DNA of 46,178 nucleotides, taken from the NCBI GenBank assembly GCA_028692415.1, contig JAQUXM010000007.1, positions 1 to 46,178 of the forward strand. Direction: 5' to 3'. Position numbers and translations under genes: made by a program. The notes beneath the pieces were generated by a model, which was given only the letters and a program-made list of their open reading frames with translations, was not told the DNA's origin and ran no database searches. This stretch comes from Syntrophomonadaceae bacterium (GTDB taxonomy: Bacteria; Bacillota; Syntrophomonadia; Syntrophomonadales; Syntrophomonadaceae). How positions within the stretch are numbered: position 1 is the first letter of the stretch; each line of letters opens with the position of its first letter. Below are positions 1-46,178 of the stretch, piece by piece.

Positions 1-328
1 GCGGCAAGGACAGGTTGATTAAACGGTCCAAAAAATCATACATTCGAGCACCACGCAGGGTAACTTTGCAACCGATTGGCATACCTTCCCTTAGTTTAAA
101 CCCGGCAATAGATCTGCGGGCCCGGGTTATGACCGGCTTTTGTCCGGCAATTATAGTGAGATCATTAACTGCTCCATCCAAAGCCTTAGGGTTTTGAATG
201 GCCTCCCCTACCCCTATATTGATAACTACCCGCTCAACCTTGGGGACTTCCATGATATTCTTATATTTAAATCTCTCCATTAATTTAGGGGTTATTTCTT
301 TCCTATATAACTCATATAACCTGGCCAT
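1..328 (-). CDS. rplE: Ribosomal protein L5 (partial, C-terminus outside window)
   Basis: Reverse-strand translation from CAT at 326-328 gives [24 protein letters not shown]..., typical L5 N-terminus; follows rplX; runs off left edge. Confidence 0.93.
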
Positions 329-354
329 TAATGAGCTGGCCTCCTTCCTGGAGT

Positions 355-666
355 TTAGTCAATCGTCTCTCCGCATTTCTTGCAGGTTCTAGCTTTTTCG
401 TCATTCTCCATAACTTTTCTTCCTACCCGGGTAGGAGTATTGCAGCGATTACAAACTAGCATAACATTTGACGCATTAAGGGGTGATTCAATTCGCAAAA
501 TACCACCCTGAGGAAGAGAGCGACTGGGCTTCTGGTGTTTCTTAACTTTGTTTACGCCCTCAACTACCACCCGGTTTTCCCGGGGCAGTACTTTCAGTAT
601 TTTGCCTTTTTTCCCGGCGTCCTTACCTGTTGTTACCATAACGGTATCACCTTTTTTTACATGCAT
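355..666 (-). CDS. rplX: Ribosomal protein L24
   Basis: [29 protein letters not shown] motif; S10 operon context. Confidence 0.98.
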
Positions 667-684
667 TGATTACACCTCCAAAGA

Positions 685-1053
685 CTAAAGGACTTCGGGA
701 GCCAGAGATACTATTTTCATAAAATTCTTTTCCCGCAGTTCCCTGGCTACAGGCCCAAAAATACGAGTACCTTTAGGATTATTGTTATCATCGATAATAA
801 CTGCAGCGTTTTCGGAAAATGCTATATAAGAACCATCCGCCCGGCGTATTTCTTTCCGGGTTCTTACCACTACAGCCTTAACTACATCACCTTTTTTGAC
901 CACCCCACCCGGAGAAGCTTCTTTTACCGCTGCGATAATAATATCGCCAACCGTTGCATATCTTCGCATGGAGCCACCCATGACCTTTATACACAGGACT
1001 TTTTTAGCCCCGGTATTGTCACCTACTTGTAGCATTGTTTCTTGCTGAATCAC
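685..1053 (-). CDS. rplN: Ribosomal protein L14
   Basis: [27 protein letters not shown]. Confidence 0.99.
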
Positions 1054-1082
1054 AGCTTTAACCTCCCTTCAGAATCCTGACT

Positions 1083-1352
1083 TTATTGTAAAGTCTTGGC
1101 TTTCTGAACTACTTCTATTAATCTCCATCTTTTGTCTTTACTCAAAGGACGGGTTTCCATGATTTTGACAATGTCACCAATTCTGGCTTCGTTTTCTTCA
1201 TCATGAGCCATATATTTCTTGCTGGTCTTTATCGTCTTTTTATAGAGAGGATGCTGCTTGACAGTTTCAACACTAACGGTAATGGTTTTATCCATCTTGT
1301 CACTGCTGACTGTTCCTATCCTGATTTTCCTGTTTCCACGGTTCTCAGTCAC
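1083..1352 (-). CDS. rpsQ: Ribosomal protein S17
   Basis: [19 protein letters not shown]...; operon context. Confidence 0.98.
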
Positions 1353-1373
1353 CCTTTGACCTCCTTCTTGTCT

Positions 1374-1586
1374 TTACTTGCCCGAAGCAATTTCTCTTTG
1401 CCGCAAAATTGTCTTGCAGCGAGCAATATTCTTTCTTACATCCTTGATCCGCATCGGGTTATCCAATTGCCCGGTAGCAAGTTGAAACCTCAGGTTAAAT
1501 AGTTCTCCTTTATAATCAGAAACCTTTTTCACCAGTTCCTCGTCGGTTAGTTCCCTAATTTTCTCAGCTTTCACTAACCTCACCAT
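1374..1586 (-). CDS. rpmC: Ribosomal protein L29
   Basis: [36 protein letters not shown]. Confidence 0.98.
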
Positions 1587-1998
1587 CCATTTCTTCTCTT
1601 TTTACAAATTTGCACTTGATCGGGAGTTTGTTAGCTGCCAGGCGCATTGCTTCTCTGGCAACTTCTTCACTAACTCCGGAAAGTTCAAACATTATGCGTC
1701 CCGGCTTGACCACCGCAACCCAGTGCTCAGGTGAGCCTTTCCCTTTGCCCATTCTGGTCTCGGCTGGTTTAACCGTAAGTGGCCGGTCTGGGAATACTTT
1801 AATCCATAACTGACCGCCTCTTTTTATATAACGGTTAATCGCAATTCGAGCTGCTTCGATTTGACGATTGGTTACCCATGCCGGTTCTAGTGCTTGTAAT
1901 CCAAAATCTCCATAGGTTACGGTGTTTCCCTTGGTAGCCTTGCCATTAAGACCAGGCCGGTGCTGTTTTCTATGTTTTACTCTTTTTGGAGTAAGCAT
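1564..1998 (-). CDS. rplP: Ribosomal protein L16
   Basis: [27 protein letters not shown]. Confidence 0.99.
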
Positions 1999-2681
1999 TA
2001 GTTTCCAGCCTCCTCCCCTTGATTCTGTTTGGCCTGTGGCGGTCTTTGTTTAGCCGCAGGCAGGATTTCTCCGCGGTTTATCCAAACCTTTATGCCAATT
2101 TTGCCATAAGTGGTGCTGGCTTCGGCAAAGCCATAATCGATATCGGCTCTAAGTGTATGCAATGGCACTTTGCCTTCGGCATACCACTCAGTACGGGCTA
2201 TTTCTGCTCCACCCAGTCTTCCCGATATGGCAATCTTAATCCCTATTCCGCCTGAACGCATGGTACGTCCTACGGTCTGTTTCATCGCACGCCGGAACGA
2301 AATACGTTTTTCCAGTTGTTGCGCAACATTTTCTGCAACAATCTGGGCATCCAATTCAGGCTTTTTGATTTCTTGTATATTAATGTTAATTGTCTTATTG
2401 GTCATTTTGATCAGCTCTACCTTGAGCTTTTCTACTTCCATACCGCCCCGGCCAATTACTATTCCTGGTTTGGCAGTGTGAATGGTAATCCTCATTCTGG
2501 TTCCGGTCCGCTGAATTTCCACTTTGGAAATACCTGCGGTATAAAAACGTTCCTTAATGAAGTTCCGAACTTTGTAATCCTCATGAAGGAGTTCCGTATA
2601 ATCCCGATCCGCAAACCAGTTGGAATCCCAGTTTCTTATAACTCCTATCCTAAAACCTTTCGGATGAACCTTTTGCCCCAC
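1998..2681 (-). CDS. rpsC: Ribosomal protein S3
   Basis: [24 protein letters not shown] domain GIVIGRGG. Confidence 0.99.
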
Positions 2682-3022
2682 TATTTAACCTCCTTTTCCC
2701 TGAGCACTACCGTAATATGACTGGTTCTATGGCGCCTTACGTCTGCTCTTCCGTAAGCCCTGGGCTGCATCCTTTTTAAGGTCGGGCCCTCATCCACCAA
2801 TATTTCTGATACAAAGAGCTGGGTGGTATCCATGTCAAAATTGTGCTCGGCATTGGCAATAGCAGATTTCAAAACTTTGGCAATCAGAGGAGCTGATTTT
2901 TTATTGGTATAGCGCAAAATCCCGGCTGCTTCCTCAGCTTTTTTGCCTCTAACCAAATCTGCTACCTGTCGGGCCTTGAAAGGAGATACGCGTATATAAC
3001 GACTTATTGCTCTGGCTTCCAT
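2681..3022 (-). CDS. rplV: Ribosomal protein L22
   Basis: [26 protein letters not shown]. Confidence 0.99.
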
Positions 3023-3036
3023 TGTTTTCCTCCTTC

Positions 3037-3321
3037 CTACCTCGCCCTGCTGGTTTTTTCAGATTTCCCGGCATGCCCTCTATAGGTTCTGGTGGAGGCA
3101 AATTCTCCAAGTTTCATGCCTATCATATCTTCGGTAATATAAACCGGAATATGCTTGCGTCCATCATGAACCGCCAAGGTATGGCCAATCATATCAGGCA
3201 TAATCGTGGAACGCCTTGACCAGGTCTTTACCACTTTTTTCTGCCCGGTTTTGTTCATATCCTCAACTTTTTGCAGCAGTTTTTCGTCACAATAAGGTCC
3301 TTTTTTTAGTGACCTGCCCAT
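3037..3321 (-). CDS. rpsS: Ribosomal protein S19
   Basis: [23 protein letters not shown]...[29 protein letters not shown]. Confidence 0.99.
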
Positions 3322-3334
3322 GCAAAGACCTCCT

Positions 3335-4171
3335 TTATTTACGTTTCCTGACTATCATCTTATCAGATGGCTTTTTCTTGCGGGTTTTTCCACCGATGGC
3401 AATTTTGCCCCATGGTGATACCGGATATTTTCTACCGATCGGAGCACGACCTTCGCCACCGCCATGGGGGTGATCGGTAGGATTCATAACCGATCCTCTT
3501 ACGGTAGGACGTATCCCTAACCAGCGAGTTCTACCCGCTTTACCAATGGTCAAATTCTCATGGTCCAGATTGCCAACCTGACCTACCGTAGCCCGGCAGG
3601 TAATATGAATGAGCCGGACTTCTCCGGAAGGTAATCTGACATGCGCATAGGCTCCTTCTTTAGCCATCAATTGTGCTACCGTACCAGCTGAGCGGGCCAG
3701 TTGGCCGCCTTTGCCCGGCCGGAGTTCAATATTATGAATAAGTGAACCCACCGGAATATCTTTCAGGGCCAAGCTGTTGCCGACCTTGATATCTGCTTTG
3801 CTGCCTGATACTATTTTGTCGCCCACCTTCAAATTATGGGGGGCTATAATATATGCCTTATGCCCGTCCAGATAATGCAACAGCGCAATATTGGCGGAGC
3901 GATTGGGATCATATTCAATCGCAGCAACAATCGCTGGGACCTCATCCTTAATTCTTTTGAAATCAATTACTCGATACAAGCGTTTATGTCCACCACCACG
4001 ATGTCTTACGGTAAGACGCCCGAGGGCATTTCTGCCGCCAGTACTCTTTAGGGGTTGTGTAAGACTCTTTTCCGGTTCGGTTTTGGTAATTTCATCAAAA
4101 GTCATTACCGTCATAGTTCTTCGACTGGGGGTGGTAGGTTTGAACTTTTTAATGCCCATCTGTCTTCTCAC
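3335..4171 (-). CDS. rplB: Ribosomal protein L2
   Basis: [17 protein letters not shown]...[22 protein letters not shown]...[18 protein letters not shown]. Confidence 0.99.
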
Positions 4172-4233
4172 TCCTTAGTACGACAGTCTATATGCTACAT
4201 TTGGTAGTTCTGCTCTTCCATCACGGAACGCTA

Positions 4234-4521
4234 TTACATACCCTCAAACAAACGTATTTTATGCCCGGCTTTCAAACTTATTATGGCTTTCTTGCGATCG
4301 GGCTTGTGGCCTTCAAACCTGCCCATACGTTTGGGTTTGCCTTTGACATTCATGGTGTAAATCTTTTCTACTTTTACTTCAAATATCTTTTCAATGGCAT
4401 TCTTTATCTCGGTCTTATTGGCTTTCTTATCAACTATGAAGGTGTATTTACTGTCAGCTAACAGACTCATAGATTTTTCAGTTACTACCGGTTTAATGAT
4501 GATATCTCTATAGTCTCTCAT
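4234..4521 (-). CDS. rplW: Ribosomal protein L23
   Basis: [21 protein letters not shown]...[22 protein letters not shown]. Confidence 0.98.
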
Positions 4522-5145
4522 TTAAGCAAACACCTCCTCAACCTTGTTTACCGCATCCCGGGTAATGAGCAGAGTATCGTGTTTCAATAAATCGTATACG
4601 TTTATAAAGTCGGCGCGCAATGGTTTAACACCTGGAATATTGCGAGCTGATTTGCTTACATTGGGATCCCCGTCGCCGGTTACCACCAGGGTCTTTTTTG
4701 CTACTTTTAATGCTTCGAGAACCTTTACCATCGTTTTGGTTTTGGGTTCATCAAAAACCAGTTTATCAACGACAATGATGTTATTATCAATGACTTTGCT
4801 GGATAAAGCTGATTTTAGAGCCAGTCTTCTTACTTTGCGGGGTAACTTGTAAGAATAGTCCCGGGGTTTGGGTCCGAATACTACTCCACCTGTCCGCCAT
4901 ACCGGATTTCTGCTGCTGCCCACGCGGGCGCGCCCGGTTCCTTTTTGACGCCAGGGTTTCTTGCCGCCACCGCTGACTTCAGCTCTGGTTTTGGTGGAAG
5001 CTGTGCCCACCCGCTTGTTAGCCATTTGCATTTTTACAAAAGCTTGCACAACTGCTTCATTGGGTTTTATTCCAAAAACATCGTCATTTAATTCAATTTC
5101 TCCGATTTGGGCCCCGCTCATATCGTACAGCGCAACCTTAGGCAT
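4522..5145 (-). CDS. rplD: Ribosomal protein L4
   Basis: [19 protein letters not shown]...[40 protein letters not shown]. Confidence 0.99.
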
Positions 5146-5203
5146 TTAATTTAACCTCCTCTGTAACAGTTGATAGTTATGAACTGCTTAAACTATCGAC
5201 TAT

Positions 5204-5842
5204 TTAAGCCTTTACTGTATTCTTTATAACTACCAGACCTCTTTTGGGCCCAGGGATAGAACCTCTGATCAGTATAATATTTCTATCCGGATAGACTTTT
5301 ACTACCTTCAAGCCCTGAACGGTAACTCTTTCCGCACCAAGGTGACCGGGAAGCTTACGGCCTTTAAAAACCCGGGCCGGCCCTTTTGCTCCCAGTGAGC
5401 CGGGACGACGGTGGTATTTTGAGCCGTGGCCCATTGAGCCGCGGGCAAAATTATGCCGCTTTACCCCACCGGCAAATCCTTTTCCCTTTGATGTACCTAC
5501 TACATCGACAATATCACCGTCGGCAAAAACATCAACCTTGATTTCCTGCCCTGTTTCATAGTCGTCAATATTGTCGACCCGAAACTCTTTGATGTGGCGC
5601 AAGGGCTTAACATTGGCTTTCTTAAAATGTCCTTTGGCCGGTTTGTTGGCCAGTTTTTCTTTCAGGTTGTAAAAGCCTACCTGAATTGCATTATAACCGT
5701 CGCTTTCGGTCTTTTTCTTTTGTAAAACGGTGCAAGGCCCGGCTTCAATAACAGTAACCGGAACCGCTTTGTCGTTTTCATCAAATATTTGGGTCATGCC
5801 AATTTTAATTCCCATAATCGCTTGTTTGCTACCTGCAGTCAC
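5204..5842 (-). CDS. rplC: Ribosomal protein L3
   Basis: [27 protein letters not shown]...[31 protein letters not shown]. Confidence 0.99.
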
Positions 5843-5974
5843 TTTACTAGTACCTCCTGTTGAGTATTATCGTGATAGGTTGGAAGTGGGATATCCAACG
5901 TCACTTCTTTCGCTAATATTTTCTTTTGCTTCTAAGATTTCTGGTCCCCACTGATCTTATCAGCATTACCAAGG

Positions 5975-6286
5975 CTACAGCTTGATTTCTATATCTACTC
6001 CCGAAGGTAAATCCAAGTGCATCAATGCATCTATGGTTTTGGGATTTGGATCAAGTATATCTATCAAGCGCTTATGCGTTCTCATTTCAAACTGTTCCCG
6101 GGAATCCTTGTTGACATGAGGAGAACGCAAAATAGTGTATATACTTTTTTCAGTTGGCAGGGGAATGGGTCCGGAAACATCAGAGCCATTCTTGCGAGCT
6201 GTTTCCACAATCTTCTGTGAGGATTGGTCAAGAAGCTTGTGATCAAAGGCTTTTAATCTTATCCTTACTTTTTGTTGGACATTCAC
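5975..6286 (-). CDS. rpsJ: Ribosomal protein S10
   Basis: [43 protein letters not shown]. Confidence 0.99.
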
Positions 6287-6461
6287 TCTTAGGCTAACCT
6301 CCTTAAAAAAGCTTTATTGAGTACACGCTACCGGGTGTTTGGCGGCGAAGGAAAAAATTCTCCTTCGCCCTAATAATCCGGTTTGACAGCTATTTGAAGT
6401 CTAGCTTCAAGGGCTGGTTAAAGACTCCCCTCACCCCTTACACTGAACTTCTCACGGTTAA

Positions 6462-7658
6462 TTAGATACCGATAACGACACCGGAGCCAACGGTTCTGCC
6501 ACCTTCGCGAATCGCGAATCTCAAACCTTCTTCAATGGCGATTGGGGTAATCAGTTCGATGCCCATTTGGATATTATCGCCGGGCATGATCATTTCTACG
6601 CCTTCGGGCAGCTCAATTACACCGGTTACATCGGTGGTGCGGAAATAAAACTGTGGCCGGTATCCTCCGAAGAACGGGGTGTGTCTGCCTCCTTCTTCTT
6701 TGGTCAGTACATATACCTGCGCCATGAATTTGGTCAGGGGCTTGATGCTATTGGGCTTCGCCAGTACCATGCCTCTTTCTACTTCTTTCCGGTCAACGCC
6801 TCTTAACAGGGTTCCGATGTTATCTCCAGCCTGGGCATAGTCCAGAAGCTTTCTGAACATCTCTACGCCGGTGCATACGGTCTTCCGGGTGGCTTCTCTC
6901 ATTCCTACTATCTCGACTTCTTCGCCGACTTTAATCTGGCCTCTCTCTACTCTGCCGGTGGTTACGGTTCCTCTGCCGGTTATGGTGAATACGTCTTCGA
7001 TGGGCATCAGGAACGGCTTGTCCGTGGCTCTTTCCGGCAACGGTACAGATTCATCTACTGCATCCATCAGTTCCCATATATGACCGCACCATTCGCAGTC
7101 CCGGCTGCCGCAGCTGCATTCCAGTGCTTTTAAGGCTGATCCCATTACTACCGGAATATCATCTCCGGGGAATTCATAGAAGCTTAAGAGTTCCCGGACT
7201 TCCATTTCTACCAGTTCCAGCAGTTCGGGGTCATCCACCATGTCTATTTTGTTCATGAATACGACCATGTGATGTACGCCTACTTGTCTCGACAGCAGTA
7301 TATGCTCTCTGGTCTGCGGCATCGGTCCATCGGCTGCTGATACTACCAGAATCGATCCGTCCATCTGCGCTGCTCCGGTTATCATGTTCTTTATGTAGTC
7401 TGCATGACCCGGACAGTCTACATGGGCGTAATGTCTTTTCTCGGTTTCATATTCTACATGGGCCGTGTTTATGGTTATTCCTCTTTCTCTCTCTTCCAGT
7501 GCTTTGTCAATCTCGGCATAGGATGTCGCTTTCGCTCCTCCTACTTTAGATAACACCTGGGTGATTGCTGCGGTCAATGTGGTCTTGCCATGGTCTATAT
7601 GCCCAATGGTCCCTACGTTAAGATGAGGTTTTGTCCTCTCGAATTTTGCCTTTGCCAT
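6462..7658 (-). CDS. tuf: Elongation factor Tu, copy 1 (ORF track starts at 7670; [12 protein letters not shown] start at 7658 preferred)
   Basis: [33 protein letters not shown]; full EF-Tu domain set; str operon context downstream of fusA. Confidence 0.99.
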
Positions 7659-7831
7659 CCTTTCTCTCACCTTTCCTTTTTTAGTATTTTTATCTCAGGG
7701 GTCAAGTGTTTAAGGTTTTTGTTACCACGAGGTCAGTAAATTCTCAAACGTCTAATACGACATTCAATATATTATCCTTACCTCCTCACGCCTCACCCCT
7801 CAATCTTCATTATTAAATGCCAGTTTAAACG

Positions 7832-9916
7832 CTAGACTGGCAATCCATATCGCCTGGCAATTATTTCTTTGGCCCGGGATTCGGGCACTTCAGCATAATC
7901 CCTTATAATCATTGAGAAACTGGCGCGCCCCTGACTGGCAGATCGCAAGCTGGTTGCATAACCAAAAGTTTCGGCCAGAGGGACCGTTCCTTTAATAATC
8001 TTGCTGTCCCGGTTTTCTTCAAATCCGAATATACGGCCCCGGCGGGCATTAAAATCGGAAATTACATCTCCCACATACTCATCTGGACAAACAATCTCCA
8101 TATCCATGATCGGTTCCAGGATAATTGCTCCAGCCTTTGATAACGCTTCTTTGATTGCCATACTAGCAGCAATTTTGAAGGCTATTTCGCTGGAATCCAC
8201 TTCGTGATAGGAACCACCGCCAAGTACTATTTCAAGATCATCCACCGGATAACCAGCCAGTATACCGGCCTGTAAAGCTTCCCGGGCTCCGATTTCCACG
8301 GCCGCCACAAAAATTTTCGGTATGTTTTCATGGCTGGATTTATCACTAAAGCTAATGCCTTGGCCTTCGCTTAAAGGATTAACTTCCAGAATAACATGAG
8401 CAAATTGACCGCGCCCTCCGCTTTGTTTTTCAAATCGAGCCTCGGCACGAGCCCTGCTGCTAATACTTTCCTTATATGCTACCTGGGGTTTGCCCACATT
8501 AGCATTAACCTTGAATTCCTTTAGCAGTCGATCAACAATTATCTCCAGATGCAGTTCTCCCATTCCGGAAATAATAGTCTGCCCGCTTTCCACATCATTC
8601 CTGGTCCTGAAGGTAGGATCTTCTTCGGCCAATCGCCGCAGGCTTTCTTCGATCTTTTCCTGATCAGCACGAGTTTTTGCTTCAATCGAAACATCTATAA
8701 CCGGTTCCGGAAAATCAATAGATTCAAGCAGCAACGGCTTCTCTTCGGAACAAAGCGTATCACCGGTTACAGTATTTTTCAGGCCCACTCCAGCTACAAT
8801 ATCACCAGCACAAGCTTCATCGATTTCTTCACGATGGTTGGCATGCATCTTCAATATCCGAGCCAGGCGTTCTTTCTTCTCTTTACCGCTGTTAAATAAA
8901 TGGGTCCCAACCTTGATACGACCCGAATATATACGAAAATAGGTTAGCTTCCCAACATAAGGATCGGTAGCCACTTTAAATGCCAGTGCACACATTGGTG
9001 CATCCACATCAGCCTGTCTTTCCACCTCTTCACCGCTTTCTACATCAATTCCCTTTACGGGAGGCTTATCAAGCGGCGAGGGCAGGTATTCCACAACTGC
9101 GTCCAATAGCATTTGTACTCCTTTATTTTTAAAGGATGATCCACAGAGGACTGGTACCAGCTGATTTCCTATTATCGCTTTTCTCAAAGAACTTTGAATA
9201 AGACTTTCAGAAATTTCCTGCCCCTCCAAATATCTTTCCAGTATTTCATCATCATATTCGGATAATTTTTCAAGCAGTAAATTTCTGTATTTCTCAATCT
9301 GATTTAATTCACGCTGACTTAATTCTCTTACCAGGAATTTTTCACCGGTTTCATCTTCGTAAAGATAGGCTTTCATTTTTATAAGGTCAATAATTCCGGC
9401 AAAACTATCTTCGACTCCGATGGGCACTTGAATCGCCAGGGCATTACTACCCAGATTATCCCCAATCATTTTGACAACACGAAAAAAGTCAGCACCTATT
9501 CGATCCATTTTGTTTACATATGCTATACGGGGAACATTATAGCGATTGGCTTGCCGCCATACTGCCTCGGATTGTGGTTGTACACCCGCTACCGCGCAAA
9601 ATATGCCGATAGCTCCATCAAGTACTCTCAGAGAGCGTTCTACCTCAACCGTAAAGTCCACATGTCCGGGCGTGTCGATAATATTGATAAAATGGTCGCG
9701 CCAATTGCAGGCGGTAGCAGCCGAAGTTATGGTAATGCCTCGTTCCTGCTCCTGGCTCATCCAGTCCATAGTGGCTGTCCCCTTGTCAACTTCACCAAGC
9801 TTGTGGACTTTACCGGTATAAAACAAAATCCTCTCCGTAGTTGTTGTTTTTCCGGCATCAATATGAGCCATAATCCCAATGTTTCTTATTAATGCTAGAT
9901 CGAAGCTGTCAACCAT
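7832..9916 (-). CDS. fusA: Elongation factor G (ORF track start 9937; ATG GTT GAC at 9916 after GGCGGGGAG preferred)
   Basis: [59 protein letters not shown]; rpsL-rpsG-fusA-tuf order. Confidence 0.97.
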
Positions 9917-9939
9917 CGGAACACTCCCCGCCAACAAAC

Positions 9940-10802
<863 letters not shown>

Positions 10803-10841
10803 ACTTGCACCTCCCTTCTTGTGTTCTGGCTTCGGCAGCTT

Positions 10842-11087
10842 TTATAAAAGAGCTACTGTAGCGGAACCAACGTCTATCCCACATGCTCTGCCCAGTTCAA
10901 CCATACTTTCAGCCATTATAAACTCAACCTGTTGTTGCTGGCATAGTTTTTTCAATGGTTCCACAATATGGTGCTCGGCATCAGCAGCTATATATACTTT
11001 CTTGACTCCGCCTTTAGCCAGTGCTTTTTTAACCTGTTTGCTTCCAATTACCCTGGTAGTACTGTTTTTAACTTCCTCAAGCGGCAA
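10842..11087 (-). CDS. L7Ae-family K-turn-binding ribosomal-like protein (YbxF type)
   Basis: GSKQVKKALAKGGVKKVYIAADAEHHIVEPLKKLCQQQQVEF; position between rpoC and rpsL as in Firmicutes. Confidence 0.9.
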   Translation of the reverse strand: MPLEEVKNSTTRVIGSKQVKKALAKGGVKKVYIAADAEHHIVEPLKKLCQQQQVEFIMAESMVELGRACGIDVGSATVALL

Positions 11088-11184
11088 ATGGAAATCCTCC
11101 TAACTAGCAGGAATACAATATTAGACTTTATTTGCCACGCACTTAAACATTTTAGCACCTGGCGATAACTCAGTCAAATTAATT

Positions 11185-14100
11185 CTATATACCATCTTCA
11201 TCCATTATTTCGGTATTTTCAAGAACCTCGTGGTAACCGGTTTTCCGATAAGTAGAGTATCCCGTACCTGCAGGGATAAGCTTGCCAATAATAACATTTT
11301 CCTTTAACCCAATCAGGTAATCAACCTTTCCTTTAATAGCCGCTTCGGTCAAAACCTTGGTAGTTTCCTGGAAGGAAGCTGCCGAGAGGAATGAATCCGT
11401 ATTCAGTGAAGCCTTGGTTATCCCCAGCAGCATTGGCGAACAAACTGAAGGTAAGCCTCCCTGCCCAACTACCCTTACATTTTCGTCTTCAAAGTAAGAA
11501 ATGTCGATAAATGCTCCCGGAAGCAATGAGGTATCTCCTGAATCCTCTATTTTAACCTTTTTGAGCATCTGCCGTATCATAATCTCAATATGTTTGTCGC
11601 TGATATCAACACCCTGGGAACGGTATACTTTTTGAACTTCCTGTAAGAGATATCTGTGCACCTCCTGCATACCCTTGGTCTTTAAAATATCATGGGGATT
11701 TAGCGGCCCTTCGGTCAATGCATCTCCCATTTCCACATAATCACCCTCGCGAACTTTCAAACGGGAACCATAATGTACCAGGTAAGCTCCTAGTACTTCG
11801 TCATTATCGCCCAGGATTTCGACTTCACGCCGCCCCTTGTTTTCACCAAACCTTACTTTTCCCGATACTTCAACGACTACTGCCTGACCCTTGGGTTTGC
11901 GAACCTCAAAGAGTTCCTCAACGCGGGGCAGACCCCGGGTAATATCATCACCAGCCACACCGCCAGTATGGAAGGTGCGCATGGTCAACTGGGTACCCGG
12001 CTCACCTATGGATTGAGCCGCCAATATACCTACTGCTTCGCCTATTTCGACATTATACCCGGTTGCCAGGTTTCGCCCGTAACATTTTTTGCATACGCCA
12101 TGACGAGTCTTGCATGTCAATACGGTTCTGATTTTAACTCGCTCAATACCAAGTCTTTCAATAAGATAACCGATATCATCATCGATCATCTGGTTTTCTT
12201 CTACCAGTATTTCACCAGTTTGGGGATGGACAATGGTATCCACAGATACTCTGCCAATAATACGCTGGTGCAGCGGTTCAATTAACTGCGAGCCTTCCAT
12301 GATTTTTGCGACCCAAACACCCTCCACTGATTCACAGTCTACTTCCCGGACAATAACATCCTGGGAAACATCGACCAGCCTTCGGGTCAAATAACCGGAA
12401 TCGGCAGTTCTTAAAGCAGTATCAGCCAAGCCTTTCCTGGCACCATGGGTAGAGATAAAATATTCCAGAACGGTTAATCCTTCGCGGAAGTTAGCCTTAA
12501 TAGGCAGATCGATAATTTTTCCGGAGGGGTCAGCCATAAGACCACGCATACCCGCCAACTGTCGTATTTGCTGGAAATTACCGCGGGCCCCTGAGGTTGC
12601 CATCATATAAACCGGATTGTCTTCATGCAAAGCTTCTTTCAGTGCGTCGGTAACATCATCGGTAGCCTGGTTCCATATTTCAACAACTTGCGCATGGCGC
12701 TCATCATCGGTGATCAAGCCCACCATGAAGTCGGCTTCGATCGCTTCAACATCAGCATCTGCTTTGGCCAATATTCCAGCTTTAGCTTCCGGGGTCTCAA
12801 AATCAGTAACCCCAACGGTGATTCCAGCGCGGGTGCTGAACATGTAGCCCAATCTCTTTATGCCATCCAGCATTTCTGCCGTTTTGGCATTACCTTCCAG
12901 CATATAACCTTCATATACCAGGTTGCCCAGTTTCTTTTTATCGATGACCTCATTGTAGAAACCTAGACTATCGGGGATGGCCTCGTTAAAGATAATCCGG
13001 CCCGCCGAAGTGCTTACCATCTGTTTCTTATAGGTCTGCCCTTCATTGCTCTTTAATAACTCTTTGCCGGTTTTCTCGGGCAAATCCATCTTCACCCGGA
13101 TTGGCTCGTGCAGACTGATCTGGTTCAACTCGTAGGCCATACGAGCTTCTTCCGGAGTACTGAAAGCACGGGTTTTTTCCAAATCAATCTTTTTCTTTTC
13201 GTTTTCATTCATATAGGTAAGATAGTAAAGACCGATAACCATGTCCTGAGTTGGTGTAACTACAGGTTTGCCATCTTTGGGATTAAGTATGTTGTTGCTG
13301 GCCAACATCAACAGCCGTGCTTCGGTCTGCGCCTCTGCCGACAGCGGCACATGGACTGCCATCTGATCGCCATCAAAGTCAGCATTATAGGCTGTACAAA
13401 CCAAAGGATGCAACTGCAACGCCCGACCTTCCACAAGTACGGGTTCGAAAGCCTGGATGCCCAGACGGTGAAGGGTTGGTGCTCTATTTAGAAGCACCGG
13501 GTGTTCCTTGATAACATCATCCAGAATATCCCAAACCTCTTCCCGGCCTCTTTCCACCATCTTTTTGGCACTCTTTATATTGGAGGCTATCATGCGATCC
13601 ACCAGTTTCTTCATCACAAAAGGTTTAAAGAGTTCAAGAGCCATTTCCTTGGGCAGTCCGCACTGATGCATTTTTAAATTTGGACCAACCACGATAACCG
13701 ACCGGCCTGAATAGTCAACCCGTTTTCCCAAAAGATTCTGGCGGAAGCGTCCTTGTTTGCCCTTGAGCATATCGCTTAATGATTTGAGCGGGCGATTACC
13801 CGGTCCAGTAACCGGCCGTCCTCTCCGACCATTGTCTACCAACGCGTCAACCGCTTCCTGAAGCATCCTTTTCTCATTGCGGACAATAATATCCGGTGCG
13901 CCCAGGTCAAGCAGCCTTTTTAGACGGTTGTTGCGGTTAATAACCCTACGATAGAGATCATTTAAATCAGAAGTGGCAAAACGCCCACCGTCCAACTGAA
14001 CCATCGGACGCAGGTCCGGAGGGATAACCGGCAGTACATCCAGAATCATCCATTGCGGGTCATTCGCCGATAGGCGGAAAGATTCAACGACCTCCAAGCG

Positions 14101-14760
14101 TTTTATGGCGCGTCCTTTCCGCTGGCCACTGGTACTGGCTATTTCCTGCTTCAAATCGGCAGACATTTTTTCGAGTTCATTGTCAGACAGTAAGACTTTG
14201 ATGGCCTCGGCACCTATCCCAGCCTGGAATGAATCTCCATATTTTTCTCTATTTTCACGATATTCGCGCTCATTCAGTAACTGTTTTTTTAATAAGGGGG
14301 TATCACCCGGGTCGATAACCAGATAATTTACAAAATAAATTACTTTTTCCAAGACTTTCGGCGACATATCCAGAAGCAGTCCCATCCGGCTGGGAATGCC
14401 TTTTAAATACCATATGTGACAAACCGGGGCTGCCAGTTCAATATGGCCCATTCTTTCACGCCGCACCTTGGAGGTAGTCACCTCTACCCCGCAGCGGTCG
14501 CATACAATACCTCTGTGCCGTACCCTTTTATATTTACCGCAGTGGCATTCCCAATCTTTAACGGGACCAAAGATTTTCTCGCAAAACAGCCCTTCCTTTT
14601 CGGGTCTTAAAGTCCGGTAGTTTATGGTCTCAGGCTTTTTCACCTCGCCGCTGCTCCAGGATCTAATTTGTTCCGGAGAAGCCAATGCTATTTTTATGGA
14701 TTCAAAATTATTGACATCTGACAAAACAGTCTCTCCCTTCCAGAAGATTTGTACTTTCAC
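11185..14760 (-). CDS. rpoC: DNA-directed RNA polymerase subunit beta' (start may be slightly internal, near [24 protein letters not shown])
   Basis: [16 protein letters not shown] catalytic motif; zinc finger [24 protein letters not shown]. Confidence 0.99.
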
Positions 14761-14830
14761 CTCCGGGCAAGTCCCATATTATCGCTACCCTGCCCAAATA
14801 TCGGCTATTTCCGGTTGAGATTCTCATTCT

Positions 14831-17800
14831 TTAATCTTGTACCGTAAACCCTTCCAGGTCGTCAACTATATCAAGATCATCGTCTTCATTGTCTTCGAAT
14901 TCCGGATCTTCTATCGTTTCCTGATCGATATCACGCGGCCTTCCTACCGGACCTTCCGGTATATCCAAGCCTAATTCCCGCGCCTTTTCTTTTTCGTTGA
15001 CATCATAGTCCACATCTTTAATCATTATTTCGCGATCATCTTCCGAGCGGATACGAACATCAAGGGCCAGGCTCTGCAGTTCCTTGATTAAGACCTTAAA
15101 CCCTTCCGGAACACCAGGTTCTGGAATATTTTCACCCTTGACAATGGATTCATAAGTCTTTAATCTCCCGGCCACATCATCAGATTTGACGGTAAGTATT
15201 TCCTGCAGAGTATACGAAGCCCCATAAGCTTCCAGTGCCCACACTTCCATTTCACCAAATCTCTGTCCCCCAAACTGAGCCTTCCCACCGAGCGGTTGCT
15301 GGGTAACCAGGGAATAAGGTCCGATTGAGCGGGCATGGATTTTATCATCAACCAGATGCGCCAGTTTTAACATATACACATAACCAACGGTTATTTCATG
15401 GTCGAATTTCTCGCCAGTACGCCCATCATAAAGCACTGTTTTGCCGTTTTCCGGCAGATTGGCCTCCCGCAGTTTGGCAAATACATCTTCTTCATGAGCA
15501 CAATCAAAAACCGGAGTGGCAATATTCATCCCCAGTGCATTGGCGGCCCAGCCCATGTGGCATTCGAGTATCTGCCCGATATTCATTCGTGAAGGCACTC
15601 CCAGGGGATTCAAAACAATCTGTACGGGTGTTCCATCCTCCTGGAATGGCATATCTTCTTCAGGTAAAATCCGGGATATAACTCCCTTGTTGCCATGGCG
15701 TCCCGCCATTTTATCGCCTTCGGAAACCTTTCGCTTCTGGGCAATATATACCCGGACCAGTTGGTTAACCCCCGGCGGCAGTTCGTCACCTTTTTCCCGG
15801 GAGAAACGTTTCACCGCCACTATTTTACCGGCTTCACCATGAGGTACTCTTAACGAAGAGTCGCGGACCTCGCGGGCTTTTTCCCCAAAGATAGCTCTTA
15901 ACAGTCGTTCTTCAGGAGTAAGTTCGGTCTCTCCCTTGGGAGTAACCTTGCCTACCAGAATATCATCCGGCCGCACTTCCGCTCCGACCCGGATTACTCC
16001 CTGGTCATCCAGGTTCTTCAACATGTCTTCCGATACGTTGGGAATATCGCGGGTTATTTCTTCCGAACCCAGCTTGGTATCCCGGGCTTCACATTCGTAT
16101 TCTTCTATATGAATAGATGTAAACACATCTTCTTTTACCAGTCTTTCAGATATAAGGATAGCATCCTCATAGTTATAGCCTTCCCACGGCATAAATGCGA
16201 CCAGCACATTTCTTCCCAGGGCCAGTTCCCCCTGGTCAGTGCTGGGACCGTCAGCTATTATGGTATCGGCTTCTATCCTTTCGCCTACTTTCACAATCGG
16301 CCGCTGGTTGTAACAAGTTCCCTGGTTGGAACGTACAAATTTCAGCAGGTTGTAGGTATCCACTGCTCCATCATCGTTTTTAATTACAACCTTGTCAGCA
16401 CTAACTTTCTTTACAACTCCAGCTTTCTTACTTACTATTACGGCTCCGGAGTCTTTGGCTGCCTTATGCTCCAAGCCGGTGCCTATTATAGGTGCTTGCG
16501 TTTTAATCAGCGGTACGGCCTGGCGTTGCATATTAGCCCCCATCAAAGCACGGTTGGCATCATCGTTCTCTAAAAAAGGAATCAAAGAAGTTGCCACGCT
16601 AAAAACCTGTTTAGGCGAGACATCCATATAGTCAACTCTATTTATGGAAACTTCCAATATATCCTCGGCATACCGGGCTTCGACCCGCTCCTCTTTAAAA
16701 TAGCCATTGTCATCCAGCGGGGAGTTAGCCTGCGCGACAATAAATTCCTCTTCTTCATCAGCTGATAGATAATGTATTTCGTTAAGTACCCGGCCTGATT
16801 TTTTATCCACTTTCCGGTATGGCGTTTCGATAAACCCAAAATCGTTGACCCGGCCGAAGGTGGCGAGTGAACCTATCAGCCCAATGTTGGGACCTTCCGG
16901 GGTCTCAATCGGACAGACGCGACCATAGTGGGAGTGGTGGACATCCCTGACCTGGAAACCGGCTCTTTCCCGGGTTAACCCACCAGGTCCCAGCGCGCTG
17001 AGACGTCGCTTATGTGTAAGCTCGGCCAGCGGATTGGTTTGATCCATAAACTGGGACAACTGGGAACTACCAAAAAATTCTTTCACCGCCGCAGTGATTG
17101 GCCTTATATTAATCAGAACCTGGGGAGTCAGGGTTTCAACATCATGGATGCTCATACGTTCCCTAACTACTCTTTCCATTCTTACCAAACCAGTGCGGAA
17201 TTGATTTTGCAGCAATTCTCCAATGGATCGCAATCTCCGGTTGCCTAAATGATCTATAATATCCGTTTTACCTTCGCCTTTTATCAACCGGAGAAGGTAA
17301 GCTATCGTTGCAGTAATATCTTCGATCGTCAAATAACGAATCTCCACCGGGATGCTGAGCCCCAGTTTTTTATTGACTTTGTAACGCCCCACATTGGCCA
17401 TGTCATAACGGCGGGGATCGAAAAACAGGTTGTTCAGCAATTGCTCGGCGGCGTCTTCCGTAGCCATTTCGCCGGGTCGCAGCCGGCGATAAAATTCGAT
17501 TAAAGCTTCCTTTTTATTGGTGCTGGTATCCTTCTCCAGCGTTTTAGCGATGGTTTCATCACCATCATAAAGTTCCATTAAGCGCTCATTGCTTTCAAAA
17601 CCAATTGCCCTCAAAAGAACCGTTACCGGTATTTTGCGAGTCTTGTCAATCCGGGTATAAATCAGACCGGCACTATCCATTTCCAGTTCAAACCATGCTC
17701 CCCGATTGGGAATAATGGTAGCACCATATAAAGTATTGCCAGCCACATCCAGCCGCTCACTAAAATATACGCCTGGTGATTTAACCAACTGGCTAACTAC

Positions 17801-18193
17801 CACCCGCTCGGCCCCATTGATAATAAAGGTTCCTTTTTCCGTCATCAGCGGGAGGTCTCCCATGTAGACCTCAGATTCTTTAATTTCTCCGGTTTCTTTG
17901 TCAGTCAGCCTGACTTTAAGCTTGAGGGGTGCCTGATAACTTACGTCCCGCTCCTTGCATTCATGGATTGAATATTTCGGTTCACCGATACTGTAACCGA
18001 TAAAATTCAATTCTAATTTCCCGGTAAAATCGGAAATCGGAAACACTTCCTGCAAAGCTTCGCGTAATCCCTGTTCTTGAAACCACTGGTATGAACTGAG
18101 TTGGACTTGAATAAGATTTGGTAATTCGATGGGTTCTTCTATTTTGGAATAACTGAGTCGCTTTACCCTACCATATTCCTGAATATGAGCCAT
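14831..18193 (-). CDS. rpoB: DNA-directed RNA polymerase subunit beta
   Basis: [68 protein letters not shown]; RpoB throughout. Confidence 0.99.
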
Positions 18194-18327
18194 TTATAAT
18201 TCACCCCTTTTAAATATTCCCAAAAGAGTGAAAAGCAAGGCCTAAGTATAAACCTCGCTTTTAATCAAAGCTTTAACAACCATACCACTTCTAATAATAA
18301 TTACCATCTATATAATGGCAATTATTA

Positions 18328-18356
18328 ATGTTAGCACATTAAATGCCATAGGTCAA
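18328..18356 (-). promoter_or_regulatory. Predicted sigma-A-type promoter upstream of rpoB (TTGACC - 17 bp - TAACAT)
   Basis: Reverse strand -35 TTGACC (18351-18356) and -10 TAACAT (18328-18333), 17 bp spacer, about 135 nt upstream of rpoB. Confidence 0.6.
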
Positions 18357-18367
18357 CTTTATTTCTA

Positions 18368-19042
18368 TTATTTCCAATTATCTATCTCATCATCTTCTTC
18401 ACCTATTCTATCGAGAGAGTAACGCTCATTGATCAGCCGGTCTACTCTTCTGGTTTTTATGATAAAAAAGATGGCTACTGAAATGAAACCTATTCCAAAA
18501 AGGACCACACCCAGATAAAAACCATTCAGGGTATATGTCTGCAAGAGCATTTCCCCTTGCTTCATACTCATAATTTTCTGTAGCTCCCAATTAACTGTCA
18601 ATTCTTTAACTTCCCCAACCGGGTTTTTCTTAATATAACCTGGTACTTCAATAACGACTCTGGCCCCTTGGTCTGCCATAATTTTTTGCAAAAACTGATT
18701 TCCGGTCATCGATTTATCTATTTTGAGAGTGGTAGTTCTGAATACTATGTAGTCGTTCACTTGAGCTTCTAAAGGAAGCCTTTCCGATAACTCTTTATAG
18801 GCCTGCCAATCTTTGGTTTCACGATTCAGAGTTACTTTTCCGGATTTTTCTGTCCTCTCCCATTGAGGACCAGCATTTAAGGCCTGTTCCTGATCTATGG
18901 TCAGATACTCCAGCAATGCATTGTCATCTGCCCAGAACAACTGCCATAAGGCTTCACCGGCTACAGCTTGGGGAATCCATATTATATTGATTAAGAGCAT
19001 AAGAAATATAAGCATTGGGAAATATTTCTTCATAATTATCAT
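18368..19042 (-). CDS. Exported/membrane protein of unknown function (N-terminal signal, C-terminal TM helix)
   Basis: N-terminal hydrophobic signal MKKYFPMLIFLMLLINIIWIPQAVAG; C-terminal TM LGVVLFGIGFISVAIFFIIKTRR with charged tail. Confidence 0.8.
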   Translation of the reverse strand: MIIMKKYFPMLIFLMLLINIIWIPQAVAGEALWQLFWADDNALLEYLTIDQEQALNAGPQWERTEKSGKVTLNRETKDWQAYKELSERLPLEAQVNDYIVFRTTTLKIDKSMTGNQFLQKIMADQGARVVIEVPGYIKKNPVGEVKELTVNWELQKIMSMKQGEMLLQTYTLNGFYLGVVLFGIGFISVAIFFIIKTRRVDRLINERYSLDRIGEEDDEIDNWK

Positions 19043-19117
19043 TTCCCTTCTATTTATTAATTAAACCTAAAACTAGATTATATTAGAACTTTCTTTTATT
19101 CAAGCAGTAAAAGAGCA

Positions 19118-19900
19118 CTATGCTTTTTGCACGAATTTACCCAGGACCCCAAAATATTTCTCCCGGTCCATGAAAATTATATCGTTATGACCCGCCCCCG
19201 GAATAATCAGTAATTCTTTTTGCTCGCTTCCCAATTGTTCATAAACCAACTTGCCTTCCTTAAGATAAACCAAATCATCCTCCTCCCCGTGAATGACCAG
19301 GGCGGGCAGTTTAATTCCCTTGAGCATTTCCAAGCATTGTCGCTCGACGTTCTCCAGTTCTTTATAATTGGCAGGCAGTCCCCATTGTTTCACCAAGCGG
19401 CTGACACAGGCAAATCCGCTCTCTATAATTAAACCTTTGAGATTTTGCTGTTCTTGGTAAGCAATTTCCAAAGCTGACATACTTCCCAAAGACCGGCCCA
19501 TAATCCAAATAGCTTCTTTTTGTAATCCTCGCTCTTGGAGTTCCTGTCGGACGCTTGTAAAAATTATATGGGCATCATTTATCAAATTCTTAAAATTCGG
19601 CCCCCCCGTGCTCTTGCCGTAACCACGGTAATCAGCTACTATCAAATTCAATTTCCGAGCCCAATAGAAGTCCTTGATATCATCATAATCGGCAGCCACT
19701 TCACCATTGCCGTGAAAGTACAGGAGCGAAGACCAGTTCAGGTCCTTTAAATAATAGCGACAGTTTACCGAGATTTTTTCATCTACCGGAACCATTAGAT
19801 CAAAGCATCCGAGAGGTGCTTCAGTGCTATCCCGGCGCGGGAAAAAGAGACAATTGATTAGAAAAGGATCATCCAGCAATTCATAATCCGGCATTATCAT
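19118..19900 (-). CDS. Alpha/beta hydrolase
   Basis: LLYFHGNGEVAADY, nucleophile elbow IMGRSLGSMSALEIAY, acid/His HGEEDDLVYL...GAGHNDI. Confidence 0.88.
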   Translation of the reverse strand: MIMPDYELLDDPFLINCLFFPRRDSTEAPLGCFDLMVPVDEKISVNCRYYLKDLNWSSLLYFHGNGEVAADYDDIKDFYWARKLNLIVADYRGYGKSTGGPNFKNLINDAHIIFTSVRQELQERGLQKEAIWIMGRSLGSMSALEIAYQEQQNLKGLIIESGFACVSRLVKQWGLPANYKELENVERQCLEMLKGIKLPALVIHGEEDDLVYLKEGKLVYEQLGSEQKELLIIPGAGHNDIIFMDREKYFGVLGKFVQKA

Positions 19901-19922
19901 CTCCCCCTATTCAAAATTATTC

Positions 19923-22133
19923 TCAAGGTGAACTCCTCAAACGCTCTTTGAGCCGGGTATAACGCTTATGCGTCTTATTGTTGTGAATCGCCATCGCCAG
20001 CGCTTTTTTGCTGCCGATGATGATGACCAGACGCCTGGCCCTGGTTACTCCAGTATATACCAGATTTCTCTGTAAAAGTAAATAGTGTTGAATCATGATG
20101 GGCATGATTACGGCCGGATATTCACTCCCTTGAGCTTTGTGAATCGAAGTTGCATAAGAAAGCTGCAGTTCGTCAAGCTGCGTAAAGTCATAGCTTACCC
20201 ATCGCCCGTCATAATTTATCACCATTTGCTGGTTTTCCACATCGATATTGCTGATCCAGCCAATATCTCCGTTATATACGTCTTTTTCATAATTATTCAC
20301 TACTTGCATGACCTTATCCTTGATCCTAAATGACCTTCCCCCTCGGCTTAACTCAAAGCCCTGCGGGTTGAGGGCCTTCTGCAATTCAACATTCAGATTC
20401 ATGGTTCCTACAACTCCGCGGTGCATGGGAGTCAACACCTGAACCTCTCTAACGGGATGAAAGAAGAAGCGATCAGGAATCCGTCGCGCGCATAAATCCA
20501 GAATCTTATCCACAACCTTTTGGGGATCTTCTTCCTCAATAAAATAAAAATCACTCAATTCCCGGCCCTCGGGATTGTCTATGAACGGCAATTTCCCCTC
20601 ATTTATGCGGTGGGCATTGCTAACTATCCGGCTACGCCGCGATTGGCGAAATATCTCCTTTAATTCCACCAGAGCAAATCTCCCTGAGCCAATTAAATCG
20701 GAAAGTACATTGCCGGGACCAACTGAAGGCAGTTGATTGACATCCCCCACCAAAATTAGAATGGCTTGCAAAGGAACCGCTCTTAACAGTTGATACATCA
20801 ACATGGTATCAATCATCGAAAGCTCGTCTATAATCAGTACATCGGTTTCCAAAGGATATTCCCGGTTCCGCTTAAAATTACCCTCCCGGGGGTTGAATTC
20901 CAGCAGGCGATGGACAGTAAGCGCGTCACAACCGGTTGTTTCCTGCATGCGCTTGGCAGCCCGGCCCGTAGGAGCGGCCATGGTTATCTTCAGTTTAAGC
21001 CCCTTAAATATTCGCACCAGCGCATTTATGATCGTGGTCTTACCGGTTCCCGGTCCTCCGGTAATAATCAAAATCTTTTCCCGGACAGCCATAGCAATGG
21101 CTTCTCTTTGAAGCTCGGCCAGATTGATATCCAGTTTCTGCTCCACCCATTCCAGCATCTTGTCACTGTCAACCGCGCGGACCTGGCCGTCTGCATTCTG
21201 CAAGCGCAGCAATTGCTGTGCCATTTGACTCTCCGCAATAAAAAAAGGCTTAAGATAGACGGCTTTGAAATCATCATAACCGCCTTCTTCTCCACCCTCA
21301 ACTGACATTTCCTCAATTATAATCCGCTGTTCGTTTTCAAGCTGTTCCAATGCCTGTTCGGCAAGCTCAGCATCTATCTGCAAAGCATCTGCGGTCTTTT
21401 GCAGCAATATCTGCTGAGGATAAAATACATGGCCTTCCAGCAAGGTTTGCCTTAAGACATGAATGATTCCTTCTTTGGCCCGAAGTATTGAATTGGGATC
21501 TACCCCCATCGCCCGGGCGATATTATCGGCAGTTAAGAAACCGATACCACGAATATCTTCGGCCAGGCGATAGGGGTTGGCCTTGACCACATTAACCGAA
21601 TCCTGTCCATAACACTGGTAAATCTTAGCCGCATGGGAGGCTGCTACACCGTTGCCCTGAAGAAATATCATGATCTCCTTGATTTCTTTCTGCTCCACCC
21701 ATGCTTGACTGATCATCTCGATCCTTTTAGGTCCTATCCCACTGACTTCAGCGAGTTTTTCCGGCTCATCTTCAATAATATCCAAGGCCAGAGCACCGAA
21801 GGTTTCCACGATTCTTTTGGCCATCACCGGTCCTATACCTCTAATTAGCCCTGAACTCAGGTACTTTTCAATCCCCCGGGTAGTAGCCGGTATAATTGCT
21901 TCAAAGCTTTCAACTTGAAACTGCAGTCCGAATTTAGGATTATGTTTCCATTTCCCCGTTAATTGCAGGGATTCCCCGGGATTAACTCCCAGCAAATTGC
22001 CCACTATACAACTCAACTCGCGTTTACCTTTTTCTTTCAATTTCGCTACCACAAAATTGCTTTCTTCACTGCAGTAGCTTATTTTCTCCAGGTAACCATA
22101 AATGGTTTCCAAAGCTTTTATACCTCTTTTCAT
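19923..22133 (-). CDS. recD2: RecD2-type SF1B DNA helicase
   Basis: GGPGTGKTTIINALVRIFK Walker A; GIGPVMAKRIVETFG and GIGPKRIEMI HhH; UvrD_C end YATSIHKAQGSEYPAVI. Confidence 0.95.
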   Translation of the reverse strand: MKRGIKALETIYGYLEKISYCSEESNFVVAKLKEKGKRELSCIVGNLLGVNPGESLQLTGKWKHNPKFGLQFQVESFEAIIPATTRGIEKYLSSGLIRGIGPVMAKRIVETFGALALDIIEDEPEKLAEVSGIGPKRIEMISQAWVEQKEIKEIMIFLQGNGVAASHAAKIYQCYGQDSVNVVKANPYRLAEDIRGIGFLTADNIARAMGVDPNSILRAKEGIIHVLRQTLLEGHVFYPQQILLQKTADALQIDAELAEQALEQLENEQRIIIEEMSVEGGEEGGYDDFKAVYLKPFFIAESQMAQQLLRLQNADGQVRAVDSDKMLEWVEQKLDINLAELQREAIAMAVREKILIITGGPGTGKTTIINALVRIFKGLKLKITMAAPTGRAAKRMQETTGCDALTVHRLLEFNPREGNFKRNREYPLETDVLIIDELSMIDTMLMYQLLRAVPLQAILILVGDVNQLPSVGPGNVLSDLIGSGRFALVELKEIFRQSRRSRIVSNAHRINEGKLPFIDNPEGRELSDFYFIEEEDPQKVVDKILDLCARRIPDRFFFHPVREVQVLTPMHRGVVGTMNLNVELQKALNPQGFELSRGGRSFRIKDKVMQVVNNYEKDVYNGDIGWISNIDVENQQMVINYDGRWVSYDFTQLDELQLSYATSIHKAQGSEYPAVIMPIMIQHYLLLQRNLVYTGVTRARRLVIIIGSKKALAMAIHNNKTHKRYTRLKERLRSSP

Positions 22134-22170
22134 TATCTAAACATGATTATCTATGATTAAAGACTCAGCT

Positions 22171-22211
22171 TACGCGGCCGGAAGCGGGAGACATCTTTTC
22201 GCTTCGTTATA
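22171..22211 (-). repeat. Structured intergenic repeat, fragment E (5' end only)
   Basis: Reverse strand ATAACGAAGCGAAAAGATGTCTCCCGCTTC, matching the 5' ends of copies B, C and D. Confidence 0.75.
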
Positions 22212-22405
22212 CCATTTCACTTACAACATCCGCAGGATGCATCGTTAATCCCTGCGTGTCCCCGCAGGGGGAAAGGGTACGACCTTGGAATGTAACACCA
22301 TCTGATAGTATTATAATAATTATCCCGGCTAACATACATATCTAAAACGAACAGAACGGAAATTCTGTGCTAAAGTATATAATTAAGTAAGGGGAAAAGT
22401 GAATT

Positions 22406-24523
22406 ATGTCCGAGCCAATACAAAAAAATAAAGTGCTGCGCCCGAAAACGGTCTTGCTATGCGAAAAGCCATCGGTAGCACGTGATATTGCACAAGTATT
22501 ACCAGAGAAATTCAGCAAGCAGGATGGTTACTTGGAAAGCCCTGGTATGATTATCACCTGGGCTTTGGGGCATCTCCTGGAATTAGCCATGCCTGAAAGC
22601 TACAACCCGGCACTGCGACGCTGGACCTTGGCTTCTCTGCCTATATTACCCGAGGATTTCATACTGGTCCCCCGCAAAGATAGTCTTAAACAGTTGAATA
22701 TAATTCAACAGCTCTTGCAGCGCACGGATGTAACAAATATAATAAACGGCTGCGACGCCGGCCGCGAAGGAGAATTAATATTTCGCTACATCTATACATA
22801 CTGCCAGTGCCGTAAGCCTTGCAGCCGTTTGTGGCTTTCCGAAACCACCGACCAAGCCGTATATCACGCTTTTGAAACACTGCGCAGTTCCATAAGCATG
22901 GATAACCTTTATTATTCGGCCCGGGCACGAAGCCAGGCTGATTGGTTGGTGGGTATCAATGCAACCCGGGCACTCAGTGTAAAATACCAGGAAAAACTTA
23001 GTGTAGGCCGCGTTCAGACCCCTACTCTGGCCTTAATTGTAAAACGGGACCACGAAATCGATAACTTCGTTTCGCGCCCCTATTTCGAATTATGGGCTGA
23101 ATTCAAAACAAAAAGCCAAGAATCTTATCGGGGCAAATGGGTTAAGGGCAAGAAAGAATATTTTGCGGCCCGGGAGGAAGCACAGGATTTAAGCAGTCAG
23201 CTGATGCCAGGTATGGAGGGCTCCATAAGAAAACTGCAACAAAAGGAACTCAAAGAAAACCCTCCTCTATTATTTAATCTTAATGACCTGCAGAAACTGG
23301 CCAACCAAAAATATAGCTTAACTGCTGAGCAAACCTTAAAAATTGCACAAAAATTGTACGAAGCCAAATTGCTTACCTATCCGCGCACTGATTCCCGTTA
23401 CCTGACCAAGTCACTGGCACTAAGCTTATCTGCACGTCTTGCTGCTCTTGCCAACACCGAATTATCTCCCTTCCTGAAGAACATCAGCTACAAGATTCCT
23501 GGTAAACGATATGTGGATGACAGCAAGGTGAGTGACCATACCGCGATTATTATTACCGCCAAACCCCCTAATCTGAATGCCTTGAGCAAGCACGAAAAAA
23601 GCATTTATGTTCTGGTAGCCCAAAGAATGCTGGCTATGTTCTATCCGCCAGCCCGCTATCTGCAAACTGTCATAACTACTGAACTGGCTTCGGAAACCTT
23701 TATTTCTAAAGGAAGAATACTTCTGGACCCGGGCTGGAAAACAATCGGCGGAAGTGAGAGCCGGGAGCAAGAATTGCCGGCTGTACAGGAGCAGGAGACA
23801 GTTCGTTTGGAAGCACTGAAAATTGAGGAAAAGCAGCATCAACCACCTAAAAGATACAGCGAAGCTGATCTTCTGTCGGCGATGGAAAACGCAGGCAAAA
23901 TGCTTGATGATAAGAGACTTAAGGAAGCCATGAAAGGCAAAGGACTTGGCACACCGGCTACCCGTGCGGCGATCATTGAAAAACTTATTACTACTGGATA
24001 TATTAAACGCGAAAAGAAACTGCTCCTTGCTACCAGCAAAGGGAAAGAGCTAATTAATATAGTTTTACCGCGCCTTAAAGATCCTGAAATGACCGGGGAA
24101 TGGGAAAAAAAGCTTGGCGACATAGAAAAGGGCCAGTATCGTGAAGAAGTTTTTATGCAGGAGATTAAGCAGCTGCTGCGGGAAATATTGAGTGAAGTAA
24201 TAAAAGAGAAAGCCGGGGAATTAAGTGATTCAGCCATTATTAACCCTAATCTCCAGGATTCGGGGTTCGGTAACTGCCCGCTCTGTGGCCGAAAGCTTCT
24301 GGAAGGCAAAAAAGGCTACGGCTGCAGCGGTTTTCGCAACGGCTGTAAATTCGTAGTCTGGAAAAACATCGCCGGACAGGAAATCAGCCTGGATCATGTT
24401 AAAAGTATTTTAACCTCAGGACGCTCCCAACTGATTAAAGGCTTCGTATCTAAAAAGGGTACCCCCTTTGATGCTCATCTTCGTTTCGACGGTGAAAAAA
24501 TCGTCTTTGATTTTTCAAGGTAA
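22406..24523 (+). CDS. topB: DNA topoisomerase III (type IA)
   Basis: VLLCEKPSVARDIAQVL Toprim; GCDAGREGELIFRYIY; SVGRVQTPTLALIVKRD; catalytic TYPRTDSRYL; C-terminal zinc ribbon CPLCGRKLLEGKKGYGCSGFRNGCKF. Confidence 0.95.
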   Translation: MSEPIQKNKVLRPKTVLLCEKPSVARDIAQVLPEKFSKQDGYLESPGMIITWALGHLLELAMPESYNPALRRWTLASLPILPEDFILVPRKDSLKQLNIIQQLLQRTDVTNIINGCDAGREGELIFRYIYTYCQCRKPCSRLWLSETTDQAVYHAFETLRSSISMDNLYYSARARSQADWLVGINATRALSVKYQEKLSVGRVQTPTLALIVKRDHEIDNFVSRPYFELWAEFKTKSQESYRGKWVKGKKEYFAAREEAQDLSSQLMPGMEGSIRKLQQKELKENPPLLFNLNDLQKLANQKYSLTAEQTLKIAQKLYEAKLLTYPRTDSRYLTKSLALSLSARLAALANTELSPFLKNISYKIPGKRYVDDSKVSDHTAIIITAKPPNLNALSKHEKSIYVLVAQRMLAMFYPPARYLQTVITTELASETFISKGRILLDPGWKTIGGSESREQELPAVQEQETVRLEALKIEEKQHQPPKRYSEADLLSAMENAGKMLDDKRLKEAMKGKGLGTPATRAAIIEKLITTGYIKREKKLLLATSKGKELINIVLPRLKDPEMTGEWEKKLGDIEKGQYREEVFMQEIKQLLREILSEVIKEKAGELSDSAIINPNLQDSGFGNCPLCGRKLLEGKKGYGCSGFRNGCKFVVWKNIAGQEISLDHVKSILTSGRSQLIKGFVSKKGTPFDAHLRFDGEKIVFDFSR

Positions 24524-24565
24524 GGGTACACACCATTAAGGTAAGGGTACACACCTCCTACCGGA

Positions 24566-24639
24566 GGAATGTCCCCATCGTGTGGAATGTCCCCATCGTG
24601 TGGAATGTCCCCATGGTGTGGAATGTCCCCATGGTGTGG
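24566..24639. repeat. 18 bp tandem repeat, 4 units (ggaatgtccccatSgtgt)
   Basis: Units at 24566, 24584, 24602, 24620; two with 'atcg', two with 'atgg'. Confidence 0.95.
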
Positions 24640-24739
24640 GATTTTTGCAAATTCCCTTCATTTACCCTATTTTATCTAAATTATTACTCTGTTCAGATAA
24701 TTTCTCATCTCATCCCCACATATCTTTACCGCGTGCAAA

Positions 24740-24785
24740 TAAAAAAGGCCCCTCCGGGATTGATATCCCTGGAAAGGCCTTTTGT
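24740..24785 (-). terminator. Rho-independent terminator downstream of rplL (possibly bidirectional)
   Basis: Reverse strand AAAAGGCCTTTCCAGGGATATCAATCCCGGAGGGGCCTTTTTT. Confidence 0.85.
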
Positions 24786-24820
24786 TTGCGTTAGCAAAAA
24801 TTTGAAGTTGTAGTATATGA

Positions 24821-25195
24821 TTATTTAACTTCTACACTTCCGCCAGCTTCTTCAATCTTGGCTTTAATCTGTGCGGCTTCTTCTTTGGTAACCTTTTCTT
24901 TGATGGGATTCGGGCACTCATCAACCAGAGTTTTGGCTTCTTTGAGACCCAAGCCAGTAAGCTCGCGAACTACCTTGATAACATTGATCTTCTTATCGCC
25001 GGAAGAAATGAGAATTGCATCAAATTCATATTGTTCTTCAGCAGCTTCTGCAGGAGCAGCGGCGGGAGCAGCGGCCATGGCTACGGGGGCAGCGGCACTT
25101 ACGCCGAACTCTTCTTCCAAAGCCTTTACCAGTTCGGATAATTCCAAAACGGTTAACTGTTTAACAATATCAATAACTTCCTGTACTTTACTCAT
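24821..25195 (-). CDS. rplL: Ribosomal protein L7/L12
   Basis: [55 protein letters not shown]. Confidence 0.99.
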
Positions 25196-25278
25196 TAAAA
25201 TACCCTCCTATTATTTACGCTGGCGCGTATTTTTTATTTTTTTGCCCATATTGAGCAATGGTTCTCATTAAGCCTTAA

Positions 25279-25800
25279 TTAGCTGGCTTGCTGTTCCCTG
25301 ATCTGGTTCAGCACCCTTGCCAAACCGCTGATGTTGGCATCCAGAACGCGTACAAAGCTGCTGATGGGAGCCTGCATAGTTCCAAGCACCTGAGCAATCA
25401 GGGCATCACGCGGCGGCAGGTCAGCCAAGGACTTAACTTTATCCGCAGATAACATTTGACCTTGCAGGATTGCTACTTTCACATCCAGCTTCTTGTATTG
25501 CTTGATAAACTCATAAATAACCTTGGTTGGTTCCACAGGATCTTCATTACTGAATAGTACAGCATTGGGACCGGCTATATGTGGAATAACATCACTATGG
25601 CCAGTATTGTTCAGAGCAAATTCAGTCAGCGTATTCTTCAAAACTTTGTACTCAACACCGGGGGCACGCAACTTATTCCTGAGCACAGTCATCTCGTCGA
25701 CATTAATTCCCCGATAGTCAGTAAATACAACCAGCATTGCGTCCTGCAACTTTTGCTCGATTTCCTGGACCACCTGTTTCTTGGCATCGATTTTGGGCAT
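25279..25800 (-). CDS. rplJ: Ribosomal protein L10
   Basis: KKQVVQEIEQKLQDAMLVVFTDYRGINVDEMTVLRNKLR. Confidence 0.98.
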   Translation of the reverse strand: MPKIDAKKQVVQEIEQKLQDAMLVVFTDYRGINVDEMTVLRNKLRAPGVEYKVLKNTLTEFALNNTGHSDVIPHIAGPNAVLFSNEDPVEPTKVIYEFIKQYKKLDVKVAILQGQMLSADKVKSLADLPPRDALIAQVLGTMQAPISSFVRVLDANISGLARVLNQIREQQAS

Positions 25801-25866
25801 TCATATTCACCCCCCTCTTGTAATTTAGAATTTTTAATGATGGTTGAGAATTCATCATTCAAGCTT

Positions 25867-26005
25867 GATGCTAAAAACCCCTGCAGGCAAGTGCAGAGGT
25901 TTAAAAAAATGTCATGCATTAAAAGCTTGACGATCTATTCGTAACCTCGGCAGGTGAACTTGCATTCATTAAGGCTTGCGCCACCGGCTGTCTGCAGTTT
26001 ATTTT
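25867..26005 (-). ncRNA. L10 leader (autoregulatory mRNA leader upstream of rplJL) with terminator hairpin
   Basis: Reverse strand GCAGACAGCCGGTGGCGCAAGCCTTAATGAATGCAAGTTCACCTGCCGAGGTTACG, then AACCTCTGCACTTGCCTGCAGGGGTTTTTAG; matches the L10-leader layout and position. Confidence 0.85.
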
Positions 26006-26030
26006 CTAAAGTTTTCAGATATTAAGTATT

Positions 26031-26732
26031 TTACTTGTTGGCCGCCATTAATACAAGCGGATTTATCTTGATACCCGGGCTCATGGTGGAACAAACGCTT
26101 ACCGAACGCATATATTGTCCCTTGGCAGCGGCTGGTTTAGCCTTGATCAGGGCTTCCGCAAAAGCATTCAAATTACCCTGCAGCTTATCCAGATCGAAAG
26201 ACACTCTGCCAATCGGAGCATGAACAATGGAGTTCTTGTCAACACGATATTCGATACGGCCGGCTTTTAATTCAGTAATGGTCCGCTCAACATCAAAAGT
26301 AACCGTTCCGGCTTTCGGGTTAGGCATTAAGCCGCGGGGGCCCAGTATCTTACCCAGTTTACCAACAACCGCCATCATATCGGGAGTGGCTACGGCTACA
26401 TCAAAATCAAACCATCCACCCTGGATTTTTTCCGCGAGTTCTTCGCCACCTGCGTAATCAGCTCCTGCTGCTTCCGCTTCTTTAACCTTCTCGCCCTTGG
26501 CAAATACTAACACTTTTCTGGTTTTACCAGTTCCATGGGGTAAACTAACTGTCCCTCTGACCTGTTGGTCAGCATGGCGGGGATCCACGCCTAATTTAAT
26601 ATGAACTTCAACCGTTTCGTCAAATTTGGCACTTGCCACCTCTTTAACCAGTTGCAGTGCCTCGGCGGGTTCATAGAGCTTAAAACGCTCGATTTTGGCA
26701 TTAGCTGTTTTGTATATTTTTCCTCTTTTCAT
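26031..26732 (-). CDS. rplA: Ribosomal protein L1
   Basis: [62 protein letters not shown]. Confidence 0.99.
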
Positions 26733-26847
26733 TAATAAACCTCCTTGTGGTTAATTCGGTACTAGACCTCCCACGTTTGCGTAGCGCAATTATGAATGCA
26801 AATCTTAAATTTTTACATTCAATTGTTAAGTAATGCTGCCAAATAGG

Positions 26848-27273
26848 CTAGTCAATTACTTCCAAACCCATGCTGCGAGCTGTACCTTCTATCATTTTTA
26901 TGGCAGCTTCGATATCATTGGCATTAAGGTCTTCCTTCTTGGTAGCAGCAATCTCCTCCAACTTGGCTCGGGTGACTTTGCCTACCTTTTTACGGTTTGG
27001 CTCTCCAGAACCTTTTTCAACACTGGCTGCCTTTTTAAGCAAGTCAGATGCCGGTGGTGATTTTATTACAAAAGTAAAAGATCTGTCCTCAAAAACAGTT
27101 ATTTCAACCGGAACAATATATCCTGTCTGGTTGGCGGTTCTCGCATTATACTCTTTACAGAAACCCATTATGTTGACACCGTATTGTCCCAAGGCCGGTC
27201 CCACTGGCGGCGCCGGGGTCGCTTTGCCCGCAGCGATTTGCAGTGATACCTTTCCCATTACTCTTTTGGCCAC
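26848..27273 (-). CDS. rplK: Ribosomal protein L11
   Basis: [36 protein letters not shown]. Confidence 0.99.
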
Positions 27274-27285
27274 TTTTACACCTCC

Positions 27286-27873
27286 CTACATTTTCTCTAT
27301 TTGTTCATATTCCAATTCCACAGGGGTTTCCCTGCCAAACATAGAAATATTAACCCTGATTTTACCGCGCTCCGGCAACAGTTCTCTTACTACACCTTCA
27401 AAATTGGCAAACGGTCCGGTTTTTACACGAATATTTTCACCAATTTCGATATCAATAATTTTAGTTTTCTTTTCCAGCAGGCCCATTTGTCTTAATATTT
27501 TATTGATTTCATCAGGCAGCAAGGCAATGGGTTTGCCACCGCTACCCACAAAACCAGTAACGCCTGGCGTATGTCTGACTACGTACCATGAGTCCTCACT
27601 CATAATCATGTTGACGATCACATAGCCAGGAAAAACCCGCTTGGTAGTAACCTTTCTTTTGCCGCTTTTATATTCGACTTCCTGTTCCTCCGGTATGATT
27701 ACATCGAATATTTTGTCATGCATATTCATGGATTCTACCCTTTTAGCCAGGTCGACCTTGATTTTGTTCTCATAACCGGAATAGGTATGTACTACATACC
27801 AATCGCCCTGCCACTTTTTTTCTTCGCCCGGGTCGGTATTCTTTTCACTCTCTATATTTTTGTCCAGTTCCAA
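27286..27873 (-). CDS. nusG: Transcription termination/antitermination factor NusG
   Basis: WYVVHTYSGYENKIKVDLAKRVES...FPGYVIVNMIMSEDSWYVVRHTPGVTGFVG. Confidence 0.98.
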   Translation of the reverse strand: MELDKNIESEKNTDPGEEKKWQGDWYVVHTYSGYENKIKVDLAKRVESMNMHDKIFDVIIPEEQEVEYKSGKRKVTTKRVFPGYVIVNMIMSEDSWYVVRHTPGVTGFVGSGGKPIALLPDEINKILRQMGLLEKKTKIIDIEIGENIRVKTGPFANFEGVVRELLPERGKIRVNISMFGRETPVELEYEQIEKM

Positions 27874-27912
27874 TTGCTGGTCTATGCTAATTTAGACCCA
27901 CCCCTTCCATGC

Positions 27913-28164
27913 TTATCCAAAGGCCTTAAACAATTTGTCCAACAAAAATGAGAGCCCTGAATCAAAAAGCCAAATAATCAGACTAACCAAGAAAACAGAA
28001 AATAAAACAACTCCAGTGTAAGCCATTAGCTGCTGCCTGCCGGGCCAGTGAACTTTTTTTAATTCACTGTAAACATTAATAAAATACTGCCTGCCAGTTT
28101 CCCAATAACCCTTAAGGTTAAACTCTTTAGCAGCAGGAATATTGTTTTTAACCAATATATTCAC
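27913..28164 (-). CDS. secE: Preprotein translocase subunit SecE
   Basis: FINVYSELKKVHWPGRQQLMAYTGVVLFSVFLVSLIIWLFD; upstream of nusG. Confidence 0.95.
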   Translation of the reverse strand: MNILVKNNIPAAKEFNLKGYWETGRQYFINVYSELKKVHWPGRQQLMAYTGVVLFSVFLVSLIIWLFDSGLSFLLDKLFKAFG

Positions 28165-28173
28165 ATCCCTGAA

Positions 28174-28323
28174 TTACTTAATCTCCTTGTGAACGGTATG
28201 CGTGTTGCAAAATTTGCAATATTTTTTAACTTCCAGTTTTTCGGTTTGCTTTTTTTTATCCCGAGTAGCATTATAGTTGCGTTGTTTACAGTCACTACAC
28301 GCCAAGATTATACCAACCCTCAC
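28174..28323 (-). CDS. rpmG: Ribosomal protein L33 (49 aa, GTG start; below ORF-track cutoff)
   Basis: Reverse strand GTG AGG GTT GGT... = [49 protein letters not shown], CxxC pairs, SD GGAGGTG upstream. Confidence 0.95.
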
Positions 28324-28515
28324 GACGATGACACCTCCATCCTGTGCACAAAAATTCTATAATACTCTATCACAAGGCTGTTCCCTATGTCAAATAGCCA
28401 TCACTTTAACTGTCATAATGTTACCCATTAAAACCGCAGGGTATAACCATCCCATAGGCCTTGGAGTTTGGAAGGTTATTTGGCAAGAAGTACGCCTTAC
28501 TCCTTACTTTTCCTA

Positions 28516-29712
28516 CTAGATAGAGATAACGACACCAGAACCGACTGTTCTGCCACCTTCGCGAATCGCGAATCTTAAGCCTTCTTCAATGGCTATTGGA
28601 GTGATCAGTTCGATGCCCATTTGGATATTGTCGCCGGGCATGATCATTTCTACGCCTTCGGGCAGCTCAATTACGCCGGTTACATCGGTGGTGCGGAAGT
28701 AAAACTGCGGACGGTATCCTCCGAAGAACGGGGTATGTCGGCCTCCTTCTTCTTTGGTCAGTACATATACCTGCGCCATGAATTTGGTCAAGGGCTTGAT
28801 GCTGTTAGGTTTGGCCAACACCATTCCTCTTTCTACTTCTTTCCGGTCTACTCCTCTTAACAGGGTTCCAATGTTATCTCCAGCCTGGGCATAGTCCAAA
28901 AGCTTTCTGAACATTTCTACGCCGGTGCATACGGTCTTCCGGGTAGCTTCTCTCATCCCTACTATTTCAACTTCTTCGCCGACTTTGATCTGGCCTCTTT
29001 CTACTCTGCCAGTAGTTACGGTTCCCCTGCCGGTTATGGTGAATACGTCTTCGATGGGCATCAGGAACGGCTTGTCGGTGGCTCTTTCCGGCAGCGGTAC
29101 AGATTCATCTACTGCATCCATCAGTTCCCATATGTGACCGCACCATTCGCAGTCCCGGCTGCCGCAGCTGCATTCCAGGGCTTTTAAGGCTGATCCCATT
29201 ACCACCGGAATATCATCTCCGGGGAATTCATAGAAGCTTAAGAGTTCACGGACTTCCATTTCTACCAGTTCCAGCAGTTCGGGGTCGTCCACCATGTCGG
29301 TCTTATTCATGAATACTACCATGTGATGTACGCCTACCTGTCTGGACAGGAGTATATGCTCTCTGGTCTGCGGCATCGGTCCATCGGCTGCTGATACGAC
29401 CAGAATCGATCCGTCCATCTGGGCTGCTCCGGTTATCATGTTCTTTATGTAGTCTGCATGACCCGGGCAGTCTACATGGGCATAATGTCTCTTCTCAGTC
29501 TCATATTCTACATGGGCGGTGTTTATGGTTATTCCTCTTTCTCTCTCTTCCGGCGCTTTGTCAATCTCGGCATAGGATGTCGCTTTCGCTCCTCCTACTT
29601 TAGATAACACCTGGGTGATTGCTGCGGTCAATGTCGTCTTGCCATGGTCTATATGCCCAATGGTCCCTACGTTAAGATGAGGTTTTGTCCTCTCGAATTT
29701 TGCCTTTGCCAT
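28516..29712 (-). CDS. tuf: Elongation factor Tu, copy 2 (ORF track start 29724; MAKAKF start at 29712 preferred)
   Basis: Near-identical to copy 1 at protein level; upstream of rpmG-secE-nusG. Confidence 0.99.
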
Positions 29713-29796
29713 CCTTTCTCTCACCTTTCCTTTTTTAGTATTTTTAGGGCTTTACTCCGTTATTAAACCAACTTATATTTTACCCAATATGGAAGC

Positions 29797-29830
29797 AAAA
29801 TAAAAGGAGTGAGAAAATATCCCACTCCTT
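29797..29830 (-). terminator. Terminator of tRNA operon
   Basis: Reverse strand AAGGAGTGGGATATTTTCTCACTCCTTTTATTTT. Confidence 0.75.
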
Positions 29831-29840
29831 ACCTTCTCTA

Positions 29841-29917
29841 TGGTAGCGGCGAAGGGATTCGAACCCCTGACACTACGGGTATGAACCGTATGCTCTAGCC
29901 AGCTGAGCTACGCCGCC
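29841..29917 (-). tRNA. tRNA-Met(CAT), elongator type
   Basis: GGCGGCGTAGCTCAGCTGGCTAGAGCATACGGTTCATACCCGTAGTGTCAGGGGTTCGAATCCCTTCGCCGCTACCA; CCA encoded. Confidence 0.95.
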
Positions 29918-29920
29918 AGA

Positions 29921-29996
29921 TGGAGCCCTTAACCGGACTTGAACCGGTGACCTCATCCTTACCAAGGATGCGCTCTGCCGACTGAGCTATAAGGGC
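29921..29996 (-). tRNA. tRNA-Thr(GGT)
   Basis: GCCCTTATAGCTCAGTCGGCAGAGCGCATCCTTGGTAAGGATGAGGTCACCGGTTCAAGTCCGGTTAAGGGCTCCA. Confidence 0.95.
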
Positions 29997-30093
29997 AGAT
30001 AAACTAAACTCCGACTACTGCTTGGAATTTTACGTAATTGCTTTTTACTTGCACCTACCCTGCGGGCACTTCCCCAAATGAAACTACTATTGC

Positions 30094-30224
30094 ACATGGT
30101 TGCACCCTTCGGGCACTACTGATGCGCTCATGGTTAGCTTCCTACCAGCTAACAGACCCTTAATACATTTAAGTTTTTAACATGGTTGAGTATTTTACTC
30201 AACCATGATCGCGTTTATGGTTGC
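30094..30224. repeat. 131 bp spacer repeat unit 1 (tRNA operon spacer)
   Basis: acatggttgcacccttcgggcactactgatgcgctcatggttagc...catggttgagtattttactcaaccatgatcgcgtttatggttgc; near-identical to 30343-30473. Confidence 0.95.
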
Positions 30225-30342
30225 ACCCCTTCGGGCACTTGCGATGTTCACATGGTCGGATTTTGTTTAATTTTACTAAGCAATTGACACTATATAATAA
30301 TCTTTATCATGGTCGCACCTTGCGATGCGACCATGATCACTT

Positions 30343-30466
30343 ACATGGTTGCACCCTTCGGGTACCACTGATGCGATCATGGTTAGCTTCTTACCAGCTA
30401 ACAGAACAATGATACATTTAAGTTTTTAACATGGTTGAGTATTTTACTCAACCATGATCGCGTTTA

Positions 30467-30473
<7 letters not shown>
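30343..30473. repeat. 131 bp spacer repeat unit 2, running into tRNA-fMet 3' end
   Basis: Same order of motifs as unit 1 with a few substitutions; last 7 bp are tRNA-fMet 3' end. Confidence 0.95.
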
Positions 30474-30542
<69 letters not shown>

Positions 30543-30549
30543 TCGTAGA

Positions 30550-30634
30550 TGGTGGAGGGAGAAGGATTCGAACCTTCGAAAGCGTTGCTAACAGATTTAC
30601 AGTCTGCCCCCTTTAGCCTCTTGGGTATCCCTCC
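30550..30634 (-). tRNA. tRNA-Tyr(GTA), class II long variable arm
   Basis: GGAGGGATACCCAAGAGGCTAAAGGGGGCAGACTGTAAATCTGTTAGCAACGCTTTCGAAGGTTCGAATCCTTCTCCCTCCACCA. Confidence 0.95.
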
Positions 30635-30647
30635 ATGGACTATAAAC

Positions 30648-30723
30648 TGGAGCCGAGCACAGGACTTGAACCCGCAACCTGCTGATTACAAATCAGCTGC
30701 TCTACCGATTGAGCTAGCTCGGC
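30648..30723 (-). tRNA. tRNA-Thr(TGT)
   Basis: GCCGAGCTAGCTCAATCGGTAGAGCAGCTGATTTGTAATCAGCAGGTTGCGGGTTCAAGTCCTGTGCTCGGCTCCA. Confidence 0.95.
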
Positions 30724-30735
30724 TCAGCAAATAAT

Positions 30736-30764
30736 ATTTTATACTCTGAGCCGACTAAAGTCAA
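30736..30764 (-). promoter_or_regulatory. Predicted sigma-A-type promoter of the tRNA operon (TTGACT - 17 bp - TAAAAT)
   Basis: Reverse strand -35 30759-30764, -10 30736-30741, just upstream of tRNA-Thr(TGT). Confidence 0.65.
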
Positions 30765-30787
30765 ATACTATTTACGGTAATTTAACT

Positions 30788-30923
30788 TTTTAGCAACAAA
30801 AGAAACTGCGGAGCAGTTTCAACACACCGCTACAACGAGGCAGGGCTTTGGAACCTGATATCCGTTTTGTCAACAGGATGCCAAATGATTATTGAAGCAA
30901 AAAAACCCTTTGCGCCTCGTTAT
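30788..30923 (-). repeat. Structured intergenic repeat, copy A (diverged)
   Basis: Reverse strand ATAACGAGGCGCAAAGG...CTGTTGACAAAACGG...CCCTGCCTCGTTGTAGCGGTGTGTTGAAACTGCTCCGCAGTTTCTTTTGTTGCTAAAA. Confidence 0.85.
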
Positions 30924-31570
30924 ATTGCGTTTCGGTCCTCCAGATACTTTTCCAGCTTCCTTTTTACCCTCTGCAGGGCATTATCAATCGATTTCACATG
31001 TCTCTTAAGATCAATGGCTATCTCATGGTAGGATTTGCCCTCCAGATAGGCCATAAGGACTTTCCACTCCAGTGAGCTCAATATCTCGCCAATTTTTTTC
31101 TCGATAAATATGAACTCTTCCCGGCTGATAACAATCTCTTCCGGATTCGTAATTCTAGTTGTGGATAATATATCCATGAGCGTACGTTCGGATTCTTCAT
31201 CATAAATAGGTTTGTTAAGTGATACATAGGAATTGAGCGGAATGTGTTTCTGCCGGGTGGCAGTCTTGATGGCGGTAATTATTTGCCGGGTAATACATAA
31301 TTCAGCAAAAGCACGGAATGAGGTCAACTTGTCCAACTTATAATCGCGAATTGCCTTAAAAAGACCTATCATACCTTCTTGTATGATATCCTCTTTATCA
31401 GCTCCAATGAGAAAATAAGATCTGGCTTTTGCTCTTACAAAATTTTTATATTTATCCATTAGAAATTCTATCGCAAATTGATCGCCCTGCTGGGCTAGTT
31501 CCACTATTTCTTCATCACATATTTCTAGATATGTAAGACAAATTCTTTTTACAGCGACAGAACCGGACAT
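30920..31570 (-). CDS. sigH: RNA polymerase sigma-H factor (Spo0H-like)
   Basis: FLMDKYKNFVRAKARSYFLIGADKEDIIQEGMIGLFKAIRDY...FRAFAELCITRQIITAIKTATRQKHIPLNSYVSL; rlmB-sigH-tRNA-tuf context. Confidence 0.95.
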   Translation of the reverse strand: MSGSVAVKRICLTYLEICDEEIVELAQQGDQFAIEFLMDKYKNFVRAKARSYFLIGADKEDIIQEGMIGLFKAIRDYKLDKLTSFRAFAELCITRQIITAIKTATRQKHIPLNSYVSLNKPIYDEESERTLMDILSTTRITNPEEIVISREEFIFIEKKIGEILSSLEWKVLMAYLEGKSYHEIAIDLKRHVKSIDNALQRVKRKLEKYLEDRNAI

Positions 31571-31740
31571 TCAATCGCCTCCATTAGTTATTTTAAATAA
31601 GCACAGTACACACATCTTCTTAATTATAGCCATTGGTCCATAACTAGTCAATATACCTCTGTACACCCCCGGGGGAAAGACAAAACTCAACAAACAAGCA
31701 AGTACCTGCTCCGATGAAAATACAGCGCGCTTGGGCCAGT

Positions 31741-31898
31741 ATAACGAGCTGAAAGGATGTCCACCGCTTCTTTAAGCGATCGGGTTCCTATCATCGAGTT
31801 CCGGGTTCCTATTAACAAAACCGGCGGCGGGTTCTAATTCCCTGCCTCGTTGCAGCGACGTATTAAAACTGCTCCGCAGTTTCTTCCGCTGCTTAAAT
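31741..31898 (+). repeat. Structured intergenic repeat, copy B (internal duplication of gggttccta)
   Basis: ataacgagctgaaaggatgtccaccgcttctttaagcg...cctattaacaaaaccggcggcgggttctaattccctgcctcgttgcagcg...aaactgctccgcagtttcttccgctgctta. Confidence 0.9.
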
Positions 31899-31908
31899 TA
31901 AGGAACTC

Positions 31909-32661
31909 CTACTTCTTAGCCTTAGCACCTCCATTTCGCTGGCGAATTACTTCATAAATCAATAATGCTGAAGCAACAGCGGCATTCAGCGAATTTATTT
32001 TTCCTTGCATAGGTATGTTCACCAAAATATCACAATTGTTTTTTACCAGTCTGCGCATTCCCTGCCCTTCACCACCTATTACCAGTACGGTAGGGCTGGG
32101 AATGGTAACTGAAAAGTAATCCTGGCTGCCATCCATATCTGCCCCAATAACCCAGAATCCTTTTTCTTTTAGTTCCTTAATCACATTTACCAGATTGGTC
32201 TCTTGAATGATTGGCATATGTTCTACGGCTCCGGCTGATGCTTTAGCAACGGCTGCCGTAATCTCCACCGATTGGTGCCGAGGTATAACGATGCCATGCA
32301 CACCTGCGCATTCAGCCGTTCGGATTATCGCTCCCATATTCTGAGGGTCTTCTATACCATCCAAAATAAGCAAAAATGGACTTTGCCCTTTAAGTGCTGC
32401 TATTTCAAGAACTTCACCAATTTCCGCATATTCATAGCTTTCCACCCGGGCAACTACCCCTTGGTGATTGCTAAGGGAATACATTTGGTCAAGTTTCGAC
32501 TTTTCAACATACTGAACATAAACTCCTCTTTTTTGGGCAAGCCGCAGCAATTCCTCCACCCGTTTACCCTCGCGTCCTTGTTGCAGGTATATCTTCTCTA
32601 CCCGGCGTCGGCCTTTTAGTGCTTCCATTATGCTGTTAACTCCGGCCAGCAGCTCTCTCAT
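31909..32661 (-). CDS. rlmB: TrmH-family 23S rRNA (guanosine-2'-O-)-methyltransferase RlmB
   Basis: LLILDGIEDPQNMGAIIRTAECAGVHGIVIPRHQSVEIT; VIGGEGQGMRRLVKNNCDILVNIPMQGKINSLNAAVASALLIYE. Confidence 0.96.
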   Translation of the reverse strand: MRELLAGVNSIMEALKGRRRVEKIYLQQGREGKRVEELLRLAQKRGVYVQYVEKSKLDQMYSLSNHQGVVARVESYEYAEIGEVLEIAALKGQSPFLLILDGIEDPQNMGAIIRTAECAGVHGIVIPRHQSVEITAAVAKASAGAVEHMPIIQETNLVNVIKELKEKGFWVIGADMDGSQDYFSVTIPSPTVLVIGGEGQGMRRLVKNNCDILVNIPMQGKINSLNAAVASALLIYEVIRQRNGGAKAKK

Positions 32662-32783
32662 ATTATGTTACTCCCATCCAGCTATTTGCTTAACTCTCAG
32701 TAAAAGTATCTTCCCTAGTTCGTTATGCATAAATATTCCGCTCCCAGTCTTTGTATTTATGCATCCCTAACTATATTCAAGAA

Positions 32784-33479
32784 CTATTTCAGCGGTTTAA
32801 AGGTATCATCGGTCATAATAATACGGGCATAATGTTCGGCGGGGAAATTGCGATCATATTCCATATCTGAAAACAACACCGGCATTTTCTCTTCAAAAAG
32901 CAACAATAGAGGGATGGCTATCTGTCGCATCTGGGGATGGGCTGCGATATCACAGCGTAAACGCAGAAAATGCCGCCATTCACGCATGTTGTAAGTAACT
33001 ACAATCTCCGTTTTCAGTGAATTGGGCAAAACGGAACGGGCTTCCTGGGCTGAACGCCCAGCCTTTAACAAGCACATATAGCATTTTTCAGCAGTCTGGC
33101 AGGCTTCAGACCACAATTGGTGAGCCTCTGGATCATTTCCGAAAAAAAATGGCTCGATTACCGTAATTTCATTGCTGAATTTATCTTTACTATAATTGCA
33201 ATAACGTGTTGACTCCTGACTATAGGCCGCTCCAACCCGGTGTCTTACAATTTCGTGGGAGATACCTCTATCTATAACAAACATAACGGTCAGTTTCTCG
33301 TGCTCAATGATTGATTCGTGCCCGCTCTTGATAATTCTTTTTAAGAAATTGGGGTCTCCATGCTCAGTCATTTGGTCTTCCGATTTATAGCATACTCTGG
33401 CATACCTCTCTAGTTTGCTCATAACGACAGGGTCCAATTCAGACTGGGGCAGCAAAACCTGCGGCTTTTGGATAATCAT
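32784..33479 (-). CDS. thyX: Flavin-dependent thymidylate synthase ThyX
   Basis: DRGISHEIVRHRVGAAYSQESTRYCNYSKDKF; ThyX signature region; operon context. Confidence 0.95.
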   Translation of the reverse strand: MIIQKPQVLLPQSELDPVVMSKLERYARVCYKSEDQMTEHGDPNFLKRIIKSGHESIIEHEKLTVMFVIDRGISHEIVRHRVGAAYSQESTRYCNYSKDKFSNEITVIEPFFFGNDPEAHQLWSEACQTAEKCYMCLLKAGRSAQEARSVLPNSLKTEIVVTYNMREWRHFLRLRCDIAAHPQMRQIAIPLLLLFEEKMPVLFSDMEYDRNFPAEHYARIIMTDDTFKPLK

Positions 33480-33721
33480 TTACAGTTCTCCTTCATTGTT
33501 AATGGTAGAAGTAAGGTGTTAGGGGCGAGGGAAATACATTTTGGTGTTACTTCATACCTTACTCTATAAATCTAATACAACATTGCTGCCTTCAGCAACA
33601 TGGTTGGTGTTCAAAGAGTACCTAATCTTACCCGGAGGGTTTGAATGTGTCCCCAGCAGAGTATTAAGCCCAGAGTTAGATATTAGACGCATAGGTATGT
33701 TCTCTGGTCAATAAAAGCGAT

Positions 33722-34123
33722 TCAGCTCTCATCTATCCCCAGCGCCTGGTTTATAAAGTAAATCAGGCGTTCTTCATCACCTTTAAGATATAGAAAGCCC
33801 AGCAGTGCCTCGAATCCGGTACTCATTTTGTAGTCACCGAGATCGACGTTGCGCGGCGGGGTACTTTTGGCATTGCGCCCTCTTTTAACAATGTCTTGCT
33901 CGTCTTCAGTCAAGTCATTGAACAGATGTCTTATCACCCGGGCTTGGCTTTGGGCTTTAACTACTTCCACGGTATCATGATGAATATCCCTGATTCTGCG
34001 CCGACCGCTCATAATTACATGGGTCCTAACCGCCAATTCAAATACCGCATCACCAATATAGGCAAGCATTAAGGGCGAATACTCGCCCAATGCTTTTTCA
34101 TCCAGGTTATCATGCATCAGCAA
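33722..34123 (-). CDS. mrnC: Mini-ribonuclease III
   Basis: LAYIGDAVFELAVRTHVIMSG...RNAKSTPPRNVDLGDYKMSTGFEALLGFLYL; downstream of cysS. Confidence 0.95.
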   Translation of the reverse strand: MLMHDNLDEKALGEYSPLMLAYIGDAVFELAVRTHVIMSGRRRIRDIHHDTVEVVKAQSQARVIRHLFNDLTEDEQDIVKRGRNAKSTPPRNVDLGDYKMSTGFEALLGFLYLKGDEERLIYFINQALGIDES

Positions 34124-35705
34124 ACTTCCACCTGGCTCCTTCCTTGCTGTCCTCCAGAATAATACCCTGCTCTTTGAGTTTATCTCTTAAACTGTCCGCA
34201 TGGGCATAATCCTTTTGAATTTTAAATTCCTGGCGCAAAGCCAGCAAATAAACCATCAGCTCTTCGACCTGGGGACTCTGATCATAACGCAGCCGGCTGC
34301 CTTGATCCCCATCTTCTACACTGATACCAAGGTTTTTCAGAAAATCGCGTATATTGTCCGCCAGCGCAAAGTTCCTGTTCTCCCGGGCCTCCTGTCTTAA
34401 CCAGACCAGTATTTCCAGAAGCCCCTCCAGTGCCGCTTCTTCATTCTTAGGCTGTTCCATAAATATGCCCAACACATCTCCTAATTCTTTGTAAACCGCG
34501 ATGGCCTGCTTGACTGCTGCTTGATCCACAGTGTCGCTGCGATTGGCAGATGCCAGGTAGGAATTTATTCGATGCGAGATTTCAAAAACTGAAGCGATGG
34601 CCTTGGCAGTATTAAAATCATCGTCCATGGCTTCAATAAACTGGCTTCTGTAACTGGCAATGGCCTCCGCCAGCTCCAGCGCTTTGCCCTTTAATTCAAT
34701 TGAATCCGATGATTCATCATTCTGAAACTCTGCCGCCAGCAGCAAGGTAGTTTTTAACCTGCCCAATGCCTTACGGGCCTCTTCCAGTTTGCCATCATCG
34801 AAATCCAGCGGACTGCGGTAATGAGTGGCTATCAGATAAAAACGCACCACATCTGCAGGGTACTGGGCCAGAATATCGCGGAGGATAAAGAAATTACCCA
34901 GCGATTTTGACATCTTCTCGTTATTAACCGTTATAAAGCCGTTATGCATCCAATATTTTACAAAGGGCTGACCTGTCAGGGCTTCCGACTGCGCTATTTC
35001 ATTCTCATGATGGGGAAAGATCAGATCACTGCCACCCCCATGAATATCCAAGGTATCCCCCAGATACTTGGTTGACATTACTGAACACTCAATATGCCAG
35101 CCCGGCCGGCCTTCTCCCCAGGGGCTTTCCCATGAAGGTTCGCCAACCCGCGCGGATTTCCAGAGAGCAAAATCCGCTGCATTCTCCTTGCGTTCATCTA
35201 CCTCCACCCGGGCTCCGGCGAGCATGTCCTCCAGGCTGCGCCCGGAAAGCTTGCCGTAATCCTTAAAAGCCTGAACCCGGTAATATACATCTCCATCCAT
35301 CTCATAGGCAAAGCCTTTTTCGATCAAAATCCGAACCGCATTAATTATTTGCGAAATATGTTCGCTAACCCGGGGATGAATATCCGCCCGTTTGATACCC
35401 AGCGCATCAGCATCCTGGAAATATTCGTTTATATAGCGCTCAGCCAGCAGCAGGGGATCGTCACCCTCTTCTCTGGCCCGCTTGATTATCTTGTCATCCA
35501 CATCGGTAAAATTCTGCACATATTTTACTTCATAACCCCGAAAAGCCAGATAGCGGCGCACCGTATCAAAGACCACCAATGGCCGGGCATTGCCCAGATG
35601 AATATAATTGTAGGTCGTGGGGCCGCATACATACATATTAACCCTATGCGGATTCAGCGTCGATATTTCTTCTTTTTTGCTGCTTAGGGTATTGTAAACT
35701 CGCAT
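34110..35705 (-). CDS. cysS: Cysteinyl-tRNA synthetase
   Basis: [62 protein letters not shown]. Confidence 0.98.
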
Positions 35706-36366
35706 TCCTCGCTTCCTCTCTGGTTATTATTTCAAGCTTTCTTTCCAATTCATCTATCTTTTCCTGCATGGCTGCCAGGGTATCCGCAATCGGGTCGGGA
35801 AGCAAATGATGTTCCAGATCGACTTCCATCTTGCCATCCACTACCCTGGCTCCATCACGTACGACTATTCTTCCGGGATTTCCAACTACTGTACAACTTG
35901 CCGGAACACTCTTTAAGACGACCGCCCCGCCGCCGATTTTTACATTATCACCGATGGTTATGGCGCCAAGCACTTTAGCTCCCACGCTTACGGTTACATT
36001 ATGGCCAATAGTTGGATGCCTCTTGCCCTTGACCTTGCCGGTTCCGCCCAGGGTCACCCCCTGATAGAGGGTAACATTATCCCCGATTTCCGTGGTTTCT
36101 CCTATTACTATACCACTGCCGTGATCGATAAAGAAACCCTTGCCGATGCTTGCGCCAGGATGAATTTCTATCCCGGTTAGAAAACGGCTGATATGTGATA
36201 CCAGGCGCGCTAAAAAAAACAGCTCCCTTTGATAAAGAAAGTGTGCAATCCGGTGGTTTATAATCGCGTGCAAACCCGGATAACAAATGATAACCTCCAA
36301 AAGGCTGCGCGCTGCCGGGTCTCTTTCGAAAATTACCTCTATCTCTCTCCTAATGGTTGCAAACAT
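35644..36366 (-). CDS. cysE: Serine O-acetyltransferase
   Basis: [57 protein letters not shown] hexapeptide repeats. Confidence 0.97.
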
Positions 36367-36384
36367 GACTTTCTCCTTTCTCTA

Positions 36385-36469
36385 GGGACAGGGGGACAGG
36401 TACCTTGTCCATAAAATATAACATTGAGTTTATCCTCTAAACGGGACAAGGTACCTGTCCCCCTGTCCC
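36385..36469. repeat. REP/MITE-like inverted repeat: 26 bp perfect arms, 33 nt loop
   Basis: gggacagggggacaggtaccttgtcc (36385-36410) and ggacaaggtacctgtccccctgtccc (36444-36469). Confidence 0.95.
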
Positions 36470-36471
36470 AA

Positions 36472-36705
36472 AAAATAAAGCCTTTCATCTCCATTAGAGA
36501 CGAAAGGCTCAACTTCCGCGGTCCCACTCTTTTTTAAATACTATTGATAGTATTTCTCTTCCATCTTTTAACGGTGATACCGGACATACCTATATTAATT
36601 CGGCATATCTGCTCCCAGGTGCACTTTCAGCAACTTCATACCGTAAAAAGGCTCTCAGCCGGTGACCTTTTCTCTCTGGCAGCGATCGATGCTTACTCTT
36701 CCCAT
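36472..36705 (-). promoter_or_regulatory. T-box riboswitch leader upstream of cysE-cysS, probable Cys (TGC) specifier
   Basis: Reverse strand T-box AAGAGTGGGACCGCGG; terminator AGCCTTTCGTCTCTAATGGAGATGAAAGGCTTTATTTTTT; stem I with GAGAGCC and GCTGAAAGTGCACCTGGGAG. Confidence 0.9.
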
Positions 36706-36791
36706 TCCTAGCATTTAGATATTCAATTACTAAGATTATATGCAGCAGCAGCAATTATGTCAATTGCAGGCTGCTGGTCTATCTTCCCTGT

Positions 36792-36929
36792 TTTAAGCAT
36801 CGAAAGAAACTGCGGAGCAGTTTCTTTCGCACCGCTGCAACGAGGCGGGAGATTAGAAACCGCCGCCTGTTTTGTTAATACGAACCTGGCTGCTCAAAGA
36901 AGCGGGGGACATCTTTTCGCCTCGTTATA
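36792..36929 (-). repeat. Structured intergenic repeat, copy C
   Basis: Reverse strand TTATAACGAGGCGAAAAGATGTCCCCCGCTTCTTTGAGCAGCC...ATTAACAAAACAGGCGGCGGTTTCTAATCTCCCGCCTCGTTGCAGCGGTGCGAAAGAAACTGCTCCGCAGTTTCTTTCGATGCTTAAAA. Confidence 0.92.
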
Positions 36930-37382
36930 AAGCAAAGAACTGGCCACACAGGACTGGACAAACAGCACTATCGGGAAACCAAAGAATACGGCCAAGTAGT
37001 TAAACGGGTCCTTGCTCAAGTCAACAAGTATCAAAGCAATTATTAGGAAAATCAACGACATAAATAATCCATGAACAACCCCTGAATAATTTGAACCGCG
37101 TTTTCTAATAAGTTTAAAGGCGAGCAGCCCAAAAAGAATGTTTACTAAGAAAAAAATTATTACATTGACCGGGAGTATCGATTGTGAGTATCCCCCTATC
37201 AACTTGGGTAATATATGTTTGGGCACAAGCCCCAAATATATCCGAACCTTATCCACCGTTCTCGCCAATTGATAAGTAAAGCCGGATAAGAGTAAAAGTT
37301 CAAAAAAAGCAATCGTCAATATCGTAGCAAGCGCAGATATTATAAGGTTTTTTGCCTCATGGATAATATTATTATTCATCAT
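36894..37382 (-). CDS. Hypothetical multi-TM membrane protein; C-terminal residues derive from repeat copy C
   Basis: Several hydrophobic segments (ISALATILTIAFFELLLLSGF; VNVIIFFLVNILFGLLAFKLI; GLFMSLIFLIIALILVDL; LAVFFGFPIVLFVQSCVASSLL). Confidence 0.7.
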   Translation of the reverse strand: MMNNNIIHEAKNLIISALATILTIAFFELLLLSGFTYQLARTVDKVRIYLGLVPKHILPKLIGGYSQSILPVNVIIFFLVNILFGLLAFKLIRKRGSNYSGVVHGLFMSLIFLIIALILVDLSKDPFNYLAVFFGFPIVLFVQSCVASSLLYNEAKRCPPLL

Positions 37383-37398
37383 TATCGTCCTAACAGAT

Positions 37399-38853
37399 TT
37401 AGCGGCAATCCTTAATCATCTCAAGGGACTGCTGCAGACGGCGCAGGGTCTCCTTGCGACCCCAAAAGCTTATCATTGACGGAAGGTCGGGTCCATGCAT
37501 GCTCCCGCTCAGGGCACAGCGCACCGGCATGAAGACATTCTTTGGTTTTAACTTCAGTTCCTTGGTAAGACGTTTGAGATAGCTCTTCACTTCATCCACC
37601 GGCATGGATTCCCCCAGACCGTCACCGAAGGCCTCCAAAATCTGCAAGACCCCTTCCTCACCAAGCAATTGTTTAGCTTCATTTTCATATGTTAATTCAC
37701 TTAGGAATACTTCAACTTCCTGCTTAATATCACTTAGAGCCACCAGATGGTCGCGGACTGCCTGGACCATCAACTCATAATGCTCCTTATCCAGTTCCTG
37801 TATTTGTTCTTTCCATACCGAATCTTCCAGATAGGGTTTTACCAGTCCAGCCAACTCTTCTACTTCCAGTTTTTTAATATACTGCTGGTTCAGCCAATTT
37901 AGCTTATCCAAATCGAAAACTGCCGGACTCTTGGCAACCCGCTCCAGGGTAAAGGCAGCTATGATCTCAGCCGGCGACAGGATTTCCTCTTCCCCTTCGG
38001 GCGACCATCCCATCAAGGCGAGGAAATTAAATAAAGCTTCAGGCAGGTAGCCCATTTGACGATACTGAATCAGGGAAGTGGCACCGTGCCGTTTGCTCAT
38101 CTTCTGGCGGTCATTGCCCAAAATCAGTGATATATGGGCAAACTCCGGGCGTTTCAAATTCAGGGCATCATAAATTGCCAGTTGCCTTGGGGTGTTGGAT
38201 AAATGCTCTTCGGCTCTTATTACATGACTTATGCCCATTAAGACGTCATCTATGACTACCGCGAAATTATAGGTCGGTATCCCATCCGATTTCACAATAA
38301 TAAAATCGCCAATATCATCACTGGCAAAACTTACCTGGCCTCTAACCAGATCAGCCACAATATATTCGTCCTGCTCGGGAATACGGAAACGCACGGTTGG
38401 CTTAATTCCCTGTTCCAGCTTCGCTGCCATTTCAGCATCACTCAAGCTGCGGCATTTACCGGAGTATTTTTGCATCTCCCCGCTGGCCAGTAAGGCTTTG
38501 CGCTCAGCATCGAGTTCCTCCTCGCTGCAAAAACAATAGTAAGCATGCCCGGAATCCAACAATTGCTGGGTATATGCTTGATAAATATCCAGGCGTTCGG
38601 TTTGCCGGTAAGGCCCGTTGACGCCAGGAACATCTACTCCCTCATCCCAATTCAGTCCCAACCAGTGCAGGGATTCAATTATTTCATCTTCATACTCGCG
38701 ACGCGATCTTTCCAGATCGGTATCCTCAATGCGCAGCACCAATTCTCCACCGTTATGGGCCGCAAACAAATAGTTGAACAATGCCGAACGCGCTCCTCCG
38801 ATATGTAAAGGCCCGGTAGGGCTGGGTGCAAATCTTACTTTTATCTTATTCAT
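37399..38853 (-). CDS. gltX: Glutamyl-tRNA synthetase (ORF track starts at 38940; [17 protein letters not shown] start at 38853 with GGAGGG SD preferred)
   Basis: [34 protein letters not shown]. Confidence 0.97.
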
Positions 38854-39022
38854 ACTTTTCCCTCCTAAAAAGCCTACCCGGCGGGCAAAAATGCTTTGCG
38901 CACCCGGGCTTATAACTTCAAAAAATGAAGGGGATCCCAATCTCCCCTGAGATTATCGACAAAATGCGCAAGATGTCAGGGGATCCCAATCCCCCCTTCA
39001 ATTTGTCAATAAAGCCGTTAGG

Positions 39023-39145
39023 CAGACCGAGCAAAAGAAGTAAAGAGCAAGGCATTCAAGAAACCCGTGATTGAGGCGTACTAAAGTACGTTGATTGAAC
39101 GGGATTATTGAATAACGCAGCCATTTGCTTCTTTTGCTCGGTCTG
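39023..39145. repeat. MITE-like 123 bp element with 18 bp perfect terminal inverted repeats and internal nested inverted repeats
   Basis: cagaccgagcaaaagaag ... cttcttttgctcggtctg; internal ATTCAAgAAaCCCGTGATTGA..GCGTACTAAAGTACG..GATTGAACGGGATTATTGAAT. Confidence 0.9.
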
Positions 39146-39219
39146 AGGGGAGGCCAATCTCCCCCATGCCGATAATTATATCATTTTAACCCTGTTTTTG
39201 CAGAGCAATTCCCTATGCT

Positions 39220-40125
39220 TCATGCTAATAAGGCTTTAATGCCTTCGATAAACCGGGCAATGGCATCCAGCAACTGCCTCAGCAAGCCGGAGGCTTCACG
39301 CCCGGTACTTTTTACCTCACTAATATTTCTTTGCAGCCCTGACAACTGTTCATTGAGCTGTTTAAGATCCAGATTGAGTCCATTCAAGTTTTGCATCAGA
39401 CTTACTATACGATCGATATCTGCCACAGAGAGGTTTACATTTAAATCAGCGCTAATCTCGATAATTATTCTTCTTATCTCTTCCGGATCAGAAATCTTTT
39501 TTTCAACTACCTGTCTTTTGACTTCATAAATCAATTTTTCCGCCTTGTTGCTGCCTATTTCCCGTCCCAACTTGGTGGTCTCGGCAATTTCGCGGTGCGC
39601 GCCAACCTTGGCATCCTCATCTATGGTTTTGCCGCTGGCCAGCTCAAATGCTTTTATAATCCCCGTTAAAGCGGCAGTTCCGGACACTTCAAAAGGAGCT
39701 GAGACAATTACCCGGGCATTTTCGATACCAGCAGTTGCCAGAGCATTGGCATACATAAAAGGGGTAATGGCTGTTATATTACGGGTTTCCACTTCTATGC
39801 CCCGACTCTTATCCAGTATCTCCAAATAAACTGAAGAAAGAGCCCGGCTGCCAATCAGATTCTCATCCACCAAGCCTTCCAGATACTTTCTTTCCTCCTG
39901 GTTGCTCACGCTTATAAATCGGGCCGTTCGCCCATTTTGCCAGCCCGAAAAATAATCCATGATCATCCCTTTTTGTTCATCGTTAAGGTCTTCACCAAGG
40001 CTGATTACAATTTGGGGATTTTGGCTTTCACTCAAAGTGGTTTTTATTTCACTGCGCAAAAGTGTCATTCCAGCTACCAGGCCTACGACTATTGCAACAA
40101 TAAAAAGGTTTCTAATCCACCTCAT
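39220..40125 (-). CDS. DUF1002-family secreted protein
   Basis: N-terminal TM; NITAITPFMYANALATAGIENARVIVSAPFEVSGTAALTGIIKAFE resembles DUF1002/YpuA. Confidence 0.8.
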   Translation of the reverse strand: MRWIRNLFIVAIVVGLVAGMTLLRSEIKTTLSESQNPQIVISLGEDLNDEQKGMIMDYFSGWQNGRTARFISVSNQEERKYLEGLVDENLIGSRALSSVYLEILDKSRGIEVETRNITAITPFMYANALATAGIENARVIVSAPFEVSGTAALTGIIKAFELASGKTIDEDAKVGAHREIAETTKLGREIGSNKAEKLIYEVKRQVVEKKISDPEEIRRIIIEISADLNVNLSVADIDRIVSLMQNLNGLNLDLKQLNEQLSGLQRNISEVKSTGREASGLLRQLLDAIARFIEGIKALLA

Positions 40126-40186
40126 ATATTTGCCTCCTGCCTTTTTCCTATTTTCTCTTAAGCAGAAGGTAAATATACAACTCTTA

Positions 40187-40660
40187 TTATTCGATCAGGG
40201 CAATCGCCTGGGCTGATATGCCTTCCTTGCGGCCTTCAAAACCGAGTTGCTCAGTGGTAGTAGCCTTAACATTGACTTGCTTGACAGCTAAACCCAATGT
40301 CTTGGCTATATTAGCTCGCATTTCATCAATATATGATGCCAAACGAGGTTCCTGGGCTACTATCGTACTGTCAATATTGATGACTGCATAGCTCTCTTCT
40401 TTTAGTATCTGCCCTACCCTTTCCAGAAGTAAAAGGCTGTTAATATCTTTATACTGGCAATCGGAATCGGGGAAATGACGGCCAATATCTCCCAGCGTTG
40501 CCGCGCCCAGAAGTGCATCGCAGATGGCATGCAACAATACATCCGCATCAGAATGTCCCAGGAGTCCTTTGCTATGAGGAATTTCCACCCCGCCCAGGAT
40601 TAGTTTCCGCCCTTCTACCAGACGATGAACATCATAACCGCTGCCTACCCGCACCAACAA
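40187..40660 (-). CDS. ispF: 2-C-methyl-D-erythritol 2,4-cyclodiphosphate synthase
   Basis: [51 protein letters not shown]. Confidence 0.98.
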
Positions 40661-40713
40661 AGTACCTCCCTACTCTCAGCACTATCATGAAATAGAAACG
40701 CAGTTGCAAGTAT

Positions 40714-41403
40714 CTATAATTTTATGAGGCTCTTGGCAATGAGCATATCCTCCGGGGTGGTGATTTTAATATTAAAGTAGTCTCCGGTTACCACTTTGAC
40801 CCTGCCAATATATTTTTCAAAAAGCCCGGCATCATCCGTTACTATCAGTCCTTCTTCATAGGCATTGGCATAGGCTTCGCACAGCTCCGCATACTTGAAA
40901 ATCTGGGGGGTTTGCACGGCAATAATGCTGGCCCGGTCCAGGGTCTGCCTTACAAAGCCATCCCGGTCTACATGTTTCAGGGTATCTTTAACCGCTACCC
41001 CGGGAATGGCTGCCCCCCATTCTTTAGCTTCCTGCAGTAGTTCCTCGATTAACACGGAACTGATAAATGGCCGCGCCCCATCGTGCACAGCCACATATGC
41101 CGTATCGCTGCCAAGTTGCTTTAGACCGGCCCATATTGAGTCCTGTCTTTCTTTGCCCCCCGCAACTACGCTATTAACTTTTTTATACCCGTATTTTTTT
41201 ACTATCTCGCGCTCACAGTATTCAATTTCCTGAGGATGCGCAACTATCACGATTTCCTCAACCAAAGGAGATTTTTCGAATACATCAAGTGAATAAGTCA
41301 ATAAAGGACGAGATTTAAGGAGCATATACTGTTTGTTGATTTTTTTCCCCATCCGGCTTCCGGCCCCGGCCGCCGCTATAACAACCCGAAGGTTGTCATC
41401 CAT
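40714..41403 (-). CDS. ispD: 2-C-methyl-D-erythritol 4-phosphate cytidylyltransferase
   Basis: VIAAAGAGSRMGKKINKQYMLLKSRPLL; AVHDGARPFIS. Confidence 0.97.
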   Translation of the reverse strand: MDDNLRVVIAAAGAGSRMGKKINKQYMLLKSRPLLTYSLDVFEKSPLVEEIVIVAHPQEIEYCEREIVKKYGYKKVNSVVAGGKERQDSIWAGLKQLGSDTAYVAVHDGARPFISSVLIEELLQEAKEWGAAIPGVAVKDTLKHVDRDGFVRQTLDRASIIAVQTPQIFKYAELCEAYANAYEEGLIVTDDAGLFEKYIGRVKVVTGDYFNIKITTPEDMLIAKSLIKL

Positions 41404-42502
41404 AAATATTCACCTCTTGCACATCTCTTAAAGAACGGTTAATGCTTACTGCCTTTTCCTCACGAAGTTTACGGGTAAAAATCATTCGGCCCGCCGCAGT
41501 TTGAAAGACACTGGTCACCATCACCTCAATATCACTGCCAATATCATTGATCGCGTCTTCCACTACTACCATGGTTCCATCTTCCAAATAACCTACACCC
41601 TGCCCAGTTTCCTTACCTTCTCTGACAATACTGGTATGCATGGTTTCACCTGGGTATACCATAACCTTTACCGCATTGGTCAGCTCGTTTATGTTCAAGA
41701 CTTTAATTCCTTGTAGTTCCGCTACCTTATTCAAATTATAGTCATTGGTGATAATAGCAGCATTAACCTGTTTACAGAGACGTATTAATTTAGCATCTAC
41801 TTCTCTTTCTTCCCAAATATCTGTTTCAATTATATCAATTTTTATGCGAGGATGTTTCTGCATTTTAGCTAATAGTTCCAGACCCCGCCTTCCTTTATTG
41901 CGACGAATATGATCTGAAGAATCGGCTATATGCTGCAGTTCTTCGATAACAAAGGTAGGAACAATCAGGGTTCCTTCCAGGAAATTAGCCAGACCCACAT
42001 CTAAAATGCGCCCGTCAATGATAGCACTGGTATCAAGTACCTTAGCCGAGATTAAACTTGCACCCTCCTGATTTTCATCAGCAACAACATGAGGAAATAT
42101 TCTTAAAAGATCAATAGCCCGGCGCGAGCCAATTTTCAAACCCGCCGCAGCTGTAAGAATAAATACTCCGAGAGTTAAATAGCTGCCCGCGCCATCAATC
42201 ATCGACAGGGGATAACTGCTTAAAACTCCCGTCACTATACCCAGCAACAATCCCAATGTTCCCCCCAGCAGTTTCTCAATTGAGGTATCGTCCAGATAAC
42301 GATCGAAAGAATTCTGAAACTGTTTCATACCAAGCATAGCTAATTTGGCAGTTGAAGCAAAAAACAGAAAAGCCGCCAAACCAATTCCAATTTTCCAAAT
42401 GCCTGTTAATCCAAAATAATAGTCAGCGATATGTACTATCCAGAATCCAAAAATAATTGCCAAAACCAGTAAAATTCCGGGGGTATTTTTTCTAATATTC
42501 AC
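41396..42502 (-). CDS. yacL: PIN/TRAM-domain membrane protein (YacL-like), GTG start
   Basis: TM helices, PIN VLDTSAIIDGRILDVGLANFLEGTLIVPTFVIEELQHIADSSD, C-terminal TRAM; upstream of ispD as in many Firmicutes. Confidence 0.9.
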   Translation of the reverse strand: MNIRKNTPGILLVLAIIFGFWIVHIADYYFGLTGIWKIGIGLAAFLFFASTAKLAMLGMKQFQNSFDRYLDDTSIEKLLGGTLGLLLGIVTGVLSSYPLSMIDGAGSYLTLGVFILTAAAGLKIGSRRAIDLLRIFPHVVADENQEGASLISAKVLDTSAIIDGRILDVGLANFLEGTLIVPTFVIEELQHIADSSDHIRRNKGRRGLELLAKMQKHPRIKIDIIETDIWEEREVDAKLIRLCKQVNAAIITNDYNLNKVAELQGIKVLNINELTNAVKVMVYPGETMHTSIVREGKETGQGVGYLEDGTMVVVEDAINDIGSDIEVMVTSVFQTAAGRMIFTRKLREEKAVSINRSLRDVQEVNIYG

Positions 42503-42509
42503 AGTATCA

Positions 42510-42543
42510 CCTCCATATATAGATAGTTTTCTATATATGGAGG
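42510..42543 (-). promoter_or_regulatory. 14 bp perfect hairpin that pairs the Shine-Dalgarno of the yacL-like gene
   Basis: Reverse strand CCTCCATATATAGA-AAACTA-TCTATATATGGAGG then TGATACT-GTG; GGAGG lies in the 3' arm. Confidence 0.8.
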
Positions 42544-42691
42544 ATAATTATACCATTTATAATAATAATATTATTTACTGATCGTATTAATTCTTCCTGC
42601 GCCATCTATCCAATCTATCCCCTGCTGGCATAAGAGAAATCAATACATGCACCCGCAAGTCCCAATCGAGCATACACCGGGAGATAATTCC

Positions 42692-44233
42692 TTAATTTTC
42701 TTGTCGGGGAGTAATCCTGATCAACCCCGGTCCCCGGGCCAGGTCAGGATTTACCGATGAGCCTTCGGGCAGCGAGTATTTAAGGGCTCCCGAGGGACAA
42801 CGGTTTATAGAAGATATTATGACTTCAGCTGCAGCACCATCAACATTGACCCAGGGCCGGGCTTCCGGATCGTAAATTTGAGGAAAACGGGTGTAGCACT
42901 GGGTATCATGCATACAAGCCTGCGGACCCCAGTATACTATGATATCCTGGTTTTCATATTGTTTCTGGTAATTGCATTCCGGGGTTTTGGGCTGCTTACT
43001 GCTGTCATTGATAAAGTTCTGCGCCAGCATTTCTCTGCCTCCTGCCAGGACCGCCTTGCCAAAGGCAAGCCCAAAGTTTACGGCTTCTGCTGTTTGCTGT
43101 TCGGAGGGTTTAAATCTCCTCCTGAAACCCGGCAATACATTCATACGCAGCATCAATAAACGCTTCTCGATATTGGGCACTGCCTCCCCGCTCCACCCAT
43201 AGGCACCAAAAGCGGCGGCGACCATCCCATGATGGACAATGGGAGAGAGTTGGCCGAGCAGGTTCCATAACGGCGGCAAGGTGTCTTTATTAATCGTTGG
43301 GGAACCAATTAACAAGCCCTGCGTACTTTCTATTTCGACCAGCACTTCATCCAGCACTGCATCCAGCAGGTTGAATTTTTTCAGGTTGAAGTCCCCCGCC
43401 TGGGCCAATCCTTGGGCTATTGCCTCCGCCATCATTTCAGTATAGCCATAGGCGGTATAGTAGGCCATCACTATTTTAGGACGTGAATCCTCCTGGGTTG
43501 GCGGAGTCGACCATTGCCGGTAGCTTTGCAGGTATTTGTCAATATTGCTGCGCAATATTGGGCCATGACCAGGACAAATAATTTCAATATCGAAATCCTT
43601 GATTCGATCCAGTGCCTTCAAAACCTGGGGTTTAAAAGGTCCCATAATCATATCAAAATAATATTTGAAGGCTTTGCTGAAATCTTCTTTAATGAGGTCA
43701 TTAAAGATCTGCGGGCTGGAATAGTGACTGCCCAAAGAATCACAAGTAAAGAGAATCCGGTCTTCCAATAAATAGCTGTAGATGGAGTCCGGCCAGTGCA
43801 AAAGCGGCGCACCGACAAAGCGGATGGTTTTATCACCCAGATTCAGTTTGCTGCCCTGGCCTACGGCCCGGGATTTAAAACTGCAATTGCATATCTCGGC
43901 CAGGAATTCTATAGCTGGGGGACTGCCTATTACAGTAATCTCCGGATTCATCTCCAATAGGCGTTTAACCGAGCCGGAATGATCAGGTTCGGTATGGTTC
44001 AATATCAGGTAATCTATTTTTGACACCTCAATTATTTTTTGCAAGTCCTCAATATATTCATCAAAAAACCCGCTTTTAACGGTTTCCAGCAGCGCGGTTT
44101 TCTCGCTGCCCATAATCAGGTAGGAATTATAACTTGTCCCATACCCGGTTTCCATGACAATGTCAAAAACTCGCAGATTCGGATCCTGTACTCCAACCCA
44201 ATAAACATTTTCTTTAATCTCAACTGCTTGCAC
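42692..44233 (-). CDS. Flavodiiron protein (FprA family) with C-terminal Fer4_19-type Fe-S domain
   Basis: Diiron ligands NHTEPDHSG, LLHWPDS, TCDSLGSHY, CPGHGPI; flavodoxin VMAYYTAYGYTEMMAEAIAQG; C-terminus YWGPQACMHDTQCYTRFPQIYDPEARPWVNVDGAAAEVIISSINRCPSGALKY. Confidence 0.93.
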   Translation of the reverse strand: MQAVEIKENVYWVGVQDPNLRVFDIVMETGYGTSYNSYLIMGSEKTALLETVKSGFFDEYIEDLQKIIEVSKIDYLILNHTEPDHSGSVKRLLEMNPEITVIGSPPAIEFLAEICNCSFKSRAVGQGSKLNLGDKTIRFVGAPLLHWPDSIYSYLLEDRILFTCDSLGSHYSSPQIFNDLIKEDFSKAFKYYFDMIMGPFKPQVLKALDRIKDFDIEIICPGHGPILRSNIDKYLQSYRQWSTPPTQEDSRPKIVMAYYTAYGYTEMMAEAIAQGLAQAGDFNLKKFNLLDAVLDEVLVEIESTQGLLIGSPTINKDTLPPLWNLLGQLSPIVHHGMVAAAFGAYGWSGEAVPNIEKRLLMLRMNVLPGFRRRFKPSEQQTAEAVNFGLAFGKAVLAGGREMLAQNFINDSSKQPKTPECNYQKQYENQDIIVYWGPQACMHDTQCYTRFPQIYDPEARPWVNVDGAAAEVIISSINRCPSGALKYSLPEGSSVNPDLARGPGLIRITPRQEN

Positions 44234-44393
44234 AATATTCCCCCTTTCTTCATCCCCTAAAAGCCAAAGCTTATGCTACATACATAATATGTTAATCCCA
44301 GTTTTGTTACAAGGGAAAGGAAAAACACTCCTGTATCCCCTCTAGTCCCTGCGGCTTTGTTGACAAAGGATAGAAGCAAGGTCTATAATTTTT

Positions 44394-44533
44394 ATAACGA
44401 GGTGAAAAGATTTCCCCCGCTTCTTCAAGCGGGGAGGTTCCTATTAACAAAACAGGCGGCGGTTTCTAATCCCCCACCTCGTTGTAGTAGCGGTGTGTTG
44501 AAGCTGCTCCGCAGTTTCTTCCGATGCTTAAAA
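44394..44533 (+). repeat. Structured intergenic repeat, copy D
   Basis: ataacgaggtgaaaagatttcccccgcttcttcaagcggggaggttcctattaacaaaacaggcggcggtttctaatcccccacctcgttgtagtagcggtgtgttgaagctgctccgcagtttcttccgatgcttaaaa. Confidence 0.92.
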
Positions 44534-44562
44534 ATCACATAAAAAGGGGGGCAAGTCTTTTT

Positions 44563-44961
44563 ATGAAGGACTTGATTTGTGATGAGTTCCAGAATGTGGT
44601 TGGCGACCTTTTAATAAGGCATCGCAGCATCTTAGATATCCTCTCCAAGCTTTCCGAAGCCACCTGTCGGGTAAATCGTGCGGTTACCAAATCAGTCACA
44701 GACTGTGGTTGTTTATCAATTCAAGCTGAAAAACTGCAGTTTTCGGATCACATTAATACCTTTGAGGACTTGCGTAATTATCTTGATAACCATTTACATG
44801 GGAAGCTTTGTCCCAGTTGCGAAGAAATCGTTTTAAATGAAATGGGAAAACTGCTTTTCTATACCGCCGCGCTGTGCAATACCCTGGATATCAGTCTTTA
44901 TGACGTCTTCATCAAGGAATATAAAAAAGCCTCTACACTGGGCATCTTCAATATGACCTGA
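44563..44961 (+). CDS. Conserved hypothetical protein, possibly MazG/DUF1573-like as annotated in Clostridia (ORF track start 44524 lies in repeat; ATG at 44563 has SD aaggggggc)
   Basis: MKDLICDEFQNVVGDLLIRHRSILDILSKLSEATCRVNRAVTKSVTDCGCLSI...LCPSCEEIVLNEMGKLLFYTAALCNTLDISLYDVFIKEYKKASTLGIFNMT. Confidence 0.75.
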   Translation: MKDLICDEFQNVVGDLLIRHRSILDILSKLSEATCRVNRAVTKSVTDCGCLSIQAEKLQFSDHINTFEDLRNYLDNHLHGKLCPSCEEIVLNEMGKLLFYTAALCNTLDISLYDVFIKEYKKASTLGIFNMT

Positions 44962-44978
44962 ACAAAGTTCAAAAAGTG

Positions 44979-45005
44979 AAAAAACCGCTGCAAAGCGGTT
45001 TTTTT
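44979..45005. terminator. Bidirectional Rho-independent terminator between the 44563 CDS and disA
   Basis: aaaaaaccgctgcaaagcggttttttt. Confidence 0.9.
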
Positions 45006-45110
45006 AATGCCAACAATTATTAAATTGTCGTTTAAGGATTGTGGTGGTACGGTTAGAAAGATAAAAATTCCCTATCTGATCCAAACAGTTGCCCGTATAA
45101 TTCAACATGT

Positions 45111-46178
45111 TTAAAGCATGTATTCCAAAAGCAGTTGCTCTTGCATTCGTTTCAAACCTATCTTTATGGAACGGGCTCTTACTTCGCCAATTCCTTCAAC
45201 ATCGTCCAATTCTTCTATACTGGCGCGTAATATGTGTCCCAGCAGACCAAAACGGCTTACTAGATTTTCAATAATAGTTATGGGAATGCGCGGTAGTTTA
45301 TGCAACATTCGATAGCCGCGCGAGGATATCTGTTGATCAAGATGGCTGCTGCTGGTCCCCAGGGATAGAATCCGGGATATGAATACCGCATCAGAAATAT
45401 CCTCTTCAAAGGCCTTCCTCATGCTGTTCATTAACTCCTGAGGTGATTTGTCATGGGAGTTTGAATAATCCTGGATAATAAACAACGCTTCTTCTTCCAC
45501 GCTGGCAATCATTTCATCCAATTGCATTTTTACCAGCCTGCCTTCGGTACCCAGTTCAATAATATAGTTTTCCAATTCGCCCGCTATGTTGAGCACTTTA
45601 AGACTGCGCCGGATGACTTTACAGACCTCGGAAACCGTAACCATATCTTCGAATTCGAGACCGCCCAGGCGCTGTAGTTCTCGAAGCAGCACATTCCGGT
45701 ATTTTTCCAGGGTCTGCAATGCTTGATTGGCTTTAACCAGGATTGAAGCGAGATCGCGCAGGCGAAAAACGATGTTTCCCTGATATAATGTTACTACCTT
45801 GCGGCGCTGGGATATGGCAACCACCAACTGCCCGGTTTGCCGGGCCAGTCTTTCCGCAGTTCGATGGCGAATCCCAGTTTCATTGGAGTGAATCGATGGA
45901 TCCGGGTCCATTTGCGCATTGGCAACCACTATCCGGGAAGCATCACCATTGGTTATGATGGCTCCATCCATCTTGGCCAATTCGTAAAGCCGGGCCGGCG
46001 TGAACTCGCAATCAATTTGAAAACCTCCGCTTACCAAATCCATAAGTTCAGGAGAATCCCCGACTACGATTAAACCACCGGTATCTGCATGCAGTACGTT
46101 TTCAATTCCTAATCTGAATACCGTACCCGGGGCCAACATCTGTAAATACCTTTTAAAATTGCCGTTATAAATCTCTTC
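45111..46178 (-). CDS. disA: DNA integrity scanning diadenylate cyclase DisA (partial; reading frame open to the window edge)
   Basis: MDGAIITNGDASRIVVANAQMDPDPSIHSNETGIRHRTAERLARQTGQLVVAIS; C-terminal HhH DVEGIGEVRARSIKIGLKRMQEQ; frame continues upstream as EEIYNGNFKRYLQMLAPGT. Confidence 0.97.
   Translation of the reverse strand, partial: EEIYNGNFKRYLQMLAPGTVFRLGIENVLHADTGGLIVVGDSPELMDLVSGGFQIDCEFTPARLYELAKMDGAIITNGDASRIVVANAQMDPDPSIHSNETGIRHRTAERLARQTGQLVVAISQRRKVVTLYQGNIVFRLRDLASILVKANQALQTLEKYRNVLLRELQRLGGLEFEDMVTVSEVCKVIRRSLKVLNIAGELENYIIELGTEGRLVKMQLDEMIASVEEEALFIIQDYSNSHDKSPQELMNSMRKAFEEDISDAVFISRILSLGTSSSHLDQQISSRGYRMLHKLPRIPITIIENLVSRFGLLGHILRASIEELDDVEGIGEVRARSIKIGLKRMQEQLLLEYML

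Follow-up and report, generated by a model that had tools for sequence, protein, structure and literature searches.

A ~132-bp intergenic repeat of Syntrophomonadaceae located 3' of TATAA, probably a non-autonomous single-strand-DNA transposable element

The window (the whole stretch of DNA that was analysed, 46,178 nucleotides) contained four long copies and one fragment of an intergenic repeat, located as follows:

44398-44532, + strand: copy 1, mobile unit CGAGG...GCTTAAA, 135 bp (covariance model and sequence)
44393-44397, + strand: TATAA target pentamer of copy 1, host DNA 5' of the element (sequence; empty-site rule)
44396-44404, + strand: left arm AACGAGGTG of the long-range stem of copy 1, with its partner CACCTCGTT at 44475-44483 (sequence and folding)
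44500-44518, + strand: right subterminal hairpin of copy 1, GAAGCTGC-TCC-GCAGTTTC, 14 nt before the right end (sequence and folding)
36792-36924, - strand: copy 2, mobile unit, with its TATAA target at 36925-36929 (sequence and covariance model)
30788-30919, - strand: copy 3, mobile unit, diverged, with its TATAA target at 30920-30924 (covariance model)
31745-31897, + strand: copy 4, mobile unit with about 21 bp extra, with its TATAA target at 31740-31744 (covariance model)
22180-22211, - strand: left-end fragment of 32 nt, model positions 1 to 32 only, adjoining recD2 (covariance model)

Full-length covariance-model matches (114 to 160 bits) spanned 44393-44533 (+), 36791-36929 (-), 30787-30924 (-) and 31740-31898 (+); as three of the four long copies were in the seed alignment of the model, their bit scores were partly obtained by construction. 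The original prediction had placed four long copies and a fragment at these positions, and three of the long copies were recovered within 1 to 2 bases. The ordered architecture that it had quoted was correct, with about 21 bp extra in the copy at 31740-31898, and the copies were in both orientations and lacked a transposase, as it had stated: no coding sequence of TnpA size fits in about 132 bp, and none was adjacent. Copy 3 was directly behind sigH (30920-31570, -), whose stop codon was within the TATAA target of that copy, and copy 4 was between rlmB and sigH, in the opposite orientation to both genes. A T-box leader (36493-36718, -) adjoined copy 2; the gene downstream of this leader encodes a serine O-acetyltransferase (cysE). 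Elsewhere in the window, an 18-bp tandem repeat (GGAATGTCCCCATCGTGT, about 5 units, 24548-24655) was found downstream of a topoisomerase III gene, and the tRNA cluster contained a 131-bp direct duplication (30094-30473; 94% identical). Two 402-aa ORFs had a 300-nt stretch in common (6463-6762 and 28517-28816; 92% identity), and are probably a duplicated tuf gene, as judged from length and context.

The consensus of the copies aligned in one orientation was TATAACGAGGCGAAAAGATGTCCCCCGCTTCTTTAAGCGGTCGGGTTCCTATTAACAAAACAGGCGGCGGGTTCTAATCCCCCGCCTCGTTGCAGCGGTGTGTTGAAACTGCTCCGCAGTTTCTTCCGATGCTTAAA. RNAalifold on a MAFFT alignment gave a poor consensus, and the structure underlying the covariance model was written by hand instead. 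The host draft genome (G000; 3.0 Mb, 245 contigs) contained at least 150 covariance-model matches and at least 40 full-length BLAST matches at E ≤ 1e-31, and chance was excluded because of these numbers. Copies by covariance model were at least 150 in G001 (one genus with G000), 144 in G021 (a complete genome of 2.94 Mb; 2,936,195 bases, one contig), 129 in G034, and 1 to 10 in each of six low-copy genomes tested. With BLAST, the distribution was patchy within Syntrophomonadaceae (15 of 54 genomes), and the 24 genomes tested from outside it (9 from the order, 15 from the phylum) gave no match. The hosts were fatty-acid-degrading relatives of Syntrophomonas. In named genomes, the core pattern was almost confined to Syntrophomonas and Syntrophomonadaceae records; the pattern matches in L042 and L044 spanned 24 nt only and were probably due to chance. 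No match was found in the viral contigs, plasmids and phages searched. A match in Rfam or the literature had been named beforehand as evidence against a new element; no Rfam family exceeded the gathering threshold, and no description was found in the open-access papers searched. This is apparently a large, undescribed mobile repeat family in model syntrophic bacteria.

The mobile unit (CGAGG...GCTTAAA, about 132 bp) was defined from empty sites in sister genomes. Flank profiles had sharp borders, with TATAAC on the left, CTTAAA on the right and unconserved DNA beyond. In 13 filled/empty pairs the joint was at the TATAA-like pentamer. In the clearest pair, with an exact joint, G034 read gcggcctt-TATAACG...GCTTAAA-tgcgagcg and G021 read gcggccttTATAAtgcgagcg; in longer form, the right flank in G034 was tgcgagcgagcc and the empty site in G021 was gcggccttTATAAtgcgagcgagcc. 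Other pairs had TATAA followed by aggag (L189 and L075), TATTA (L251 and L183), TTTAA (L177 and L068) and TATAG (L159 and L271). The pentamer was kept on the left of the element and was not repeated on its right. Because of these comparisons, the TATAA-like pentamer is interpreted as host DNA that predated insertion or was left by precise excision; both processes give the observed empty sites, which do not distinguish between them. Of the 195 unique copies, 158 had TATAA and 179 (about 92%) had NATAA as the left pentamer, and 135 had TTAAA at the right end. Target duplications of 2 to 12 nt were absent across 89 copies beyond a weak signal at 2 to 3 nt, and the ends (CGAGG and CTTAAA) were not inverted repeats of each other. 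Targeting of promoters (-10 boxes) was rejected, with the base after the right end being rich in A and not T (109 A and 38 T of 195), and TATAA sites being strand-balanced in tandem spacers (207:193).

One site, where a 2-oxoacid oxidoreductase-like gene ends (identified by reading its translation only), was filled at the same base in three genera (L218, L143 and L153), and at the matching point of L141 TATAA ran straight into the right flank. An old insertion that the three have in common, horizontal transfer or repeated targeting would account for the filled site. The element gave this gene a C-terminal tail (YNEVK...) in L218, L143 and L153.

The left border opened a long-range stem of about 9 bp enclosing an apical domain, and the right hairpin stopped about 14 nt short of the right end, preceded 5' by GYAG in most copies. 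Folded as single-stranded DNA, the element formed strong hairpins (z = -5.4), and the bottom strand folded as well as the top. Core-deleted versions of roughly 48 to 82 bp (G063, G031 and G021) had lost the apical domain and kept both ends. A variant with an extra block of about 50 bp before the right end was present in G022, G035 and G067; in this subfamily (L139, L134, L135, L148 and L260), TTATACTTTTGAGCCTGCGAACCCAAATTGTGGTGCTCGCAGAGTGCTTCC preceded GATGCTTAAA, in tandem in one copy. A T-arm-like GGGTTCTAATCCC was present, but the Rfam tRNA model gave no match, and a tRNA-like domain was discarded.

Placement and orientation were analysed in one genome (G021) with the report's own gene calls. 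Intergenic copies were 132 of 137 under this ORF model. Copy density was 1.39 per kb of spacer in divergent, 1.03 in tandem and 0.54 in convergent spacers, in stretches that were chosen around elements; the raw excess of divergent over convergent positions (45:7) shrank to 1.39 vs. 0.54 per kb after allowing for spacer length. The location at gene ends that had been proposed was thus partly upheld: the copy started at or inside the end of the gene in 24 of 67 cases with a same-strand upstream gene, but density was highest in divergent spacers. Two equally large terms accounted for orientation: replication (p = 6e-4, gene direction being included in the model) and flanking genes (p = 0.011). 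With GC skew used to locate the origin and terminus, the replication term was towards the leading-strand direction, i.e., with the top strand as the lagging-strand template, and in symmetric gene contexts 34 of 52 copies had the replication-favoured orientation. In tandem spacers of the G021 set (L154-L227), 60 copies had the same and 20 the opposite orientation to the genes, and this bias persisted after the replication term.

Single-strand transposition predicts an orientation bias towards the lagging-strand template (PMC6006769). The enzymes of IS200/IS605 elements work on this template; the features they recognise are subterminal hairpins and a tetranucleotide target that flanks the left end (PMC6006769). 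The element is probably a non-autonomous single-strand-DNA transposable element (HUH-type, IS200/IS605-like), a bacterial counterpart of the haloarchaeal PATEs. A putative transposase supplied in trans would fold the top strand during its single-stranded phase as the lagging-strand template. It would cut on the 3' side of TATAA and behind TTAAA, and the strand thus released would be joined to the 3' side of another TATAA. Insertions within genes would be removed by selection, and the remaining copies would drift neutrally between genes. The candidate transposase may be a RAYT/TnpAREP, a TnpA of the IS200 type, or an enzyme that has since been lost. Counting against this interpretation, no transposase was linked to the element, the bottom strand folded equally, mismatches decayed without strand preference, and in the shortest versions no space was left on the 5' side of a left hairpin for a guide of the IS608 kind.

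Palindrome-associated transposable elements (PATEs) of Haloquadratum walsbyi include core-deleted short versions (PMC3119063). The element resembled PATEs in lacking terminal inverted repeats and target duplication, in its near-terminal palindromes, in a 4-5-bp target kept at the 5' end after insertion, in being too short for a transposase, in its total of more than 100 copies and in its core-deleted short versions. It differed in its bacterial host, in a left palindrome that starts at the border itself, and in that no parental IS605-type transposon with matching ends was found in the loci examined. With IS200/IS605 (IS608 and ISDra2) it shared insertion 3' of a short fixed target, the absence of duplication, subterminal hairpins and an orientation bias consistent with the lagging-strand template, but it had no tnpA or tnpB and no recognisable guide 5' of the left hairpin; as it encodes no Y1 HUH TnpA, it is not an autonomous member. 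The element is best read as a new family of the PATE/IS200/IS605-derived, non-autonomous kind. The original prediction therefore stands for a dispersed, structured, ORF-less repeat and not for an unprecedented repeat class, since the family belongs with PATE/REP-like non-autonomous elements. It provides a case of PATE-type biology in bacteria whose target, borders and empty sites are known to the base, and allows one to test, in a named organism, what mobilises PATE- and CGTC-REP-like elements that lack a flanking transposase.

Within the HUH interpretation, mobilisation of a REP-type element by a resident RAYT (TnpAREP) rather than by an IS200/IS605 TnpA is a tentative possibility. Y1 (PF01797) proteins of RAYT size were present in G001, G021, G034 and G073, and GTAG-REPs allow the GYAG that was found 5' of the right compound hairpin (PMC3733652). 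Similarly to REPs and REPINs with RAYTs (PMC3733652), the element was a high-copy, intergenic palindromic repeat, and several of its host genomes contained RAYTs. However, no copy was near the RAYT loci inspected, those examined for repeats had unrelated palindromes of their own, and adjacency gave no RAYT partner. The draft host genome (G000, 92% complete) had no Y1, Y2 or TnpB match above the cut-off despite at least 150 copies. The element had 132 bp (down to 48), two unlike structured halves and a single right hairpin, vs. 20-40-bp REPs or inverted REP pairs, was not mainly downstream of genes, and had GYAG rather than strict GTAG; with no inspected RAYT adjoining, it was not assigned to GTAG-REPs or REPINs. 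The palindromes around the RAYT-like genes of L228, L231, L235, L236 and L237 (G021, G034 and G001), e.g., GACAAACGAAACGTCCCCCTGTC, CAAACAAAGAACCGTCCCTTTGTTTG and TTAAGTGCCTGGCACC, are apparently separate REP-like families unrelated to the element. An IS200-sized TnpA was found in G035 only, with ends unrelated to the element, and TnpB in G001 only. No autonomous full-length version, with the left and right ends around a gene, was found in the 1.66 Mb of loci examined, and no IS605-type transposon with the ends of the element was found in these loci.

A non-autonomous element of another duplication-free class (IS110/IS1111 bridge-RNA type, IS607, or IS91/Helitron-type Y2) is unlikely. The absence of duplication and the fixed short target also suit some of these classes, and the right hairpin about 14 nt from the 3' end resembles that of rolling-circle elements. 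G034 had one Y2 protein and G073 a fragment of one, but Y2 was absent from G000, G001 and G021, and the target is retained 5' of the element as in IS200/IS605. Movement that involves no known Y1 or Y2 HUH transposase, but for instance an unrecognised enzyme or a route coupled to replication or repair, is regarded as improbable; if true, a bacterial family of more than 100 copies would undergo precise, duplication-free, TATAA-directed insertion by machinery other than these transposases. ERIC, BOX and classical MITEs are also short, high-copy, intergenic and structured, but the element differed from them in having neither terminal inverted repeats nor a duplication of TA or another target, and the lack of both set it apart from classical MITEs.

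A structured regulatory RNA, or an mRNA leader or terminator under selection at many genes, is very unlikely. Low folding energy (z -2 to -4) and co-orientation with tandem flanking genes in G021 (60:20) are in its favour, as are the matching outer-arm changes in 11 copies with right stems of at least 12 bp, in which the outer arms varied between copies and matched within each copy (GGAA/TTCC, GAAA/TTTC, GGGA/TCCC, GGCA/TGCC and GTGT/ACAC). These changes fit selection for the hairpin or quasi-palindrome correction. Mismatches in the long stem were symmetric (52 G-T vs. 49 A-C, with one column, by which two subfamilies differ, excluded) and without strand preference, as in neutral decay, and individual copies are therefore not maintained as RNA. 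The conserved RNA-like structure that had been proposed was thus not borne out, with A-C mismatches as frequent as G-T and defining features that are transpositional. Orthologous sites in close relatives lacked the element, copies were in both orientations beside varied genes, no Rfam family matched, and a U-tract was absent in either orientation, by which a terminator function was rejected. The element accounts for conserved spacers of about 140 bp otherwise open to annotation as regulatory RNAs.

Descent of the copies from a once-functional spacer by old segmental duplication or recombination, with no transposition, is favoured by the existence of a few tandem or clustered copies, but is refuted by the base-exact empty sites, alongside the sharp borders and unrelated flanks, and can be practically dismissed. 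A single recent segmental duplication, named at the outset as the other outcome against the repeat, did not hold either with at least 150 host copies. Nearest neighbours within a genome had a median identity of 0.89-0.90 and a maximum of 0.977, and because of this the main burst was not recent. Insertions differed between S. wolfei subspecies, with flanks mostly 90-97% identical. In L192 (position 2629, +), the element was followed directly by CGAGGTAAAATAT; this precise joint of right end and left end (GATGCTTAAA joined to CGAGG, without TATAA) was seen once, as would result from insertion of a second copy at the TTAAA of the first, or from a circle.
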